Source: Actinomycetota bacterium (GTDB taxonomy: Bacteria; Actinomycetota; Thermoleophilia; Gaiellales; Gaiellaceae). From it: DNA of 64,000 nt. Of the stretch, positions 1 to 64,000 are shown piece by piece. Position numbers and translations under genes: made by a program. Position 1 is the stretch's first letter, and every line of letters begins with the position of its first letter. The stretch lies in NCBI GenBank assembly GCA_004366385.1, contig SIRU01000033.1, positions 186,001-250,000 of the forward strand, read 5' to 3'. Below the pieces are notes generated by a model that saw nothing but the letters and a program-made list of their open reading frames with translations, searched no databases and had not been told where the DNA came from.

Positions 1-844
1 GCGCCTCCTCGACGACCTGGTGGCCGAAGTACCGCGTCGACGAGTGCGTGAGCGCGAGCAGCGTGACGCCGGCCGCGCGGGCCGCGAGCGCGGCCTCGCC
101 GGCGGTCGAGTGGAGCGTCTCGCGGGCGCGCTCGCGCTCGTCGGCCAGGAACGTCGCCTCGTGAACGAGCAGGTCGGCCCCCTGCGCCGCGTCGACTACC
201 GACGCCGCAGGCGCCGTGTCGCCGGCGAGCACCACCTTGCGTCCGGGCCGCGCGGGGCCGAGGAGGTCGCCCGGCGAGATGCCCCGACCGTCCCCGATCG
301 TCACGGCCTCACCGCGCTGGAGCGCCCCGCGCGCGGGGCCGTCCGGCACTCCCAGGCGGTCGGCCGCCTCGACGTCGAAGCGACCCGGGCGGCTCTCCTC
401 GACGAGCGCGTAGCCGAGGGCGGGGACGCCGTGGTGCACGGCGAACGCCTCCAGGCGGTAGCCGTCGCGTTGCAGCGACTCCCCGGGCTCCAGCTCGACC
501 GCGTCGACCGGGTACGTCAGCCGCCCGAAGATCCGGCGGAGGGTCGCCAGCAGCTCGCGCAGCCCCTCCGGCCCGTACAGCGTGAGCGGCAGCTCGCGAC
601 CGCGGAGCCCGAAGGTCTTCAGCATGCCCGGCAGGCCGAGGTAGTGATCCGCGTGGAAGTGCGTGACGAAGATCTCCTCGAGCTCCACGAGCCCGATGTC
701 GCTGCGCAGGAGCTGCCGCTGTGTCCCCTCGGCACAGTCGAACAGGAGCTTGTCGCCGCCCCGCCGCACGAGCGTCGCAGGGAGCGCGCGCTGCGCGGTC
801 GGCATGGACCCGGACGTCCCGAGGAAGACGACGTCGAGGTCCAC
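1..844 (-). CDS. rnz: Ribonuclease Z (tRNA 3' processing endonuclease), 3' end outside window
   Basis: Metallo-beta-lactamase fold nuclease that trims tRNA 3' trailers. The visible 281 residues open with the typical DLDVVFLGTSGSMPT segment and contain the zinc motif THFHADHYLGLPG near residue 65, followed by the LVHEATF and LTHSSTRY segments of the RNase Z/ElaC family. The family is usually about 305-310 residues, so only the C-terminal tail is missing. The start is GTG at 844: a -10-like TACAAT (858-853) ends 8 nt before it and no Shine-Dalgarno is seen, so the transcript is probably leaderless. Divergent from the HD-GYP gene. Confidence 0.9.
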   Translation of the reverse strand, partial: MDLDVVFLGTSGSMPTAQRALPATLVRRGGDKLLFDCAEGTQRQLLRSDIGLVELEEIFVTHFHADHYLGLPGMLKTFGLRGRELPLTLYGPEGLRELLATLRRIFGRLTYPVDAVELEPGESLQRDGYRLEAFAVHHGVPALGYALVEESRPGRFDVEAADRLGVPDGPARGALQRGEAVTIGDGRGISPGDLLGPARPGRKVVLAGDTAPAASVVDAAQGADLLVHEATFLADERERARETLHSTAGEAALAARAAGVTLLALTHSSTRYFGHQVVEEA

Positions 845-852
845 GGCGGCCG

Positions 853-858
853 ATTGTA
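853..858 (-). promoter_or_regulatory. -10 box (TACAAT) of rnz
   Basis: TACAAT on the minus strand, 8 nt upstream of the GTG start. It follows the spacing seen before many genes of this window (TAnnnT, 6-10 nt, start codon). No clear -35 hexamer is visible. Confidence 0.5.
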
Positions 859-965
859 GTGCTGCACCGGCTCGGGCACCCCGGCGCCGCCGCGCTCACG
901 TCGTGCTTCGTGAGAAAGCTCTAATCTCCATCGGCTCTCCCGCCGATACATGCCGTGTGCGTGAC

Positions 966-2282
966 ATGACACCTCGTGCATATCGGCCCGCCGGATTGAA
1001 GCGGTCCGTCGCCCAGCTCTGGACGTTCGTGGTCGCGTCGGCCGCGATCCTCGCAGCCGGCGCCCTCGTGCTGTCGTCGCTCCTCACCCAGAGCTTCCGC
1101 GACCAGGTCCTCGACGACAGCGCGCAGGAGGTGGGCCTGTTCGCGAACTCCGTGCTCGCGCCGACGCTGGTTCGCGGGAACCGTCTCGTGGTGCGCGGGA
1201 GCGATCTCACCCGGCTCGGGCGCACGATTCGCACTCCGGAGGACTTCGCGGGCGTCGCCGTGTGGACGCGAGAGGGGTCGCTCGTCTTCTCGACGCTCCC
1301 GGGACGCCGTCAGCTGACGGCGCGCCGGGACGTGGAGGCAGTCTTTCGGAGCGGTACGCCGTTCGCGGAGACGACGGAGGTGCCGAGGCGGGACGGGACC
1401 GCCACGAGCCGCTTCCTCTCCGTCTGGGCCCCCCTCACGGCGGCGAGCGGCCGGCCCGTCGCCGCCCTCCAGGTCCTGCTGCACCCGGACGAGCTCGATG
1501 CCAGCATCGCGCGCGCCACCCGCACGGTATGGATCGCCGTCGCTGTCGTCTTCGCCGTGCTCTGGCTGTTCCTCGCAGGGCTCGGACACGGCGCCGCCGT
1601 CCGCCTCACGCGCCAGAACGAGGCCCTGGAGAATCGGTCACGCGAGCTGCTCGACGCGTCTCGCGAGGTGGAGCGCAACCTTCTCGGCACGATCGAGACG
1701 CTGAACGCGGCGGTCGAGGCGCGCGACCCGTACACGGCCGGCCACTCGCTCCGCGTTCGCAGCGTCGCGCTCGCGGTCGGCCGCGAGCTCGGGCTGACGG
1801 CGCCGCAGCTCGGCTCCTTGGCGACGTCGGCGCTGTTCCACGACGTCGGCAAGATCGGGATCCCGGACTCGGTGCTCACCAAGCCGGGTGCGCTGGAGCC
1901 GGCCGAGGCGGCCGTCATGCGCGAGCACGTCGACCGCGGCGCCGAGATCGTCTCGAAGGTGTCGTCGTTCGAAGGCTCGGTGAGCGCCATCAGGCACCAC
2001 CACGAGCGCTGGGACGGCCTCGGCTACCCCGACGGGCTCCGTGGCGACGAGATCCCGCTGGACGCGGCGATCGTCGGCCTCGCCGACGCCTGGGACGCGA
2101 TGACGACCCACCGGCCCTACGCGCGCGGCCTCTCCCTCAACGAGGCGCTGCTCCAGATCCGCGGCGGGCGCGGCAACCAGTTCAGCCCCACGGTCGTGGA
2201 CGCATTCCTCGAGGTAGCGAAGCGCCAGCCCACGGCAGTCATGCCGCCGGACGACGGTAGCGTCTCGTTCGCGGCGAGCTAG
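966..2282 (+). CDS. Membrane-anchored HD-GYP domain protein (putative c-di-GMP phosphodiesterase)
   Basis: 438 residues. An N-terminal membrane segment (about 16-37), an extracytoplasmic sensor-like region (about 40-175), a second membrane segment (about 178-200), a short linker, then a complete HD-GYP domain. The catalytic HD lies at H292-D293 (FHDVGKIGIPD), and HHHERWDGLGYPDG with GDEIP follows from residue 343. HD-GYP enzymes cleave cyclic di-GMP; all metal-binding motifs look intact, so the domain is probably active. ATG 966 is chosen; an in-frame GTG lies at 957. The 3' end overlaps the convergent SnoaL-like gene by 4 nt. The sensed signal is unknown. Confidence 0.85.
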   Translation: MTPRAYRPAGLKRSVAQLWTFVVASAAILAAGALVLSSLLTQSFRDQVLDDSAQEVGLFANSVLAPTLVRGNRLVVRGSDLTRLGRTIRTPEDFAGVAVWTREGSLVFSTLPGRRQLTARRDVEAVFRSGTPFAETTEVPRRDGTATSRFLSVWAPLTAASGRPVAALQVLLHPDELDASIARATRTVWIAVAVVFAVLWLFLAGLGHGAAVRLTRQNEALENRSRELLDASREVERNLLGTIETLNAAVEARDPYTAGHSLRVRSVALAVGRELGLTAPQLGSLATSALFHDVGKIGIPDSVLTKPGALEPAEAAVMREHVDRGAEIVSKVSSFEGSVSAIRHHHERWDGLGYPDGLRGDEIPLDAAIVGLADAWDAMTTHRPYARGLSLNEALLQIRGGRGNQFSPTVVDAFLEVAKRQPTAVMPPDDGSVSFAAS

Positions 2283-2731
2283 CCGGGCACCGGGAACGCC
2301 AGGTCCGTGTAGACCATCTCGCCCTTGAACTTCTTCGCAACGGGGTCCCACGGGAAGAAGATCGCGTTTCGCCAGTTCAGCCGCTCTCCCGTCGGCTCGT
2401 GCTCGAGCCAGCGACCCTCGTGCGTGCCGGTGACGATCGCTTCCTCGCATACCCCCTGCGGCCCGATGACGATGTAGTCGAGGTCGAAGTGGATGTCCGG
2501 GAAGGCCGTGAGCAGCTCCGTGTAGAAGCGGGTCGCGCCCTCGTGGCCCTCCCAGCGGGCACCCGTCCCCATCACCTCGTACACGCAGTCCTCGGTGAGC
2601 GTGGAGATCAGCCCGGGGAGATCCCGGTTGTCCTCCGCGATCGAGTGGACCTTCCAGAGCTCGCGGATCTCCGCGTACTCGTCCACGTCCACCGGGCGGC
2701 GGAGAAGCTCGAGGATGCGATCGCTGGCCAT
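2279..2731 (-). CDS. SnoaL-like / NTF2-fold protein
   Basis: 150 residues with the cone-shaped alpha+beta pattern of the nuclear transport factor 2 / SnoaL superfamily: an N-terminal helix (LRRPVDVDEYAEIREL), then GLISTLTEDCVYEVMG, a central EGHEGATRFYTELLTAFPD and C-terminal strands. These small proteins act as isomerases, cyclases or ligand-binding modules; the substrate cannot be told from sequence. ATG 2731 is preceded by GAAAGGAGCC, a good Shine-Dalgarno. Convergent with the HD-GYP gene (4-nt overlap) and downstream of the SOS-regulated LysM gene, 81 nt away. Confidence 0.7.
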   Translation of the reverse strand: MASDRILELLRRPVDVDEYAEIRELWKVHSIAEDNRDLPGLISTLTEDCVYEVMGTGARWEGHEGATRFYTELLTAFPDIHFDLDYIVIGPQGVCEEAIVTGTHEGRWLEHEPTGERLNWRNAIFFPWDPVAKKFKGEMVYTDLAFPVPG

Positions 2732-2812
2732 GCGGCTCCTTTCACGGGTATGGGCAAGCGCATTCGTACCACTCGCCCTGCGGCCGCGCCGCGAGATGTG
2801 TCCGGCGGCTCC

Positions 2813-3052
2813 CTATGGCACCACGAGCAGCTGCCCGGGCACGATCGTCGCCCCCTCCAGGTCGTTGAGACGCTTGATCCTCCACACTCCCTCGCGTGGG
2901 TCGCCCGGGACGTGCGCGAGCGCGATCGACCACAGCGTGTCCCCCGGCTGGACTCGGTACTCGGCCGTGTGGGCGCCTGCGCCCGTGTCGCGCGCCAACA
3001 CCGCCCACAGCACCACGGCGGCGACGACGACGATGGCAACCCGAGCGAACAT
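2813..3052 (-). CDS. Small LysM membrane protein, putative SOS cell-division suppressor (YneA/ChiZ/DivS-like)
   Basis: 79 residues: one N-terminal membrane segment (residues 4-20), a short linker, and a single LysM domain (about 31-79: YRVQPGDTLWSIA ... GATIVPGQLLVVP) that should bind peptidoglycan outside the membrane. This is the architecture of the SOS-induced division inhibitors YneA of Bacillus, ChiZ (Rv2719c) of Mycobacterium and DivS of Corynebacterium. Two LexA-type boxes and a near-consensus promoter lie directly upstream; the predicted transcription start is within a few nt of ATG 3052, so the mRNA is probably leaderless. An in-frame GTG at 3076 would lie upstream of the predicted transcript start. 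lexA itself is not in this window. Function inferred from architecture plus operator. Confidence 0.75.
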   Translation of the reverse strand: MFARVAIVVVAAVVLWAVLARDTGAGAHTAEYRVQPGDTLWSIALAHVPGDPREGVWRIKRLNDLEGATIVPGQLLVVP

Positions 3053-3090
3053 GTGTTCGCAAGCATAGGCGAACACATGTTCGCTGTCAA
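3045..3090 (-). promoter_or_regulatory. SOS promoter with two LexA boxes for the LysM gene
   Basis: On the minus strand, -35 TTGACA (3090-3085), a 17-nt spacer and -10 TATGCT (3067-3062). The spacer is filled by a LexA box, GCGAACATGTGTTCGC (3084-3069 read on the minus strand); a second box (3060-3045) covers the start codon. Both match the Bacillus/actinobacterial consensus CGAAC-N4-GTTCG. The boxes are exact reverse complements of each other, giving a 16-bp inverted repeat with an 8-bp centre (3061-3068). The -35 overlaps the TGA of the upstream DUF1611 gene. LexA bound to either box should block transcription until DNA damage. Confidence 0.88.
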
Positions 3091-4118
3091 GGCGCGATGT
3101 GTGACAAGATCGTGTCGAGCAGGAAGCCGGCTCCGAAGCGCACCGGGTCGTCGGCCGGCAGCCCGGCTGCGTCGCTCTCCGCGGCGATCGCCGCCCGCGC
3201 CTCGTCGTCGCCCTCGAGAGCCGCGGTGTTGATCGCGAGGCACGCCACCGGCGCCTTGCGCGCCGGCAGCGAGATCCGCTCGTGCAGTTCCACGAGCTCC
3301 GCGAGCGGCGGGATGGGATGCCCCGGGCACCCCTCGATCTCCACGTCGCCGGCACGGTGGCAGAGGACGAACAGGTGCGGTGCCGCGCCGTGGATCAACC
3401 CCATGGTCACCCCGGAGTACATCGGGTGGACGAGCGAACCCTGGCCCTCCACGAAGAGCAGCTTCCCGCCCCGCTCCACGCCCTCGACCACCAGCCGCTC
3501 CGCGGCGCCGGCGAGGAAGTCCGAGACGACGGCGTCCACGGCGATCCCCCACCCGGCGATCGCGATCCCCGTCTGGCCCGTCGGCACGAAGACCGATGCG
3601 AGACCGCGTCTCCGCGCCTCGAGGTCGAGCTCGACCGCGACCGTCTTCTTCCCGATCGCGCAGTCGGAGCCGACCGTCAGCACGATCGTCGCGTCCACCT
3701 CGAGGTTCGCGCCGGTTGGCACGTTGAGCCCCTCCGGAGGCTTCCGCAGGTCGCGGAGCGTCGCCCCGTGCCGCGCCGCGAGCGCCACCAGCTCGGGATC
3801 GTCGGAGACGAACTCGTGGAGCCCGCTCTCGACGTCGAGACCCGCCTCCAGGCACCGCTTCAGGAGCTCGCGCCACGCCGGCGGGAAGCGGCCTCCCTGC
3901 GTCGCGACACCCACGACGGCGGCGGTCGGGCCGTATGGGAGCGCATCGTCCACCGAGCCGACGATCGGGATGCCCTCATGGCTCTCCCCCGCCCGCGCCG
4001 AGTCGAGGATCGCAACCACCGGGTCCGGCCCGTAGCGGATGATCCCGCGCATCGTCTTGCCGTAGTGCGGGTCGTGCGAGAAGCCCTCGCCGAGAATGAG
4101 GATGCGCCGTCCGCTCAC
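3087..4118 (-). CDS. dgcN: DUF1611 family protein, DgcN-like (putative D-glutamate N-acetyltransferase)
   Basis: 343 residues, usual for DUF1611. The N-terminal half begins RRILILGEGFSHDPHYGKT and carries a Rossmann-like fold; the C-terminal half has a P-loop-like VGSDCAIGKKTVAVEL near residue 145 and the family segment FVEGQGSLVHPMYSGVTMGL. DUF1611 proteins paired with a dipeptide-epimerase homologue were described as DgcN/DgcA, which N-acetylate and then racemise D-glutamate for catabolism. The start is GTG 4118, overlapping the TGA of the epimerase gene (GTGA), so the two are translationally coupled. Family call firm; substrate inferred from the pairing. Confidence 0.75.
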   Translation of the reverse strand: MSGRRILILGEGFSHDPHYGKTMRGIIRYGPDPVVAILDSARAGESHEGIPIVGSVDDALPYGPTAAVVGVATQGGRFPPAWRELLKRCLEAGLDVESGLHEFVSDDPELVALAARHGATLRDLRKPPEGLNVPTGANLEVDATIVLTVGSDCAIGKKTVAVELDLEARRRGLASVFVPTGQTGIAIAGWGIAVDAVVSDFLAGAAERLVVEGVERGGKLLFVEGQGSLVHPMYSGVTMGLIHGAAPHLFVLCHRAGDVEIEGCPGHPIPPLAELVELHERISLPARKAPVACLAINTAALEGDDEARAAIAAESDAAGLPADDPVRFGAGFLLDTILSHIAP

Positions 4119-5131
4119 GTTCCCGCTGCCGAGACGCCGAGGCCCGGCTCCTCCGACGGCACCTGCACGCCGTCGACGAACACGACTCCCGGCCACGGGT
4201 CGTCGCGCAGCAGGAGGTTCCCGTCGAGGTCGACGTGGTCACAGAGCGGCGCGACGCAGCAGCCGGCGGCCACACTCAGCCCCGACTCGACCATGCACCC
4301 CAGCATCACCCCGAGCCCGAGTGCGCGGCCCGCGTGCGCCATCCGGATCGCCTCGCGGATCCCACCCGACTTCGAGAGCTTGATGGTGATGCCGTGCGCG
4401 ATCTCCGCGCACGCGGCGACGTCGGCCAGCACATGGCAGTCCTCGTCGACGTAGATCGGGATCGGGGAGCGCTCCTTCAGCACGCGCCCGCCCTCGTCGC
4501 CCGCCGGCAGCGGCTGCTCGCAGTACTCGACGCCGAGCTCCGCCAGCTGCGGGAGCGCGTCGAGCGCCTCCTCGAGCGACCACCACTCGTTCACGTCGAC
4601 CTGGAGCGACAGGTGGGTCACGCCCCGCACCGCGCGCACGCGTTCGACGTCGAGCCCGTCCCCGCCGCCCAGCTTCAGCTTCAGCCGCCGGAAGCGCGAT
4701 GCCGCCTGCTCCGCGCGGCGCGCCATGTCATCCGGGTCGCCGAGCCACACCGTCCACGAGGTCGGAGGGCCGACACGCGGCAGCCCGAGGAGCCGGTAGA
4801 CGGGCACGCCGAGGAGCTTCCCCTGGAGATCGTGCAGCGCCGCGTCGAGCGCGGCCTTCGCTGCCTGTTCGCCCGGGACCTCTGAGAGCCGCGCGCCGAT
4901 CTCCTCGAGCGCGAACGGGTCGTCCCCGAGCAGCCCCGCGTGCTCCTCCACGAACGTGAGCGCGGACTCCGCCGACTCGCGGTAGCGCTCGATCGGCGCG
5001 CCCTCGCCGTGCCCCGTCACGCCGTCGTGCCGGAGCGCGACCTGGACGACGTCCGCGGAGTCGGCCGCCTCGCGCGCGATGACGAACGTCTCCGCGAGCG
5101 TGACGCTCGCGACCCAGGCCTCGACCTCCAC
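4115..5131 (-). CDS. dgcA: Enolase-superfamily racemase/epimerase, DgcA-like (putative N-acetyl-D-glutamate racemase)
   Basis: 338 residues of the mandelate racemase/muconate lactonizing subgroup. The catalytic barrel shows the KxK lysine pair in RRLKLKLGGG, metal ligands in VDVNEWW, CEQPLP and VDEDC, and the opposite base lysine in TIKLSKSGG, the pattern of L-Ala-D/L-Glu epimerases. Coupled by a GTGA overlap to the DUF1611 gene, it fits the DgcN-DgcA route; a muropeptide (Ala-Glu) epimerase role is the alternative. GTG 5131 is preceded at 7 nt by a -10-like TAGGCT (5144-5139). Confidence 0.75.
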   Translation of the reverse strand: MEVEAWVASVTLAETFVIAREAADSADVVQVALRHDGVTGHGEGAPIERYRESAESALTFVEEHAGLLGDDPFALEEIGARLSEVPGEQAAKAALDAALHDLQGKLLGVPVYRLLGLPRVGPPTSWTVWLGDPDDMARRAEQAASRFRRLKLKLGGGDGLDVERVRAVRGVTHLSLQVDVNEWWSLEEALDALPQLAELGVEYCEQPLPAGDEGGRVLKERSPIPIYVDEDCHVLADVAACAEIAHGITIKLSKSGGIREAIRMAHAGRALGLGVMLGCMVESGLSVAAGCCVAPLCDHVDLDGNLLLRDDPWPGVVFVDGVQVPSEEPGLGVSAAGT

Positions 5132-5138
5132 GAGCGTG

Positions 5139-5144
5139 AGCCTA
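5139..5144 (-). promoter_or_regulatory. -10 box (TAGGCT) of the dgcA-dgcN pair
   Basis: TAGGCT on the minus strand ending 7 nt before the GTG start, suggesting a leaderless bicistronic transcript. No convincing -35 is seen. Confidence 0.45.
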
Positions 5145-5163
5145 ACCCGGCGCGGGCGGTCGC

Positions 5164-5169
5164 TAGACT
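5164..5169 (+). promoter_or_regulatory. -10 box (TAGACT) of tRNA-Arg
   Basis: TAGACT ends 9 nt before the first base of the tRNA, so the primary transcript would have a leader of only a few nt. The tRNA-Gly and tRNA-Leu genes of this window have the same box (TAGAAT) at 9-10 nt. Confidence 0.5.
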
Positions 5170-5178
5170 GGCGCTCGC

Positions 5179-5251
<73 letters not shown>

Positions 5252-5280
5252 TCACCCGGACGCCGCGCGAGCCGAGTCGC

Positions 5281-5487
5281 TCAGCTCGCGCGGAGCGTCG
5301 GGCTCTCGACCGGCACGGCGCGATAGGTCGCGCCGCGCCACGCGGCCGCGTCGCTCCCCATCCTCACGATCTCGGTGCGATTGCAGCCGATCGCGCGCAG
5401 GTACTCGCCGAGCGCCTCGTGCGCCGTCGTCGCCGTCATCAATGCAACGGGGCGCCCGCCGCACCGAACCTCGAACCTCGTCGTCAT
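5281..5487 (-). CDS. Small conserved-looking hypothetical protein (68 aa)
   Basis: Begins MTTRFEVRCGGRPVALMTAT and continues with an amphipathic segment (HEALGEYLRAIGCNRTEIVRMG), then AAWRGATYRAVPV. No family recognised. It has a good Shine-Dalgarno (GGGGAG) 6 nt before ATG 5487, which is rare here and argues for a real translated gene. It lies between the tRNA-Arg gene and the 3' end of the aminotransferase gene, 80 nt downstream of the latter on the same strand. Confidence 0.5.
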   Translation of the reverse strand: MTTRFEVRCGGRPVALMTATTAHEALGEYLRAIGCNRTEIVRMGSDAAAWRGATYRAVPVESPTLRAS

Positions 5488-5567
5488 CCGTGTCTCCCCG
5501 TCCGCAGTGGAGGCCGTCCTCCAGTCCCTTCGTACCCGAGCCGGCGCCCGTGTCCCGCCGGCGGCCC

Positions 5568-6671
5568 TCACCATACGGGATGCGGCGAGCGCGTCAAGTC
5601 CAGAAGTGCATCCGCGAGCCGGGCGACGTCCTGCTCGTCGTTGTAGGGGCCGATCGAGACCCGCAGGAACGGCCGCTCGCGCCACTCGTACGCGGGCGCT
5701 TCGACGCGGTGCTCCTCGAACAACCGCCGCCAGAGGAGTGCAGGATCGCACGGCGGGAGCTCCACCGCACGCATGTACGGCGCCGGCTCGCCGGGGAGCC
5801 GCGCGAGGCCGAGCTCCGTGAGCCGCGTCTCCGCGAGATCCGCGAGCGCGCGCTGCCGCGGCGCGTCGAAGGTCGCGTGCACCTCGAGCGCCTTCGGCAC
5901 CGTGAGGTAGGCAGCCGGGTCGCGCGTCCCCGCCCAGCCGTGCCGCTCCGCGAAGTCGGCGTCGTCCCGCCAGCCCCAGCTGACGACGAGCGGCTCGACC
6001 CAGTCCTGGTGCTCCTCCGCGACCCAGAGGAACCCCGCGCCCTTGGGCGCGCACAGCCACTTGTGACAGTTCCCTGGATACACGTACGCGCCGAGCGTCG
6101 AGAGGTCGAGCGGGAGCTGGCCCGGGGCGTGTGCACCGTCGACCACCGCGAGCGCGCCGGCCTCCCGCGCAGCCGCGCAGATCTCCTCCACGGCGAAGAC
6201 GAGCGCGGTTGCCGAGGAGACGTGCGAGACGGACACCACACGCGTCCTCGGGCCGATCCGGTCGATCACGTCGTCCGGGTCGCACTCGACGACACGCGCG
6301 CCCGTGAACCGCCACGTGGTCGTGATCGCGCCGTACTCGTGGGTCGTCGTCAGCACCTCGTCGCCGGGCTCGAAGCGGAGCGAGCGCGCGACGGCGTTCA
6401 GGCCGGAGGTCGCGTTCGGGACGAAGACGAGGTCGTCCACCTGCGCGCCGAGGAAGGATGCGAGCGCCGCGCGCGCCTCCGCCATGAGTCCCGGCAGCTC
6501 GGGGTCACCCCAGAACCACCTCGCCGCCTTGCGCGTGAAGAAGTCGGTCGGCCCGGCCTCGAGCTCGCGCTGGATGCGCTGGTACTCCTCGAAGACCTCG
6601 ACCGGGCACGCGCCGAAGCTCCCGTGGTTGAGTTGCACGACGTCCGGGTCGAGGAGAAAGCCGTCGCGCAC
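5568..6671 (-). CDS. PLP-dependent aminotransferase class V (isopenicillin-N-epimerase / cysteine-desulfurase-like)
   Basis: 367 residues. The N-terminus LDPDVVQLNHGSFGACP is typical of the isopenicillin N epimerase-like group; VFVPNATSGLNAVARSL contacts the cofactor, DGAHAPGQLPLDL has the PLP-binding Asp, and GNCHKWLCAPKGAGFLW holds the Schiff-base lysine (about residue 204). The substrate is unknown; relatives act on amino-acid-like compounds or mobilise sulfur. GTG 6671 shares its first base with the TAG of the upstream DUF402 gene (TAGTG), so the two are probably one operon. Confidence 0.85.
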   Translation of the reverse strand: MRDGFLLDPDVVQLNHGSFGACPVEVFEEYQRIQRELEAGPTDFFTRKAARWFWGDPELPGLMAEARAALASFLGAQVDDLVFVPNATSGLNAVARSLRFEPGDEVLTTTHEYGAITTTWRFTGARVVECDPDDVIDRIGPRTRVVSVSHVSSATALVFAVEEICAAAREAGALAVVDGAHAPGQLPLDLSTLGAYVYPGNCHKWLCAPKGAGFLWVAEEHQDWVEPLVVSWGWRDDADFAERHGWAGTRDPAAYLTVPKALEVHATFDAPRQRALADLAETRLTELGLARLPGEPAPYMRAVELPPCDPALLWRRLFEEHRVEAPAYEWRERPFLRVSIGPYNDEQDVARLADALLDLTRSPHPVW

Positions 6672-7258
6672 TACGCGGTTTCCCAGGCCGCGGGAAGCTC
6701 GGGCACGGGCCACTCGGGATCGGGCTCCCACTCCTCGAAGCCCGTCGGGAACGGCCACTCGGCGACCACGCGCTCGCCCTCGGCGCGGATCGCGTCCACC
6801 TCCTCGGCCGTGAATCGCCCGAGCGAGACCCACTCCTCGAGCTTCTCCTCGTCCTTCCAGCGCCACGAGCCGTCTGGCTCGATCACGAGGTCGAGCTCCT
6901 GATCTTGCGTGTCGAAGCCGCGCGCGCTCCGCCGCAGCGGCTCCTGGAAGTTCACGTACCAGCCGGCGAAGCGCCGCTCGTCGCCCTCCCAGACGTGCCA
7001 CGTCGTGAACGCGTCCCCCGGGCTGTGGAGCGCGAGCAGCCCGTGCCCCGTCCAGACGGGGCTCGCGGCCCACGGATGCTCGTCCGCGAACGGCCAGCCG
7101 CCGGGCGGGAACGCGAAGCGGGTCCCTTCCTGCACGAAGAACGCGAACCCGCGCTCGCCGTCCTCGACGACCCGCGCGGGTACGCCGAGGTACATCCGCC
7201 CGCGCCAGCTCTCGCGCCAGACGACGACGGCGCCCGGCTCCCAGAGTCCGTCTCGCAT
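6671..7258 (-). CDS. DUF402 domain protein
   Basis: 195 residues. Contains the DUF402 core: WRGRMYLGVPARVVEDGE, HTWHVWEGD-type strands, FAGWYVNFQEPLRRSARGFDTQDQELDLVIEPDG and a C-terminal helical tail (FTAEEVDAIRAEGERVV). The family includes FomD-like phosphohydrolases acting on nucleotide conjugates, with acidic metal ligands (here DTQDQELD). ATG 7258 is used; a longer reading frame upstream lacks similarity. Coupled to the class V aminotransferase gene; divergent from the MFS gene with 22 nt between the starts. Confidence 0.75.
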   Translation of the reverse strand: MRDGLWEPGAVVVWRESWRGRMYLGVPARVVEDGERGFAFFVQEGTRFAFPPGGWPFADEHPWAASPVWTGHGLLALHSPGDAFTTWHVWEGDERRFAGWYVNFQEPLRRSARGFDTQDQELDLVIEPDGSWRWKDEEKLEEWVSLGRFTAEEVDAIRAEGERVVAEWPFPTGFEEWEPDPEWPVPELPAAWETA

Positions 7259-7280
7259 GCGCGGGCTAGTGTCCCACGCG

Positions 7281-8525
7281 ATGCGGCGCGTGCTCCGGAC
7301 GTACTTCCCACCCCTCCCTCGCTCCGTCGCCACACTCCAGGCCGGCGGGCTCGTCAACTCGTTCGGGAACGGTGTCGTCGTCCCGTTCCTGTTCATCTAC
7401 CTCCACAACGTGCGCGGGATCGGGCTCGCGACCGCCGGGCTCATCCTGGCAGCGCACGCAGGGGCCAGCCTCGTCGCCGGGCCGATCTTCGGCTCACAGA
7501 TCGACCGCCTCGGTGGGAAGCGAATGCTCGCGCTGTCGCTGGTGATCCTCGCGGTCGGCTTCGGCGCCTACGTCTTCGTGCACGAGCCGTGGCAGGCGTT
7601 CGTCGCCGCGGTCGTCAGCGGGATCGGCGTCGGCGGCTTCTGGCCCGCGCAGTCCACGCTCATCGCCGGTCTGACGCCGGTGGAGCAGCGCCCGGCGGCG
7701 TTCGCGATGCAACGTGTCGTGATGAGCCTCGGGATCGGCCTCGGCGCGCTCACGGGCGGGCTGATCGCGACCGGCGACTCCCCGCGGAGCTTCGAGGCGC
7801 TGTTCCTGCTCGACGCGGCCACGTTCATCGTCTACGCCGCGGTGATGCTCGCGCTCGTTCCCGAGCCGGCGCTCCACGAGCACGAGGAGCGCGGGCCCGG
7901 CTCGTACCGCGAGGTGATCCGGCATCGCGCGTTCGTGGCCGTGATCGGGCTCAACGCGCTCTTCATCCTCGCCGGGTTCTCCGGCTTCGACGTCCTACCC
8001 GTGTTCGCGAAGAACGAGGCTGGGCTCTCGGAGACGCAGATCGGCCTCCTCTTCGTCGTGAACATGATCGTGATCGTGCTCGCGCAGGCGCCGATCGCCC
8101 GACTCGCCCGCGGGCACCGGCGCATGGCGACGCTCGGGCTCCTCGGCGTGGTCTGGGCCGTCGGGTGGCTGCTCGCGCCGCTCGCCGGGTTCGCGGAGGC
8201 CGGCGCCTTCTGGCTGCTGACGCTGACGATGGTCGCGTTCGCGCTCGGGCAGTGCCTGCACGGCGCAGTCGCTGCGCCGCTCGTCGCCGACCTCGCGCCA
8301 CCGCGGCTACTCGGCCGCTACATGGCGCTGAACGCACTCTCGTGGCAGATCGGGTTCGCGCTCGGCCCGGCGATCGGCGGGTTCGGGCTCTCCGTCTCGC
8401 CGACCGGCGTGTGGATCCTCTTCGCCGGGCTCTGCCTCGTCGGCTCGGCGCTCGCGTTCGCGGTCGAGCGCGAGCTCCCGGCGCGAGCGCGCAGGACGCC
8501 GCTCCCGGCGCCTGTGTCCGCCTGA
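7281..8525 (+). CDS. MFS transporter (12 TM)
   Basis: 414 residues with about 12 hydrophobic helices. The loop FGSQIDRLGGKRMLALS between helices 2 and 3 is the major-facilitator signature (G-x3-D-x2-G-x-R/K). The overall look is that of a drug/proton antiporter-like exporter; the substrate cannot be predicted. ATG 7281 follows a -10-like TAGTGT (7267-7272) at 8 nt, so a leaderless transcript is likely. Divergent from the DUF402-aminotransferase operon. Confidence 0.85.
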   Translation: MRRVLRTYFPPLPRSVATLQAGGLVNSFGNGVVVPFLFIYLHNVRGIGLATAGLILAAHAGASLVAGPIFGSQIDRLGGKRMLALSLVILAVGFGAYVFVHEPWQAFVAAVVSGIGVGGFWPAQSTLIAGLTPVEQRPAAFAMQRVVMSLGIGLGALTGGLIATGDSPRSFEALFLLDAATFIVYAAVMLALVPEPALHEHEERGPGSYREVIRHRAFVAVIGLNALFILAGFSGFDVLPVFAKNEAGLSETQIGLLFVVNMIVIVLAQAPIARLARGHRRMATLGLLGVVWAVGWLLAPLAGFAEAGAFWLLTLTMVAFALGQCLHGAVAAPLVADLAPPRLLGRYMALNALSWQIGFALGPAIGGFGLSVSPTGVWILFAGLCLVGSALAFAVERELPARARRTPLPAPVSA

Positions 8526-8539
8526 GCAGGCACCGGTCG

Positions 8540-8545
8540 TACAAT
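8540..8545 (+). promoter_or_regulatory. -10 box (TACAAT) upstream of corA
   Basis: TACAAT followed after 7 nt by ATG 8553. That ATG opens a reading frame of about 43 codons ending inside corA in another frame; see the corA entry. Confidence 0.4.
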
Positions 8546-8586
8546 CCCGAACATGCTCTCGACCCTGGACGATCCCCTCAGTACCC

Positions 8587-9579
8587 GTGCCCAGCCTGCC
8601 CCGCATCCGGCGCTTGCGCTCGACCCGGACCCCGGGTCAGGTCGTCGTGCGCCAGCCGCCGGTCGTCCACGAGCTCACCGCTAGCGGCCTCACGTGGGTC
8701 AACGTCGTCTCCCCGGACGTGGAGACGGCGCAGGCGCTCGCCGAGCGCTTCGGCTGGCACCCGCTCGACGTCGAGGACGTCGTCTCGAAGCGCCAGCGGC
8801 CGAAGGTCGACGACTACGAGGACGAGGGCTACCTGTTCGCGGTCCTCCACTTCCCGTTCTACGACAAGCAGGTGCAGCGGCTGAACGCGGCCGAGCTCGA
8901 CATCTTCATCGGCCACGACTACGTGGTCACGATCCCGAACCGCGAGCTGCACCCCGTCACGCGGCTGTTCGAGCGCTGCCGCGAGGACGACGCCTACTGC
9001 GAGCAGCTGTTCGCGCGCGGCTCGGGGCGGCTGCTGTACGAGATCCTCGACGACCTCTTCGACTACTGCTTCCCGATCCTCGACAAGATCGCGCACAAGC
9101 TCGACGTGATCGAGGACGAGATGTTCGAGGGCGCGTCGCAGGAGGTCGTCCGCGACATCTCCAACGTGAAGCAGGAGATCATCTCCTACCGCAAGATCAT
9201 CAAGCCCGAGCGCTCGACGCTGCGGGTGCTCGAGCGGCGCGTGGAGGCGTTCCTGCCCGAGGAGCTCGAGCTCTACTTCGACGACATCGTCGACGCCGCG
9301 GAACGGATCTGGGATCTCCTCGACAACTACAAGGAGGTCGTGGAGGCGCTCGAGTCCACGAACGAGTCGGTCATCGCGCACAAGCAGGGCGACGTGCTGC
9401 GGATCCTGACCGTGATCGCGACGATCGCGCTCCCGCTCACCGTGATCGCGAGTCTCTTCGGGATGAACGTCCTGTTCCCGGGCGAGGGCACGCGCGAGGC
9501 GTTCTGGATCATCTTGAGCGTGATGGTCGTGGTGCTGGTCGGAATGGTCGGCGTCTTCCGCTGGAAGCGCTGGCTCTGA
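8587..9579 (+). CDS. corA: CorA family magnesium/divalent cation channel
   Basis: 330 residues: a large cytoplasmic domain (from about TWVNVVSPDVETAQALAERFGWH), a long helix with FDYCFPILDKIAHKLDVIEDEMF, and two C-terminal membrane helices with the diagnostic GMN motif (SLFGMNVLFPGEG, about residue 292). It forms a pentameric Mg2+/Co2+ channel. The extreme N-terminus is uncertain: GTG 8587 is the first in-frame start, yet the best promoter-to-start spacing points to ATG 8553 in another frame, so either a short upstream frame or an N-terminal frameshift exists. Confidence 0.85.
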   Translation: MPSLPRIRRLRSTRTPGQVVVRQPPVVHELTASGLTWVNVVSPDVETAQALAERFGWHPLDVEDVVSKRQRPKVDDYEDEGYLFAVLHFPFYDKQVQRLNAAELDIFIGHDYVVTIPNRELHPVTRLFERCREDDAYCEQLFARGSGRLLYEILDDLFDYCFPILDKIAHKLDVIEDEMFEGASQEVVRDISNVKQEIISYRKIIKPERSTLRVLERRVEAFLPEELELYFDDIVDAAERIWDLLDNYKEVVEALESTNESVIAHKQGDVLRILTVIATIALPLTVIASLFGMNVLFPGEGTREAFWIILSVMVVVLVGMVGVFRWKRWL

Positions 9580-9586
9580 CGCGCTC

Positions 9587-10120
9587 CTAGTGCGGGACGA
9601 GGAGCTCGCCGAGCCAGAACACGAGCGCGAACGCGCCGAGCATGAAGGGCACGACGAGGATGCCACGCCTGCCAGGCTCGGGCGCCAGCACGCCGAGGGC
9701 GACGGCCCCGAGGCCCGCGAGCATCCAGAGGGGCACGAGCGGCTGAGCGAGAGTCGCCGGCTCGTCGATCCCGACGGCCCACGCGACACCCGCAGCGACC
9801 ACTGCGAGGACGGGCAGGAAGAGCGCGTTCGCGACTGCGAGCCGGGTCGCCCACCGGCCCGCGCGCGAACGCAGCGGCTCGCGCCACAGGCTCACGGCAG
9901 CCACGACGGCGGCGACGATCGTGAGCGTCGCGGCCGTGAGGAGAAGGCCGGCCGCGAGCGGATCCGAGAAGAACGTGTCGGCCGGTTCGGACTCGCCGGA
10001 TGTGACGACCGCGACCTGCAGGGCGAGCAGCGCCACCGCCAGCGCGTCCAGACCGACCGCGAGCACGAGCGTGGACCCCCGACGCGATGACGCTCCGTGC
10101 CTGTAATGGAGTGACGTCAC
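9587..10120 (-). CDS. Hypothetical four-helix membrane protein
   Basis: 177 residues with about four or five hydrophobic helices (LVLAVGLDALAVALLALQ, AGLLLTAATLTIVAAVVAAV, LAVANALFLPVLAVVAAGVA, PLWMLAGLGAVALGVLAP, ILVVPFMLGAFALVFWL). No family recognised. The start GTG 10120 is set by a strong Shine-Dalgarno GGGAGGAG 3 nt upstream. Convergent with corA, 7 nt apart. Confidence 0.55.
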   Translation of the reverse strand: MTSLHYRHGASSRRGSTLVLAVGLDALAVALLALQVAVVTSGESEPADTFFSDPLAAGLLLTAATLTIVAAVVAAVSLWREPLRSRAGRWATRLAVANALFLPVLAVVAAGVAWAVGIDEPATLAQPLVPLWMLAGLGAVALGVLAPEPGRRGILVVPFMLGAFALVFWLGELLVPH

Positions 10121-10222
10121 GGGGCTCCTCCCGAGATCAGCATCGTCTGCGCGGGGCACCGCGGCATCGGGGCGCACCCTGGAAGCCCCTGCCAGCTACT
10201 ACCGATGCGCACGAGCGGCGAG

Positions 10223-10251
10223 GCCGGGTTCCCGCCGCATCGGAACCCGGC
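10223..10251 (-). terminator. Hairpin downstream of the 67-aa gene
   Basis: Perfect 10-bp inverted repeat GCCGGGTTCC / GGAACCCGGC with a 9-nt loop, 19 nt past the stop codon of the small gene and before the next gene on the same strand. No U-tract, as usual for GC-rich actinobacteria, so termination is inferred. Confidence 0.55.
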
Positions 10252-10270
10252 TCTCTGCCCGTTCCCCGCC

Positions 10271-10474
10271 CTACAGGAGAATCCGGAGCGCTGTGTCCGC
10301 GGGGCAGCCGCGGAGGGCGAGCGAGGTCGCGTCGTGCAGGTCGATCTCGACGTGCGAGGCGAGCACGAGCGCGGAGCCGATGTCGTAGCCGGAGCGGACG
10401 AGCTCCTCGAAGCGCCAGCGGAGGATCGCCTCTGCCTCGGTCTCGTCGATTAGCTCGAACTGGGCCGCAGTCAT
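10271..10474 (-). CDS. Small conserved-type hypothetical protein (67 aa)
   Basis: Two helical blocks: MTAAQFELIDETEAEAILRW, then FEELVRSGYDIGSALVLASH and VEIDLHDATSLALRGCPADTALRILL. No domain named; small proteins with this LVRSGYD...ALxLA...DLHxA pattern occur in actinobacteria. ATG 10474 is supported by GGGAGGG about 6 nt upstream; a GTG at 10510 would add 12 residues. A hairpin follows the stop. Confidence 0.55.
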   Translation of the reverse strand: MTAAQFELIDETEAEAILRWRFEELVRSGYDIGSALVLASHVEIDLHDATSLALRGCPADTALRILL

Positions 10475-10621
10475 CGCTGCCCTCCCTCTCTTCTCGGCTT
10501 TCGCGCTCACAGTTGACCCTGATCGGCGCGGCGTCGCGCCCGCTTGAGGTCCTGAACCGACGAGACGAAGGTCCGGTTGGGAGTCCTGGACGTCCCCCGG
10601 AGGGGTGATGCCAGCGGCTCT

Positions 10622-10831
10622 CTAGACCCGCGGGAGCTCGTCGATCTCGGCGCGGGCCGCCTTGTCCTTGCGGTCCACGTTCCAGGCGAAGAGCAGGAGG
10701 CCGCCGACGACGACCACGATCGCGGCTCCGATCCCGATGCGGGCCCAGATGTTCCCGAAGACGACGATCGCGAAGATCCCGGCGATCAGAAACAGGATTC
10801 CGGCGGCTGCGAGCTTGAGGGCGTATCTCAT
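10622..10831 (-). CDS. Small two-helix membrane protein (69 aa)
   Basis: MRYALKLAAAGILFLIAGIF begins the first membrane helix, a second follows (ARIGIGAAIVVVVGGLLLFAW), and the tail is charged (DRKDKAARAEIDELPRV). No family recognised. Divergent from the HIT gene, 29 nt between the starts. Confidence 0.5.
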   Translation of the reverse strand: MRYALKLAAAGILFLIAGIFAIVVFGNIWARIGIGAAIVVVVGGLLLFAWNVDRKDKAARAEIDELPRV

Positions 10832-10860
10832 GTCGCGCGAGTCTACGGTAGAAACCGGCC

Positions 10861-11352
10861 ATGACCAAGGCCCTGTGGGCGCCGTGGCGGCTCGAGTACG
10901 TGACGCAGGCGGACGAGCTCCCGGGATGCGTGTTCTGCATTGAGGCCGCCGGCGAGCTCGCCGAGGCCGAGTCGCTCGTCGTCCGGCGCGGCGAGCTGGC
11001 GCTCGCGATTCTCAACAAGTACCCGTACTCCTCGGGGCATCTCATGGCGGCGCCGGTCCGCCACGTCGGCTCGCTCGCGGAGCTCACGGACGCGGAGGCG
11101 CTCGAGCTCCACCGGCTCTCGGTCGCCGGCGTCGAGGCGCTGGGCACGGTCTACGCGCCCGACGGCTTCAACCTCGGCTGGAACCTCGGCCGCGTGGCGG
11201 GCGCGGGCATCACCGACCACGTCCACCTGCACGTGGTCCCGCGCTGGTCCGGCGACACCAACTTCATGCCGGTGCTGGCGGACGTGAAGGTGCTCCCGGA
11301 GCACCTGCTGGAGACGCGTGACCGTCTCCGCGAGGCGTGGCCTACCGGCTGA
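10861..11352 (+). CDS. HIT family nucleotide hydrolase/phosphorylase (Ap4A phosphorylase-like)
   Basis: 163 residues. CVFC near residue 24 is the zinc-type N-terminal motif, NKYPYSSGHLMAAPVRHV is the conserved nucleotide-binding strand, and HVHLHVVPRW is the histidine triad. The length and C..C fit the actinobacterial Ap4A phosphorylase branch, which degrades diadenosine polyphosphates. A -10-like TAGAAA (10849-10854) lies 6 nt before ATG, implying a leaderless mRNA. The 3' end overlaps the convergent TIM-barrel gene by 11 nt. Confidence 0.88.
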   Translation: MTKALWAPWRLEYVTQADELPGCVFCIEAAGELAEAESLVVRRGELALAILNKYPYSSGHLMAAPVRHVGSLAELTDAEALELHRLSVAGVEALGTVYAPDGFNLGWNLGRVAGAGITDHVHLHVVPRWSGDTNFMPVLADVKVLPEHLLETRDRLREAWPTG

Positions 11353-12214
11353 AGCGGGACATCGCCCGCCAGGCCCGCGGCGTCATCGTCTGCCAGTCGT
11401 AGAGGCTGACGCCGATCGTCGCGCCGTCGTCCTCGACCGCAGTGACGAAGCCGGCCAGCTCGTCGCTCGCCAAGCGGTCGGCGACCCCGCCCGCGACGTG
11501 GATCGGGAGCTCGGGGTTGCGGGTGTGTGCGCGGAGGAGCCGGAGCGAGCGCGTGACGTACCCGTACGTTGCCTCGAAGCCGCGGAAGTGGGTGCCCGTG
11601 TAGACCATCGGCGCGAAGGCGTCCGCCTGCTGCGCGAGCGCCGCGTACGGGAAGCGCGGCCAGCGCGCGGGGCGGCGCTCGAGCGCGCGCGGGTCGATCG
11701 GCACGATCGCGACCGGGGTCTCCCCCGCCGCAGCCCGCAAAGCCCGCGCGAGCGCGACCGCGCGCGACGAGCGCAGCTTCGCGTTCTTCAGGACGGTGGC
11801 CTCGACATTGAGTGCGACGCCGTCGAACGTCGCGCCCTTCGGCGTGCGGAAGGAGAGCATCGCTTTCGCGCGGCGCACGTCGCGGGCCTGGTGCAGGTGG
11901 CCGGGCAGGTACCAGGCCACGACGCGGATCCCGCGTGCCTGGAGCGCGTCGACGAGCCGCCCGAGCTCGACCGGCTTCACCACGTCCGCGCGCGCGCCGT
12001 AGTTCGCCGTCTCGACCCAGGCGACCTGGATCCCGCGCGCGGCCATGCGCGAGGCCGTGCGAGCGGGGGACGCGTACACCGGGCTGTCGTAGATGTCCAC
12101 CCAGGTGCCGAGCCCGCCGAACACCGAGGCGTCGGCCTGCCTCGAGGCGGGCGCCTCGGCCGCGCCGGCGGTGGCGACCACGAGCGCGAGCGCGAGAACG
12201 GCGAGGGCACGCAC
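11342..12214 (-). CDS. Secreted TIM-barrel glycoside-hydrolase-like protein
   Basis: 290 residues. Signal peptide (RALAVLALALVVATAGAAEA), then alternating strands and helices of a (beta/alpha)8 barrel: TWVDIYDSPVY, IQVAWVETANY, IRVVAWYLPG, FDGVALNVEA, VAIVPIDP, AFAPMVYTGT, PIHVAGGVAD, IGVSLYDWQTM. This resembles uncharacterised extracellular barrels related to glycoside hydrolase folds; no catalytic pair is certain (E of NVEA and D of YDW are candidates). GTG 12214 is fixed by a -10-like TACCCT (12227-12222) 7 nt upstream. Confidence 0.65.
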   Translation of the reverse strand: MRALAVLALALVVATAGAAEAPASRQADASVFGGLGTWVDIYDSPVYASPARTASRMAARGIQVAWVETANYGARADVVKPVELGRLVDALQARGIRVVAWYLPGHLHQARDVRRAKAMLSFRTPKGATFDGVALNVEATVLKNAKLRSSRAVALARALRAAAGETPVAIVPIDPRALERRPARWPRFPYAALAQQADAFAPMVYTGTHFRGFEATYGYVTRSLRLLRAHTRNPELPIHVAGGVADRLASDELAGFVTAVEDDGATIGVSLYDWQTMTPRAWRAMSRFSR

Positions 12215-12261
12215 GCCGCCCAGGGTAGGGATCGTGTGTGAAGGCCGTGTCAAGGCGAGGC

Positions 12262-12267
12262 TAGAAT
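12262..12267 (+). promoter_or_regulatory. -10 box (TAGAAT) of tRNA-Gly
   Basis: TAGAAT ends 9 nt before the tRNA, the same spacing as at tRNA-Arg. No consensus -35 is seen. Confidence 0.5.
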
Positions 12268-12276
12268 CGGTCTCGC

Positions 12277-12349
12277 GCGGACGTAGCTCAGCTGGTAGAG
12301 CACTGGCTTCCCAAGCCAGGTGTCGCGGGTTCGAGCCCCGTCGTCCGCT
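12277..12349 (+). tRNA. tRNA-Gly (anticodon CCC)
   Basis: 73 nt. The acceptor GCGGACG pairs with CGTCCGC, the D stem is GCTC/GAGC, and the anticodon stem CTGGC/GCCAG has loop TTCCCAA with anticodon CCC. The T arm is GCGGG-TTCGAGC-CCCGT and discriminator U is as expected for Gly. CCA is not encoded. Confidence 0.95.
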
Positions 12350-12403
12350 CTCGACGACTTGCTCAGTGCATGGCGATCACTCGGGCGTGCTCAGGATCAG
12401 TCG

Positions 12404-12619
12404 TCAGCCCGACTTGCCCGCGGATCGTCGAAGCCCGCTCCACGCAGCGACGAGCGCATCGATCGCTTCGATGTCGTTGGCGACGGGATGGTTCTGGTCA
12501 TCCACGATGATGTTCCCGTGACCGTCCGGATAGGCGTAGAGCGTGAGATCCGCTCGCGCACCCTTCTCGGTCGGAGCACCAATGCCGTCCTACATCCGGT
12601 CGTAGCCAACCCTGGCCAT
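12404..12619 (-). pseudogene. Small gene interrupted by an in-frame TAG at codon 10
   Basis: ATG 12619 has a good Shine-Dalgarno (GGAGGAA) and starts MARVGYDRM. A TAG at codon 10 (12592-12590) then stops it, but the same frame continues for 61 codons to TGA 12404 with protein-like content: DGIGAPTEKGARADLTLYAY, then PDGHGNIIVDDQNHPVAND and IEAIDALVAAWSGLRR. Either a point mutation or base-call error made a pseudogene, or the stop is read through. No family recognised. It lies just downstream of the pilin-like gene on the same strand. Confidence 0.55.
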
Positions 12620-12686
12620 CGCACTTCCTCCGTTTCTCAGCCGACGCCGGTAGGGCACGACCGTAGTACAGAGCCGCCCGGATCGG

Positions 12687-13028
12687 CTAGCAGCCGAGGC
12701 CGTCGCCGTCCGGGTCGAGGCCGTGCGGGTCGTCGCCGACGATCGTGACCGGGAGCGGAATTCCCATTCCGTCCAGATCGTCGCAGTCGAGATCGGGCGG
12801 GCCCGGCGGGATGCAGACGCCGTCGTAGCTCGGGTCGCACGCGACCACGGGCGGCTTGAAGGTGGGCTGCACGGACCCCGCTCTCGTGAACAACCCCTCG
12901 ACGCCGCCGGCGAAGAAGAGCATGGCTGCGACCACGAGCACCGCTCCGGCCGCGATGAGGAGCCCGTACTCGACGGTGCCCTGCCCGCGCTGCTCGCGCA
13001 GACACCCGTCCACGCCGATTCCGCGCAC
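12687..13028 (-). CDS. Flp-pilin-like membrane protein with nuclease-type (Excalibur-like) C-terminal tail
   Basis: 113 residues. The N-terminus has the Flp/TadE-type motif RGQGTVEYGLLIAAGAVLVV with one membrane helix (about 20-42). The C-terminal half (CDPSYDGVCIPPGPPDLDC ... DPHGLDPDGDGLGC) matches the tail often seen at the end of secreted thermonuclease-like proteins, with a DxDxDGxGC calcium-type motif. That combination is unusual. A role as a minor pilin or surface anchor exposing a metal-binding knob is inference. GTG 13028 is used; the Shine-Dalgarno is weak. Confidence 0.6.
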   Translation of the reverse strand: MRGIGVDGCLREQRGQGTVEYGLLIAAGAVLVVAAMLFFAGGVEGLFTRAGSVQPTFKPPVVACDPSYDGVCIPPGPPDLDCDDLDGMGIPLPVTIVGDDPHGLDPDGDGLGC

Positions 13029-13075
13029 CCGGCAACCGTAGAGCGCGCGGCAGACGTCGCCGTACCATCCGGCCC

Positions 13076-14164
13076 GTGCACGGCAGGCCGCTCTCGACCG
13101 ATCTCTCGCAGCTGCTCGTCGCGTTCACGATCGAGGTCGACAACGAGGTGGAGCGGCGGATGGCCGAGGCCGCGCCCGGGAGCTTCCGCATCTCCGCCGT
13201 CATGTGGTCGAACTTCCTCCGCTTCGTCGGCGAGGGGATCGCGGTCGGCGGGCTCCCGGAGGCTGCCGGGCTTCCGAAGGCTCGTGCCCTCTCGACGCTC
13301 GGCGGCATGGAGCGCTGGCGCTACGTCTTCGTCGCGCCGGAGGGCGTCGAGGAGCCGCCGGCGGAGAAGCGAGACGGCTACGGGAGCGCACGCGGCCTCA
13401 GAGCTGAGTGGATCGTCCGCCCCACGCCGACCGGCCGCGCGGCGCAGCAGCTGTGGCCGCCGCACTTCGAGGAGATCGAGCGGCGCTGGGAGGCGCGGTT
13501 CGGCGAGGGCGTCGTCGGTGAGCTGCGCGATGCCTCGCTCGAGCTCGTCGAGCCGCTCGACAGCGATCTCCCCGAGTACCTGCCGGTCGTCGTCGGGACG
13601 ACCGGCATGGTGTCCGAGGTCGTCGAGCGCGGGCGCCGCGGGCCGCCGCCCGGCCACCTGTGCGGGCTCCTGGCGCAGGCGCTGCTCGCGTACACGCTCG
13701 ACTTCGAGCGCGAGCCCGGCCTCTCCCTCCCGCTCGCGGCCAACGTCGTCCGCGTCCTGGGTGCGGCGGAGACGGACGTGCGAGAGCTTCCGGCCGCGGG
13801 CGGCATCTCGAAGGAGGGCGTGGCCATGGCGCTGACCTGGCTCACGAGGAGCGGCCACGTCGAGGTCGAGGCGAAGCGGGCGCGGCTGACGGCCGAGGGG
13901 CACGAGGCGCTCGCGTCCGTCGGCCCACGGCACGCGGAGGTCGAGTCCGGCTTCGGAGACCGCGCACGCAGGCTGCGCGCTGCGCTGAAGCCGTTACTCG
14001 ACCGCCCGGCCCTGCTCGCCGACAGCCTCCGTCCGCCGCCGGGCGGCTGGCGCGGCGAGCGTCCGTACCTCGCGCAGACCGAGCGCGTGCTCGAGGACCC
14101 GCTCGCCCACCTCCCCCACCACCCGCTGGTCCTCCACCGCGGCGGCTGGCCGGACGGCAGCTGA
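13076..14164 (+). CDS. Hypothetical protein with two winged-helix-like regions
   Basis: 362 residues, no confident family. The first half (DLSQLLVAFTIEVDNEVERR ... SNFLRFVGEG ... VRPTPTGRAAQQLWPPHFEEIE) and the second half (LCGLLAQALLAYTLDFE ... GISKEGVAMALTWLTRSGHVE ... LTAEGHEAL) each read like a MarR/PadR-type winged helix, with the T-x-x-G repeat at wing positions. Possibly a tandem transcriptional regulator. A -10-like TACCAT (13063-13068) sits 7 nt before GTG 13076. The MBL-fold gene follows 27 nt downstream. Confidence 0.55.
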   Translation: MHGRPLSTDLSQLLVAFTIEVDNEVERRMAEAAPGSFRISAVMWSNFLRFVGEGIAVGGLPEAAGLPKARALSTLGGMERWRYVFVAPEGVEEPPAEKRDGYGSARGLRAEWIVRPTPTGRAAQQLWPPHFEEIERRWEARFGEGVVGELRDASLELVEPLDSDLPEYLPVVVGTTGMVSEVVERGRRGPPPGHLCGLLAQALLAYTLDFEREPGLSLPLAANVVRVLGAAETDVRELPAAGGISKEGVAMALTWLTRSGHVEVEAKRARLTAEGHEALASVGPRHAEVESGFGDRARRLRAALKPLLDRPALLADSLRPPPGGWRGERPYLAQTERVLEDPLAHLPHHPLVLHRGGWPDGS

Positions 14165-14191
14165 GCGATGCCCGCGTACGATGCGCAGCCG

Positions 14192-14947
14192 ATGACGGAC
14201 GGGCAGCGGGAGATCACGTACGTCGGCCACTCGACGGTCCTCGTCGACCTGGACGGCGTGAAGCTGCTGACCGACCCGGTCCTGCGCCAGCGCATCGTGC
14301 ACCTGCGGAGGGTCGTGAAACTCGACATGCGCGTCGTGCGCGGCGTCGACGCCGTCCTCATCTCGCACCTCCACTTCGACCACCTCGACATCCCGTCGCT
14401 CGAGCGGCTCGGGCGGGAGCTCCCGCTCGTCGTGCCCCGCGGCGGCGCCGGGCTTCTGCGACGGCGTGGGTTCCGGGCGGTGACAGAGGTCGAGGTGGGC
14501 GAGGAGATCGCGATCGGCTCCGTCTCGCTCCGCGCGACGCCGGCCGTGCACTCGGAGGAGCGCCGGCCCCTCGGCGCGAAGGCGAGCCCGCTCGGCTTCG
14601 TCGTCGCCGGCTCGCGCTCGGTCTACTTCGCCGGCGACACCGAGCTCGTCGACGCGATGGCCGACATCGGCCCCGTCGACGTCGCGCTGCTCCCGATCTG
14701 GGGCTGGGGGAAGAACCTCGGTCGCGGGCACATGGACCCGGCGCAGGCCGTCGAGGCGGCGCGGCGGGTCCAGCCCTCGCTCGTCGTTCCGATCCACTGG
14801 GGGACGTACTACCCAGCGCACGAGGGCCTGCGCGGCGCGCCCGGCTACGTCGACGCGCCGGTCGAGGACTTCGTGTCGCGCATGCAGGTCGAGCTACCCG
14901 GGTGCGACGTCCGCGTGCTCCGTCCCGGGACGGCCACGGTCCTCTGA
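14192..14947 (+). CDS. MBL-fold metal-dependent hydrolase (NAPE-PLD/UlaG-like)
   Basis: 251 residues. Opens REITYVGHSTVLVDLDGVKL; zinc motif SHLHFDHLDIPSL, then VYFAGDTELVDAM (bridging Asp) and VPIHWGTYYPAHEGL, as in the UlaG / NAPE-phospholipase D-like branch of the metallo-beta-lactamase superfamily. The substrate is unknown, probably a phosphodiester or lactone. An in-frame ATG lies at 14168, but a -10-like TACGAT (14177-14182) 9 nt before ATG 14192 favours the shorter form. The end overlaps the convergent phosphatase gene by 54 nt. Confidence 0.8.
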   Translation: MTDGQREITYVGHSTVLVDLDGVKLLTDPVLRQRIVHLRRVVKLDMRVVRGVDAVLISHLHFDHLDIPSLERLGRELPLVVPRGGAGLLRRRGFRAVTEVEVGEEIAIGSVSLRATPAVHSEERRPLGAKASPLGFVVAGSRSVYFAGDTELVDAMADIGPVDVALLPIWGWGKNLGRGHMDPAQAVEAARRVQPSLVVPIHWGTYYPAHEGLRGAPGYVDAPVEDFVSRMQVELPGCDVRVLRPGTATVL

Positions 14948-17017
14948 CGACTCCTCCCGGTACGCGTCCTGGCCGAGGCCGGCGAGCCAGCGGCGCATCC
15001 AGGCATGCACGGCGCCCGGGCCGAGGAGCAGCTCGCCCGGCAGCTCGAAGTCGGCGGGTACGAGCAGGAACGGGTACTGCTGCGGGCCGCCCATCCCGCC
15101 GTGCGAGCCGACGAGCTCCTCGAACGCGGCGACCTCCTCGAGCTCGGGCCAGTACGTCGAGTTGACCATGAGGTCGGCGACGTGCGGGAAGCCGTCCGTC
15201 CGCCTCGCCTTCGCGGCCGCGTTCTCGCCGAACGGCGCGAGCGGGTCCTCGCCCTCGACGCGCTCCTCGTCCAGGTAGTGCACGCCGCGCTTCCCGAGCG
15301 CGATCGCCCCCCATTCGGCCGAGCGCACGAGCACGAACGCGACACCCGGGTGCGCGCGGAGCGCGGGCAGGAGCTCGGGATAGCGCGCCTCGATCTCCTC
15401 CAGCGTGACGCGCCCCTCGATCCGCGGGAACGAGACGAGCCCGAGGTTCCCCGACGCGAGGGTCACGACCTCCGGCAACCCGTCCTCGGCCTCGGCCTCC
15501 GCTGCCTCGGACGGGATCGCGTCCTCCTCGGGGCTCTTCGCGAAGGGCTTCGCGAGGGCGCCCGTAACGCCGCCGCTCTGCGCGGTCGCCGTCACGGTCA
15601 CGTTCAGGTGCATGAGCCCCTCGTCGCCCATCTCCACGCCGACGACGTCGCTCTTCGCAGCCGCCGCGACGACGTCCTCGAGCGTGTGCCCGTAGCGCTG
15701 GAAGAAGGTCGCGCCTTGGCTCTGGCCGTGGTCGGAGAGGACGACGACGCGGTACGGGCGCGGGGCGTCGTCCACCGCGCGGGTGATCCGCTCGAACGTC
15801 TGGTCCAGGTTCCGGAGCACCGCGAGCGCGTCCGGCCGCTCGATGCCCGAGTGGTGCGCGACCTCGTCGTACCCGGAGAAGGTCGCGTAGACGACAGGCC
15901 GTCCCGCGTAGATGTCCCCGATCACGGCCGACATCGCGAGATCGCGTTGCACGACGACCATGAACGCGCGGATGAGCGCGTACGCGAAGCCGCGGTGCCC
16001 GCGCGGCCAGACGTCCATCCGCCGCTGCTCGGCGGCGTTCCAGAGCTCCTTCGCGACGTCCGCGACCATGAGCACCGCCGTGCGGACGAACGCGAACGGG
16101 TTCGAGAAGTACGCGAGGTACCCCGCGCCGCGGCGCTCGTGGTGACGCCCCTCCTGGCGGAGCGTCGCGAGCGTCAGCGACGAGTGCACCGCATCGCCCG
16201 AGTACATGTTGGAGCGGCTGGCGCCGTCGGCGTGCAGGAGGCCCTTCCCGTTCGAGAGCCGCGCCTCGATCGCGATCACGTCCTTCGGCGAGGACGAGGC
16301 GACCGCGCGGCCTTCGGCCTTGTCCCACCAGCGGAAGGCCGGGATGTCCTCGTTCGAGCCGAGCAGAAGCCCGGTCTGGGCGGCGCCGGTCTGCGACGAC
16401 CAGTCCGTCTCCCACTTGACGAGGCGGTGCGTGCCCTCCTCGACCCAGCGGGCGAGGTTCGGCGCGTTCCCGTCCTGCATCGCACGCCGGAGGACCTGGT
16501 GGCCGAGCCCGTCGATCTCGAGGAAGACGACGCCCGAGACGTCCGACTCGATCGCCCCTTCCTTCTGCATCTGCCGCTTCACGATCCCGCGGTACACGAC
16601 GGCGTCGTCGTCGACGGACAGCAGCGTGGTGACGACGATCGAGACGACGGTCAGCCACAGCGCCAGCAGGACGCCCTGCCAGACCCTGTCGACCTCGAAG
16701 CCCTCGCCGATGATCCACGCGGCGAGCCAGACGAAGAGCCCGTTCAGGACGACGGCGCCCAACCCGAGCGTCCACGCGGTGATCGGGAGCGCGAAGCGGA
16801 TCAGCGCCGGCCAGATGGAAGCGTTGAGCACGCCGAGGACGGCCGCGGCGAGCAGCGCCGCGCCGAAGCTCGCGAGGTCGACGCCGGGCACGATCGCCGC
16901 GCCGGCCCAGAGCCCGAGCGCGTTCACGATCCACATCACGAGCAGGCGCGACGCGACGTGCGCCTTCCCGGTGCGACGCGCCCTCCGCTCGACCGGCTTC
17001 GGCTTCCCCTTGCTCAC
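14894..17017 (-). CDS. Membrane protein: four-helix holin-like domain fused to alkaline-phosphatase-fold phosphodiesterase
   Basis: 707 residues. Residues about 25-130 form four membrane helices (LLVMWIVNALGLWAGAAIVP, then LLAAAVLGVLNASIWPALIR, TLGLGAVVLNGLFVWLAAWI, VLLALWLTVVSIVVTTLL) like the Mycobacterial 4-TMS phage-holin family. The rest is an alkaline phosphatase/sulfatase fold: VVFLEIDGLGHQVL (metal Asp), TDWSSQTGAAQTGLLLG (nucleophile region), TFSGYDEVAHHSG and VLSDHGQSQGATF (metal ligands). Probably an anchored phosphodiesterase/phosphatase acting on lipid- or sugar-linked phosphates. Coupled by ATGA to the upstream ZIP transporter gene. Confidence 0.8.
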   Translation of the reverse strand: MSKGKPKPVERRARRTGKAHVASRLLVMWIVNALGLWAGAAIVPGVDLASFGAALLAAAVLGVLNASIWPALIRFALPITAWTLGLGAVVLNGLFVWLAAWIIGEGFEVDRVWQGVLLALWLTVVSIVVTTLLSVDDDAVVYRGIVKRQMQKEGAIESDVSGVVFLEIDGLGHQVLRRAMQDGNAPNLARWVEEGTHRLVKWETDWSSQTGAAQTGLLLGSNEDIPAFRWWDKAEGRAVASSSPKDVIAIEARLSNGKGLLHADGASRSNMYSGDAVHSSLTLATLRQEGRHHERRGAGYLAYFSNPFAFVRTAVLMVADVAKELWNAAEQRRMDVWPRGHRGFAYALIRAFMVVVQRDLAMSAVIGDIYAGRPVVYATFSGYDEVAHHSGIERPDALAVLRNLDQTFERITRAVDDAPRPYRVVVLSDHGQSQGATFFQRYGHTLEDVVAAAAKSDVVGVEMGDEGLMHLNVTVTATAQSGGVTGALAKPFAKSPEEDAIPSEAAEAEAEDGLPEVVTLASGNLGLVSFPRIEGRVTLEEIEARYPELLPALRAHPGVAFVLVRSAEWGAIALGKRGVHYLDEERVEGEDPLAPFGENAAAKARRTDGFPHVADLMVNSTYWPELEEVAAFEELVGSHGGMGGPQQYPFLLVPADFELPGELLLGPGAVHAWMRRWLAGLGQDAYREESSEDRGRPGTEHADVAPG

Positions 17018-17799
17018 GGCTCGTGATTCTGCGAGATCGCGGCTCCGCGTGCGGCCGCATCCGGCTCGGTTGCCTCGCGAGACGTGATCGCGAACCCGAG
17101 CGCGAAGCCGAGGACGGTGACGAGCGCGACGGCGCGGCCGGCGTGCTCGAACGCCTCGGGCATCATCGTGCTCGCGAGCATGGCGAGGATCGCGCCGGCC
17201 GCGAACGCGAGGACGAACGCGATCAGGCTTTGCTGCTCCTGCTCGAGGAGCCCGAACGCGGCGAGCGCGGCGAGCGCGCAGACGGCGGCGACCACCAGCC
17301 AGAGCCCGATGATCCGCGCGCCCGAATGGCCGGCTCTCCGCAGCCCGCTCGACGCAGCGAGCGACTCCGGCAGGTTCGAGAGGAACACCGCGATGACGAA
17401 CGCGAGGCCGATCTCCTCGCCCTCGATGAGCGCGACGCCGATCGCGGCCGACTCCGGGATCCCGTCCAGCACGATCCCGAGGACGATCGCGACCGCGCTG
17501 CCCGCGGCCTGCCTCCCGCCCATGCTCTTGCGGTGCTCCGCGCCCAGGCGGGCCAGGAGACGGTCGCCGGCGTAGAACGTCACCCCGCCTGCGAGCAGCC
17601 CGCCGGCGAGCACGAGATTGCTCGAGCGCTGGAAGGCGTCGATGGCGAGATCGACCGCGAGCACCGCGATCAGCACGCCCGCGCCGAACCCCATGATCAG
17701 CCCGATCCAGCGCGACGAGATGTCCCAGCGGAGCGCGATCAGCCCGCCGATCACGAGCGACGAGCTCGCGACGAGCGACCAGAGCGCGGCTTCGATCAT
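17014..17799 (-). CDS. ZIP family divalent metal transporter
   Basis: 261 residues with eight hydrophobic helices. ZIP signatures in helices 4 and 5: IVLDGIPESAAIG and VFLSNLPESLAAS, whose H/N, E and P-E residues form the binuclear metal site (here D/N instead of H in the first positions). Probable zinc or iron permease. ATG 17799. Its TGA overlaps the ATG of the phosphatase gene (17014-17017), so the two form one transcription unit, which may supply metal to a metal-dependent phosphatase (inference). Confidence 0.85.
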   Translation of the reverse strand: MIEAALWSLVASSSLVIGGLIALRWDISSRWIGLIMGFGAGVLIAVLAVDLAIDAFQRSSNLVLAGGLLAGGVTFYAGDRLLARLGAEHRKSMGGRQAAGSAVAIVLGIVLDGIPESAAIGVALIEGEEIGLAFVIAVFLSNLPESLAASSGLRRAGHSGARIIGLWLVVAAVCALAALAAFGLLEQEQQSLIAFVLAFAAGAILAMLASTMMPEAFEHAGRAVALVTVLGFALGFAITSREATEPDAAARGAAISQNHEP

Positions 17800-17871
17800 C
17801 GGCGGCCGCGCAGGCCGACGCCGGCGAGTCGGATGGCTCGACGGCGTCGGCTCACGGCTGGCTCGGCTCGG

Positions 17872-18165
17872 TCAGATCCCGAGGATCTGCCGCTTCTTGG
17901 CCTCGAACTCCTCGTCGGTGAGGATGCCGGCTGCCTTCAGCTCCGCGAGCTTCTGGAGCTCGGCGGTGTAGTCGGGCTCCGCGCCCGCCCCCGCGGCCGT
18001 CTCGATCGGAGCCGCGGTCACCTGCTGCACGTACTGCGCGTCCTGCTCCGCGTACTTCGCCTGCTGCCGACGGGCGACCCGGCCGGAGACCGCGGTCGCG
18101 GTGCCGGCGACGACGGCCGTGCGCGCGGCCGCGCCGACGAGCCCAGGACCTCTGCGTGCGAACAT
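17872..18165 (-). CDS. SHOCT domain protein
   Basis: 97 residues: a positively charged, Gly/Ala-rich N-terminus (MFARRGPGLVGAAARTAVVA), a variable spacer, and a C-terminal SHOCT domain, LQKLAELKAAGILTDEEFEAKKRQIL. SHOCT is a short oligomerisation/targeting module. ATG 18165 is fixed by the Shine-Dalgarno GGAGAGGAGG. Last gene of a three-gene cassette with the DUF6325 gene and another SHOCT gene, 14 nt from its neighbour. Confidence 0.8.
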   Translation of the reverse strand: MFARRGPGLVGAAARTAVVAGTATAVSGRVARRQQAKYAEQDAQYVQQVTAAPIETAAGAGAEPDYTAELQKLAELKAAGILTDEEFEAKKRQILGI

Positions 18166-18179
18166 CGCGTCCTCCTCTC

Positions 18180-18617
18180 CTAGACCGCTGCCTGCTCGAG
18201 CGCCCACTCACGCGCGGCCTGCACGACCTCGTGCGGCAGCCGCTCGAAGTCGAGCAGGACGCCGCCCGCGTCGCGCATCGCCTGTGCGACCTTGCGCGCC
18301 CACACGTTCTCCCACACGAGCAGCACGGCGGACGAGTCCGGCTCGAGCTCCTCCGCGGCGGCGAGCAGATCCTCCTCGTTGAAGAGCCCGCTCACCTCGA
18401 CGCCGATGCTCTCGAGCGCGGACTGCACCTGCGGGTCGAGCTCGGTGAGCTCCATCGTGACGACGTCGCCGGCGGCGTTCTTGCCGACGAACGTGATGTC
18501 GATGACGCGGATCGTCTCGTTCTCGATCAGCTCGGCGATCGCAGGCGCGATCTCGCCGCGGAACTGGTTCCCGGGGAACGCGATGATCGCGTAGTCGACG
18601 GGTCCGATCTCTTCCAT
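18180..18617 (-). CDS. DUF6325 family protein
   Basis: 145 residues: EEIGPVDYAIIAFPGNQFRG, then a central IRVIDITFVGKNAAGDVVTMEL strand pair, the acidic ELTELDP segment, and LLVWENVWARKVAQAMRDAGG near the C-terminus. This pattern (VDY-x-x-I-x-FPG; FV-x-K; WEN-x-WA) is typical of the DUF6325/DUF1269-like family found beside SHOCT proteins in actinobacteria. Function unknown, cytoplasmic. Good Shine-Dalgarno (GAGAGGAGAAG). Confidence 0.75.
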   Translation of the reverse strand: MEEIGPVDYAIIAFPGNQFRGEIAPAIAELIENETIRVIDITFVGKNAAGDVVTMELTELDPQVQSALESIGVEVSGLFNEEDLLAAAEELEPDSSAVLLVWENVWARKVAQAMRDAGGVLLDFERLPHEVVQAAREWALEQAAV

Positions 18618-18636
18618 CTTCTCTCCTCTCGATCGC

Positions 18637-19032
18637 TCAGCCCGCGAGCGCCTTCTGCTTGATCGCGTCGAACTCGGCCTGCGTGATCGCGCCCGAGTCG
18701 AGGAGGCCCTTGGCCGTCTCGATCTCGGCGGCCGCGCCGCCGGAGCCCGCGACGGAGCGGATGTACGCGTCGGACTGGGCCTGCGCCGTCTCCATCTGTT
18801 TCTGGTTGCGCTCGGTCATGCCGTCGTTCTGCGTCAGCAGATAGACGAACACGCCGAGGAACGGCAGGACGATCGTGAAGATGATCCACAGGGTCTTCGC
18901 CCCACCGCCGATGTCGCGACGCCGGAAGATGTCCGCGAAGACGGTGATCAGGAGCCAGAACCAGATCACCCAGGCAAAGAAGACGAACATCGTCCACAGC
19001 ACATCGAGGAACGGGTAGTCGGCTGCCAGCAC
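18637..19032 (-). CDS. Membrane protein with PLDc_N-type helices and C-terminal SHOCT domain
   Basis: 131 residues. Two N-terminal membrane helices (LWTMFVFFAWVIWFWLLITV and TLWIIFTIVLPFLGVFVYLL) with FADIFRRRDIGGGAKTLW between them, as in the PLDc_N/cardiolipin-synthase N-domain, then a coiled linker and a SHOCT domain (IETAKGLLDSGAITQAEFDAIKQKAL). First gene of the SHOCT-DUF6325-SHOCT cassette; GTG 19032 follows AAGGAGG. Envelope stress role is inference. Confidence 0.78.
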   Translation of the reverse strand: MLAADYPFLDVLWTMFVFFAWVIWFWLLITVFADIFRRRDIGGGAKTLWIIFTIVLPFLGVFVYLLTQNDGMTERNQKQMETAQAQSDAYIRSVAGSGGAAAEIETAKGLLDSGAITQAEFDAIKQKALAG

Positions 19033-19120
19033 TGCGCGCCTCCTTCCATGTCGAAGTCAGTACCGCGCCCGCAACGGTGGCGCGAGCGCCGCGGACGTTA
19101 CCCCTCCCGAGCGGATACGG

Positions 19121-20311
19121 CTAGGGGGAACCCGCGGCCGCAGCGGGCTCGGGTGGCGGCTGGGCCTCGGCCTCGGCCTCGGCTGCCTTTGCCGCTGCGA
19201 GCTCCCGGTGGAGCGCGGCCGACGTGAGCGGCGCCGCGAGCACGAGCCCGAGCATCCCGAACAGCGCGCCGGCGCTGATGGTCACGATGAGGACGACCAG
19301 CGGGTTCAGGTCGAGGGTCGCGCCGAAGGCGATCGGCTGCACGACGTTCTGGAGCAGGCCGTTGGCGAGCAGGACGATCAGGAGCATCACGGCCGCCGCG
19401 GTCGTGCCCTGCGACGACAGCGTGAGGATCACTGCGAAGGCCCCGGAGACGAAGGCGCCGATGAAAGGGACGTACGCGGTCACGAAGGTGACGACGGCGA
19501 TCGTGCCCGCGAGCGGGACGTCGAGCAGCAGCGCGCCGAGCCCGACGACCACACCGTTGAACGCGGCGACGATGGTGACGCCGACGAAGTAGCGCCGGAG
19601 CGACCGGATGACGTTCCCGGTGATCGTCGACGCCACCGCGACCGGGACCCCGAGGTTGCGGTCGATGAACCGCCGCACAGTCGGGCCGTCCTTGAGCAGG
19701 AAGAACGTCGAGAACACGCTGAAGGTGATGAAGAACACCAGCGACGTGAGGCCCTGGATCCCGCTCGCGAGGCCCTGGAGCAGCGTGGCGCCCGTCTCCG
19801 CGACACCGCTCTTCGTGCCCTCCTTCACACCCGAGACGTCGTCCACGCCTGCGTCCTCGAGCCACTCCTCGACGGTGTCCGCGGCGTCGGACGCGGACGC
19901 CCTGATCTCGTCGGACTGCTCATACAGCCCACCGAGCACCAGCAGGGCGATGAGGGCGCCGAGCGCGATCAGGCCGAGCAGGACGAGCGCGGCTCCGGCC
20001 GGCCGCGGAAGCCCGCGCCGCTCGAGCTTCGAGACGAGCGGCCCCGCGACCGTGGCGAGGATCGCCCCGACGGCGACCGGCACGGTGATCGTCGCCGTCA
20101 GCGCCAGCAGCCAGACGAGCCCGAAGAGCAGGATCCCGACACCGACCAGGAACCAGGCGAGCAGCCCGAGGTCGCGCAGCCACATGGGCGCCGAGAAGAC
20201 ACGCGAGAGCGACGAGGCGTCGATCTGGACGACCGTCGGCTCCTCCGCCTCGTCGTGCTCGCTCCGCCCGCGCAGGACGCGGTCGAGGATGTTCGGCTTC
20301 ACGGCGAGCAT
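19121..20311 (-). CDS. AI-2E family transporter (TqsA/PerM-like)
   Basis: 396 residues with about eight membrane helices in the AI-2E order: helices 1-2 together (LLAWFLVGVGILLFGLVWLL), a third (PAGAALVLLGLIALGALIAL), a long amphipathic region (residues about 140-200), then FFITFSVFSTFFLLKDGP and the conserved VTAYVPFIGAF ... NGLLQNVVQPIAFG ... LNPLVVLIV ... GMLGLVLAAPLTSA segments. Members export small molecules or act as Na+(Li+)/H+ antiporters. ATG 20311 is preferred; a GTG at 20365 would add 18 non-conserved residues. Pro/Ala/Glu-rich C-terminal tail. Confidence 0.85.
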   Translation of the reverse strand: MLAVKPNILDRVLRGRSEHDEAEEPTVVQIDASSLSRVFSAPMWLRDLGLLAWFLVGVGILLFGLVWLLALTATITVPVAVGAILATVAGPLVSKLERRGLPRPAGAALVLLGLIALGALIALLVLGGLYEQSDEIRASASDAADTVEEWLEDAGVDDVSGVKEGTKSGVAETGATLLQGLASGIQGLTSLVFFITFSVFSTFFLLKDGPTVRRFIDRNLGVPVAVASTITGNVIRSLRRYFVGVTIVAAFNGVVVGLGALLLDVPLAGTIAVVTFVTAYVPFIGAFVSGAFAVILTLSSQGTTAAAVMLLIVLLANGLLQNVVQPIAFGATLDLNPLVVLIVTISAGALFGMLGLVLAAPLTSAALHRELAAAKAAEAEAEAQPPPEPAAAAGSP

Positions 20312-20471
20312 TCTCTCGTCTCGCCAGGACGTCTGCGAGCCCGAGCGCTCGATGTGGCCCCCCACTCACCCGCATGGACGGGACGAAGTGACTCCTGCGA
20401 CAGCCGGGTGCGTCATAGTCCCGCCGTCACAGTCGGCTCGACGAGAGCCGCACCACCGAGAGGAGCAGAGG

Positions 20472-20882
20472 ATGTCGGAGACGCAGTACCGCGAGCCGAG
20501 CGGCTGGGCGACGGGCGCGATCCTGTTCGCGGGGATCATGATGATCGTGCTCGGGATCTTCGAGGCCTTCCAGGGCCTCGCCGCGATCGTCGAGGACGAG
20601 CTCTTCGTCGTGACCGAGAACTACATCCTCGACTTCGACGTGACCACCTGGGGCTGGATCCATCTGCTGCTCGGGCTGCTGGTGATCTTCGGCGGGTATG
20701 CGCTGCTCGCCGGCCGGACCTGGGGAAGGATCCTCGGGCTGATCCTCGCGACGGTGTCCGCGATCGTGAACTTCATGTGGATCCCCTACTACCCGTTCTG
20801 GTCGATCCTCATGATCGCGCTCGCCGTCTGGGTGATCTGGGCGCTGACGAGCCGCTGGGACCAGGCGACCGGACGCGCCTGA
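20472..20882 (+). CDS. Four-helix membrane protein (DUF7144-like)
   Basis: 136 residues: GWATGAILFAGIMMIVLGIF, WGWIHLLLGLLVIFGGYALL, RILGLILATVSAIVNFMWIP and FWSILMIALAVWVIWAL helices, with EDELFVVTENYILDFDVTTW between helices 1 and 2. This matches a widespread actinobacterial family of unknown function. Good Shine-Dalgarno (AGGAGCAGAGG) before ATG 20472. It stands alone between the divergent AI-2E gene and the next small membrane gene. Confidence 0.75.
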   Translation: MSETQYREPSGWATGAILFAGIMMIVLGIFEAFQGLAAIVEDELFVVTENYILDFDVTTWGWIHLLLGLLVIFGGYALLAGRTWGRILGLILATVSAIVNFMWIPYYPFWSILMIALAVWVIWALTSRWDQATGRA

Positions 20883-20959
20883 GGGAGGGCATCCGTTCGC
20901 GTCGGCGAGCAGGGCGAGTGGTGGCGTGGTCGGGAGCCGCGTGAGAGGATGAGCCGACC

Positions 20960-21235
20960 ATGTGCTGCCTCGCCCTCCTCGCCTTCGGCCTAGGCCCGCG
21001 CATCGCGCTCCTCGCGTGGTGGATCTTCGGCGACAAGGTCGACGTCGCGTTCGACACGTGGATCTGGCCGCTGCTCGGGCTGCTGCTGCTGCCGTGGACG
21101 ACGCTCTTCTACGTGATCATCTGGTCGGTGGGTGGTGTCAACGGCGAAGAGTGGCTGTTCGTCGCACTCGGGTTCGCGCTCGACATCGCGACGTACAGCG
21201 CGCGAGCGGCGCGGGCGCGGTACGCGACGACGTAG
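20960..21235 (+). CDS. Small two-helix membrane protein (91 aa)
   Basis: CCLALLAFGLGPRIALLAWW and a second long hydrophobic stretch (IWPLLGLLLLPWTTLFYVII) separated by GDKVDVAFDTW, then GVNGEEWLFVALGFALDIAT. It resembles short actinobacterial membrane proteins of unknown function. GAGAGGATGAG lies before ATG 20960. The stop abuts the stop of the convergent ClC gene. Confidence 0.65.
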   Translation: MCCLALLAFGLGPRIALLAWWIFGDKVDVAFDTWIWPLLGLLLLPWTTLFYVIIWSVGGVNGEEWLFVALGFALDIATYSARAARARYATT

Positions 21236-22561
21236 CTACGTGCCGGCCGAGGTCACGCCGGGCTGAGCGTCGGAGGGCTCCGGCGTGACGGGCGTGTCCT
21301 GCTCCCGCTCGGGGATCGGGATCGCGAGCGCCGCGATCCACGCCACGACCGCCGCGAGGATCGTGATCGGCACCACCTCGGCTGCCGAGGACCCGAGGAG
21401 GAGCGTCGCGAAGAGCGCGGCGGTGAACGGCGCGCGGAGCACGGCCGCGGTCCCGGCCGCGAGCCCGACGGCGACCGCAGGCGTGGCCGAGAGACCGGGC
21501 AGCACGTCGGCCGCAGCAACGCCGGTCGCCGCACCGAGGGCGAGCGCGGGGAACACCGGCCCGCCGCGGAAGCCGGCGCCGAGCGAGAGCGCGTACGCGA
21601 GCCCCTTCGCCACGACGACGAGCGCGAGCACGCCGGCCGAGGTCTCGGCGACGACGAGCGGCAGCTGCTCCTGCCCGGAGAAGAGCACGAGGTCGACCGG
21701 GCGATCCGCAACCGCGCGGAACACAACCGCGAGCAAGCCGACGAGGAGCCCGGCGGCGACGAGCGTCGCGTCCGGGCGCACCGTCGCGACGCCGGCGACC
21801 CGATGGCCGAGACGGTGCGCCGCGAGCACGACGACCGCGACGGCGACCGCGAGCGGGAGCGACCAGGCGAGGTCGGCGACCCGGACGCTCTCGTACGCCT
21901 CGAGCGGCGGCAGCGAGAGCGTGGCCGTGTGCAGGCCGGGCCAGTCGCCGACGCCGGTGAAGACGAGCCAGCCGGTACCCGCCGCCACGAAGCCCGGGAG
22001 CAGCGCGCGGCCGATCGCCTGCGCCGGGATCAGCCCGCCGAGCGCCGCCAGCTCGAAGAGCATGAATGCCGCCACCAACGGGCTGCCGAAGAGCGCCGCG
22101 ATCGCGGCGAACGCGCCGGCGAGCGCGAGCAGACCGCTCTCGGTCTCACCGGTTCTCACCAGGCGGGCGGCGACCGACCCGAGCGCGAGCCCGAGCGCGA
22201 TCAGCGGCGCCTCGGGCCCGAGCACGAGCCCGAGACCGATGCTCGCGAGCGCCGCGCGGAGGACGCTCGGAAGGTGCCGAGGCTCGACGCCGCCGAGACC
22301 GACGCCCTCGAGCGGCGAGTGCCCGCCGTGCCCCGGCAGACGCGACGCGAGCACCACGAGCGCTCCGGCGAGCCCGGGGACGAGCACGACGTACCAGCCG
22401 GCCGGCTCGGCCCAGCCGAGCTCCTCCGGCACGACCTCCCACACGATGTGGATCACGTCGTGCAGCGCCGTCTGGAACAGCACCGCGGCGAAGGCGACGG
22501 GAACGCCGAGCAGCGCCGCGTACACGAGCGTGCGCAGGTAGGCCCGGTGCTCGGCGCTCAC
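21236..22561 (-). CDS. ClC family chloride channel/transporter
   Basis: 441 residues, about 11 hydrophobic segments. ClC selectivity loops are present in variant form: GHGGHSPLEGVG, LGPEAPLIALG (the GxExP motif keeps the gating Glu) and GAGFRGGPVFPALALG (the GxFxP position). The second-half helices FTAALFATLLLG and EVVPITILAAVVAW are as expected. No CBS domains. Probably a H+/Cl- exchanger or channel for pH or osmotic balance. GTG 22561 start. Head-to-head with the UPF0104 gene. Confidence 0.82.
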   Translation of the reverse strand: MSAEHRAYLRTLVYAALLGVPVAFAAVLFQTALHDVIHIVWEVVPEELGWAEPAGWYVVLVPGLAGALVVLASRLPGHGGHSPLEGVGLGGVEPRHLPSVLRAALASIGLGLVLGPEAPLIALGLALGSVAARLVRTGETESGLLALAGAFAAIAALFGSPLVAAFMLFELAALGGLIPAQAIGRALLPGFVAAGTGWLVFTGVGDWPGLHTATLSLPPLEAYESVRVADLAWSLPLAVAVAVVVLAAHRLGHRVAGVATVRPDATLVAAGLLVGLLAVVFRAVADRPVDLVLFSGQEQLPLVVAETSAGVLALVVVAKGLAYALSLGAGFRGGPVFPALALGAATGVAAADVLPGLSATPAVAVGLAAGTAAVLRAPFTAALFATLLLGSSAAEVVPITILAAVVAWIAALAIPIPEREQDTPVTPEPSDAQPGVTSAGT

Positions 22562-22662
22562 GCGCGCAACCTACTCTCCGCGTCGGCGTGAGGCGGGATC
22601 ACGAGGGCTTTCGTCTCGCGCTCCTGCCTTCGCCCGCCTGCGAGAGCGTTAGGCTCGCGCCG

Positions 22663-23784
22663 ATGCCCGAGTCCGCAGCAGCGCCGGCGTCGGCACAGGA
22701 GCGTGAATCCCAGCCGCTCCGGCGCCGCCTGCTCCGGATCGCGGTCTGGCTCGTCGGCTTGCTGCTCCTGCACGTCCTGCTCCAGCTGATCGGCGTGGAC
22801 ATCCGCGGCTGGCTCGGCGAGCTGTGGGAGTCGATGAAGGAGATCTCCCTCGGGTACATCGTCCTCGGCTGCCTGCTCCAGGGGATGCAGACCGTTCTCA
22901 CGGCCCTCGGCTGGTACGGGATCCTCCGCTACGCCTATCCCGGCGGCACGACGTTCATGCCCGTCCTCACGGCCTATGCCGTCGGCGTCGCGCTCAACAA
23001 CGTCGTGCCGGCGAACCTCGGGACGGCGGTCACGCTCGTCATGTTCACCGGCATCGTCGCGGGGGCGACCTTCGCCGGCGTGATCGCCGGCTACGTCGTG
23101 CAGAAGATCTTCTACCTCGTCGTCGGGACGCTCATCTACCTCTACCTCTTCAGCCAAGTGGCGGGCTCGTTCGAGTTCCAGTTCGGGAACGAGAAGGACG
23201 CGATCGCGAACCACCCGGTGCTCGTGACGGCGATCGTCGCGGGCTCGCTCTTCCTCGTCGCGCTGCTCCTGCGCATCTTCTGGCGCAAGGTCAAGGAGCT
23301 GTGGAAGCAGGCGAAGAAGGGGGCCGCGATCCTTGGCGACCTCGGCGCGTACGTGAAACTCGTCCTGCTCCCGCAGCTGGGCGGCTACGTCGCGAAGGTC
23401 GGAGTGATCGTCGTGTTCCTCGCCGCGTACGGGATCCCGGTCACGTTCGGCTCGGTGATGAGCGTGCTCGGCTCGAACCAGCTCGCGAACCTGCTCTCGC
23501 TGACGCCCGGCGGCGTCGGCGTGAACCAGGCGTTCAACACCTTCGCGCTCGACGCCTACACGGACTCGACGACCGCGGCGGCCTACTCGACCGCCCAGCA
23601 GCTCGTCACCACCGCGTTCAACATCGGCTTCGCGATCGTGCTCGTGTGCATCGTCTTCGGCTGGAGAGGCGGGTCGGCGCTCGTGAGGTCGTCCTACTCG
23701 GACGCGAAGGTCAAGGCCACCGAGATGAAGGAGAGCCGCGGGAACATGCTCGGCGGCGAGAACGACGAGGCCGCTAGCTCGTGA
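22663..23784 (+). CDS. UPF0104 / lysylphosphatidylglycerol-synthase-type flippase-like membrane protein
   Basis: 373 residues, about eight helices. Contains the family segments AYAVGVALNNVVPANLGTA, GYVVQKIFYLVVGTLIYL, and SNQLANLLSLTPGGVGVNQA (the LxPxxxGxxE-like loop, with N-Q instead of the usual E). Relatives form the flippase half of MprF or transport polyprenyl/phospholipid intermediates. A -10-like TAGGCT (22650-22655) lies 7 nt before ATG 22663, so it is leaderless. Acidic, soluble C-tail. A second family member lies at 40065-40997. Confidence 0.8.
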   Translation: MPESAAAPASAQERESQPLRRRLLRIAVWLVGLLLLHVLLQLIGVDIRGWLGELWESMKEISLGYIVLGCLLQGMQTVLTALGWYGILRYAYPGGTTFMPVLTAYAVGVALNNVVPANLGTAVTLVMFTGIVAGATFAGVIAGYVVQKIFYLVVGTLIYLYLFSQVAGSFEFQFGNEKDAIANHPVLVTAIVAGSLFLVALLLRIFWRKVKELWKQAKKGAAILGDLGAYVKLVLLPQLGGYVAKVGVIVVFLAAYGIPVTFGSVMSVLGSNQLANLLSLTPGGVGVNQAFNTFALDAYTDSTTAAAYSTAQQLVTTAFNIGFAIVLVCIVFGWRGGSALVRSSYSDAKVKATEMKESRGNMLGGENDEAASS

Positions 23785-24595
23785 AGGCGAGCGCGACCGC
23801 CGCGGGGAGCACGACCCACGCGCCGACCGTCAGCGAGATCGCCACGATCGCGAACCTCCGGCTCTGATCCCTGGGCGGACGGCCGCAGTGGCCGACCGCG
23901 CGCCACAGTTCGTCGAGCGACGCCCTCGTGGAGAGCCGGATGCGGCGGCTCGCGAGCGCGGCGCCGCGCAGGATCACCCACGAGCCGCCGACGACGACGA
24001 GCGCGATCACGAGCCCCGTGATCGCCGCCACCCACCAGTTCCGGAACGCGACCCCCTGCGTCAGCCGCCACCCGGTCGCGAACACCGGGATCAGAATGCC
24101 GCCGATCACGAAGGTCGGGAGGCCGATCTCGCGGCGCCTGAAGATGGCGACGAGCGCCTCCGCGTCCTCGCGCGCACGGCGGAGCTCCGGCCGCTCGGGC
24201 GCCGGCCCGTCCGTCTCCATCTCGCGCAGCCAGTACAGGTTCCGCAGGTCGAGGGCGACCTGCCGCAGGTACGAGACGACGACGTAGCGCGCGACCAGCT
24301 GCACCATCCAGCGGACGACGTTCCGCAGCGGCCCCATCGCAGCCGCGGCCCCCGACCCGTGGTAGCCGTGGCGGCCGAGCGTCTCGAGCGAGGAGACGAC
24401 GCGGCGGTGGGCCGCGGGGAACGCCTCCGGATCGGCGAGCGTCGACGTGCGCGCGAGCTCCCCGAGCATCTCGCGCTCGCGGGGGCCCGTGACCTCGAGC
24501 TGGTCGAGGTAGGAGGAGATCGCCTCGTCGTCGCCCGCGAGCAGCTCGAGACGCTCGATCGGGTTGTCGACTGCGTGCGCTTCGACTTCCGCCAC
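23774..24595 (-). CDS. Hypothetical membrane protein (C-terminal helices)
   Basis: 273 residues. The N-terminal 140 residues are helical and charged (LELLAGDDEAISSYLDQLEV ... RRVVSSLETLGRHGYHG ... RWMVQLVARYVVVSYLRQVA), followed by membrane helices (LPTFVIGGILIPVFATGW, WWVAAITGLVIALVVVGGSW, FAIVAISLTVGAWVVLPAAV). No family recognised. GTG 24595 lies 6 nt after the aldolase stop, so it may be the third gene of the glpX-fba operon. Convergent 11-nt overlap with the UPF0104 gene. Confidence 0.55.
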   Translation of the reverse strand: MAEVEAHAVDNPIERLELLAGDDEAISSYLDQLEVTGPREREMLGELARTSTLADPEAFPAAHRRVVSSLETLGRHGYHGSGAAAAMGPLRNVVRWMVQLVARYVVVSYLRQVALDLRNLYWLREMETDGPAPERPELRRAREDAEALVAIFRRREIGLPTFVIGGILIPVFATGWRLTQGVAFRNWWVAAITGLVIALVVVGGSWVILRGAALASRRIRLSTRASLDELWRAVGHCGRPPRDQSRRFAIVAISLTVGAWVVLPAAVALAFTS

Positions 24596-24601
24596 GGCGC
24601 G

Positions 24602-25621
24602 CTACGCGGCGACCGGCTGCTCGAGCTCTGCAGACCACTCGCCCGCGGCTGCCTTGGCGTTCATGCGCGCGCGGTGCACGAACGCTGCCTGCGCCGCCTC
24701 CGCGTTCGCCGGGTCGCCGCCCCACGCCGCGAGCGCCGACGCCTGGAGCGCGCGTCCGTACGAGAACGAGAGGGCCCACGGCCCGCCGACCTGGTTGATC
24801 GCGTTCAGGTTCTCCGTCGCCTGCACCTCGGACTGGCCGCCGGAGAGGAACACGATCCCCGGCACCGCGGCCGGCACGTGGCGCAGGAAGCAGTGGATCG
24901 TCAGCTCGGCGATCTTCTCGGCGGAGGCCTGCTCGGCACAGCCCTTCCCGGCGATCACCATGTTCGGCTTCAGCAGCGTGCCCTCGAGGTCGACGCCCGT
25001 GGCGTGGAGCTCCGAGAACGTCCAGTGCAGCGTGCGCGCAGTCACGTCGTGGCAGCGCTCGATCGTGTTGTCGGCGTCCATGAGCACCTCGGGCTCGACG
25101 ATCGGGACGAGCCCCGCTTCTTGACAGAGAGCGGCGTAGCGGGCCAGTGCGTGCGCGTTCGCGCGGATGCACGCGACGGAGGGGATGCCGTCGCCGATCG
25201 TGATCACGGCGCGCCACTTCGCGAAGCGCGCACCGAGCGAGCGGTACTCCTCGAGCCGGGTGCGGAGCCCGTCGAGGCCCTCGGTGACCTTCTCGCCCGG
25301 GTGCAGCGCGAGGTCGTGCGCGCCCGTGTCCACCTTGATCCCCGGGATCACGCCCTTCGCAGAGAGCACCTCGGCGAGCGGTGTGCCGTCGTCTCCCGAC
25401 TGCCTGATGGTCTCGTCGTACAGGATCACGCCGCCGATCGACTCCTCCATCCCCGGCGCGGTGAAGAGGAGCTGGCGGAAGAAGCGGCGGTTCTCCTCGG
25501 TCGACTCGACGCCGATCGAGTCGAGGCGCTTCGTCATCGTCCCCGTGCTCTCGTCCGCGGCGAGGATGCCCTTGTGGTCGGCGACGATCGCGAGCGCGGT
25601 CTCGTGCAGCTGGGACGTCAT
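24602..25621 (-). CDS. fba: Fructose-bisphosphate aldolase, class I
   Basis: 339 residues. Class I signatures: [48 protein letters not shown] and [11 protein letters not shown], the last with the Schiff-base lysine, plus [14 protein letters not shown] and the conserved phosphate-binding region. It interconverts fructose-1,6-bisphosphate with DHAP and G3P. Start ATG 25621 has AAAGGAG upstream and overlaps the TGA of glpX (ATGA). Many bacteria use class II enzymes; the eukaryote-like class I form is notable but not unique. Confidence 0.92.
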
Positions 25622-26607
25622 CGGAGTGCTCCTTTCGTCAGGGCCTGGATCTTCGAGAGCGGGTGCGACGCGGCGATGCGGCGGACGGTGCCCGAGCGCG
25701 AGCGCATGACGATCGACTCGGTCTCCACGTGGTCGCCGACGACGCGGACGCCCTGGAGCAGCGCGCCGCCCGTGACGCCGGTCGCGGCGACGAACGCGTC
25801 GTCGCCCTGAACGAGGTCGTCGTGCGTCAGGACGCGGTCGAGGTCGAAGCCGGCCTCGATCAGCGCCCGGCGCTCGTCGTCGTTCCGCGGCCAGAGCTTG
25901 CCCTGCAGCGCGCCGCCGAGGCACTTGATCGCGGCCGCGGAGATGACGCCTTCCGGCGTCCCGCCGATCCCCATGAGCAGGTCGATGCCGCGCGCCGACT
26001 GCGCCGCGGCCAGCGCGGGCGCGACGTCGCCGTCGCGGATGAGGTTCACGCGCGCGCCGGCCTCGCGCAGCTCGGCGATGAGGTCGTCGTGCCGGTCGCG
26101 CTCGAGGACGACGACGGTGAGGTCGTTGACGCTCACGCGCTTCGCCTCGGCGACGCGCTCGAGGTTCTCGGTCGGCGTCGCCTCGATGTCGATCGCGTCC
26201 GCCGCCTCCGGGCCGACCGCGATCTTGTCCATGTACAGCGCGGCGCCGGGGAAGAACATCGTGCCCCGCTCGGAGACGGCGATGACCGAGATGGCGTTGG
26301 GCATCCCGAGCGCCGTCAGCCGCGTGCCCTCGAGCGGGTCGACGGCGACGTCCACCTCCGGGCCGGTGCCGTCCCCGACCTCCTCGCCGTTGTAGAGCAT
26401 CGGCGCCTCGTCCTTCTCGCCCTCGCCGATCACGACGACGCCGGTCATGGAGACGGTGTCGAGCATGAGCCGCATCGCGTCGACGGCGGCCTGGTCGGCC
26501 GCGTTCTTGTCGCCGCGCCCGATCCACTGGGCCGCGAACGTGGCGGCAGACTCGGTGACGCGGACGAGCTCGAGCGCGAGGTTCCGGTCCGGAGGCGTCG
26601 CACCCAT
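25618..26607 (-). CDS. glpX: Fructose-1,6-bisphosphatase, class II (GlpX)
   Basis: 329 residues, normal for GlpX. Motifs: [42 protein letters not shown] (metal and phosphate ligands), [18 protein letters not shown]. It catalyses the committed gluconeogenic dephosphorylation of FBP. It pairs with the class I aldolase in an ATGA-coupled operon, indicating gluconeogenic flux. A -10-like TAGAAT (26619-26614) lies 6 nt before ATG 26607: a leaderless transcript. Confidence 0.93.
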
Positions 26608-26613
26608 GCAGTG

Positions 26614-26619
26614 ATTCTA
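26614..26619 (-). promoter_or_regulatory. -10 box (TAGAAT) of glpX-fba
   Basis: TAGAAT ending 6 nt before ATG 26607 on the minus strand. It fits the recurrent leaderless promoter pattern of the window. Confidence 0.5.
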
Positions 26620-26660
26620 CGACGGTCTGCTCGCGAAGGTGTCGGCGCGAGGCTGGCACC

Positions 26661-26678
26661 GGCCGGGCACGCCCGGCC
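26661..26678 (-). terminator. Hairpin after argS
   Basis: GGCCGGGC-AC-GCCCGGCC, an 8-bp perfect inverted repeat starting 14 nt beyond the argS stop codon and upstream of the glpX promoter. No U-tract; terminator role inferred from position. Confidence 0.55.
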
Positions 26679-26692
26679 GCTACGTGCGCCCG

Positions 26693-28225
26693 CTACATCC
26701 GCTCCGGAGCCTCGACGCCGACCAGGTCGAGGGAACGCCGGATCACGTGCGCCGTCGCCGCGCACAGCGCGAGCCGGAACGCGCGCTGCTCCGACTCGAG
26801 CACGCGGTGGTGGTGATAGAAGCGGTGGAAGTCGTCCGCCACGCGGATCGCGTACGTCGGGAGCGCATGCGGCGCCCGCCGCTCCGTCGCCTCCACCACG
26901 ACGTGCGGGAACTCGAGGAGGCGCTTCACGAGCTCGCGCTCCTCCCTCTCGAGCGAAGTGGCAACACCGACTTCGTGGCTCTGAGCCACAACGTCATCGT
27001 CGCCCGCGTTCCGCAGGATCCCCGCGATCCTCGCGTGCGCGTACTGCACGTAGTAGACGGGGTTCTTCTGCGTGCGCTCCTTCGCGAGGTCGACGTCGAG
27101 CTCGATCGCCTGGTCGTGGCCGCGCGAGACGAGGAACCAGCGCGCCGCGTCCACGCCCACCGTGTCGAGCAGCTCGTCGAGGAAGACGACGTCGCCGCGG
27201 CGTTTCGACACCTTCTTCGCGGCGCCGCCCTCGACGAGGTGGACGAGCTGGTAGATGAGCACCTCGAGCGTCTCGCGCGGGTGGCCGAGCATCTCCGCAA
27301 GGGCCTGGAGCCGCGCGACGTAGCCGTGGTGGTCGGCGCCGAGGACGTAGATCAGCCGGTCGAAGCCGCGCGCGTACTTGCGGCGCACGTAGGCGGCGTC
27401 CTTCGCGAAGTAGGTCGGCTCGCCGTCGGAGCGGACGAGCACGCGGTCCTTGTCGTCGCCGTGCGCGCTCGTGCGGGCCCACACGGCCGCCTCCTCCTCG
27501 AACGTGTCGAGGAGCGCGATCGCCTCCGGGATCTCCGCCTCGATCTCGCTCTCGAGCGTCCAGCCGTCGAAGTGGATCCGGAAGCGCTCGAGCGTCGCCT
27601 GCATCTGCTCGAGCATCGCCGGGACCGGGTCGCCCGGGAGCGTCGCGAGCTCCGCCACGTACGCCCCGTGGTAGCCGTCCTCCGGCGGCTCCTCGCCGCG
27701 CCGGAGCGCCTCGACGGACGCGTGGAAGCGCTCCATCTGCGTGCCGCCGTCGTTGTAGTAGTACTCGCGCTCGACCTCGTGGCCGGCGAACCCGAGCAGC
27801 CGCGCCACGGAATCGCCGTACGCGCCGTTCCGCGCGTGGGCGACCGTGATCGGGCCGGTCGGGTTCGCGGAGACCATCTCGACCTGGACGCGCTCACGCG
27901 TCTCCGCCGAGCCCGAGCCGAACGCGTCGCCGGCCTCGACGATCTCGCGCACGCCCTCGGCGAGCCAGGCGTCGGGCACGTGCAGGTTCACGAACCCCGG
28001 GCCAGCCGCCTCGGCCGACTCCACCAGGCCGCGCTCGACCGCCTCGGCCGCGATCTCCGCCGCGAGCTCGCGCGGAGGCCTCCCGCGCGTCGCCGCCAGC
28101 CGCAGCGCGACGTTGGTGGCGTAGTCGCCGTGCTCGGGATCGGACGGGCGCTCCAGCGTCACCTCGGCGCCGGCGAGCTCGGAGAGCGCCTCGGTGAGGC
28201 GCGAGACGGGGTGCGGGGCGGTCAC
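26693..28225 (-). CDS. argS: Arginyl-tRNA synthetase
   Basis: 510 residues. The N-terminal Add-1 domain (RLTEALSELAGAEVTLERPS) is followed by the class I HIGH-type motif NPTGPITVAHARNG and the KMSKS-like KKVSKRRGDVV, and the C-terminal DALR anticodon-binding domain ends with the conserved LDLVGVEAPERM. Charges tRNA-Arg. GTG 28225 is chosen because a -10-like TACGAT (28237-28232) lies 6 nt upstream; a longer frame has no similarity. Confidence 0.95.
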   Translation of the reverse strand: MTAPHPVSRLTEALSELAGAEVTLERPSDPEHGDYATNVALRLAATRGRPPRELAAEIAAEAVERGLVESAEAAGPGFVNLHVPDAWLAEGVREIVEAGDAFGSGSAETRERVQVEMVSANPTGPITVAHARNGAYGDSVARLLGFAGHEVEREYYYNDGGTQMERFHASVEALRRGEEPPEDGYHGAYVAELATLPGDPVPAMLEQMQATLERFRIHFDGWTLESEIEAEIPEAIALLDTFEEEAAVWARTSAHGDDKDRVLVRSDGEPTYFAKDAAYVRRKYARGFDRLIYVLGADHHGYVARLQALAEMLGHPRETLEVLIYQLVHLVEGGAAKKVSKRRGDVVFLDELLDTVGVDAARWFLVSRGHDQAIELDVDLAKERTQKNPVYYVQYAHARIAGILRNAGDDDVVAQSHEVGVATSLEREERELVKRLLEFPHVVVEATERRAPHALPTYAIRVADDFHRFYHHHRVLESEQRAFRLALCAATAHVIRRSLDLVGVEAPERM

Positions 28226-28231
28226 GGCGCC

Positions 28232-28237
28232 ATCGTA
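28232..28237 (-). promoter_or_regulatory. -10 box (TACGAT) of argS
   Basis: TACGAT on the minus strand, 6 nt before GTG 28225. No T-box or other leader is possible with so short an upstream region. Confidence 0.45.
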
Positions 28238-28369
28238 TGGCGCGAACGTGCCTGACCCGGACCTGTACCCGGGGTCGCACGGCCGCGACGTTCGGCCAGG
28301 TCCTTCCGTCCGTTCGTCTGTGAGAGGTCTCTCATCGGACAACTAGGCTTGAGCCGGGCAGTACCGGGG

Positions 28370-29722
28370 ATGGGGATGGGGATCTTGCACGCGGGCCAGC
28401 GGCCCGGATGCGGCGGTGCCGACGGCGCCGTCGCTCCGGGCCGTAACCTGCTGCGCGGTCGCGTGCCGGACGGGAGCTCGGGCGAGCACGGGAGCATCCT
28501 CGTCCTGTTCGCCCTCCTCGTCGCCCTCTTCGTCCTTCTCTGTGCGATCGTCGTCGACGTCGGCTACTGGTGGGTGATCGGCAAGAAGGCGCAGATCGCC
28601 GCCGACGCGTGCGCGCTCGCCGCGGCCGGGCAGCTCCCGGCGACCTGGACGCCGCCGCGCACCGAGTGCGTGGTCAACGGCGTCGACTACGCGAAGAAGA
28701 ACCTGCCGCTGGACGGCCTCGCGGCCGATCCGCGTCACATCGCGACCTCGGTGAGGTCGCCGTACCCGGGCGGCGCGAGCCCCGCCAGCTTCGTGGAGGC
28801 GACGGTGACGATGGAGGTCGACACGATCTTCGGCCGGGTTGTCGGCATCGACGAGGTCACGCTCACCCGCCGCGCGGTCGCCGAGCAGATCCAGGGAGCC
28901 GGGAACTACGCCATCTACTCGCACAGCTCGAACTGCTCCGAAGGGCTCGAGTTCAACGGCAACAACCACGCGATCAATGGGCGCGTGCACTCGAACGGCC
29001 AGTACCTGGTGAACAACGGCGGCGCGCAGCCGTTCTGGGCGGCATTCGGGACGAGGGCGGTGTCGGGATGCGGGCCGGCTCCGTCGAGCGGCGTCCGCTT
29101 CGGCGGCACGAGCTGGGCGACGGGAGCGCCGGGGGCTCCCACCACGGAGGGACCGCAGGCCTGGCCCGAGTGGTTCACGCAGGCGGACTTCACGTGCACC
29201 GTCACCGCGCAGAAGGTCGAGATCAGCGGCTCCGACTTCAAGATCAACGGCGTCAACCAGCCCTATCCGATCGTCGGCGGGCGACGCGTGATCCCGAGCG
29301 GCACCTACTGCGCCACGGAGCTCTTCCAGATCAACGGCGACAACATCGACGGCAAGATCACCGCGCTCGCCCCGAAGATCGAGGTCAACGGGAACGGCAC
29401 GCGCCTGGAGCCGTTCGCGTCCAACGGCGTGCTCTTCTTCAACATCCCGAACACGGTCGCGAACCCGAACGACGGCGCTCCGGGGGGAACGGGCCCGCTC
29501 ACCTGCACGTACACGGACGAGATGAAGCTGTCGAACGGCAACAGCGGCACCTGGAAGGGCAAGGTCTTCCATCCGTGCGGCCGGGTCCTGATCGACGGCA
29601 ACAGCGCCTTCAGCGTCGAGGGCGCGATCTACGGCCTGCGCGTGAAGGTCAACGGGAACGACTTCACGATGACGGGCACGGGGGGAGCGGGCGGCGCGAA
29701 GGCCGTGTCGCTCGTCGAGTAG
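28370..29722 (+). CDS. TadG-like pilus/secretion-associated protein with Asn/Gly repeat region
   Basis: About 450 residues. A short basic N-terminus, then a TadE/TadG-type segment (HGSILVLFALLVALFVLLCA, VDVGYWWVIGKKAQIAADAC, ALAAAGQ): one membrane helix that leaves the rest outside. The external part has repeated short strands around N-G (LEFNGNNHAINGRVHSNGQY, VEISGSDFKINGVNQ, FQINGDNIDGKI, IEVNGNGTRL, VLIDGNSAFSVEGAIYG, VKVNGNDFTMTGTG), suggesting a beta-helix. Probably a surface or Tad-associated protein. ATG 28370 is chosen; a TTG at 28349 is possible. Convergent with the ECF sigma gene. Confidence 0.65.
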   Translation: MGMGILHAGQRPGCGGADGAVAPGRNLLRGRVPDGSSGEHGSILVLFALLVALFVLLCAIVVDVGYWWVIGKKAQIAADACALAAAGQLPATWTPPRTECVVNGVDYAKKNLPLDGLAADPRHIATSVRSPYPGGASPASFVEATVTMEVDTIFGRVVGIDEVTLTRRAVAEQIQGAGNYAIYSHSSNCSEGLEFNGNNHAINGRVHSNGQYLVNNGGAQPFWAAFGTRAVSGCGPAPSSGVRFGGTSWATGAPGAPTTEGPQAWPEWFTQADFTCTVTAQKVEISGSDFKINGVNQPYPIVGGRRVIPSGTYCATELFQINGDNIDGKITALAPKIEVNGNGTRLEPFASNGVLFFNIPNTVANPNDGAPGGTGPLTCTYTDEMKLSNGNSGTWKGKVFHPCGRVLIDGNSAFSVEGAIYGLRVKVNGNDFTMTGTGGAGGAKAVSLVE

Positions 29723-29734
29723 CCGGCGGCCGCG

Positions 29735-30337
29735 TCAGCTGCGGGTGCCCTCGGCCGCGGCGGACGCCGACGGGGCCGAGGAGATGGGGACGACGACGCC
29801 GTCCCGGTGGAGCGCGAGCTGCACTTCCTCGCGCGCCTTGTAGATCCGCCACTTCACGGTGGCGAGGGTGATCTCGAGCGTCTCCGCGATCTCCGTGTAC
29901 GAGAGCCCGACGACGTCGCGGAGGAGCAGCGCCATCTTGAGGTCCGGGTTCAGGCGCTCGACGGAGCGCCAGACGGCGTCGATCGTCTCGGCGCGCTCGG
30001 CCGGGGCGTCGACGATCTCGAGCGGCGGGATGTCCTCGAGCGCCACGACCGCGCGCGGCCGCCGCTCGAGCGCGCGCAGCTCGTCCAGCACCCGGTTCTT
30101 GGTCACCTGGAAGAGCCAGGTCGTGAACCGCGAGCGGAGCGAGAAGCCCGGGAGCCCCTGGAAGACCCGGAGGAAGACCTCCTGCGTCAGGTCTTCGGCG
30201 AGGTTGCGGTCGCCGATCAAGCGGACGACGTAGTTGTAGACGGGCTGCTCGTACGTCCGGACGATGATCGCGAAGGCGCGCTCGTCGCCGCGCTGTGCTT
30301 TGCGCAGGACTCCGAGATCGGGCTGAGGCAGCGACAC
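29735..30337 (-). CDS. RNA polymerase sigma factor, ECF (sigma-70 family)
   Basis: 200 residues. Region 2: AFAIIVRTYEQPVYNYVVRL and DLTQEVFLRVFQGLPGFSLR with FTTWLFQVTKNRVLDELR (about 20-95). Region 4: LKMALLLRDVVGLSYTEIAE and TLEITLATVKWRIYKAREEV (about 132-175), a helix-turn-helix that reads the -35. The extended Ala/Ser tail has no anti-sigma or sensor motif. No anti-sigma gene is adjacent. A -10-like TATACT (30352-30347) lies 9 nt before GTG 30337. Confidence 0.9.
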   Translation of the reverse strand: MSLPQPDLGVLRKAQRGDERAFAIIVRTYEQPVYNYVVRLIGDRNLAEDLTQEVFLRVFQGLPGFSLRSRFTTWLFQVTKNRVLDELRALERRPRAVVALEDIPPLEIVDAPAERAETIDAVWRSVERLNPDLKMALLLRDVVGLSYTEIAETLEITLATVKWRIYKAREEVQLALHRDGVVVPISSAPSASAAAEGTRS

Positions 30338-30386
30338 GAGGAGGCGAGTATAGATCGCGACTCGTAAGGAGAACGTGGGCCGAGGT

Positions 30387-31856
30387 TTATGAACCGGTTG
30401 CGACGGAGCGGCCCGTCATCTCCTCGGGCACGGCCAGGCCGAGGAGCTCCAGGATCGTCGGCGCGAGATCGGACAGCTCGCCGCCTTCGCGCAGCGTGAC
30501 GGCCTCGTCGGTGACGACGAGCGGCACGGGGCTCGTGGTGTGCGCGGTGTGCGGGCTGACGCCGTCGGGCTCGAGCATGACCTCGGCGTTCCCGTGGTCG
30601 GCGGTGACGAGGCAGATCCCGCCCGCGCGCTGCACGCACTCCACCACCCGGCCGAGACAGCGGTCGGTCGCCTCGACGGCCGCCACGACCGCCGGGATCG
30701 AGCCCGTGTGCCCGACCATGTCCGGGTTCGCGAAGTTCACGACCGCGAAGCGGTAGCCGTCGCCGATCTCCGCGCAGAAGCGCTCCGCGACCTCGTCCGC
30801 GGACATCTCCGGCTTCAGGTCGTAGCTCGGGACGTCGCGCGGCGAGGGGACGAGGATGCGCGTCTCCCCCTCCCACTCCCGCTCCTCGCCGCCGTTGAAG
30901 AAGTACGTCACGTGCGCGTACTTCTCCGTCTCGGCGGCGTGGAGCTGCCGCGCGCCGGCTGCGGCGAGCACCTCCGCGAGCGTGCTCTCGACCACCTGCT
31001 CGTCGAACGCCACCGGGCACGGGAGGTCGGCGCGGTAGCGGGTCATCGTCGTCAGGTCGATCTTCGTCTCGAGCAGCTTCTCCGAGAGCTGGCGCGCGCG
31101 GTCGGGCCGGAAGTTGAAGAAGATCGCCGAGTCGCGAGGGCCGAGCCGCGGCCGCCCGCGCAGGACGACCGGCTCCACGAACTCGTCGGTGACGCCGTTC
31201 GCGTAGCTCGACTCGATCGCGGCCACGGGGTCGTCGGCGAGCGCCCCCTCGCCGCGCGTGATCGCCGCCAGCGCGCGCTCCGTCCGCTCCCAGCGCCGGT
31301 CGCGGTCCATGGCGTAGTAGCGGCCACAGACGGTCGCGATCCGCTCGGCCGGGAGCTCGGCCAGGTCACGCGCGGCCGCGTGCGGCGACACGTCGCGCCC
31401 GTCGGTGAACGCGTGGACCCACGTGTGCTCCCCCATCCCCTCGCCCTCGGCCAGCTCGAGCAGCGCCCGCAGGTGCTCGATGTGCGAGTGGACGCCGCCG
31501 TGCGAGACGAGCCCGAGCAGGTGGACGTCGCCGAGGCGGTCGCGCGCCCGCTGGACTGCGGACACGAGCGCCGCGTTCTCGAAGAGCGAGCCGTCCGCGA
31601 TCGCGCGGTTGACGCGCATCAGGTCCTGGAAGAGCACGCGCCCGGAGCCGATCGTCAGGTGCCCGACCTCCGAGTTCCCCATCTGCCCGGGCGGCAGCCC
31701 GACCGCCTCGCCGGAGGCCGCGAGCTGGGTATCGGGGTAGCGCTCCCGCAGTGCGTCGAAGACCGGCGTGCTCGCGAGCTCGACGGCGTTCCCCGGCCCG
31801 GGAGGCGCGATCCCCCAGCCGTCGAGGATCACGAGGACGACGAGCGGCCGCGTCAC
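30387..31856 (-). CDS. gpmI: 2,3-bisphosphoglycerate-independent phosphoglycerate mutase
   Basis: 489 residues. VLVILDGWGIAPPGPGNAV has the metal Asp12, GQMGNSEVGHLTIGSGR the phosphoserine nucleophile Ser62, and VNFANPDMVGHTG and VTADHGNAEVM the second metal site. Converts 3-phosphoglycerate to 2-phosphoglycerate. Start GTG 31856 overlaps the TGA of tpiA (GTGA), so the two are cotranslated. Confidence 0.94.
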   Translation of the reverse strand: MTRPLVVLVILDGWGIAPPGPGNAVELASTPVFDALRERYPDTQLAASGEAVGLPPGQMGNSEVGHLTIGSGRVLFQDLMRVNRAIADGSLFENAALVSAVQRARDRLGDVHLLGLVSHGGVHSHIEHLRALLELAEGEGMGEHTWVHAFTDGRDVSPHAAARDLAELPAERIATVCGRYYAMDRDRRWERTERALAAITRGEGALADDPVAAIESSYANGVTDEFVEPVVLRGRPRLGPRDSAIFFNFRPDRARQLSEKLLETKIDLTTMTRYRADLPCPVAFDEQVVESTLAEVLAAAGARQLHAAETEKYAHVTYFFNGGEEREWEGETRILVPSPRDVPSYDLKPEMSADEVAERFCAEIGDGYRFAVVNFANPDMVGHTGSIPAVVAAVEATDRCLGRVVECVQRAGGICLVTADHGNAEVMLEPDGVSPHTAHTTSPVPLVVTDEAVTLREGGELSDLAPTILELLGLAVPEEMTGRSVATGS

Positions 31857-32569
31857 GCGGCAACGGCCTGCGCGCCCGCGAGGCAGATGGCCTCGAAGGA
31901 GGTGACCTCGAGCGAGGCGCCGCCGACGAGCGCGCCGTCGACGTCCGGCTGCGCGAGGAGCGTCCCGGCGTTGTCGGGCTTCACCGAGCCGCCGTAGAGC
32001 ACGGCCGTCGGGTGCAGCGACTTCACGAACGCGTGCGCCTCCTGCGCGGTCTCTGCGGTGGCCGTCTTCCCGGTGCCGATCGCCCACACGGGCTCGTACG
32101 CGATCACGAGCCGCTCGTGTCGCGGGAGGACGGCCACCTGCCCCTCGAGCACGGCTTCCGTCCGCCCCGCCTCGCGCTCGGCCTCGGTCTCGCCGACGCA
32201 CGCGATGACGCGCAGCCCCTGTTCGAGCGCGCTCTCGGCGCGCAGGCGAACCGTCTCGTCGGTCTCGCCGAAGAGCTGGCGTCGCTCGGAGTGGCCGACG
32301 AGCGTCCCGGTCGCGCCGGCCTCGAGCAGCATCGGCGCCGAGATCTCCCCCGTGTACGCGCCCTCGAGCTCCCAGTGGACGTTCTGCCCGTACACGCGGA
32401 CGCCGCTGTCCGCCCCCAGCCCCTGCACGGCCGCCGTGATCGAGACCGCCGGTGTGCAGACGACGACCTCGACCCCGGGCGCACGTGACGGGAGGTTGCG
32501 CACGGCGGCGGCGAACGCCCGCGCCTCGTGCGGCCCCTTGAACATCTTCCAGTTGCCCGCGACGATCAC
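31853..32569 (-). CDS. tpiA: Triose-phosphate isomerase
   Basis: 238 residues. VIVAGNWKMFKG holds the catalytic Lys8; VGHSERRQLFGE the electrophilic His; IAYEPVWAIGTGKTA the catalytic Glu; VLYGGSVKPDN binds the phosphate. Start GTG 32569 leaves only three residues before AGNWKM and sits 7 nt after a -10-like TAGAGT, so an upstream GTG at 32593 is less likely. Operon with gpmI. Confidence 0.94.
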   Translation of the reverse strand: MIVAGNWKMFKGPHEARAFAAAVRNLPSRAPGVEVVVCTPAVSITAAVQGLGADSGVRVYGQNVHWELEGAYTGEISAPMLLEAGATGTLVGHSERRQLFGETDETVRLRAESALEQGLRVIACVGETEAEREAGRTEAVLEGQVAVLPRHERLVIAYEPVWAIGTGKTATAETAQEAHAFVKSLHPTAVLYGGSVKPDNAGTLLAQPDVDGALVGGASLEVTSFEAICLAGAQAVAA

Positions 32570-32576
32570 GCGGCGA

Positions 32577-32617
32577 ACTCTACGAGGTACCACCTGCGGC
32601 CCGAAGCCTGTTAGCCT
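32577..32617. promoter_or_regulatory. Divergent leaderless promoters of tpiA and the S9 peptidase gene
   Basis: Minus strand: TAGAGT (32582-32577), 7 nt before GTG 32569 of tpiA. Plus strand: TAGCCT (32612-32617), 8 nt before GTG 32626 of the peptidase gene. The whole intergenic region is only 56 bp. Confidence 0.5.
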
Positions 32618-32625
32618 CGCGCACG

Positions 32626-34452
32626 GTGAGCGGCAGCGGCGTACCGGCCTGGGAGCAGCGCTTTCGCGCGCCTCTGACGTTCCTGCCGGAGTGGTCGCCG
32701 CGGGCGCCCGACCGGATCGTGTACGTCTCGAACGAGCCGGGCGTGTGGCAGGTGCACGCCTGGAGCCTCGAGACGGACCTGCACCGGCAGGTGACCGACC
32801 ACCCGGTCGGGCTGCTCGACGGGACGCCGACGCTGGACGGCGAGGGCGTGCTCTGGTTCCAGGACGAGACGGGAGACGAGTCCGGATGCTGGTACGTGCA
32901 GCCCTTCGCCGGCGGCGACTCGCGGCCGTTCCTCGAGGGTGTCCCGCACGGCTGGAACGAGGGCCTCGCGCAGGCGCCGGGGATCGTCGTCGCCGCGATC
33001 AGCGACCGGGACGGCTTCGCCGTGCACGTGTCGGAGGACGGCGGGCCGGCGCGCGAGCTTCTCCGGTCGCAGGAGTCCCTGCGCCTCGGAACCGTCGACG
33101 AGGGCGGCTTCCTGCTCGGCGCGCTCTCCGCCGACGGGACGCTGCTCTGCCTCTCGCACTCCGAGCACGGCGACCTCATGCACCCGGCGCTGCGAGTCGT
33201 CGACGCACGCACCGGCGAGACGCGCGGCGCCCTCCTCGACGAAGGTCTGTCGCTGGAGGCGCGAGCCTGGTCGCCGGTCCCCGGCGACCTCAGGCTTGCC
33301 TTCGAGCACGAGCGCGCGGGCGACGCCCAGCCCGGGATCTGGGATCTCGACACCGGCGAGCGGAGCGACCTCGACCTCGGGCTGGAAGGTGGCGTCCACG
33401 TCTCGGACTGGTGGCCCGACGGGTCCGCGCTCCTGATCCACAACATCTTCGAGGGGCGCTCGCGGCTCTTCCGCTACGACCTCGCGAGCGGCGAGCTCGA
33501 GCGCATGGCGACCGACCCGGGGTTCGTCTGGAAGGCCCGCGTCCGGCCCGACGGGCGCGTTTGGTACTTGCACGAGCAAGGCCATCGGCAGCGGGTCGCC
33601 CTCGACGACGCGCGCGCGGAGCTGATCGCTCCGGGCACGTGGGCGCCCGAGAGCCGCCCGTACGAGTCGTGGCACTTCGAGAACGAGCACGGGCAGCGCG
33701 TCCACGGCTTCTACGTGACGCCCGACGACTCGGGCGGCCCGTTCCCCGTGCTGATGTTCGTGCACGGCGGGCCCACGTGGTTCGACCTCGACCGCTGGCA
33801 GCCCGAGGTGCAGGCGTACGTCGACGCGGGCTTCGTGGTCGGGATGGTCAACTACCGCGGCTCGATCGGCTACGGCCGCGAGTGGCGCGACGTGCTCATC
33901 GGCAACATCGGCGGGCCGGAGCTAGAGGACGTCAACGCAGGGCTGCGCGACCTCGTGGCACGGGGCATCGCGGACCCCGGGCGCGCCGTGGTCGGAGGGC
34001 ACTCCTGGGGCGGCTACGTCACGCTGCTCGAGCTCGGGAAGCACCCGGACCTGTGGGCGTGCGGGATCGCGGGCGTGCCCGTCGCCGACTACGAGGACGG
34101 GTACGAGGACATGTCCCCGCTGCTCCAGGCGTACGACCGCGCGCTGCTCGGCGGGAAGGCGCCGAGCGACCTCCCCGAGCTCATGCGCGACCGCAACCCG
34201 ATCAACTTCGTGGAGGACGTGCGCGCGCCGGTGCTGATCATCATCGGCCGGAACGACAGCCGCTGCCCGCTGGGGCAGGCGATGAAGTACGTGGACCGGC
34301 TGGCCGCGCGCGGGCATCCGCACGAGGTGTACGTCTTCGAGACGGGCCACGGCTCGTTCGACGTCGACGAGCGCGTGAGGCAGGTCGGGATGATCATGGA
34401 CTTCCTCGCGCGGCACGTCTCCGGCGTGCGATCCGCCGCCGCGGCCGTCTAG
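32626..34452 (+). CDS. S9 family serine peptidase (acylaminoacyl-peptidase/prolyl-oligopeptidase type)
   Basis: 608 residues: an N-terminal seven-bladed propeller-like part (about 1-350, WSPRAPDRIVYVSNEPG, WSPVPGDLRLAFEH, WWPDGSALLIHN repeats) and a C-terminal alpha/beta hydrolase. The catalytic triad reads Ser460 (GGHSWGGY), Asp544 (GRNDSRCP) and His575 (ETGHGSFD); MFVHGGPTWF gives the oxyanion region. No signal peptide, so probably a cytoplasmic oligopeptidase. It interrupts the glycolytic genes in opposite orientation: divergent from tpiA, stop 2 nt from that of pgk. Confidence 0.9.
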   Translation: MSGSGVPAWEQRFRAPLTFLPEWSPRAPDRIVYVSNEPGVWQVHAWSLETDLHRQVTDHPVGLLDGTPTLDGEGVLWFQDETGDESGCWYVQPFAGGDSRPFLEGVPHGWNEGLAQAPGIVVAAISDRDGFAVHVSEDGGPARELLRSQESLRLGTVDEGGFLLGALSADGTLLCLSHSEHGDLMHPALRVVDARTGETRGALLDEGLSLEARAWSPVPGDLRLAFEHERAGDAQPGIWDLDTGERSDLDLGLEGGVHVSDWWPDGSALLIHNIFEGRSRLFRYDLASGELERMATDPGFVWKARVRPDGRVWYLHEQGHRQRVALDDARAELIAPGTWAPESRPYESWHFENEHGQRVHGFYVTPDDSGGPFPVLMFVHGGPTWFDLDRWQPEVQAYVDAGFVVGMVNYRGSIGYGREWRDVLIGNIGGPELEDVNAGLRDLVARGIADPGRAVVGGHSWGGYVTLLELGKHPDLWACGIAGVPVADYEDGYEDMSPLLQAYDRALLGGKAPSDLPELMRDRNPINFVEDVRAPVLIIIGRNDSRCPLGQAMKYVDRLAARGHPHEVYVFETGHGSFDVDERVRQVGMIMDFLARHVSGVRSAAAAV

Positions 34453-34454
34453 GC

Positions 34455-35498
34455 CTACGACTCCGGGATCACGGCCACCCCGGGGAGCGCCTTGCCCTCG
34501 AGCAGCTCGAGAGAGGCGCCGCCTCCCGTCGACACCCACGAGACACGGTCGGCGAGGCCGAGCTCCTGGAGCGCGCGCACCGAGTCGCCTCCGCCGATCA
34601 CCGTGTAGCCGTCCGCTGCGGCGACAGCCTCCGCCACCGCCTTCGTCCCCTGGGCGAAGCGCTCCCACTCGAAGACGCCCATGGGCCCGTTCCAGAAGAC
34701 CGTGCGCGCGACGCGGATCTCCGCGGCGAAGCGCTCCCGCGCCTCGGGGCCGATGTCGAGGCCGAGCCAGCCCTCCGGGAGCTCGTCGAACGGCGTGACG
34801 CGCGTCTCGGCGTCCGGCTCGAACGCGGCAGCCGCGACGACGTCGACGGGGAGCAGCGCCTCGTACGGGAGGGGGTTCCCGTCGCGCAGCTCCTCGGCCA
34901 TCTTGCCTCCGACGAGCACGGCGTCCGCGCGCCCGCCGAGGTGGACGAGGACGCCGAGCTTGTCCTCGACCTTCGCCCCGCCCGCGACGAGGACGAACGG
35001 GCGCTCGACGTCGCCGAGGAGGCGGCCGAGCATCTCCAGCTCCCGCTCGAGCAGGAGCCCCGCGTAGGCGGGCAGCAGCTCGGCGACGCCGACCGTCGAG
35101 GCGTGCGCGCGGTGCGACGAGCCGAACGCGTCGTTCACGAACAGGTCGCGCCCATCCGCGAGCCGGCGCGCGGTCTCGGGGTCGTTGGTCGTCTCGCCGG
35201 GGTCGAAGCGCGTGTTCTCGAGCACCTCGACCCGCTCGTCCGAGAGCAGCTCCCGCAGCCTCTCCGCGACGGGCGCGATCGAGAGAGCCGGGTCGGGGCC
35301 CTTCGGGCGGCCCAGGTGCGAGCAGACCGCGACGGACGCCGCCCCGCGCTCGAGGAGCAGCTCGAGCGTCGGCAGCGATTCCGTGATCCGCGTGTCGTCG
35401 GCGACCTGGCCGTCCTCGAGCGGGACGTTCAAGTCGGCGCGGACGAGGACGCTCTTCCCGGCGACGTCCGCGTCCCGGACGGAGCGTGGCGACCTCAC
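34455..35498 (-). CDS. pgk: Phosphoglycerate kinase, compact form
   Basis: 347 residues against the usual 385-400. Substrate residues are present: VRADLNVPLEDG, CSHLGRPKGP, VNDAFGSSHRAHAST; nucleotide side: GGAKVEDKLGVL, FWNGPMGVFEWERFAQGT, IGGGDSVRALQELG, STGGGASLELLEGK. Two helical stretches look deleted in frame: after RLRELLSDER (about 20 residues) and after GGKMAEELRDG (about 35 residues, the region containing the usual IGxSL..ED segment). The catalytic core is kept, so it is probably active. GTG 35498 is 1 nt from the gap stop. Confidence 0.9.
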   Translation of the reverse strand: MRSPRSVRDADVAGKSVLVRADLNVPLEDGQVADDTRITESLPTLELLLERGAASVAVCSHLGRPKGPDPALSIAPVAERLRELLSDERVEVLENTRFDPGETTNDPETARRLADGRDLFVNDAFGSSHRAHASTVGVAELLPAYAGLLLERELEMLGRLLGDVERPFVLVAGGAKVEDKLGVLVHLGGRADAVLVGGKMAEELRDGNPLPYEALLPVDVVAAAAFEPDAETRVTPFDELPEGWLGLDIGPEARERFAAEIRVARTVFWNGPMGVFEWERFAQGTKAVAEAVAAADGYTVIGGGDSVRALQELGLADRVSWVSTGGGASLELLEGKALPGVAVIPES

Positions 35499-35499
35499 G

Positions 35500-36498
35500 T
35501 CAGGCGAGCAGCCTCGGGACGAGGTCGACCAGGCGGCACGAGTAGCCCCACTCGTTGTCGTACCAGCCGAAGACCTTCACGAGCGAGCCGCGCACCATCG
35601 TGAGCTCGCTGTCGTAGACGCACGAGTACGGGCTCCCGTTGATGTCGGTCGAGGTGATCGGGTCCTCGCAGAACTGGAGGAGCCCCTGGAGCGGACCGTC
35701 CGCGGCGGCGCGGTAGGCGGCCTGCACCTCGTCCGTGGTCACGTCACGGCCGAGCGTCACGACGAGGTCTGTGAGCGAGCCGGTGGGGACGGGCGCGCGC
35801 ACGGAGATCCCGTCCACCTTCCCCTGGAGCTCGGGCATGACGATCCCGATCGCCTTCGCGGCGCCCGTCGAGGTCGGGATGAGATTGATCGCCGCCGCCC
35901 GCGCGCGCCGGAGGTCGGAGTGCGGGTAGTCGAGGATCACCTGGTCGTTCGTGTACGCGTGGATCGTGGTCATGAAGCCCGACTGGATCTCGCCCAGCTC
36001 GTGCAGCACCTTCGCGAGCGGCGCGACGCAGTTCGTCGTGCAGGACGCGTTCGAGACGATGTGGTGCGAGCCCGCGTCGTACGCATCGTCGTTCACGCCG
36101 AGGACGAGGGTGATGTCCGGGTCGGTCGCGGGCGCCGAGATGAGCACCTTCTTCGCGCCCGCGTCGAGGTGCTTCTGCGCACCGTCGCGGGCCGTGAAGA
36201 ACCCGGTCGACTCGAGCACGACGTCGACGCCGAGATCGCCCCACGGGAGCGCCGCCGGGTCGCGCTCGGAGAGGATCCTCACGTCTTCTCCGGCTGCGTG
36301 CAGCACGCCGTCGCCGAGCGACACCTCGCCCGCCAACGGGCCGAGGTTCGAGTCGTACTTCAGGAGGTGCGCCATCGTCTTCGCGTCGCCGAGGTCGTTC
36401 AGCGCGACGATCTCGATGTCCGCGCCGAGCGCGTGCTGGGCGCGGAAGAAGTTCCGCCCGATGCGGCCGAAGCCGTTGATGCCGACGCGAATCGCCAT
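35500..36498 (-). CDS. gap: Glyceraldehyde-3-phosphate dehydrogenase, type I
   Basis: 332 residues. Rossmann motif VGINGFGRIGRNFFRA; Asp35 in ALNDLGD suggests NAD preference; catalytic Cys153 in SNASCTTNC; His in MTTIHAYTNDQ; C-terminal WYDNEWGYSCRLVDL. ATG 36498 is preceded by GAGGGAGG. Operon order whiA-gap-pgk; 43 nt separate it from whiA, room for its own ribosome site. Confidence 0.95.
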   Translation of the reverse strand: MAIRVGINGFGRIGRNFFRAQHALGADIEIVALNDLGDAKTMAHLLKYDSNLGPLAGEVSLGDGVLHAAGEDVRILSERDPAALPWGDLGVDVVLESTGFFTARDGAQKHLDAGAKKVLISAPATDPDITLVLGVNDDAYDAGSHHIVSNASCTTNCVAPLAKVLHELGEIQSGFMTTIHAYTNDQVILDYPHSDLRRARAAAINLIPTSTGAAKAIGIVMPELQGKVDGISVRAPVPTGSLTDLVVTLGRDVTTDEVQAAYRAAADGPLQGLLQFCEDPITSTDINGSPYSCVYDSELTMVRGSLVKVFGWYDNEWGYSCRLVDLVPRLLA

Positions 36499-36541
36499 GT
36501 CGTGTCGTCCCTCCCTCGTGTCGTTGGCCCGCCCGGCGAGT

Positions 36542-37468
36542 CTAACCCGGCAGGTCAGCCAGCTCCTCCAGGCGCCGCAGGCGCCGGTGCATCGCAGCCT
36601 TGGAGGCGGGCGGGTCGGTGCGGGCGGCGAGCTCGCGGAGCGAGTCGGCGGGGTGGCGCCGCCGGAGCTCCGCCGCCTCCTGGAGAGGCGCAGGGAGGCG
36701 CGCGAGGCGCCCGTCGGCCGTGAGGCGCGCGACCGCCTCGAGCTGGGACCGCGCAGCCTCACTCGTCCGCACGAGGTTCGCATGGTCGGCGTTCGCAAGC
36801 CGGTTCGCCCGCTCGCTCGTCGCCGCGACGACGGAGCGCTCCTCCAGCGCGAGCACGGCGTCGACCGCGCCCGTCAGCGCGAGCACGGACTCGATGTCGT
36901 CCCAGCTCTTCGCGTACGCGACCGCATGGCTCGGCCGCTCCGCGACGAGGAGACGAGCGCCGGCAGCCTCGGCCGTCTCCGCCAGGAAGCGCGCGCCCGC
37001 GGCTGACGCCGTCCGGAGCTCGAGGTGCGGGGCGCGCCCGAGCGACAGGGAGCCCCCGCCGAGGAACGCGCCCCGCAGATACGCGCTGCGGCAGCAGGAA
37101 CGGGCGACCACGCGGCGCTGTGGCCGCTCGAGCGGCCCGTGTGCGCGGGTCAGGACGCCTGCGGCGACGAAGGTCGTGAGCGCGTCGTCCGATCCCTCGA
37201 CGTGGAGTTGAAAACGAGTCGCGCGGTCGAACGCGCGGCGACGGTACGTGCGGATCTCCGAGCGGATCCCCTCCTCGCGGAGGAGTGAGAACGCCCGGCG
37301 GGCCGAGGCGCCGCTCGCGAGGTCGAGGTGGAGCGACCAGGCGCCGCGCGCGCGCAGGTGGAGGCTGCCGGCGGCGTGGAGGAGCGCGGACAGCTCCGCC
37401 AGCCGGTCGCACGCGCGGGTGGGCGCGATGCGCGCGAGCTCCTCGCGGACGTCCTCCGAGCTCGTCAC
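36542..37468 (-). CDS. whiA: Sporulation/cell-division regulator WhiA
   Basis: 308 residues. The N-terminal domain (DVREELARIAPTRACDRLAE, LSALLHAAGSLHLR) and the LAGLIDADG-like middle part (CRSAYLRGAFLGGGSLSLG ... HLELRTASAAGARFLAETAE) precede the C-terminal helix-turn-helix (LREAA-type HPADSLRELAARTDPPASKA, then AMHRRLRRLEELA). WhiA binds DNA and controls division or sporulation genes in Gram-positives. GTG 37468 overlaps the TGA of ogt. The usual rapZ-yvcK partners are absent upstream. Confidence 0.9.
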   Translation of the reverse strand: MTSSEDVREELARIAPTRACDRLAELSALLHAAGSLHLRARGAWSLHLDLASGASARRAFSLLREEGIRSEIRTYRRRAFDRATRFQLHVEGSDDALTTFVAAGVLTRAHGPLERPQRRVVARSCCRSAYLRGAFLGGGSLSLGRAPHLELRTASAAGARFLAETAEAAGARLLVAERPSHAVAYAKSWDDIESVLALTGAVDAVLALEERSVVAATSERANRLANADHANLVRTSEAARSQLEAVARLTADGRLARLPAPLQEAAELRRRHPADSLRELAARTDPPASKAAMHRRLRRLEELADLPG

Positions 37469-38154
37469 ATGCGGACGCCCTCGAGCGCGAGCAGCCGCCG
37501 CTTGACCTCGACTCCCGTCGAGCCGTAGCCGCCGATGCCGCCCGCGCCGACGACGCGGTGGCACGGGAGCACCAGCTGGAAGCGGTTGTGCGCGCAGAAC
37601 GTCCCGGCCGCACGGCCCGCGCGCGGGTACCCGGCGAGCGCGGCGAGCTCCCCGTAGCCGACGACCTCGCCGCGGGGGACGGCGCGGAGCGTCGTCGCGA
37701 CGGCGTGCTGGAAGCGCGTCGCCCACGAGAGGTCGAGCTCGACGTCGTCGAACGAGACGTCCTCCCCGGCGAGGAACGCGCGGGCGAGCTCGACGACGCG
37801 CGCGGCCGCGGGACCGGCTGCCCGCTCAGCCGCGGTGGCGTGACGCTCCGAGGCGGGGGCCGGCCGCCCGCGCCCGCTTCCCCCCGCCTGCAGGCTCGCC
37901 CGCGAAGATCGGCGCACACTTGTCGCGGTCCCGTTCCCCACCCGTGAGGGGATCCCCGATAGCGTGCCGGTTGGGGGGCTCGCCGCCCCCTTGGGGGAGC
38001 GCGCGCGAACCGCGGGGCGCGCACGAACGAGCTCGTCCGGGCCGGCACCGGGCTCGAATGCGATCTCGTGCGCGAGCAGCACGCCGCCCGCATCCGTCCA
38101 CAGCTCCCCGACCCCCCACCCGGGCACCTCGTACCGCGTGTGCTCCGCCCGCAT
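37465..38154 (-). CDS. ogt: Methylated-DNA--protein-cysteine methyltransferase with in-frame insertion
   Basis: 229 residues, long for the family (about 160-175). The C-terminal half is classic: LDLSWATRFQHAVATTLRAV, PRGEVVGYGELAALAGYPRA, acceptor Cys198 in VLPCHRVVGAGGIGGYGS. The N-terminal domain (TRYEVPGWGVGELWTDAGG) is split by about 60 low-complexity residues (roughly 42-105) encoded by palindrome-rich DNA (about 37840-38030). Repairs O6-alkylguanine by suicide transfer. ATG 38154 lies 7 nt after -10-like TATGGT. Coupled to whiA by GTGA. Confidence 0.88.
   Translation of the reverse strand: MRAEHTRYEVPGWGVGELWTDAGGVLLAHEIAFEPGAGPDELVRARPAVRARSPKGAASPPTGTLSGIPSRVGNGTATSVRRSSRASLQAGGSGRGRPAPASERHATAAERAAGPAAARVVELARAFLAGEDVSFDDVELDLSWATRFQHAVATTLRAVPRGEVVGYGELAALAGYPRAGRAAGTFCAHNRFQLVLPCHRVVGAGGIGGYGSTGVEVKRRLLALEGVRM
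37840..38030. repeat. Palindrome-rich insertion inside ogt
   Basis: Segment that the Ogt family lacks. It contains several short hairpins: GGGGGC-tcgcc-GCCCCC near 37974-37990, the 10-bp palindrome GGGGATCCCC near 37953, and CCCCAC..GAGGGG just before it. It encodes the Arg/Ser/Gly-rich linker without breaking the frame. No second copy is seen in this window, so its status as a dispersed repeat is inference. Boundaries approximate. Confidence 0.4.
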
Positions 38155-38161
38155 CGCCACG

Positions 38162-38171
38162 ACCATACAAT
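38162..38171. promoter_or_regulatory. Overlapping divergent -10 boxes of ogt and the P5C dehydrogenase gene
   Basis: Minus strand TATGGT (38167-38162), 7 nt before ogt ATG 38154; plus strand TACAAT (38166-38171), 6 nt before ATG 38178. The two boxes share two base pairs, so the two polymerases would compete; start codons are only 23 bp apart. Confidence 0.5.
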
Positions 38172-38177
38172 CGGCCC

Positions 38178-39827
38178 ATGAGCGCTCCCGGAATCTTCAA
38201 GCCCCCGACCCCCGTCAACGAGCCCATCCTCGACTACGCACCCGGATCGCCGGAGCGAGAGGCGCTCCGGCAGCGGCTGCGCCAGATGGAAGGCGAGCGG
38301 ATCCGCATCCCGATGGTCATCGGCGGCAAGGACGTCGACACCGGCGAGACCTTCGAGGCCGTCATGCCGCATCGGAAGAGCCACGTGCTCGCCGACGTCG
38401 CGAAGGGCGGCCCGGAGCACGTCCAACAGGCGATCGACGCGGCCCGCGCGGCCCACGCCGAGTGGTCGCGCATGCCCTGGCACGAGCGCGCCGCCGTCTT
38501 CCTCCGCGCGGCCGAGCTGCTCTCCGGCCCGTGGCGCTCGACCGTGAACGCGGCGACGATGCTGAACCAGTCGAAGACGGTGCACCAGGCGGAGATCGAC
38601 GCCGTCTGCGAGATGATCGACTTCTGGCGCTTCAACGCCGAGTTCGTCACACGGATCTACGCCGAGCAGCCGTACTCGCCGACCGGCATCTGGAACCGGA
38701 TGGAGTACCGCGCGCTCGAGGGCTTCGTGCTCGCGGTGAGCCCGTTCAACTTCACGTGCATCGGCGGCAACCTCTCGTCGTCGCCCGCGCTGATGGGAAA
38801 CACGGTCGTCTGGAAGCCCGCGTCGACGGCGGCGCTCTCGGCGTACTACCTCATGCGGCTCATGCAAGCCGCCGGGCTCCCCGACGGCGTGATCAACCTC
38901 GTCTACGGCTCGGGTGCGACGGTCGGGAGCGCGGCGCTCGGGAGCCCCGAGCTCGCGGGCATCCACTTCACCGGCTCGACCGAGGTCTTCAACTCGATGT
39001 GGGCGACCGTCGGCGGCAACGTCGGCTCGTACCGCAACTACCCGCGGATCGTCGGCGAGACGGGCGGGAAGGACTTCATCCTCGCGCACCCGTCCGCCGA
39101 GGCGGAGGCGGTCGCGACGGCGATCGTCCGCGGCTCCTTCGAGTACCAGGGCCAGAAGTGCTCCGCGGCCTCGCGGCTCTACATCCCGTCGAACCTCTGG
39201 CCCGAGGTGAAGGAGCGGCTCGTCGAGGACGTGACCTCGATCAAGATGGGCGACGTCGCGGACTTCGAGAACTTCATGGGCGCCGTCATCGACGCGGGCG
39301 CGTTCAGGACGCACGCGGACGCGATCGAGGAGGCGCGCTCTGCCGGCGCCGAGATCCTCACCGGCGGATCGGTCGACGACTCGGAGGGCTACTTCGTCGA
39401 GCCGACCGTGATCGCGACCGAGGACAAGGGATTCCGGCTCCTCCGCGACGAGCTCTTCGGACCGATCGTCACCACGTACGTGTACGACGAGAAGCGTTGG
39501 GACGACACGCTGAGGCTCGTCGACGAAACCGCGCCGTACGGTCTCACCGGCGCCGTCTTCGCCACCGAGCGCGCCGCGATCGACGACGCGCAGGACGCGC
39601 TCCGCTACGCGGCCGGCAACTTCTACGTCAACGACAAGCCGACCGGCGCCGTCGTCGGCCAGCAGCCCTTCGGCGGCGCGCGGGCGAGCGGGACGAACGA
39701 CAAGGCGGGCTCGCTGTGGAACCTCATTCGCTGGGTGACGCCGCGGACGATCAAGGAGACGTTCGTCCCGCCGACCGACTACCGGTACCCATACCTCGGG
39801 CCGGACGGCGACCGACCGACCGGCTAG
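38178..39827 (+). CDS. pruA: L-glutamate gamma-semialdehyde (delta-1-pyrroline-5-carboxylate) dehydrogenase
   Basis: 549 residues, the expected length of the stand-alone 1-pyrroline-5-carboxylate dehydrogenase group. Family features: PPTPVNEPILDYAPGSPERE at the N-terminus, ALSPFNF-type VLAVSPFNFTCIGGNL, VVWKPAST, GETGGKDFI (general-base Glu), QGQKCSAASR with catalytic Cys328, and NDKPTGAVVGQQPFGGARAS near the end. Oxidises glutamate semialdehyde to glutamate in proline/arginine catabolism. The TAG stop lies in the CTAG that opens the 223-bp structured element. Confidence 0.92.
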   Translation: MSAPGIFKPPTPVNEPILDYAPGSPEREALRQRLRQMEGERIRIPMVIGGKDVDTGETFEAVMPHRKSHVLADVAKGGPEHVQQAIDAARAAHAEWSRMPWHERAAVFLRAAELLSGPWRSTVNAATMLNQSKTVHQAEIDAVCEMIDFWRFNAEFVTRIYAEQPYSPTGIWNRMEYRALEGFVLAVSPFNFTCIGGNLSSSPALMGNTVVWKPASTAALSAYYLMRLMQAAGLPDGVINLVYGSGATVGSAALGSPELAGIHFTGSTEVFNSMWATVGGNVGSYRNYPRIVGETGGKDFILAHPSAEAEAVATAIVRGSFEYQGQKCSAASRLYIPSNLWPEVKERLVEDVTSIKMGDVADFENFMGAVIDAGAFRTHADAIEEARSAGAEILTGGSVDDSEGYFVEPTVIATEDKGFRLLRDELFGPIVTTYVYDEKRWDDTLRLVDETAPYGLTGAVFATERAAIDDAQDALRYAAGNFYVNDKPTGAVVGQQPFGGARASGTNDKAGSLWNLIRWVTPRTIKETFVPPTDYRYPYLGPDGDRPTG

Positions 39828-40046
39828 ATGGTTGCAGCCACGATCTCGCGCGTCCGGATGCGCGATCCGTCGCGTCGGGGCCGCTCCCGCCGCGGGCACG
39901 GCCGCGTCGCGGCCATAGCCGCCGCGTGCGCTTCGCGCCGGCAGAACGGCCCCAAGGCGTCCAGCCTTGCGGCCGCTCTCCCGCCACGCCCCCGAGCGGC
40001 CGGCCCGCGCCCCGGAGCAGGCGATCTCGCGGCAGCAACCATCTAG
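39824..40046. repeat. Structured CTAG-bounded element, copy 1 (E1)
   Basis: 223 bp: CTAG, a 215-bp body, CTAG. The ends form an inverted repeat (CTAGATGGTTGC, then GCC and CGA with single mismatches). Internal stems: TCGCGC-8 nt-GCGCGA (39846-39865, loop starting GTCCG), CAAGGC-GTCCA-GCCTTG (39953-39969), and GGCCGCTC (39879-39886) pairing with GAGCGGCC (39994-40001). It aligns without gaps to copy 2 at 57648 (147 of 215 body positions identical by hand count). Both strands carry an open frame of 72 codons from ATG next to CTAG. It fills the gap between the P5C dehydrogenase stop and the next gene. Function unknown. Confidence 0.8.
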
Positions 40047-40064
40047 ACCGCGAGACTGACGGGC

Positions 40065-40997
40065 GTGATCCGCGTCCTCGACGGGATCGACGCCTTCCTC
40101 GACCAGCTCACCGCGGTCCAGCTGCTCCCGATGTTGCTCGCGATCGTGGCGCACGTGGCGAAGTTCGGGTGCACGAGCCTGGCCTGGCGGAACGTCCTCG
40201 GTGCGGCGTACCCCGACGTGAAGATCCAGCGGAGGTCGATCTTCGGCGCGTACGCAGCTGGGGTCGGCGTGAACGCGATCGTGCCCGTGCGGGCGGGCGA
40301 CGCCGTTCGTGTCGTCCTCGCACACCGAGCAGTGCCCGGGAGCACGTACACGACGCTCGTGTCGAGCACGCTCGTGCTCTCGATCTTCGACATCGTCGCG
40401 TCGTCGGCGATCCTGCTCTGGGCCGTCACGACGCAGGATGCGTTTCCCGGCTTCGGCGACCTCCCTCGGCTACCGACCTTCGACTTCGCGTGGCTGCTCG
40501 AGAGACCGCTCGCGGCCCAGCTCGTCGTCGCGGCGCTGCTCATCCTCCTGGTCGCGGTCGGCGTCTGGATCAGCGGGCACGTCGTGAACTTCTGGGGTCG
40601 CGTGCGACAGGCGTTCGCCGTCCTCCAGAGCCCGGCGCAGTACTTCCGAACGGTCGCCGCCTGGCAGGCCGCTGACTGGACACTGCGACTCGTCACCGTC
40701 TGGTTCCTGCTCGACGCGTTCGGGATCCCGCAGTCGCTCGAGAACGTCCTCCTCGTGCAGGTGTCGTCGAGCCTCGCGACCCTCGTGCCGCTCACCCCGG
40801 CCGGGATCGGGACCGAGCAGGCGTTCCTGCTGTACGTCTTCCGCGGGGCGGCCCCGTCCTCCCAGCTGCTCGCGTTCAGCGTCGGCATGAAGCTCACGAC
40901 GGTCGCGACGAACGTCGTCGTCGGCTTCACCGCGATCGCGCTCACGCTGCGGACGTTCCGCTACTCGAGGGCGCTCGACGGCACCGCCCCACCGTGA
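40065..40997 (+). CDS. UPF0104 / LPG-synthase-type flippase-like membrane protein
   Basis: 310 residues, about eight helices. GAYAAGVGVNAIVPVRAGDA is the conserved loop (family N-x-x-x-P-x-R-x-G), followed by VSSTLVLSIFDIVASSAILL, QAADWTLRLVTVWFLLDAFG and SLATLVPLTPAGIGTEQAFL (LxPxxxGxxE motif complete, unlike the paralogue at 22663). Possibly moves lipid-linked intermediates across the membrane. GTG 40065 start, 18 nt after element E1. Confidence 0.8.
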   Translation: MIRVLDGIDAFLDQLTAVQLLPMLLAIVAHVAKFGCTSLAWRNVLGAAYPDVKIQRRSIFGAYAAGVGVNAIVPVRAGDAVRVVLAHRAVPGSTYTTLVSSTLVLSIFDIVASSAILLWAVTTQDAFPGFGDLPRLPTFDFAWLLERPLAAQLVVAALLILLVAVGVWISGHVVNFWGRVRQAFAVLQSPAQYFRTVAAWQAADWTLRLVTVWFLLDAFGIPQSLENVLLVQVSSSLATLVPLTPAGIGTEQAFLLYVFRGAAPSSQLLAFSVGMKLTTVATNVVVGFTAIALTLRTFRYSRALDGTAPP

Positions 40998-41049
40998 CGG
41001 GTCGCGGGGTCAGGCTCACCGCGGTGTGCGATCGCGTTCGACCAAGACC

Positions 41050-41073
41050 GGTGTCAGCCTGAAGCCTGACACC
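41050..41073 (-). terminator. Hairpin after uvrC (GGTGTCAG motif)
   Basis: GGTGTCAG / CTGACACC, an 8-bp perfect inverted repeat with an 8-nt loop starting 5 nt past the uvrC stop codon. Position fits a terminator; no U-tract. The same GGTGTCAG word occurs in a palindrome on the other side of uvrC. Confidence 0.5.
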
Positions 41074-41078
41074 CAGCC

Positions 41079-42914
41079 TCAGGACGGCCCGGCCTTGTGC
41101 AGCTGCGCGTAGACCGCGCGCGCCGTTTTCTGCGGGAGCCCGGGGACGCCCTCGAGCTCCTCCTGCGACGCCTCCAGGAACCGCTGCGCCGATCCGAAGT
41201 GCCGGATGAGCGCGCGCCGCCGCGCCGGGCCGATCCCGGGCAGCGTCTCGAAGATCGTCTCCATCGCCTTCGAGTCGCGCCGGCGCCGGTGGTAGCGCAG
41301 AGCGACGCGGTGCGCCTCGTCTCGGACACGCTGGAGGAGCTGAAGCCCCGGCCCGTGCGGGTCGAGCCGAACCGGCGCCGGCGCGCCCGGGACGAACACC
41401 TCCTCCTCGCGCTTCGCCAGCGCGATCACGGCCACGCGCGGCAGGTCGAGGGCGTCGATTGCGGCCAGGGCGGCCGCGAGCTGGCCCTTGCCGCCGTCCA
41501 CGACGACGAGGTTCGGCAGCTGCGAGAAGCTCTCGTCCACCTCCTCCGCGCGCATCCGCGCGAACCGGCGCGAGACGACCTCGCGCATCGCGCCCACGTC
41601 GTCCTGCCCGTCGAGCCCGCGCACGGAGAACGTGCGGTAGTGCGCACTCTTCGGCCGCGCGTCGACGAAGACGGTCATCGACGCGACTATCGCCTCGCCC
41701 TGGATGTTCGAGACGTCGAAGCACTCGATCCGCAGCGGGAGGCTCTCGAGGTTGAGGCACTCGCGGAGCTCCTCGAGCGCGGCGACGCGACGGAGCCGCT
41801 GCGCCTCGCGCGCCTCGACGTCCTGCTCGAGCGCAAGCTGCGCGTTCTCGGTCGCGAGCTCCACGAGCCGCCGCTTCTCGCCGCGCGCCGGCGCGCGCAC
41901 CTCCACGCGCGAGCCGCGCCGCTCCGAGAGGAACTCGGCGATCGCGCCCGTCTCGGTGATCCCGGCCGGCACCAGCACCTGCGGCGGCACGCTCGGCGCC
42001 GAGCCGTAGTACTCGGTCACGAACGCCTCCAGCACCGCCAGCGGGTCGTCCTCGACGACGTTCTCGAGGTGGAACCCGTAGCGGTCGATCATCTTCCCGT
42101 CGCGGAGCGGGAACACCTGCACGGTCGCCTTGTCGCCGTCGATCGCGAGCCCGATCACGTCGACCGTCCCGACGGCGCGCTGGTCGGCGGCCTGCCTCTC
42201 GGCGAGGTGGCGGATGGAGAAGAGCCGGTTGCGGTAGCGGGCGGCGTCCTCGAAGCGCTCGTCCGCGGCCGCATCCCGCATCAGCCCCTCGAGCTCGGAC
42301 AGGATCGGCTTCGTGTCGCCGGAGAGGAAGCCGATCACACCGTCGATCAGCTCGCCGTACTCCTCCGCCGAGATGTTCCCCACGCACGGGGCGAAGCAGC
42401 GGTCGATGTGGAAGTCCAGGCACGGGATCCCGGAGTGGCGGCCCGGCTTCGGCCCCTCGCAGGGGCGGAACCTGAACACGCGGTTGAGGACGTCGAGCGT
42501 CTCGCGCACCTTCTTCGCGTTCGCGTACGGCCCGAAGTAGACGGTGCCGCGGCGGTGCCGCTCGCGCGTGAACATGACGCGCGGGTACTCGTCCTCGAGC
42601 GTGACCGCGATGTACGGGAACGACTTGTCGTCGCGGAGCCGGATGTTGAACGGCGGCCGGTGCCGCTTCACGAGGTTCTGTTCGAGGTGCAGCGCCTCCG
42701 CCTCGGTGCGCGTGACGATGACCTCGACGTCGGCGATCTTCCCGACGAGCGGCACCATCGCGGGTCGCGTGTCGCCGCGCTGGAAGTAGCTGCGGACGCG
42801 CGCGCGCAGGGACTTCGCCTTCCCCACGTAGAGGATCGCGCCGTTCGCGTCGCGGAAGAGGTAGACCCCCGGCCCGCGCGGCAGCGACATCAGCTTCTCA
42901 TCGAGCTCCGCCAT
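41079..42914 (-). CDS. uvrC: Excinuclease ABC subunit C
   Basis: 611 residues, normal length. The N-terminal GIY-YIG nuclease (PGVYLFRDANGAILYVGKAK, residues about 14-90) makes the 3' incision; a UVR helix pair (ILSELEGLMRDAAADERFED) follows; the central Cys-rich part is CLDFHIDRCFAPC; the RNase-H-like 5' nuclease has ECFDVSNIQGE and VVVDGGKGQ; tandem helix-hairpin-helix motifs (LPGIGPARRRALIRHFGS, VPGLPQKTARAVY) end it. Nucleotide excision repair. A -10-like TACGCT lies 10 nt before ATG 42914. Confidence 0.95.
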   Translation of the reverse strand: MAELDEKLMSLPRGPGVYLFRDANGAILYVGKAKSLRARVRSYFQRGDTRPAMVPLVGKIADVEVIVTRTEAEALHLEQNLVKRHRPPFNIRLRDDKSFPYIAVTLEDEYPRVMFTRERHRRGTVYFGPYANAKKVRETLDVLNRVFRFRPCEGPKPGRHSGIPCLDFHIDRCFAPCVGNISAEEYGELIDGVIGFLSGDTKPILSELEGLMRDAAADERFEDAARYRNRLFSIRHLAERQAADQRAVGTVDVIGLAIDGDKATVQVFPLRDGKMIDRYGFHLENVVEDDPLAVLEAFVTEYYGSAPSVPPQVLVPAGITETGAIAEFLSERRGSRVEVRAPARGEKRRLVELATENAQLALEQDVEAREAQRLRRVAALEELRECLNLESLPLRIECFDVSNIQGEAIVASMTVFVDARPKSAHYRTFSVRGLDGQDDVGAMREVVSRRFARMRAEEVDESFSQLPNLVVVDGGKGQLAAALAAIDALDLPRVAVIALAKREEEVFVPGAPAPVRLDPHGPGLQLLQRVRDEAHRVALRYHRRRRDSKAMETIFETLPGIGPARRRALIRHFGSAQRFLEASQEELEGVPGLPQKTARAVYAQLHKAGPS

Positions 42915-42986
42915 CGCGGAGGCAAGCGTAGCCCCGGGCCCTCGGACGCCGGTCGCTCGCCGCGACGTGGTCTCCCCACCCGAATT

Positions 42987-43001
42987 CGGTGTCAGACACC
43001 G
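42987..43001. repeat. GGTGTCAG-type palindrome upstream of uvrC
   Basis: CGGTGTC-A-GACACCG, a perfect 7-bp palindrome, followed by GTGTCTAG. It shares the GGTGTCAG word with the hairpin beyond the other end of uvrC. The 220-bp stretch 42915-43134 otherwise holds only the uvrC promoter and the hairpin at 43097; no gene is seen in it. Confidence 0.5.
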
Positions 43002-43096
43002 TGTCTAGTCGCTGCCTACACGGCTGCGCCGTCGAGCGGGTAGCAGAGGCTTCGGTGTACATTCAGTGCAGCTGGCGCCACGTCACATCCGGACCT

Positions 43097-43113
43097 GGCC
43101 GGCGTGGCCGGCC
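43097..43113 (-). terminator. Hairpin after the 124-aa membrane gene
   Basis: GGCCGGC-GTG-GCCGGCC, 7-bp stem with a 3-nt loop, 21 nt beyond the stop of the minus-strand gene ending at 43135. Position suggests a terminator; no U-tract. Confidence 0.5.
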
Positions 43114-43134
43114 GTAGCGCACACGAGACGTGGC

Positions 43135-43509
43135 TCAGTACCGGTGCTCGAGGCGCCAGACGCGGACGATCGCGAAGACGCACGCGGCCAGGGTCGCGAC
43201 GAGCGCGAACGCGTCCCGGTTGCCCGGCAGCCCCCACCCGATGTAGAGCCCGACCGCGATCACCGCGAGCAGGATCGCCGCGTAGAACAGCCGCCGGTTG
43301 CGGTCCTCCCACGCCTCCAGGTCGCCTCGCTTCTCCCGCCAGACGAGGAAGAGGAAGAAGGCGATCGCGAGGAAGAACGCGATCCGGACGAGCCCGCCGA
43401 CGGCCGCGAGCACCGGTTGGAGCGAGAGGAACACGACGACGCCGGCCACGAGCGCGATGAGCGCGAGCCCGCGTGCGAGCGGCGGGATCCGGTCCCAGAG
43501 CCCTCTCAC
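43135..43509 (-). CDS. Hypothetical membrane protein (124 aa)
   Basis: Four hydrophobic helices: RGLALIALVAGVVVFLSLQP, LVRIAFFLAIAFFLFLVW, FYAAILLAVIAVGLYIGW, DAFALVATLAACVFAIVRVW, with a charged loop REKRGDLEAWEDRNRR. No family recognised. GTG 43509 overlaps the TGA of the upstream gene (GTGA), so the two membrane proteins are made together and may form a complex. Confidence 0.6.
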   Translation of the reverse strand: MRGLWDRIPPLARGLALIALVAGVVVFLSLQPVLAAVGGLVRIAFFLAIAFFLFLVWREKRGDLEAWEDRNRRLFYAAILLAVIAVGLYIGWGLPGNRDAFALVATLAACVFAIVRVWRLEHRY

Positions 43510-43859
43510 GACCCCGTCATGTACGCCCGCACGGCGAGCGCCCCCGCGAGCAACGTCGTCCCGGAAAACCAGAGCAGCCGCCTCGGCCCCGACTCCGGCG
43601 CGTAGAACCACGGTGAGAGGGCGACCCCGAGCGCGAGCGCCCCGTACGTGTAGTGGAGCCGGTCGGGCGCGCGCCGCCCGTCCAACGGCAGCAGCAGCCC
43701 CACTCCCGCCTGCGCGACGAGCGTCGTCTGCGCGAGCACCAGCGAGTGCGCGACCCAGGCGCCGGCGACACCGCGCCGGTGCGCGACGAGCCCGAGCGCC
43801 GCCGCACCGAAGCACACCACGAGCACGGCGATCCCGAGGGCGACGTGCACGGCTACCAT
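43506..43859 (-). CDS. Hypothetical membrane protein (117 aa)
   Basis: Four helices with a His-rich start: VAVHVALGIAVLVVCFGAAA, GLVAHRRGVAGAWVAHSLVL, HYTYGALALGVALSPWFYAP and LWFSGTTLLAGALAVRAYMT. Histidines at the ends of helices 1 and 2 and HYTYG resemble small b-type cytochrome-like proteins, but heme binding is only a guess. ATG 43859 is supported by a -10-like TAGGGT (43872-43867) 7 nt upstream, rather than GTG 43868. Confidence 0.6.
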   Translation of the reverse strand: MVAVHVALGIAVLVVCFGAAALGLVAHRRGVAGAWVAHSLVLAQTTLVAQAGVGLLLPLDGRRAPDRLHYTYGALALGVALSPWFYAPESGPRRLLWFSGTTLLAGALAVRAYMTGS

Positions 43860-43888
43860 CGCGCGCACCCTACCGAGGAGCCGAAGCC

Positions 43889-44347
43889 GTGATCGAGGAA
43901 GGAAAGCCCGCCCCGACGTTCACCCTCCCGAGCGACACAGGCGAGGAGGTCTCGCTCGAGTCGCTCCGCGGCAAGCCCGTCGTCCTCTACTTCTATCCCA
44001 AGGACGACACGCCCGGCTGCACCGTGCAGGCGTGCGGGATCCGCGACGCGTGGAGCGACTTCGAGCGCACCGGCGCGGTCGTTCTCGGCGTCAGCCCGGA
44101 CTCGCCGGAGAGTCACGCGAAGTTCCGGGAGAAGTACTCGCTCCCGTTCACGCTGTTGGCCGACGAGGAGCACGACGTCGCCGAGGCCTACGGCACCTGG
44201 GTCATGAAGACGTACATGGGCAACGAGTACATGGGCGTCGAGCGCTCGACGTTCGTCATCGACGCGGACGGGAACCTGAAGAAGGTCATGCGCAGCGTGA
44301 AGCCCGACGAGCACGCCGACGACGTGCTGGCGGCGCTCACCGCGTAG
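43889..44347 (+). CDS. bcp: Thioredoxin-dependent peroxiredoxin (BCP/PrxQ family)
   Basis: 152 residues. GKPAPTFTLPSDTGEEVSLE, VVLYFYPKDDTPGCTVQACG with the peroxidatic Cys (about residue 45) and a second Cys five residues later (the PrxQ resolving position), then GVSPDSPESHAKFREKYSLP and AYGTWVMKTYMGNEYMGVER. Reduces peroxides with thioredoxin. GTG 43889 has GAGGAG upstream. Divergent from the two small membrane genes. Confidence 0.92.
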   Translation: MIEEGKPAPTFTLPSDTGEEVSLESLRGKPVVLYFYPKDDTPGCTVQACGIRDAWSDFERTGAVVLGVSPDSPESHAKFREKYSLPFTLLADEEHDVAEAYGTWVMKTYMGNEYMGVERSTFVIDADGNLKKVMRSVKPDEHADDVLAALTA

Positions 44348-44396
44348 CGCAACGATCGTGGCGGCTCACACACGTCACGCGACTCCACGCCCACAG

Positions 44397-44508
44397 CCCC
44401 ACCCTGGGTGGGGTGTTCGGCCACCCTCCACCCGCGTCGAGCGTACCGCGAGACCCGTGCCAGGTGGGACGCCGGACCGTGCCACGTTCGCACCAATTTC
44501 TCCACAGG
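44397..44508 (-). promoter_or_regulatory. Duplicated promoter/leader-peptide module, copy A
   Basis: Reading the minus strand: a conserved 30-nt block (44508-44479), a -35-like TCCCAC (44469-44464), an 18-nt spacer, -10 TACGCT (44445-44440), 8 nt, then GTG 44431 opening the frame VEGGRTPHPGWG, which continues a few codons to a stop. The frame contains the palindrome CCCCACCCAGGGTGGGG (44413-44397). Copy B at 62145-62257 matches with one indel. Copy A lies downstream of tRNA-Leu on the same strand with no gene after it before the convergent peroxiredoxin gene. Confidence 0.6.
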
Positions 44509-44553
44509 CGGCGGATCCCGCGCCACGCACGAGATCCGGCTGTCACGAGACGA

Positions 44554-44637
44554 TGCGGATGAGAGGACTTGAACCTCCACGCCCTTACGGGCACACGGAC
44601 CTGAACCGTGCGCGTCTACCAATTCCGCCACATCCGC
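44554..44637 (-). tRNA. tRNA-Leu (anticodon CAG)
   Basis: 84 nt, class II tRNA with a long variable arm (TGCCCGTAAGGGCGT). Acceptor GCGGATG pairs with CATCCGC, discriminator A. Anticodon stem CACGG/CCGTG, loop TTCAGGT, anticodon CAG. T arm GAGG-TTCAAGT-CCTC. CCA not encoded. Confidence 0.95.
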
Positions 44638-44647
44638 GGGCCGTCCG

Positions 44648-44653
44648 ATTCTA
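44648..44653 (-). promoter_or_regulatory. -10 box (TAGAAT) of tRNA-Leu
   Basis: TAGAAT on the minus strand ending 10 nt before the tRNA 5' end; same box as tRNA-Gly. It lies inside the 39-bp gap to the divergent protease gene. Confidence 0.5.
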
Positions 44654-44676
44654 GCTCCGCGACGTCTCACTCCTCG

Positions 44677-47058
44677 GTGACCCGGATCGCCGCGTACCTC
44701 GTGCTGGTCCCGGCCGTGCTCGCGCTCGGCGGGACCGCCCGCGCACCCGAGCCGGCGACAGCCGCACCGTCCGCACACGTCGTGGTCACCCTCGAAACAC
44801 CGGCGCTCGGGAGCCTCGCGCAGATCCGCGCCGAGCAGCGCGCCTTCCGGCGGGAGCTCGCCCGGGCGCTCCCGGATGCGCGGATCCGCTGGCGCTACGA
44901 GCTCGTCGCGAACGGCGTCTCGGTCGTGCTCCCTCGGCGCGACCTCGCAACGCTCCGCGGGCTCACCGGCGTCCGCGGCGTCCACTCGGCGAGCGGCTAC
45001 CGCCCGCAGCTCGACGCCACGCCGCAGCAGATCGGCGCGACGGCGCTCTGGGGCGCCGGCCTCTCGACCGCGGGCCAGGGCGTGAAGATCGGGATCATCG
45101 ATACGGGCGTCGACCACAGGCACCCCTTCTTCAATCCCGCCGGCTACGCGATGCCCGCCGGCTTCCCCAAGGGCCAGGCCAGGTTCACGAACGCGAAGGT
45201 GATCGTGGCGCGCGCGTTTGCGCCCCCGTCGGCGAAGACCAAGGCGGCGCGCCTCGCGTTCGACGGGGACGAGTCGAGCCACGGCACGCACGTCGCCGGC
45301 ATTGCCGCCGGGAACGCGAGCACGAGCGCGGCGGGGCGCGCGGTCTCGGGCGTCGCCCCGCGCGCGTACGTCGGCAACTACAAGGCGCTCGTGCGCACGG
45401 ACGCGGGGTTGAGCCCGAACGGGAACGCGCCGGAGATCGTCGCCGCGATCGAGGCGGCCGTGCGCGACGGCATGGACGTGATCAACCTCTCGATCGGCGA
45501 GCCGGAGATCGAGCCGAGCCGCGACGTCGTGGCGCTCGCGCTGGACGCGGCCGCGAAGCGCGGCGTCGTGCCGGTGGTCGCCGCGGGGAACGACTTCAAC
45601 GACGCAGGCGCGGGCTCGATCTCGTCCCCGGCGAACTCCGCGCGCGCGATCTCGGTCGGCGCCGTCGAGCTCGGCGGCGGCTCCCGGCTGCACGCGGACT
45701 TCTCCTCAGTCGGCCCGACGACGATGTCGCTGCGTCTGAAGCCGGACGTGGCCGCGCCCGGTGTCGGCGTGCTCTCGAGCGTCCCAGGCGGCTGGGGCGG
45801 CCTCTCGGGAACCAGCATGGCCGCGCCGCACGTGGCCGGGGCCGCAGCCCTTCTCGTGCAACGGCATCCGAGCTGGAGCGTCGCGGACGTCAAGTCCGCG
45901 CTCGTGCAGACCGGCCTCGACGCCGTGAACGAGCGCGGCACGCGCGTCGGCCCCTCGTTCCAGGGCGGCGGCGTCGTGTCGCTGACCGCGGCCGACAAGC
46001 CACTCGTGCTCGCCGAGCCTTCGTCGCTGTCGTTCGGGCTTCTGACCGAGCGCGGAGTCGCGAGCACCGGGACGATCAGGCTGCGCGACGCCGGCTCCGG
46101 CCCCGGCCCGTGGACGGTCGCGGTCGACCGGCTGAGCATGCCGGCAGGCGTCTCGGTCGTGTTGAGCGCGCCGACGGTCACGGTGCCCGGCCAGCTCGGA
46201 TACGAGGTGCGCGCTGCCGCGAACGCGCCGCAGGGCGAGCTCGCGGGCTACGTGACGCTCACGCGCGGGGGCGACGTGCGCCGCATCCCGTTCTGGGGCC
46301 GCGTGACCCAGCAGCGGCTCGCCCGCCACCGCCTCCTCACCCTGCGCGGCCCGGGAACGTTCAGCGCGTCGACGAAGGGGCGGCCGGCACTCGTCGCCCG
46401 CTACCGCTACCCGGAGGACCCGCGCGGCCTCGGCGCGCGCGCGACCCTCGCCGGGCCGGAGCTCGTCTACCGCTTCACCGTCCGCCGGAAGATCGCGAAC
46501 TTCGGCGTCGTGATCACGAACCGCGCGCCCGGCAGCCGGGTGGAGCCGCGCATCGTCTCCGGGACGGACGAGAACCGCCTCACCGGCTACGCGGGCCTGC
46601 CCGTGCACCACAACCCGTACCTCGAGGGCTTCCGCACCGGCGTGCCGGCTGCCGCCGCCCTGTCGCCGCGCCGCGGGCAGTATGCGATCGTCTTCGACAG
46701 CGGCACGCGCGCGGGCGCCGGCCGCTTCACGTTCCGCCTGTGGGTGAACGACACGAAGCCGCCGGTGTTGAAGGTGCGCTCCCGGTCGGTCGCGCTCGGG
46801 AGCCCGCTACCCGTCGCGGCGACGGACGCGGGGTCGGGCATCTACCCGCAGTCGATCGAGGCGCGCGTGAACGGCCTCCGCACACCCACGACGTACCGCC
46901 GCGGCGTGATCCGCGTGAGCACCGCCGGCCTGCCGCCCGGCACGCACCGCCTCCGGCTCCGAGTCTCCGACTACCAGGAGACGAAGAACACGGAGAACGT
47001 CAGCCGCATCCTCCCGAACACCCGCGTGCTGACGGCGACGTTCACGGTTCGCGGTTAG
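44677..47058 (+). CDS. Secreted subtilisin-like serine protease (S8)
   Basis: 793 residues: signal peptide (TRIAAYLVLVPAVLALGGTA), propeptide region (VVVTLETPALGSLAQIRAEQ ... GVRGVHSASGYRP), and an S8 domain with Asp142 (IIDTGVDHRHP), His202 (SSHGTHVAGIAAG), the oxyanion Asn in VVAAGNDFND, and Ser380 (GTSMAAPHVAGAAALL). The following 400 residues form beta-rich domains (LSFGLLTERGVASTGTIRLR; DTKPPVLKVRSRSV), probably exported with the enzyme. No sortase motif. Start GTG 44677 avoids overlapping the tRNA-Leu gene. Confidence 0.9.
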   Translation: MTRIAAYLVLVPAVLALGGTARAPEPATAAPSAHVVVTLETPALGSLAQIRAEQRAFRRELARALPDARIRWRYELVANGVSVVLPRRDLATLRGLTGVRGVHSASGYRPQLDATPQQIGATALWGAGLSTAGQGVKIGIIDTGVDHRHPFFNPAGYAMPAGFPKGQARFTNAKVIVARAFAPPSAKTKAARLAFDGDESSHGTHVAGIAAGNASTSAAGRAVSGVAPRAYVGNYKALVRTDAGLSPNGNAPEIVAAIEAAVRDGMDVINLSIGEPEIEPSRDVVALALDAAAKRGVVPVVAAGNDFNDAGAGSISSPANSARAISVGAVELGGGSRLHADFSSVGPTTMSLRLKPDVAAPGVGVLSSVPGGWGGLSGTSMAAPHVAGAAALLVQRHPSWSVADVKSALVQTGLDAVNERGTRVGPSFQGGGVVSLTAADKPLVLAEPSSLSFGLLTERGVASTGTIRLRDAGSGPGPWTVAVDRLSMPAGVSVVLSAPTVTVPGQLGYEVRAAANAPQGELAGYVTLTRGGDVRRIPFWGRVTQQRLARHRLLTLRGPGTFSASTKGRPALVARYRYPEDPRGLGARATLAGPELVYRFTVRRKIANFGVVITNRAPGSRVEPRIVSGTDENRLTGYAGLPVHHNPYLEGFRTGVPAAAALSPRRGQYAIVFDSGTRAGAGRFTFRLWVNDTKPPVLKVRSRSVALGSPLPVAATDAGSGIYPQSIEARVNGLRTPTTYRRGVIRVSTAGLPPGTHRLRLRVSDYQETKNTENVSRILPNTRVLTATFTVRG

Positions 47059-47135
47059 CCGGATCTCGTTCGTCAGCAGCTCGTCTCGGAGCCTCCGGGC
47101 GCGGCGGATCGCGCAGTCGCCCTCGGGGCCCGGCG

Positions 47136-47375
47136 CTACGTCCTTCGGTCCCGCTCTTCGATCGTCGGGAGCGAGTCGAGGTCGGCCTGCACCGAGCGGA
47201 TGAACTCGTCCGACTCCTCGTCCTCCGTCGTGATGACCTGGAACTGGGCCTTGCGCTTCCGGCGCTCGCGCTGGCGGCGCGCATCGGCGCCGAAGCGACG
47301 CCCGAGCCGCGGCAACTCCACCGCCACGACCAGCGCGGCCGCGAGGACGAGCAACACGAGCCACGGCCAGCTCAC
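47136..47375 (-). CDS. Small single-pass membrane protein (79 aa)
   Basis: An N-terminal helix (SWPWLVLLVLAAALVVAVEL), then a basic stretch (RRFGADARRQRERRKRKAQF) and an acidic C-terminus (VITTEDEESDEFIRSVQADL). No family recognised. GTG 47375. Located downstream of the M24 hydrolase gene at the end of the long minus-strand cluster. Confidence 0.5.
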   Translation of the reverse strand: MSWPWLVLLVLAAALVVAVELPRLGRRFGADARRQRERRKRKAQFQVITTEDEESDEFIRSVQADLDSLPTIEERDRRT

Positions 47376-47416
47376 GGGGTCGATTGTAGCCGCCCGACGG
47401 CTTCGGGAGACCCCGC

Positions 47417-48529
47417 TCAGCGGGTGAAGACCTGCATCGGCAGCCCGGAGAGCGGCTCGCCGCCGTCCGCCGTCACGAGCCAGGTCTCCTGCATGTACAG
47501 GCAGTCCTCGCCGTTCGGCGCGATCGCGTGCGGGTGCATCGAGAAGACCATGCTCTCGTGGAGCTCGGTCTCGACGCCCTCGCCGATCTTCGGGTGCTCG
47601 ATCATCGTCATCCCGATCGAGTGCCCGGTCACGTGGCCGAGGTGGTAGCCGCGCTCGAGGAAGCCCTTCGAGACTGCGCGGTGGACGTCGTGGCACGTCG
47701 CTCCCGGGCGCAGCGCCGAGCGCGCGGCCTCGAAGTACTCGAGGTACGCGTCGAGCATGTGCGCGGTGTCCGGCGAGATCGTCGCCTCGGCGGAGGCGAT
47801 CGCGCGCGAGACCTCGACCCAGTGCATCCCCGGGCCGGCAACCTCGAGCGACGGAAGGACGAAGTGCCCGAGCGCCTCCTCGCGGCGCGCGATCTTGAAC
47901 TCCGGGCGCGCGAAGGTGTCCGTCCCGGTGAGGACCATGTTCATCGTCAGCCGGCCGCAGCCCTCGGCGACGAACCACTCTTCCGCCGCGGCCATCACCT
48001 CGGCCGCGCTCTTGCCGGGCGCGTAGGCCTCGAGGAAGGCCTCGAAGCCGCGCGTGTTGATCCGCACCGAGTCGCGCACGGACTCGAGCTCGGCCTCGCT
48101 CTTGACCGCCCGCGCGAGGTCGAGCTCGACGTCGAAGGGGACGACCTCGAGCCCCTCCAGCGCGCGGTAGTCGCGCACGGGCATGACGTAGTCGAGCCCG
48201 TACACGCCGACGCGCCGCCACCCCGCGTCGCGCGCACGCTGCGCGATCAGCTCGCCCGGCCGGTCGTGGAACGCCTGCTCGAGCTCGGCCGTCCCGTGCT
48301 CGCCGACGTAGCGCGCCTCGCTCGGGAAGACGACGAACGCGTCGCCGTCCGCGGGCACGACGACGTACGCGTAGCGGTGGACGATCTGGAAGCCGGAGAG
48401 GTACGTGACCGCGCCCTCGAAGCCCGAGTACTCGCTCCCGGCGACGACGAGCGCGTCGAGTGAGTGGTCGGCCATCGCTGCGCGCACGTTCGCGTGCCGG
48501 CGCTGGAGCTCCGGGGTCAGCGCCGCCAC
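47417..48529 (-). CDS. M24 family metallopeptidase (Xaa-Pro dipeptidase/creatinase type)
   Basis: 370 residues. The N-terminal creatinase domain (LDALVVAGSEYSGFEGAVTY) precedes the pita-bread domain: MNMVLTGTDTFARPEF at the usual first metal site, GHVTGHSIGMTMIEHPKIGE, and SMVFSMHPHAIAPNGEDCLY. The classic D-D-H-E-E metal set is only partly recognisable (the first two positions look like T/D and F/P), so it may be a non-peptidase hydrolase such as a creatinase-like enzyme. Start GTG 48529 overlaps the upstream reductase by 13 nt. Confidence 0.75.
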   Translation of the reverse strand: MAALTPELQRRHANVRAAMADHSLDALVVAGSEYSGFEGAVTYLSGFQIVHRYAYVVVPADGDAFVVFPSEARYVGEHGTAELEQAFHDRPGELIAQRARDAGWRRVGVYGLDYVMPVRDYRALEGLEVVPFDVELDLARAVKSEAELESVRDSVRINTRGFEAFLEAYAPGKSAAEVMAAAEEWFVAEGCGRLTMNMVLTGTDTFARPEFKIARREEALGHFVLPSLEVAGPGMHWVEVSRAIASAEATISPDTAHMLDAYLEYFEAARSALRPGATCHDVHRAVSKGFLERGYHLGHVTGHSIGMTMIEHPKIGEGVETELHESMVFSMHPHAIAPNGEDCLYMQETWLVTADGGEPLSGLPMQVFTR

Positions 48530-49437
48530 GAGTCCTCGAGTGCGGTGACGAGCTGCGTGACGGCGTCGTTCAGCGGCGTCGGGACGCCGAGCTCGCGGCC
48601 GAAGCGGCCGATCCCGCCGTTCAGGAAGGCGATCTCGGTCGCGCGGCGGGCCTCGACGTCCTGGAGCATGCTGGCCCTGTGATCGTAGGCCACGTCCTTG
48701 CGGGCGGCGTGGTCGATCAGCGCCTCCGGGTCCTCGTCGAGCTCGATCCCCTGTGCTTCCGCGACTGTCCGGCCCTCGTCGACGAGCGCGGAGACGAGCG
48801 CGCGCAGGTCCCGCCGCTCGCAAACGCGGCCGTGCGTGAGGCCGGTGAGCGCCCCGATCGGGTTCGTGGCGGCGTTGAAGATCACCTTCCGCCATTGGGC
48901 GGGACGCGCGTCCGGAAGCGCCTTGGACGGCATCCCGGCGCGGGTGCAGGCGTCCGCGAGCGCCTCGATCGTCTCCATCGGCGCGGGCGCGGGCTCGAAC
49001 GGGCCGAAGGCCGTCTCGCCCTTCACGTCCCACTGCACGACACCCGGCTCGAGGATCTTCCCGGCCGGGAACGTCGTCCCGCGGATCACGCGCTGGACGT
49101 GGCGCGCGACGACCTCCTCGTTCCCGATCCCGTTCTGCACCGACGCGACTGCGCCGTCGGCGAACGCGTGAGCCGTGGCGGCGAGCGCGGCGTCGGTGTG
49201 CATCGCCTTCGTCGCGACGATCCCGACGTCGCAGGCGGGGAGCTCGGACGCGTCCGCGGTGGCGCGCACGTTCCCGACGACCTCCCCCGCGCCGGTCAGC
49301 CGGAGCCCGTTGGCGTTGATCGCCTCGACGTGGTCGACAGCGAGGTCGTACGCCCACACCTCGACGTCCTCGAGCTGGGCGAGGTTGGCCGCGAAGAGCG
49401 ACCCGACGGCGCCGCAGCCGATCACGCAGACCCTCAC
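48517..49437 (-). CDS. 2-dehydropantoate 2-reductase family protein (copy 1)
   Basis: 306 residues. Rossmann start VCVIGCGAVGSLFAANLAQL, VGIVATKAMHTDAALA, NGIGNEEVVA, and the helical C-terminal domain with the catalytic-site lysine in RPAQWRKVIFNAATNPIGAL (ApbA_C signature). Relatives reduce ketopantoate, but such genes inside catabolic operons often serve other 2-oxo acids. GTG 49437 overlaps the TGA of livM. A second paralogue lies at the other end of the Liv cluster. Confidence 0.8.
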   Translation of the reverse strand: MRVCVIGCGAVGSLFAANLAQLEDVEVWAYDLAVDHVEAINANGLRLTGAGEVVGNVRATADASELPACDVGIVATKAMHTDAALAATAHAFADGAVASVQNGIGNEEVVARHVQRVIRGTTFPAGKILEPGVVQWDVKGETAFGPFEPAPAPMETIEALADACTRAGMPSKALPDARPAQWRKVIFNAATNPIGALTGLTHGRVCERRDLRALVSALVDEGRTVAEAQGIELDEDPEALIDHAARKDVAYDHRASMLQDVEARRATEIAFLNGGIGRFGRELGVPTPLNDAVTQLVTALEDSWRR

Positions 49438-50468
49438 TCGACCGCCTCCGCAGGGGCCGGCCGCAGCCGTCGCAGCGACCCGAACGCGAGCTCCTTCCCG
49501 CCCGTGAGCCCGCTCGGCCGCAGGATGAGCACGAGCGCCATCAGTGCGCTCACGACGACGAGCCGCGTCCCCGCCGGCACGTCGAACGACCAGCCGAGGA
49601 TCGTGATCCCCGTCTCGGCATTCGCGAGCACGGAGTCGAGCGCGCTCACCGCGAGCGCCCCGACGACCGCGCCCCAGAGCGACGTGGCGCCGCCGATCAC
49701 GAGCATCGCGAGCGTGATGAACGTGAGGTCGAGGTACACGCCGTCGATCTGGAGCGGCAGGAAGTGCACGTACAGCCCTCCCGCGAGTCCGGCGAGGAAC
49801 CCGGAGAGCGCGAACGCGGCGAGCCGCTGCCGGTAGATGGAGACGCCGACCGCACGCGCCGCCGCGGGGTCCTCACGCGCCGCGCGCAGCTGCCGCCCGA
49901 AGCGGCTCCGCTGGTACGCGAAGGCGATCACGATGACGACGAGCGCGCCGAGCGCGGCCTGCGTGAGGCCGGTCGTCTCCGGCACGGACGAGAACGTGTT
50001 CAGCCCCGGCCCGACGTTCTCGTAGTAGCGCAGCACGTTGTTCGTGATCTCGAGCACGGCGAACGTCGCGATCCCGGCGGCGAGACCCGAGAGCCGCATG
50101 AGCGGCAGCCCGACGAGCAGCGCGAAGACGCCCGCCACTACCCCCGCGAGCACGAGCGACTCGACGTTCCCGACCGTCGTGTCGCGCAGGAAGCCGAAGA
50201 GGTACGGCATGAACGCGGGCTTCTCGGCCTCCGGCACCGAGAGCACGCCGGCCGTCCACGCGCCGACGGCGACGAAGCTGATGTGCCCGAACGAGAGGAC
50301 ACCCGAGTTCCCGACGAAGACGTACAGCGCCACCACCATCGAGACCGCGACGAGCGCGTTGATGAAGTAGATCTCGGTCGTGCGCGAGACGGTCGCGCCG
50401 ACGAGCGCGGCGGCGACGACGAGCCCGACGGGCCCGATCAGCTGCACGAGCGAGCGCGGCGCCCTCAC
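49434..50468 (-). CDS. livM: Branched-chain amino acid-type ABC transporter permease LivM
   Basis: 344 residues, about nine or ten helices with the LivM signature GLAAGIATFAVLEITNNVLR and AREDPAAARAVGVSIYRQRL, the latter an EAA-like loop facing the ATPase, then GALAGLAGGLYVH-type FLAGLAGGLYVHFLPLQID. Inner-membrane half of the importer. GTGA overlaps both with livH upstream and the reductase gene downstream. Confidence 0.9.
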   Translation of the reverse strand: MRAPRSLVQLIGPVGLVVAAALVGATVSRTTEIYFINALVAVSMVVALYVFVGNSGVLSFGHISFVAVGAWTAGVLSVPEAEKPAFMPYLFGFLRDTTVGNVESLVLAGVVAGVFALLVGLPLMRLSGLAAGIATFAVLEITNNVLRYYENVGPGLNTFSSVPETTGLTQAALGALVVIVIAFAYQRSRFGRQLRAAREDPAAARAVGVSIYRQRLAAFALSGFLAGLAGGLYVHFLPLQIDGVYLDLTFITLAMLVIGGATSLWGAVVGALAVSALDSVLANAETGITILGWSFDVPAGTRLVVVSALMALVLILRPSGLTGGKELAFGSLRRLRPAPAEAVE

Positions 50469-51400
50469 ACGCGCTCCACGACCCGCCCCCCGCGCGTGAA
50501 CAGCCCCTCCGGCCGCAGCAGGAGGACGACGATCACGAGGGCGAAGACGAAGGACGTCAGGTACTGGCTCTGGTTCGTCGGCAGCGCGCCGCCGAGGACG
50601 CCGAAGACGTAGCCGATCGCGAACCCGCCGAGCGTCGCCGAGTAGAGGCGGTTCATCCCGCCGAGGACGACGCCCGCGAGGACGATGATCGTCTCCCGGA
50701 GCGCGAAGGTCGGCGTCACCGTCGGGTACTGGACGGTCAGGAGCACGGCCCCCGTCGCCGCCAGGAGCCCCGCGAGCACCACTGCGACCGCACTCACCGC
50801 GTTCGCGCGCACGCCGACGAGCCGCGCGGTCGGGAAGTCGAGCGCGGCCGCGCGCATGTGCAGCCCGATCGACGTCCGGTTGAGCAGGAGCACGAGCAGC
50901 GCCAGCGCGACGAGCGCCGTCGCGAGCGAGACGACCGAGATCTTCCGCACCTCGACCGAGCCGATCGACACCGGCTGGTTCAGCTCCACCAGCGAGATCG
51001 CGTTCTTCCCCAGCGGCCCGAACCAGATGAGCGCGATCGACTGGAGGAGGAACGCGACCGCGAAGGTCGCGACCAGCATCGACGCCGGAGACTGGCCGCG
51101 CAGCGGCCGGAAGACGATCCGCTCCATCACCAGCGACAGCCCCACCACCACGACGACGCAGAGCGCGATCCCCGCGACGACCGGCCACCCTCGCTCCGAT
51201 GCGAACGCGAGCGCGAACCCGCCGGCCATGATCAGCTGCCCGTACGCGAAGTTGATCAGGCGGAGCACGCCGAAGACGAGCCCGATGCCGACGGCCATGA
51301 GCGCGAAGATCGCGCCGAGCCCCATCGCGTCCGCCTGCACCTGGGGATCGACCGCGTCGCGCAGGAAGTCGGTGAGCCCGCTGGCGAGGACGGCGCTCAT
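50465..51400 (-). CDS. livH: Branched-chain amino acid-type ABC transporter permease LivH
   Basis: 311 residues, eight helices. AIFALMAVGIGLVFGVLRLI with NFAYGQLIMAGGFAL is the LivH hallmark; ALDFPTARLVGVRANAVSAV is the cytoplasmic EAA-type loop; GVVLGGMNRLYSATLGGFAI the late conserved segment. Pairs with LivM. ATGA overlap with livF upstream, GTGA with livM downstream. Confidence 0.9.
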   Translation of the reverse strand: MSAVLASGLTDFLRDAVDPQVQADAMGLGAIFALMAVGIGLVFGVLRLINFAYGQLIMAGGFALAFASERGWPVVAGIALCVVVVVGLSLVMERIVFRPLRGQSPASMLVATFAVAFLLQSIALIWFGPLGKNAISLVELNQPVSIGSVEVRKISVVSLATALVALALLVLLLNRTSIGLHMRAAALDFPTARLVGVRANAVSAVAVVLAGLLAATGAVLLTVQYPTVTPTFALRETIIVLAGVVLGGMNRLYSATLGGFAIGYVFGVLGGALPTNQSQYLTSFVFALVIVVLLLRPEGLFTRGGRVVERV

Positions 51401-52110
51401 GCGAGGTACGCGGCGATCATCCTGTCGGTGTCGCCCGCGTCCCTCGGCGTCAGCTCGAGCCGGAGCTCGCCGTTCGCGAGCACGTGCGTGCGGTCGGCGA
51501 GCGCGACCGTTCTCTGTGCGCGCTGCTCGACGAGGAGGATCGCGAGCCCGCGGTCGCGGATCTGCGCGAGCGTCGAGAAGACGAGGTCGACGATAGTCGG
51601 GGCGAGACCGAGCGAGGGCTCGTCGAGTAAGAGCACGCTCGGCTTCGCGACGAGCGCGCGCGCGATCGCGAGTTGCTGCTGCTGGCCGCCCGAGAGCGCG
51701 CCCGCGTGCCGGCGTCTGAACTCCTCCAGCACCGGGAAGAGCGCGAAGACCTCGGCGAGCGCGTCGCGCGCGGAGCCGTTCTCGCGCCGCGCGGCCAGCC
51801 CGAGGCGGAGGTTCTCCTCCACCGTGAGCTCGGCGAACAGCCGGCGGCCCTCGGGCACGAGAGCCACTCCGGCACGCGCGATCCGCTCCGGCGACCATCC
51901 GCGCAGCGAGCGGCCGCGCAACGTCACGTCGCCGCCGCGGGCGGGGACGAGGCCGACGATCGCGTGCAGCGTCGTCGACTTCCCGGCGCCGTTCGGCCCG
52001 ATGAGGCCGACGATCTCGCCCTCGCCGACCGCGAACGAGACGCCGCGCACGGCCGGGACGGCGCCGTACGCGACCTCGAGCTCGGAGACGGCGAGTGCGG
52101 AGTCGCTCAC
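51397..52110 (-). CDS. livF: ABC transporter ATP-binding protein LivF
   Basis: 237 residues. Walker A GLIGPNGAGKSTTLHAI, LivF-typical VPEGRRLFAELTVEENLRLG, signature LSGGQQQQLAIARAL, Walker B LLLDEPSLGLAP, H-loop replaced by Q in LLVEQRAQ (usual for LivF: LVEQN). Powers the Liv importer. GTG 52110 overlaps livG (GTGA). Confidence 0.92.
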   Translation of the reverse strand: MSDSALAVSELEVAYGAVPAVRGVSFAVGEGEIVGLIGPNGAGKSTTLHAIVGLVPARGGDVTLRGRSLRGWSPERIARAGVALVPEGRRLFAELTVEENLRLGLAARRENGSARDALAEVFALFPVLEEFRRRHAGALSGGQQQQLAIARALVAKPSVLLLDEPSLGLAPTIVDLVFSTLAQIRDRGLAILLVEQRAQRTVALADRTHVLANGELRLELTPRDAGDTDRMIAAYLA

Positions 52111-52883
52111 GAGGCGTCCTCGTGCACCGCGCTGTCGCCGAGGTACGCGGCCGCGACGTCGAGGTTGGCGCGGATCTCCCGCGGGTCGCCTTCCGCGAGC
52201 GTGGCGCCGTGGTCGAGCACCTGGATCCGATCGCAGACCTCCATCACGAGCGCCATGTTGTGGTCGATGAGGAGCACGCCCGCGCCGTGCTCGTCCCGCA
52301 CCGAGCGCACGACCGCGGCGAAGTCCGGCACCTCCGCCTCCGGCAGCCCGGCCGCGGGCTCGTCCATGAGCACGAAGCGCGGCTCGGTCGCGAGCGCCCG
52401 CGCGACGCCGAGCCGCCGCTCGTCACCGTGCGAGAGCGACCCCGCCGGCGCCGATGAGTACTGCGTCAGGCTCAGCCGCTCGAGGAGGTCGTCCGCGCGC
52501 CGGCGTGCCTCCCTCACGCCCGCCCCGGATCCGAGCGCCGCGACCTCGACGTTCTCGCGCACCGTGAGCTCGCGGAACGACCGCGAGTGCTGGAACGTGC
52601 GTGCGAGGCCGTGGCGCCCGCGCCTGTGCGGGCTCCAGCGGGTGATGCAGCGCCCCGCGAGCTCGACGGTGCCCGCATCGGGGTAGTCGAAGCCGGTGAG
52701 GACGTTGACGAGCGTCGACTTGCCCGCGCCGTTGGGCCCGATCAGCCCGACGATCTCCTTCCGATGCAGCTCCAGCGTCACCTCGCGGAGCGCCTGCACT
52801 CCGTCGAAGGCGCGCGAGACCGAGGCGGCCCGGAGCGTGGCCCCGGACCGCCTCGTGTCCTCGCGCTGAGGATCGTCCGCCAA
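52107..52883 (-). CDS. livG: ABC transporter ATP-binding protein LivG
   Basis: 258 residues. Walker A GLIGPNGAGKSTLVNVLTGF, GLARTFQHSRSFRELTVREN (LivG-specific), signature LSHGDERRLGVARAL, Walker B FVLMDEPAAGLPEAE, H-loop IDHNMALVMEVCDRI. GTG or ATG near 52883; 6 nt separate it from the binding-protein gene. Confidence 0.92.
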   Translation of the reverse strand: MADDPQREDTRRSGATLRAASVSRAFDGVQALREVTLELHRKEIVGLIGPNGAGKSTLVNVLTGFDYPDAGTVELAGRCITRWSPHRRGRHGLARTFQHSRSFRELTVRENVEVAALGSGAGVREARRRADDLLERLSLTQYSSAPAGSLSHGDERRLGVARALATEPRFVLMDEPAAGLPEAEVPDFAAVVRSVRDEHGAGVLLIDHNMALVMEVCDRIQVLDHGATLAEGDPREIRANLDVAAAYLGDSAVHEDAS

Positions 52884-52889
52884 GCGGTC

Positions 52890-54095
52890 CTAGATCTTCG
52901 GGACCCTCTTGGCCACCACCGTCGTGAGCACGCGCGGCGTGTTGTTCTCCACGCGGATCACGCGGTACTTCCGGCCGAACACGGTGTGCAGCTGCGGCGA
53001 GAAGCTCACCTTGCCGGACAGCGTGTTCACATTCTTGAACTTCTCCATCGCCGCCGCGAGCTTCGCGCCGTCGGTGGAGCCGGTGCGCTTGAGCGCGACC
53101 ATGATCCCGTCGATCGCAGCCGGCCCGGTGATGAAGCCTCCGGTGGAGCCGGCCTTCGCGATCGCGGCCCTGTTCGCCTTCGCGAGCGCGTTGACCCGCT
53201 TGTCGGGATCGTCGCCGAACGCCGACGCGAAGGTCACGTAGTAGTAGTTCGAGACGGCCGGGCTCGCGCCGCCGTACCAGTAGTTGCCGTCACCGGCCCA
53301 CGAGTTCAGGACCGGGGTGCGGTTCCCGAGCGTGCGCAGGCCGTTGAGGATCGGCACCTGCGCGCCGAACGCGGCCGCCGTCGACGTGACGATGACGTCC
53401 GCACGCTTCGAGTTCAGGCGCGTGACGACGTTCTGCCACGACGCCTGGTTGCCGCCGAGCGACTGGTACGTCTCCTTCGTGACGATCCGGCCGCCGAGCT
53501 GCTTCCAGCGGGCCTCGAACGCCTGCACGACGTTGCGGAAGTAGACGATGACGGTGTCCGTCGCGAGCGACGCCGACCGCCAGCCGCGCTTCCACGCGAA
53601 CTCGGCCATCGCCGAGCCTTCGTCCTGCGCCACGTTCCCGAACGAGAACGCCAGGCGGCCCTTCGCCCCGAAGCGCTTCGGGCCCATCTGGTCGGTGCCG
53701 ATGCAGGCCGCGACCGTGAGCTTCCCGCGGTTGATGGCCTCCTGCACGACGGGGGCGGCGAGGTCGACGTCGCACGTGGTCATGATGATGTCGGCGCGCT
53801 GGCCGAGCAGCTTCGTCGCGCATGCCTTCGCGATCGCCGCCTTGTTGTTCTGCGTGTTGCACGTGAGGAGCCGGAGCTTGATGTTGCTCCCCTTGTTGAC
53901 CTGCGCGATGCGGGTCTTGGCCGTCGCGAGAGCGGGGCCGTCGAACGGGGACATCGCGCCGACGCCGTCGTAGGCCCAGCCGATGGTGACCGTCCTGGTG
54001 CCCTGCTGTGGCGTCGCGCTGCCGGCCGCGACGACCGCCGCCGCCACGGCTGTGACCGCGACGAGCGCGAGCAGCGCCTTCGTAGCTCGAATCAT
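52890..54095 (-). CDS. ABC transporter substrate-binding protein (Leu/Ile/Val-binding type)
   Basis: 401 residues. Signal peptide (RATKALLALVAVTAVAAAVV; no lipobox Cys), then the periplasmic-binding type I fold: TVTIGWAYDGVGAMSPFDGP, CDVDLAAPVVQEAINRGKLT, RGWRSASLATDTVIVYFRNV, ADVIVTSTAAAFGAQVPILN, GGFITGPAAIDGIMVALKRT. Related proteins bind amino acids, amides or aromatic acids; the ligand is unknown here. Shine-Dalgarno CAGGAGGGATCG before ATG 54095. Heads the livGFHM genes. Confidence 0.88.
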   Translation of the reverse strand: MIRATKALLALVAVTAVAAAVVAAGSATPQQGTRTVTIGWAYDGVGAMSPFDGPALATAKTRIAQVNKGSNIKLRLLTCNTQNNKAAIAKACATKLLGQRADIIMTTCDVDLAAPVVQEAINRGKLTVAACIGTDQMGPKRFGAKGRLAFSFGNVAQDEGSAMAEFAWKRGWRSASLATDTVIVYFRNVVQAFEARWKQLGGRIVTKETYQSLGGNQASWQNVVTRLNSKRADVIVTSTAAAFGAQVPILNGLRTLGNRTPVLNSWAGDGNYWYGGASPAVSNYYYVTFASAFGDDPDKRVNALAKANRAAIAKAGSTGGFITGPAAIDGIMVALKRTGSTDGAKLAAAMEKFKNVNTLSGKVSFSPQLHTVFGRKYRVIRVENNTPRVLTTVVAKRVPKI

Positions 54096-54126
54096 CGATC
54101 CCTCCTGGGGGTTGGTTGGCCTGCCT

Positions 54127-55050
54127 CTACGACCACGAGGACTCCTTCGCGGTCACGAGTGCGTAGAGCGCGGTGTGGAGCGGGGCCGCGACACCGTGAC
54201 GAGCGGCCTCGCGGACGACCGAGCCGGTGATGAGCTCGATCTCGGTGGGTCGGTGCGCGTCGACGTCCTCGAGCATCGAGGGATAGTGCGCCGAGCCGCG
54301 CCTCGTGGCGAGCACGTTCATCTCCCACGGGTCGTCGTGCAGCTCGATCCCGGCCGCGCGCGCGACCGCCTTCCCCTCGTCGACCAGCCCGTGGACGAGG
54401 TGGCCGAGGTCGGCCGGGTCGTCCTCGGCGGCGAAGTGCGGGTCGTGCGGAAGCCCGGTCAGCGCCGCGACCGGGTTCACGGCCGCGTTGAAGATCAGCT
54501 TCGACCACTGCGCCGGGCGCACGTCCTCGAGCGCCTCCGCCTTCAGGCCCGAGGCGACGATCGCGTCCGCGATCTCCCGGGCGCGCGCGAACGGCGTGTC
54601 CTCGTACGGCCCGAGCCACGTCTCGGTGTCGAGGATGTACTCGACCTCGGTGTCCGAGTGCTTCGTCCCGCTCATGAACGTGACCGCCGAGACGAGCTGC
54701 CAGTCGCCGTGCTCGCGGACGATCTCCTCGGCGCCGAGGCCGTTCAGCACGGTCATGACCGTCGCCTCGGGGAAGTGGCCCTCGAGCGCCTGCGCTGCGC
54801 CGCGCAGGCCCGCGGCCTTCGTCGAGACGATCACGAGGTCGGGCTCGGGGAGCCCACGCGTATCCGCAGCCGCCTGCACGCGCGCGTGCAGCTCGCTCTT
54901 GCCGGTGACGCGCAGGCCCTCGGCGTTCAGCGCGTCCGCGTGCTCCCGCCGCCGCTTGATCACTGAGACCTCGCACACCTGCGCGAGGTGCCCGGCGAGG
55001 AGGCTCCCGATGACGCCTCCGCCGACGATGCAGACGCGGGACACGCTCAC
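54127..55050 (-). CDS. 2-dehydropantoate 2-reductase family protein (copy 2)
   Basis: 307 residues, about the same size and layout as copy 1: RVCIVGGGVIGSLLAGHLAQ, LVIVSTKAAGLRGAAQAL, NGLGAEEIVREH, and RPAQWSKLIFNAAVNPVAAL in the C-terminal domain. Shared blocks with copy 1 (RPAQWxKxIFNAAxNPxxALTGL, LVDEGxxVAxAxGIEL) show an old duplication. GTG 55050. It lies 31 nt upstream of the binding-protein gene and is probably cotranscribed with it. Confidence 0.8.
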   Translation of the reverse strand: MSVSRVCIVGGGVIGSLLAGHLAQVCEVSVIKRRREHADALNAEGLRVTGKSELHARVQAAADTRGLPEPDLVIVSTKAAGLRGAAQALEGHFPEATVMTVLNGLGAEEIVREHGDWQLVSAVTFMSGTKHSDTEVEYILDTETWLGPYEDTPFARAREIADAIVASGLKAEALEDVRPAQWSKLIFNAAVNPVAALTGLPHDPHFAAEDDPADLGHLVHGLVDEGKAVARAAGIELHDDPWEMNVLATRRGSAHYPSMLEDVDAHRPTEIELITGSVVREAARHGVAAPLHTALYALVTAKESSWS

Positions 55051-55119
55051 CGGCGCGCGAGCAGCCCGCCGGGCGCCCCGAGACCCACCATGCGGGCGAG
55101 TATCCCGCGCCGTGTCACG

Positions 55120-56331
55120 TCAGTCAATACCGTTGCCGCCTCGCGTCCGGTTCGCGATCCGCCTGAAGTCGTCGTCTGTCACGAGGCCGCGCTTCTCCGT
55201 CCCGGCGCGCTTCACCGCCTCGAGGATCTCGGGGAAGCGCTCCTCGGGCACGTCGAGCCCGAGCTCCTCGGCCTTGATGCGGATCGAGTCGAGCCCGCTC
55301 TTCTTCCCGAGCACGATCCCGCGTCGCGCGCCGACGAGCTCGGACGCGTACGGCTCGATCGCCGGCGGGTCGTGGAACTGCGCCGCGACCGCGCCGGACT
55401 CGCGCGTGAACAGGTTCTCGCCGGTGGCCGGCTTCCACGGCGGGAGCGGCGTGCCGGTGAGCCGCTGTACGAGCGCGGACAGCTCGCGCGCCTGCACGAG
55501 GTCGAGGCGGGTCGGGATCCCGTACAGCGCCTCCAGCGCGAGCGCGACCTCGACCAGGTCGGCGTTCCCGGCCCGCTCGCCCATCCCGTTCACCGTGCCC
55601 TGCACCCAGGTGGCGCCCGCTTGCACCGCCGCAACGGCGGCGGCCGTCGCCAGCCCGAAGTCGTTGTGCCCGTGCCAGTGCACGGGGATCTCGTAGTCGA
55701 GCCGCTCCGCGACCTCGTTCACGAGGAACGCGGCCGCCTCGGGCGTCGCGATCCCGAGCGTGTCCACGACGACCACCTCGGCCGCGCCCGCGTCGACTGC
55801 CGTCTCGTACGCCGCGCGCAGGAACTCGAGGTCGGCGCGGCTCGAGTCGACGCCGAAGAACGCGACCGTGATCCCTTCGCGGGCGGCGAACGAGACCGCC
55901 GAGCGAATGCGCTTGAGCATCGTCTCGCGCGAGACCCCGAGCGCCTCCAGCTTCCCGTCCGAGATGGGGCTCTCGACCACGGACGCGCGCACGCCGAGCT
56001 CGACGAGCGCCTCGACGTCCGCCTGCACCGCGCGCGCGAATCCCCAGACCTCGGCGTTCAGGTTGGCGCCGACGATGAGCTCGACCGCGAGCGCGTCGTC
56101 CTCGGACACACGCGGGAACCCGGCCTCGATGCGGTCGACTCCGGCGCGGTCGAGCGCGGTTGCGATCTCCAGCTTGTCCCCGGGCGAGAGCACGACGCCG
56201 ACGGTCTGCTCGCCGTCACGGAGCGTCGTGTCGTACAGCCCGACGGTCGCGCGCGGCTGCGGCTCGAGCGCCTTCGCGTTCAGGTCGCCGGTCCAGAGCT
56301 TCGAGCGGTCGAGCGTCACGGGCGAAAGCAT
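55120..56331 (-). CDS. LeuA/homocitrate-synthase family acyltransferase (DRE-TIM metallolyase)
   Basis: 403 residues. VGLYDTTLRDGEQTVGVVLS is the DRE-TIM metal motif; VHWHGHNDFGLATAAAVAAV the HxH metal ligands; TVNGMGERAGNADLVEVALA the acyl-CoA site. It lacks the C-terminal LeuA regulatory domain, so it is closer to homocitrate/citramalate-type or unassigned synthases that condense acetyl-CoA with a 2-oxo acid. No leuBCD genes nearby. ATG 56331; divergent from the CoA-ligase gene, start codons 24 bp apart. Confidence 0.85.
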   Translation of the reverse strand: MLSPVTLDRSKLWTGDLNAKALEPQPRATVGLYDTTLRDGEQTVGVVLSPGDKLEIATALDRAGVDRIEAGFPRVSEDDALAVELIVGANLNAEVWGFARAVQADVEALVELGVRASVVESPISDGKLEALGVSRETMLKRIRSAVSFAAREGITVAFFGVDSSRADLEFLRAAYETAVDAGAAEVVVVDTLGIATPEAAAFLVNEVAERLDYEIPVHWHGHNDFGLATAAAVAAVQAGATWVQGTVNGMGERAGNADLVEVALALEALYGIPTRLDLVQARELSALVQRLTGTPLPPWKPATGENLFTRESGAVAAQFHDPPAIEPYASELVGARRGIVLGKKSGLDSIRIKAEELGLDVPEERFPEILEAVKRAGTEKRGLVTDDDFRRIANRTRGGNGID

Positions 56332-56355
56332 CTCATCCTGCGGGATACTCGGCGT

Positions 56356-57651
56356 GTGATCTTCGAGCCCGAGCTCGAGGCCATGCCGCTGGAGCAGCTG
56401 GCCGCGCTCCAGCTCGAGCGGGTGCGCTCGCTCGTGGCGCGGGTGAAGGAGCGCGTCCCGCTCTACCGTGAGCGGCTCGAGGGCGTCGAGCCCGGCGACC
56501 TCGGCTCGCTCGACGACCTCGCGCGGCTCCCGTTCACGCGCAAGGACGACCTCCGCGACACGTACCCGCTCGGGATGCTCGCGGTCCCGCGCGAACAGCT
56601 CGCGCGCATCCACGCCTCGTCGGGGACGACCGGCAAGCCGACGATCGTGGCGTACACCGCGGGCGACCTCGACCTTTTCGCACGCGTGAACGCGCGGGCG
56701 CTCGCCATGGGCGGCGCAGAGCCGGGAATGACACTGCACAACGCGTACGGCTACGGGCTCTTCACCGGCGGGCTCGGGATCCACGACGGCGGCGAACGGC
56801 TGGGCCTGAACGTCGTCCCGGTGTCGGGCGGCATGACCGAGCGCCAGCTGACGCTGATCCAGGACCTGCGCCCGGACGTGATCACGTGCACGCCGAGCTA
56901 CGCCCTCACGCTCGCGCACGCGCTCACGGAGCGCGGGACCGAGCCCGGGGAGATCAGCCTCCGCTACGCCGTCCTCGGCGCGGAGCCGTGGACGGAGCGG
57001 ATGCGCGAGGAGATCGACGCCTCGCTCGGCGTCACCTGCACGAACATCTTCGGGCTCTCCGAGGTCATCGGCCCGGGCGTCTCGTGCGAGTGCGTCGAGG
57101 AGCGCGACGGCTCCCACGTGAACGAGGACCACTTCCTCCCGGAGATCGTCGATCGCGAGACCGGCGAGCCCGTCGCGGAGGGCGACGAGGGCGTCCTCGT
57201 CTTCACGACGCTCACGAAGGAGGCGCTTCCGCTCGTCCGCTACTGGACGGGTGACATCTGCTCGCTCTCGCGGGAGCCGTGCTCGTGCGGCCGCACGCTC
57301 GCGCGCATGGGGCCGATCGTGGGCCGGAGCGACGACATGCTGATCGTCCGGGGCGTGAACGTGTACCCGAGCCAGGTCGGCGGCGTCCTCGGCCGCGTCC
57401 CGGAGCTGTCGCCGCACTTCGGGCTGGTCGTGCGGCGCCTGGGCACCCTGGACGAGGTGGAGGTGCTCGTGGAGCCGAAGGCCGACGTCCTGGCGGCGCT
57501 CACCGACGAGCGCGTCGAGGAGATCGCCGTCCGCGCGGCGTCGCTGCTGCGCGACACGATCGGCTGCACGATGGCGGTCACGCTCGTCGGCCCCGGCGAG
57601 GCCCCGCGCTCCGACGGCGGCAAGATCCAGCGCGTGCGGGATCTCCGCTAG
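56356..57651 (+). CDS. paaK: Phenylacetate-CoA ligase-like (PaaK family) acyl-CoA synthetase
   Basis: 431 residues, right for PaaK. ARIHASSGTTGKPTIVAYTA is the AMP-binding P-loop, TCTPSYALTLAHAL and NIFGLSEVIGPGVSCECVEE (A5-type) follow, YWTGDICSL/RMGPIVGRSDDMLIVRGVN is the hinge, and the C-terminal AMP-binding_C2 domain ends with DGGKIQRVRDLR, whose Lys is catalytic. Activates phenylacetate or another aryl/alkyl acid with ATP and CoA; no other paa genes are in the window. GTG 56356. Its TAG is part of the CTAG that opens element E2. Confidence 0.88.
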   Translation: MIFEPELEAMPLEQLAALQLERVRSLVARVKERVPLYRERLEGVEPGDLGSLDDLARLPFTRKDDLRDTYPLGMLAVPREQLARIHASSGTTGKPTIVAYTAGDLDLFARVNARALAMGGAEPGMTLHNAYGYGLFTGGLGIHDGGERLGLNVVPVSGGMTERQLTLIQDLRPDVITCTPSYALTLAHALTERGTEPGEISLRYAVLGAEPWTERMREEIDASLGVTCTNIFGLSEVIGPGVSCECVEERDGSHVNEDHFLPEIVDRETGEPVAEGDEGVLVFTTLTKEALPLVRYWTGDICSLSREPCSCGRTLARMGPIVGRSDDMLIVRGVNVYPSQVGGVLGRVPELSPHFGLVVRRLGTLDEVEVLVEPKADVLAALTDERVEEIAVRAASLLRDTIGCTMAVTLVGPGEAPRSDGGKIQRVRDLR

Positions 57652-57870
57652 ATGATTGATTCCAAACTCTCGCGCGTCCGACTGCGCGATCTGGCGCGTC
57701 TGGGCCGCTCCCGCAGCGGCTGCGCGGCCTGCGGCCGCTCCGCCGCCGCGTCCGCTTCGCACGGCGAGCCCGTCACCGGTACGTCCAGTAGCGCCGACGC
57801 GCTCGCCGCGCGCCCCAGAGCGGCCAGCTCGCACCCCGGAGGTGGCGAGCCTTTGGAATCAATCATCTAG
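57648..57870. repeat. Structured CTAG-bounded element, copy 2 (E2)
   Basis: 223 bp: CTAG, a 215-bp body, CTAG. The first 19 bases, CTAGATGATTGATTCCAAA, are repeated exactly inverted at the other end. Internal stems match copy 1: TCGCGC-8 nt-GCGCGA (57670-57689), TAC-GTCCA-GTA (57780-57790) and GGCCGCTC (57703-57710) with GAGCGGCC (57818-57825). It sits exactly between two convergent genes; the left CTAG gives the CoA-ligase gene its TAG and the right CTAG gives the M24 gene its TAG on the other strand. Before insertion the two genes could have shared one CTAG. Both strands carry a 72-codon open frame. Confidence 0.82.
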
Positions 57871-59027
57871 CCGGCCGCGACGATCCCGTCCGGGAAGGGC
57901 GAGAGCTTCTCCGCGCCGCCGGCGGTGATCAGGAAGTTGTCCTCGAGGCGGAGCCCGCCGCCGCCCTCTATATAGCATCCTGGCTCGATTGCAAGAACCA
58001 TGCCCTCCGCGATCTCGCCGCCGCCGGCCTGGTGCGCGTACGGCGGCTCGTGCGCGCGGGCGCCGACGCCGTGCGCGATCGGGTGCGACGGCTGGCCCGG
58101 GAACCCCATCGCGTCGATGCCCGCCCGGATGAGGTGGTCGAGCTCGGCGAGGCTCGCTCCGGGCTGCGAGAACGCGATCGCGTCGTCGTACACCGCGGTC
58201 AGGCGCTCCTCGAGCTCGCGGTAGCGCGGCGTGAGCTCGCCGCAGACGAGGTTCTTCGTGTGGTCGCACCAGTAGCCGTCCGCGCAGACCCAGATCTCGA
58301 ACAGCGTCGGCTCGCCCTCGACCACCGGCCGCGACGTCGTCGCCGTGAACGTCTTGATCCCCGGCCCCGACCAGACGAGCGAGAACCCGAGCGCGAGCTC
58401 GACCTTCCCCTCCCAGCCGGTGCCCTCGCCGTGCACGAAACCCTCCCACTCCGCGGCGATCTGCGCCTCGCTCATCCCGGGCTCGATGACGAGCTTGCAG
58501 TGCTCCATCGCCGCGGCCGCGATCTCGTTCGCGAGCCGCATGCGCTCGACCTCCTGCCCGGTCTTGAGCGCGCGGGCCTCAGCGAGGAGCGGGGTCGCGT
58601 CCTCGGCCTCGGGGAACGCGTCGAACCAGGCGCGCGTGAAGGTCGTCGGCTCCCCGACCATGCGGTCGGACGCCTGCGTGCCGAGCGAGAGCTCGAGCCC
58701 GACGCGCTCGTACTCGGCTGCAGCTTCGCGTGCCAGCTCGAGCACGCGCGCGGTCGGCGGCCGCGCGTCGGCGGGGTCGTAGCCGTGAAACAGCCTGATG
58801 TCGTCCGTCCAGGCGGCGCGCGCCGCGTCCTCCTCCGAGGCCTCGAGGGAGACGAGCACGGACTCGCCCTCGCGCGGGAAGACGCAGGCGTCGTACCCCT
58901 TCATGCCCCAGAAGTTGGTCAGGTAGACGACGTTGTCGGGCGCGCGCACGACGAGCGCGTCGAGCCCGCGCTCGCCCATGAGCGCGCGCACGCGCTCGAG
59001 CTTCGCGTCGTCCCGCGGCCACGCCAC
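57867..59027 (-). CDS. M24 family metallopeptidase (Xaa-Pro peptidase type), second copy
   Basis: 386 residues. Creatinase N-domain (GLDALVVRAPDNVVYLTNFW), then the M24 domain: IWVCADGYWCDHTKNLVCGE (metal Asp positions), PIAHGVGARAHEPPY (metal His), MVLAIEPGCYIEGGGGLRLE (metal Glu positions). A plausible metal set is present, so it may be an active proline-type aminopeptidase. GTG 59027 follows -10-like TAGGAT (59039-59034) at 6 nt. The TAG stop lies in element E2. Confidence 0.82.
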   Translation of the reverse strand: MAWPRDDAKLERVRALMGERGLDALVVRAPDNVVYLTNFWGMKGYDACVFPREGESVLVSLEASEEDAARAAWTDDIRLFHGYDPADARPPTARVLELAREAAAEYERVGLELSLGTQASDRMVGEPTTFTRAWFDAFPEAEDATPLLAEARALKTGQEVERMRLANEIAAAAMEHCKLVIEPGMSEAQIAAEWEGFVHGEGTGWEGKVELALGFSLVWSGPGIKTFTATTSRPVVEGEPTLFEIWVCADGYWCDHTKNLVCGELTPRYRELEERLTAVYDDAIAFSQPGASLAELDHLIRAGIDAMGFPGQPSHPIAHGVGARAHEPPYAHQAGGGEIAEGMVLAIEPGCYIEGGGGLRLEDNFLITAGGAEKLSPFPDGIVAAG

Positions 59028-59036
59028 GGGCCGATC

Positions 59037-60059
59037 CTACGGCCCCAGCTCGCGTTCCAGCTCGGTGAGGGCTGCGTCGAACGAAGCGAGTGCGTCGCGC
59101 TTGTCTGCGGGCTTCCCATAGAGCGTGCACGTCACGTTCGCGACGGTGCGCGTCTCGGCCTCCGGCGAAGGCACCGGGGGCAGCTTGCGAGAGTTCGCCT
59201 CGGGTGCCACGAGGACGTTGCAGTGGACATATCCCGGGTCTCGCTCCGCAGTCACCAGCGCGGCGAGCGGACTGTCCGCGCGGCACCGCGGATGGGCAGC
59301 CGGGCGGAACCCGTGGCGCCGCAGCGCGTCCACCACCTGTTCCGCCTGGATGGGCTCGGCCTCGACCGGCTCGCAGGGCTGGGTCTCCAGCGGAACGGAC
59401 GCGCGCTCCTCGACCACCTGATCCGCCGGCGGCACCTCGATCTCGACCGGCGCGCCGAAGCCGAAGAGTTCCAGGTCGAACGGGCTTCGGACCTCGCCGA
59501 CCCGGATCCGGCGGACGACCCCGTCGTCGTCGATCCAGACGCCCACGACGGCCGTCTCGCTCTCGCAGTCGGGGATCTCCGCTCGCTCGCAGTCGACGGT
59601 GAGGTCGTAGCGAACAGTCGGCTCGCCTCGCACGTCCTCCTCGCCGGCGCGCTCGGTGGTCACGCTCGCCGACCGGAGCAGCCGGAGAAGGGCGCTCGGC
59701 GAGAACGTGTCGAACACGTTCTCGTCGGCGGCAGGCAGCTTCGACCACTTCCCGACGTTCCGCGGAGCCCGCACGTACATCGCCTCGCCGGCGGCAACAG
59801 TCTCCGACGACCCGAACTCTCCCCCGTCGCAGGTCAGGCGAGCGAGCTTGCGTGCACTGTCGACGGCACCTTCGCAGTCGCTCGGCTCGTCACCGTGCGA
59901 CGTCCCCTCGAAGAGAAACGTCCCGCTCGCCTCCGTGCGCTCGGCCGCCTCCGCGAGGTTCGGCTCGCTCTCGACCCCGCCGCACCCTGCCGCGGCGAGG
60001 GCCAGCGCGCTGACGGCGGCGAGGGCCAGCGCGCTGACGGCTGCGAGCGCGAGCCTCAC
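59037..60059 (-). CDS. Putative lipoprotein of unknown function
   Basis: 340 residues. The signal peptide contains a repeated octapeptide (LALAAVSA twice) and a lipobox-like LALAAAGC, so Cys26 would be lipidated. The mature part has SGTFLFEGTSHGDEPSDCEG and YDLTVDCERAEIPDCESETA and a second domain starting ADQVVEERASVPLETQPCEP, all Cys-containing and probably disulfide-linked. The first part resembles LppX/LprG-like actinobacterial lipoproteins only in general design. GTG 60059; no promoter box recognised. Confidence 0.6.
   Translation of the reverse strand: MRLALAAVSALALAAVSALALAAAGCGGVESEPNLAEAAERTEASGTFLFEGTSHGDEPSDCEGAVDSARKLARLTCDGGEFGSSETVAAGEAMYVRAPRNVGKWSKLPAADENVFDTFSPSALLRLLRSASVTTERAGEEDVRGEPTVRYDLTVDCERAEIPDCESETAVVGVWIDDDGVVRRIRVGEVRSPFDLELFGFGAPVEIEVPPADQVVEERASVPLETQPCEPVEAEPIQAEQVVDALRRHGFRPAAHPRCRADSPLAALVTAERDPGYVHCNVLVAPEANSRKLPPVPSPEAETRTVANVTCTLYGKPADKRDALASFDAALTELERELGP
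59993..60040. repeat. Perfect 24-bp tandem duplication in the lipoprotein signal peptide
   Basis: Two exact copies of a 24-bp unit (59993-60016 and 60017-60040), in frame, each adding eight residues (LALAAVSA) to the hydrophobic core. A partial third copy, ending in CTGCGAGCGCGAG, follows. Probably a recent slippage expansion. Confidence 0.85.
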
Positions 60060-60101
60060 GGGAACATCGAACTCCCTCGCAGGCGACGCGTCAACCCGTG
60101 A

Positions 60102-60728
60102 TCAGAACGGCAGGAACTGGAGCGGGCCGCGCGTGACGTCCGAGAGGTCGACGTCCACGCGCACGTCGGCCTCCTCCGGGAGCTCGGCACGCAGGCGGTC
60201 GGCGAGCGCAAAGGCGTCCTCCTCGGTGATCGCGCCGGCGACGACGAAGCGGAAGCGGCGCTTCGCCGGGATGCCCTCGGCGGTGAGCCGCTTCTGGAGC
60301 TCGACCGCCTCGTCGCGCGACGGCAGCTCGACCACGACCTCCCAGTCGTAGCGGCCCTGGAGCCGTGCCTCCTCCGCCTCGGCCGCCACGCGCGCCTCGT
60401 CCTCCGCCCGCTCCTCCTCGGGTGTCGTGGGCAGCGGGAGCGAGGCGTCCTTCCACTCCTCCTCGACCGGGTGCCAGCGCGTGACGAGCACCTCGGCGGT
60501 GAGCTCGTCGGCCGCGATCAGCTGGCGCACGACGCGCTCCGCCTCGCGTGCCTGCTCCTCGGTCTCGGTGTACAGGAAGAGCAGCGAGCCGTCGCGGGTC
60601 ACGAGCACGCCCGGGCCGAGCCGCTCGCGCGCCTCCTCGTCGAGATCGAGCGCGCGCAGCCGCTCGCCGAGCGAGAACCCGTGCTCGTCGTCGTCGAGCT
60701 CGACCTCGACGCGGAACTCGTCCTCCAC
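60102..60728 (-). CDS. Hypothetical acidic protein with two similar alpha/beta halves
   Basis: 208 residues, strongly acidic. First half FRVEVELDDDEHGFSLGERL ... GVLVTRDGSLLFLYTETEEQ ... AREAERVVRQLIAADELTAE; second half YDWEVVVELPSRDEAVELQK, RLTAEGIPAKRRFRFVVAGA, EEDAFALADRLRAELPEEAD. The pattern strand-helix-strand-strand-helix suggests two ferredoxin-like folds as in ACT or SPOR domains; no family assigned. GTG 60728. The FAH-family gene ends 11 nt upstream, so they are probably cotranscribed. Confidence 0.6.
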   Translation of the reverse strand: MEDEFRVEVELDDDEHGFSLGERLRALDLDEEARERLGPGVLVTRDGSLLFLYTETEEQAREAERVVRQLIAADELTAEVLVTRWHPVEEEWKDASLPLPTTPEEERAEDEARVAAEAEEARLQGRYDWEVVVELPSRDEAVELQKRLTAEGIPAKRRFRFVVAGAITEEDAFALADRLRAELPEEADVRVDVDLSDVTRGPLQFLPF

Positions 60729-60739
60729 AGCGCCCGACG

Positions 60740-61609
60740 CTACCAGCGCACGCGCGGCGGGGCAGGCTCGCCGTGCGCCTCCTCCCACGAGGCCACCGGG
60801 CTCCGGAGGACGCCGATGCGCTCGATCTCGGCCTCCATCACGTCGCCGGGCTTGAGGTAGAGCGAGGCCGCGTCCGGCGAGAAGCCCGCGACCCCCGACA
60901 CGGTGCCGGTCGAGAGCACGTCGCCCGCCGAGTACCCGAGCGCCGAGTAGTGGCTGAGGATCTCCGGGATCGTCACGCTCATGCGGCTCGAGTGCGACGT
61001 CTGCCGGGTCTCGCCGTTCACGCGCAGCTCCATGCCGAGGTCGTGCGGGTCGGGGATCTCGTCCGGGGTGACGATCCACGGGCCGAGCGGGCAGAAGGTG
61101 TCGATCGCCTTGCAGAACGAGAACACGCCCGAGCGCATCTCGCGCCGCTGGATGTCGCGCGCCGTGATGTCGTTGAAGATCACGTACCCGCCGATGTAGT
61201 CGGCGGCCTCCTCCGGCGCGAACCACTTCCCGGGCTTGCGCAGGACAACGGCGAGCTCGAGCTCGTAGTCGAGCTCCTCGGTCAGGTGCTCGGGGTAGAC
61301 CACGGGCTCGTCCGGGCCGACGATCGCGTCCACGTTCTGGAAGAAGACGATCCAGGGCGCGATCTCGTGCGACCAGCCGACCTGCTTCGACTCGTCCTCG
61401 TGCTCGCGGAAGTTGCCGGCGGTGTGGAAGAACTTCCTCGGGACGATCGGCGCGCGCAGGCGGGTCTCCGCGAGCGGGACGCGCTCGCCGGTCTCGTCGG
61501 CGCCGCCGCGCTCGAACCACTCGCGCGTCGTCGGGACGTCGAGGACGGCGATCTCGTCGCCGTCGAGCACGCCGACCCGCTGCTCGTCGCCGAAGGTGAC
61601 GAGCTTCAC
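60740..61609 (-). CDS. Fumarylacetoacetate hydrolase (FAH) family protein
   Basis: 289 residues. KFFHTAGNFREHEDESKQVG (YxxHxxE-type region), DYELELAVVLRKPGKWFAPE with the metal-binding E-x-E, YVIFNDITARDIQRREM, CKAIDTFCPLGPWIVTPDEI and GDVLSTGTVSGVAGF are FAH-fold hallmarks. Members hydrolyse or decarboxylate acylpyruvates, 2-keto-3-deoxy acids or dienoates in sugar and aromatic breakdown. GTG 61609 overlaps the TGA of the upstream SRPBCC-like gene (GTGA). Confidence 0.85.
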   Translation of the reverse strand: MKLVTFGDEQRVGVLDGDEIAVLDVPTTREWFERGGADETGERVPLAETRLRAPIVPRKFFHTAGNFREHEDESKQVGWSHEIAPWIVFFQNVDAIVGPDEPVVYPEHLTEELDYELELAVVLRKPGKWFAPEEAADYIGGYVIFNDITARDIQRREMRSGVFSFCKAIDTFCPLGPWIVTPDEIPDPHDLGMELRVNGETRQTSHSSRMSVTIPEILSHYSALGYSAGDVLSTGTVSGVAGFSPDAASLYLKPGDVMEAEIERIGVLRSPVASWEEAHGEPAPPRVRW

Positions 61610-62139
61610 GCGCGCGCCTCCGCTTTCGTCCGTGCGGCGCGCAGGAGCAGGATGCGGATGAGGCCGCTGAACGGCCGCACGACGCGCCAGTAGCGGCGGA
61701 ACGCGCGACGAGCGCACAGGTCGGCCACGTGGACGCGCGTCTCCGTCGAGAGGGAGCCCGGCCCGACCCGGAAGTCGATGACCGCCTTGCACGTGTCCGG
61801 TCGCGAGTACGCGAGAAACTCCTCCGTGGTGCTCGGGCGATCCGGGTCGCGCTCGCTGCCGAGAAGCTTCCAGAACTGCCCGGTGAGCCCGAGCACCAGC
61901 CCTTCCTCGGGGACGTCCTCGAGCACGACCCCGGGGAGCTCGCCGCCGACGAACGGCTGCCGCGCGTCGCCGTAGGGCCGGCCGAGCCGCCGCACCCACC
62001 AGAGCGCACGCGCGAGCGGGATGTCCGCGATCGCGACCTCGCGGAACGCCGCGTCGATCCGGGCGGCGGGGGCGTCGATCGCGAGCGAGTGCCGCTCCAC
62101 GAACTCGTACGCGGGCAGGAAGTCGTCGAGCGCCCTCAC
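61606..62139 (-). CDS. SRPBCC-like / hypothetical protein
   Basis: 177 residues. The C-terminal signature STETRVHVADLCARRAFRRY, WRVVRPFSGLIRILLL recurs in actinobacterial proteins annotated as SRPBCC or of unknown function; the first half FVERHSLAIDAPAARIDAAF, REVAIADIPLARALWWVRRL and FKAVIDFRV-type strands fit a ligand-binding helix-grip fold. Start GTG 62139 has GGGGAG 4 nt upstream, supplied by the conserved repeat module B; a longer frame runs back into the repeat. Coupled to the FAH gene. Confidence 0.6.
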   Translation of the reverse strand: MRALDDFLPAYEFVERHSLAIDAPAARIDAAFREVAIADIPLARALWWVRRLGRPYGDARQPFVGGELPGVVLEDVPEEGLVLGLTGQFWKLLGSERDPDRPSTTEEFLAYSRPDTCKAVIDFRVGPGSLSTETRVHVADLCARRAFRRYWRVVRPFSGLIRILLLRAARTKAEARA

Positions 62140-62144
62140 GCGCT

Positions 62145-62257
62145 CCCCACCCTGGGTGGGGTGTTCGACCACCCTCCACCCGCGGTCGAGCCTAGCGGCG
62201 AAGTGCGCACGCGTGGGAGACAGATGTGTGCCGATTGCGTGCCGACTTCTCCCCAGG
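62145..62257 (-). promoter_or_regulatory. Duplicated promoter/leader-peptide module, copy B
   Basis: Minus strand order: conserved block (62257-62228), -35-like TCCCAC (62218-62213), 18-nt spacer, -10 TAGGCT (62194-62189), 9 nt, then GTG 62179 opening VEGGRTPHPGWG. Relative to copy A, the 12 codons differ only at two Gly third positions (GGT/GGC and GGA/GGC). The palindrome CCCCACCCAGGGTGGGG lies at 62161-62145 and its last bases give the ribosome site of the SRPBCC-like gene, so leader translation overlaps that start region. Probably the promoter of the SRPBCC-FAH operon. Confidence 0.65.
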
Positions 62258-62263
62258 CCCTGT

Positions 62264-63487
62264 TCATGCGACCCCGCACACCTTCATCGCGGCGCGCGCG
62301 TACACCTCCGCCGTCTTGACGAGACCGTCGATCTCGAGATTCTCGCCCTTCACGGTGTCGAGCAGGCCGCTCGACGTGCCGTAGTTCACGGTCGGGACGC
62401 CGTAGCGCGTCAGCGCGGACGCGTCCGAGAACCAGCGCGTCACGTCTCGCTCCGGCTTCGAGCCGAACACCTCCGCGTGCGCCTCGTCAAGCGCGGCGAT
62501 CAGCGGGTGCGACTCCTCGATCTCCGCGCCGGGCGCGGTGACGTACACCTCACCCTCGACGCCGTACTCGGGGAAGCGCTCGGCGAGCGACCGAACGAGG
62601 TCGAGCACCTGCCCCCGCGCGCGGGCCATCTCCTTCGTCGGCGGCACGCGCACGTCGAGGAAGAGATCCGTGCGATGCGGCGTCCGCGACACCCGCCAGC
62701 CGAAGCCGCCGTCTATCCCGGCCACGTTCACGACCGGACGCACGTCGCGGTACGCGTTCTCCGGGTCGGCCTCCCACTCCGCGATCCACTCGAGCACGGC
62801 GTCGAGCACCTCGCGCATGCGCAGGATCGAGTTCGCCTCGGGAGAGCTGAAGGCCGTGTGCACGAACTGGCCCTGCGTCGCGATCCGCAGCCAGAGCGAG
62901 CCGAAGTGGCCGAGCACGACCTTCGACTCGGTCGGCTCGCCGAGGATGCACATGTCCGCGACGCCGCCGTGCGTGACGAGGTGACGCGTGCCGGCCGCGT
63001 AGCCGCGGAACTCGGCGCCCTGCTCCTCCGCCCACTGCGCCTTCTCGATCTCGCCCGCGACTGCCGCCACGAGCACGTCGCCGCGCAGCCGCACGCCCGC
63101 GTCGTCCAGCACCCGCAGCGCCTCCACGTAGCACGCGAGCGCCCCCTTCATGTTCGAGATGCCGAGCCCGTACAGCCGCCCGTCCTCCACGAACGCCTTC
63201 GGCTGGAACCCCGGGACGTGCGCGAGCCAGGCCTCGCGGCCCGAGTACGAGGTGTCCAAGTGCCCGTTGAACATGAGGCTCGGGCCGCCTCCGACGCCAG
63301 GACGGGTCGCGAGAACGTTCGCGCGGCCGTCCTCCACCTGCTGCCACTGCACCTGCAACCCCATGTCGGCGAACGTCTGCGCCATCAGCTCGGCCATCGC
63401 CTGCTCGGAGCCGGTGAGGCTCGGGGTGCCGATCGCGCGGCTCGCCCACTCCACGAGCCGGTCCCGGTCGATCCGGAGCTCAGCCAC
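62264..63487 (-). CDS. M20 family amidohydrolase/peptidase (ArgE/DapE type)
   Basis: 407 residues. VEWASRAIGTPSLTGSEQAM start, LMFNGHLDTSYSGREAW with the metal His and Asp, YGLGISNMKGALACYVEALR with the bridging residues, CILGEPTESKVVLGHFGSLW (metal Glu), and the dimerisation domain from TQGQFVHTAFS; C-terminal WFSDASALTRYGVPTVNYGT. Hydrolyses an N-acyl or peptide bond; substrate unknown. GTG 63487 overlaps the LLM gene by 8 nt. Confidence 0.87.
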   Translation of the reverse strand: MAELRIDRDRLVEWASRAIGTPSLTGSEQAMAELMAQTFADMGLQVQWQQVEDGRANVLATRPGVGGGPSLMFNGHLDTSYSGREAWLAHVPGFQPKAFVEDGRLYGLGISNMKGALACYVEALRVLDDAGVRLRGDVLVAAVAGEIEKAQWAEEQGAEFRGYAAGTRHLVTHGGVADMCILGEPTESKVVLGHFGSLWLRIATQGQFVHTAFSSPEANSILRMREVLDAVLEWIAEWEADPENAYRDVRPVVNVAGIDGGFGWRVSRTPHRTDLFLDVRVPPTKEMARARGQVLDLVRSLAERFPEYGVEGEVYVTAPGAEIEESHPLIAALDEAHAEVFGSKPERDVTRWFSDASALTRYGVPTVNYGTSSGLLDTVKGENLEIDGLVKTAEVYARAAMKVCGVA

Positions 63488-64000
63488 GGACGTGCGGGAG
63501 GACGCGCTCCCCGAAGAGCCGGATCTGGTCGTGCCGGCGGTCGCCCCAGAGCTCGAGCATGACGTGCGTGCAGCCGGCCTCGCGATACTCCTCGATCGCC
63601 GCGACGCAGTCCTCGGGCGTGCCCGCGATCGGCTTGCAGCGGTCGAGCAAGGAGTCGGGGACTTCCACCTTCGCAGCGAGTCTCCCGCCCCGCTCCATCG
63701 CCTCGGCGACCGGCGCGAGCTCGTCCATCTCGATCTCGGCCAGCTCGAGCAGCGTGTCGGCGGCGCCCTTGATGTTCTGGAACTTGTTCGCGAGGTACAT
63801 GCCGGCGATCTCGCGGGCGCCGTCGCGGCCCGCGTCGCTGTCGGACTCGTGGATGGACGCGACGATCGTGCAGCCGATGTCGATGTCCGCGGCGACGTTC
63901 TCGCGCGTGTAACGGACGAACGCGGGCGTCGTGATCGACGGCGTGAGGCAGCCGTCGGAGATCTCGCCTGCGAGCGCCTGCATCTTCGGCGCGGTGGCGG
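63480..64000 (-). CDS. LLM-class flavin-dependent oxidoreductase, 5' end outside window
   Basis: 173 C-terminal residues are visible: TAPKMQALAGEISDGCLTPS, VAADIDIGCTIVASIHESDS, REIAGMYLANKFQNIKGAAD, IAGTPEDCVAAIEEYREAGC, THVMLELWGDRRHDQIRLFG. This is the C-terminal half of a luciferase-like (F420- or FMN-dependent) monooxygenase/reductase of the MER/LLM superfamily; the GTPEDCxxxIxxYxxAGxTHVML strand is the standard end. The cofactor half is missing. Operon with the M20 gene (8-nt overlap). Confidence 0.8.
   Translation of the reverse strand, partial: ATAPKMQALAGEISDGCLTPSITTPAFVRYTRENVAADIDIGCTIVASIHESDSDAGRDGAREIAGMYLANKFQNIKGAADTLLELAEIEMDELAPVAEAMERGGRLAAKVEVPDSLLDRCKPIAGTPEDCVAAIEEYREAGCTHVMLELWGDRRHDQIRLFGERVLPHVRG

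Follow-up and report, generated by a model that had tools for sequence, protein, structure and literature searches.

The window, i.e. the whole 64-kb stretch of DNA that was analysed, carries on its minus strand a short gene for a protein with a predicted transmembrane (TM) helix and a LysM domain, preceded by a dgcN-like and a dgcA-like gene and followed by a SnoaL-like gene (Table 1). When the minus strand was read towards this gene, a TTGACA element, a 17-nt spacer (GCGAACATGTGTTCGCC, 3084–3068), a TATGCT element, the dinucleotide TG and a LexA box were found in succession, and another LexA box was located inside the spacer. The 79-aa ORF begins with ATG-TTC inside the second box; its ATG (3052–3050) lies nine nt past the -10 element. 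Both the promoter whose spacer holds a LexA box and the ATG within a further box, as proposed in a preliminary description of the locus, could be confirmed in the sequence. A detail absent from that description is that the TGA stop of the dgcN-like gene (3089–3087) falls within TTGACA. The motif GAAC-N4-GTTC occurred at just two sites in the 64-kb window, box 1 and box 2. Under a first-order Markov model fitted to the window, the expected number of exact 14-mers in the window is 0.15, and that of exact box pairs no more than 40 nt apart in the whole genome is approximately 0.0006.

Table 1. Features at and around the LysM gene, with positions in the window
Feature	Position	Strand	Evidence
-35 element TTGACA	3085..3090	-	Sequence; exact TTGACA in 90/101 homologues
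LexA box 1 CGAACATGTGTTCG, inside the 17-nt spacer	3070..3083	-	Sequence; exact box in 101 homologues
-10 element TATGCT	3062..3067	-	Sequence; TANNNT in 90/101 homologues
LexA box 2 CGAACACATGTTCG, over the expected transcription start and the ATG	3046..3059	-	Kept in 110/112 order-level homologues
79-aa TM-LysM protein, candidate yneA-like SOS division inhibitor	2813..3052 (including stop)	-	LysM PF01476, E 7e-11
dgcN-like DUF1611 gene, immediately upstream	3087..4196 (ORF limits, true start uncertain)	-	PF07755, E 2e-62
dgcA-like enolase-superfamily racemase gene	4115..5131	-	DgcA model, E 7e-69, 233 bits (400 needed)
SnoaL-like gene, downstream	2279..2731	-	PF07366, E 1.6e-14

The protein was encoded in 126 of 199 relatives, many of which are incomplete draft assemblies. 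Among 112 order-level homologues, the start codon lay inside box 2 in 110, an exact box 2 was present in 108, and the second codon was TTC in all 110 homologues that start within the box. The two exceptions were one homologue at a contig edge (L149) and one without box 2 (L156). An exact box 1 was also found in 101 of the 112, and these 101 mostly shared the promoter geometry, with a spacer of 17–18 nt in 96 and a distance of 8–9 nt from the -10 element to the start in 92. The sites, their positions and their conservation are direct observations, and the conservation of box 2 (110/112) and box 1 (101 homologues) is real support for them. The putative double lock, that is, the box pair together with an operator-embedded start, was thereby found to extend to about 100 genomes. 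Shine-Dalgarno-like 4-mers were seen in just 5 of 110 homologues, which makes a leaderless mRNA probable; the expected transcription start was placed from the position of the -10 element only.

A strict search pattern, TTGAC-box-box(RTG), was found in 70 of the 299 genomes of the class, with a single match in each (control, 0); it was confined to families f1–f3 of the order and matched the start of the LysM gene wherever both searches located the gene. A looser double-box pattern was present in 62 of the 396 genomes of the phylum, against 2 in the control. Among its matches were the LysM gene L167 and the 2OG-Fe(II) oxygenase gene L170; the double-box operator is therefore not limited to this order. 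The oxygenase gene (AlkB-like; L170:1532-2143) belongs to another family and has the same double LexA box, with a GTG start inside box 2; L169 resembles it.

In the window, box 1 and box 2 are exact reverse complements of each other and each is a near-palindrome. The exact inversion pointed out in the preliminary description therefore holds here; since each box is near-palindromic and exactly inverse pairs were found in only 8 of 101 homologues, this detail is incidental, and mutual inversion was discarded as a meaningful feature. Alternatively, the main role of the inverted repeats might be at the RNA level: in mRNA reading through from dgcN they could form a hairpin that masks the AUG, with LexA control being secondary. 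The folding predicted for the window agrees with this, as the probability of an unpaired AUG was 0.0006 in the read-through RNA compared to 0.83 in the leaderless mRNA. Across the 101 homologues, however, the AUG in read-through RNA was only slightly less accessible than with shuffled upstream sequence (median 0.34 against 0.47), 28 homologues fell below 0.2 against 25 after shuffling, and, besides the scarcity of inverse pairs, the conserved bases are those of the LexA half-sites. Such a hairpin-based control is extremely improbable, and a hairpin over the AUG as a conserved third lock was rejected, as it is strong in the window and not in the homologues.

The position behind a D-glutamate-metabolism gene pair stood for the window, where the dgcN-like gene matched the DgcN model with E 5e-76 (256 bits, 480 needed) next to the dgcA-like gene; the synteny proved only partly conserved. 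The dgcA-dgcN pair lay immediately upstream in only 16 loci. In 28 loci the detected DgcN did not directly precede the LysM gene, and in many more no DgcN was seen within 2.4 kb, while the promoter and the boxes were kept. An operon in which the LysM gene is functionally joined to D-glutamate metabolism, with the boxes as accessories, could account for the overlap of the dgcN stop with the -35 element and for the 16 adjacent pairs, but not for the retention of promoter and boxes in loci where DgcN is elsewhere or unseen. It was judged very unlikely; the functional tie was dropped because direct adjacency is limited to those 16 loci, and the pair is thus regarded as neighbourhood and not as function. 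A tRNA-Arg(CCG) gene lies just past the dgcA start on the opposite strand (window 5179-5251, plus strand).

LysM is a common domain. The domain architecture of the window protein, a single predicted N-terminal TM helix and one LysM domain (PF01476 and AF2 model), is that of YneA; the AF2 model comprised a helix at residues 2–20 followed by a beta-alpha-alpha-beta fold, with a mean pLDDT of 84. The best NCBIfam match was the YneA model NF010723, which gave the full protein 41.1 bits; as the curated equivalog cut-off of this model is 60 bits, the protein was not assigned to the family. All 21 aligned members scanned matched the same model, likewise below the cut-off, and the match spanned TM helix and LysM domain over nearly the full length. 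By its predicted anatomy the protein is YneA-like and formally outside the NF010723 family. Residues M1 and F2 were invariant across the aligned members, and D38 and T39 were conserved in at least 90% of them. The TM-LysM inhibitor YneA of Bacillus subtilis targets FtsW: its TM helix binds FtsW, its LysM domain blocks septal synthesis, and the LysM residues D46/T47 are required (PMC13396833); D38/T39 may correspond to these two residues.

A LexA-controlled protein that remodels or anchors the cell wall during DNA damage, and does not inhibit division, would be compatible with the weak matches to several wall-hydrolase and LysM models, with the closest solved structures, which were LysM domains of endopeptidases such as LytE, and with ChiZ, which has a LysM domain and has been described as a wall hydrolase (PMC3989709). 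On the other hand, 79 aa leave no space for a hydrolase domain, the near full-length match to the YneA model was seen in all members, and the linkage to lexA in sister groups, described below, parallels yneA. Wall remodelling was therefore considered unlikely, although less so than the hairpin or the operon. The assignment as a YneA/ChiZ/DivS-type SOS checkpoint gene, as first proposed, is supported by the YneA model in 21/21 members and by related LysM genes beside lexA in a sister family and in further phyla, and the protein is accordingly treated here as a candidate division inhibitor.

The preliminary description had made its reading depend on a LexA in the genome and had suggested a search for further GAAC-N4-GTTC sites. 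One lexA gene was present (DNA-binding domain PF01726, E = 1.7e-25), which bears out the first point at the sequence level. It lies on contig C37 while the LysM gene lies on C30, so the two are not adjacent, and the placement of the gene away from lexA could be upheld. Exact CGAAC-N4-GTTCG sites numbered 9 in the genome versus 0 for a backward-read control pattern; the Markov model would give about six single sites genome-wide, and therefore single sites need context. Exact LexA boxes preceded lexA itself, uvrA, dinB (IMS domains), an RNase_T exonuclease/GIY-YIG gene and an AAA-domain gene, while the sites on contigs 44 and 62, two of the nine, appeared unrelated. The dinB gene (L005:1501-1530) seems to begin directly after an exact LexA box and is probably leaderless too. 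For the AAA-domain ATPase gene behind a LexA box (L006:1501-2888), we know of no SOS role.

Adjacency to lexA, a trait of yneA, was found in a sister family (f6) and in other groups only. In f6, lexA is directly followed by the LysM gene in the same orientation, and no LexA box was found at the start of the LysM gene itself. The f6 loci L148, L150-L155, L157-L159, L161 and L163 had the LysM gene approximately 1 kb after the lexA start, with lexA unseen in L155. The best relatives in Acidimicrobiia, Alicyclobacillus and Bifidobacterium adjoin lexA, mostly with boxes; in several of these lexA-linked relatives, TTGACA and a box within the spacer were accompanied by another box, mostly at a distance of 31-35 bp, and the start codon usually came after this second box. 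Read most simply, the gene moved away from lexA in this order and the boxes were brought closer together, to 22-25 bp, which put the start codon under box 2.

Box 1 was missing in nine homologues, one of which is at a contig edge. The other eight (L091, L098, L109, L110, L116, L120, L132 and L035) were also without TTGACA, and all eight had CGTCCG upstream of the LysM gene. In most of them GTCCG stood approximately 15-16 nt before TANNNT; GTCCG was seen in 3 of the 101 homologues with box 1, in none at that position. The mycobacterial RecA-NDp/PafBC consensus is tTGTCRgtg-8nt-TAnnnT (PMC5656591), and PafBC redirects sigma-A polymerase via a -26 motif (PMC11804915). The spacing in the homologues lacking box 1 equals that of the RecA-NDp consensus, and their putative -26 element reads GTCCG instead of the GTCRG of PafBC promoters, with C in place of R. 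This likeness, a GTC approximately 15 nt before TAnnnT, concerns the eight homologues and not the window gene.

A CCGTCCG element was also observed upstream of recA in much of the order (L186-L214) and, for the window genome, upstream of lexA (L007). Coding conservation of the gene preceding recA was set aside as its sole explanation, since the element is also kept in genomes with a different-looking stretch ahead of recA (e.g. G039, G069 and G042). The CCGTCCG-N-TANNNT-like sequence before recA and lexA is a candidate PafBC-type DNA-damage promoter. Genome-wide, CGTCCGA...TANNNT showed weak enrichment (5-6 per genome versus 0-3 in the control); among the matches, with genes named by reading of the sequences, were lexA and a ruvC-like start for the window genome and, for G044, recJ-like and rmuC-like genes. 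A fused PafBC-like protein (L325:706-2712, plus strand) is encoded in the window genome; it has two WYL domains, two WCX domains and a PafC HTH match below threshold. WYL proteins were found in seven of the eight genomes with a homologue lacking box 1, the exception (G023) being 78% complete. On a gene tree with few columns, these eight homologues need three state changes. The distribution suggests that, in up to three lineages, a PafBC-type switch took the place of the upstream LexA control. We lean slightly towards a rewiring in which the -35 element and box 1 were exchanged there for a PafBC-type activator element and the start-codon box was kept, which would give an AND-like gate of activator plus release of the repressor.

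For the locus as a whole, the conserved boxes, lexA with its regulon, the YneA model and the lexA linkage in the sister family together point to a relocated YneA/ChiZ-like SOS checkpoint protein under a double LexA operator that includes the start codon, probably on a leaderless mRNA; we regard this reading as highly probable. In an undamaged cell, LexA dimers would occupy box 1, between the -35 and -10 elements, and box 2, over the start site and the start codon. Binding at box 1 would block promoter recognition and binding at box 2 would block the start and promoter clearance, so that with LexA on both boxes RNA polymerase could neither engage nor clear the promoter. After DNA damage, RecA-stimulated LexA cleavage would free both boxes, and the SOS-induced promoter would yield a probably leaderless mRNA beginning at or next to the AUG. 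The protein would be held by its N-terminal membrane helix with the LysM domain outside the cell, where it most likely attaches to septal peptidoglycan and brings division to a halt. As box 2 supplies the start codon, the first two residues would be fixed as Met-Phe by the operator, and the invariant M1 and F2 are consistent with this.

Compared to YneA of Bacillus subtilis, the window gene is alike in its TM helix and LysM domain, its similar length and its predicted SOS control, with two exact, conserved boxes as predicted LexA sites at the promoter; it is unlike yneA in lying away from lexA, in having its start codon inside the operator and in being probably leaderless. Two proteins of Corynebacterineae, ChiZ (Rv2719c) and DivS, are DNA-damage-induced division suppressors in Actinomycetota as well; DivS is said to be without significant homology to YneA, and the likeness to ChiZ and DivS noted here concerns their described properties. 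In Acidimicrobiia and Alicyclobacillus, the LysM genes linked to lexA (e.g. L232, L237, L268 and L287) share TTGACA, the LexA box within the spacer and the presence of a further box downstream of it, and differ in the mostly wider distance between the boxes and in a start usually past box 2. The available part of one report gives lexA of M. tuberculosis as a leaderless SOS gene in Actinomycetota, and a start codon within the LexA box is not reported in that part (PMC2897130). A start codon supplied by the LexA operator is unusual for a YneA/ChiZ-like inhibitor; in the literature searched, no published case of a leaderless start codon within a LexA box was found, which is not proof of absence.

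The finding places a likely SOS division inhibitor, whose start codon is supplied by a repressor site, in a little-studied order of actinobacteria. It also points to a LysM gene family able to leave lexA and yet keep LexA control, and the variants lacking box 1 may serve as a comparative system for how LexA and PafBC share control of a division checkpoint.
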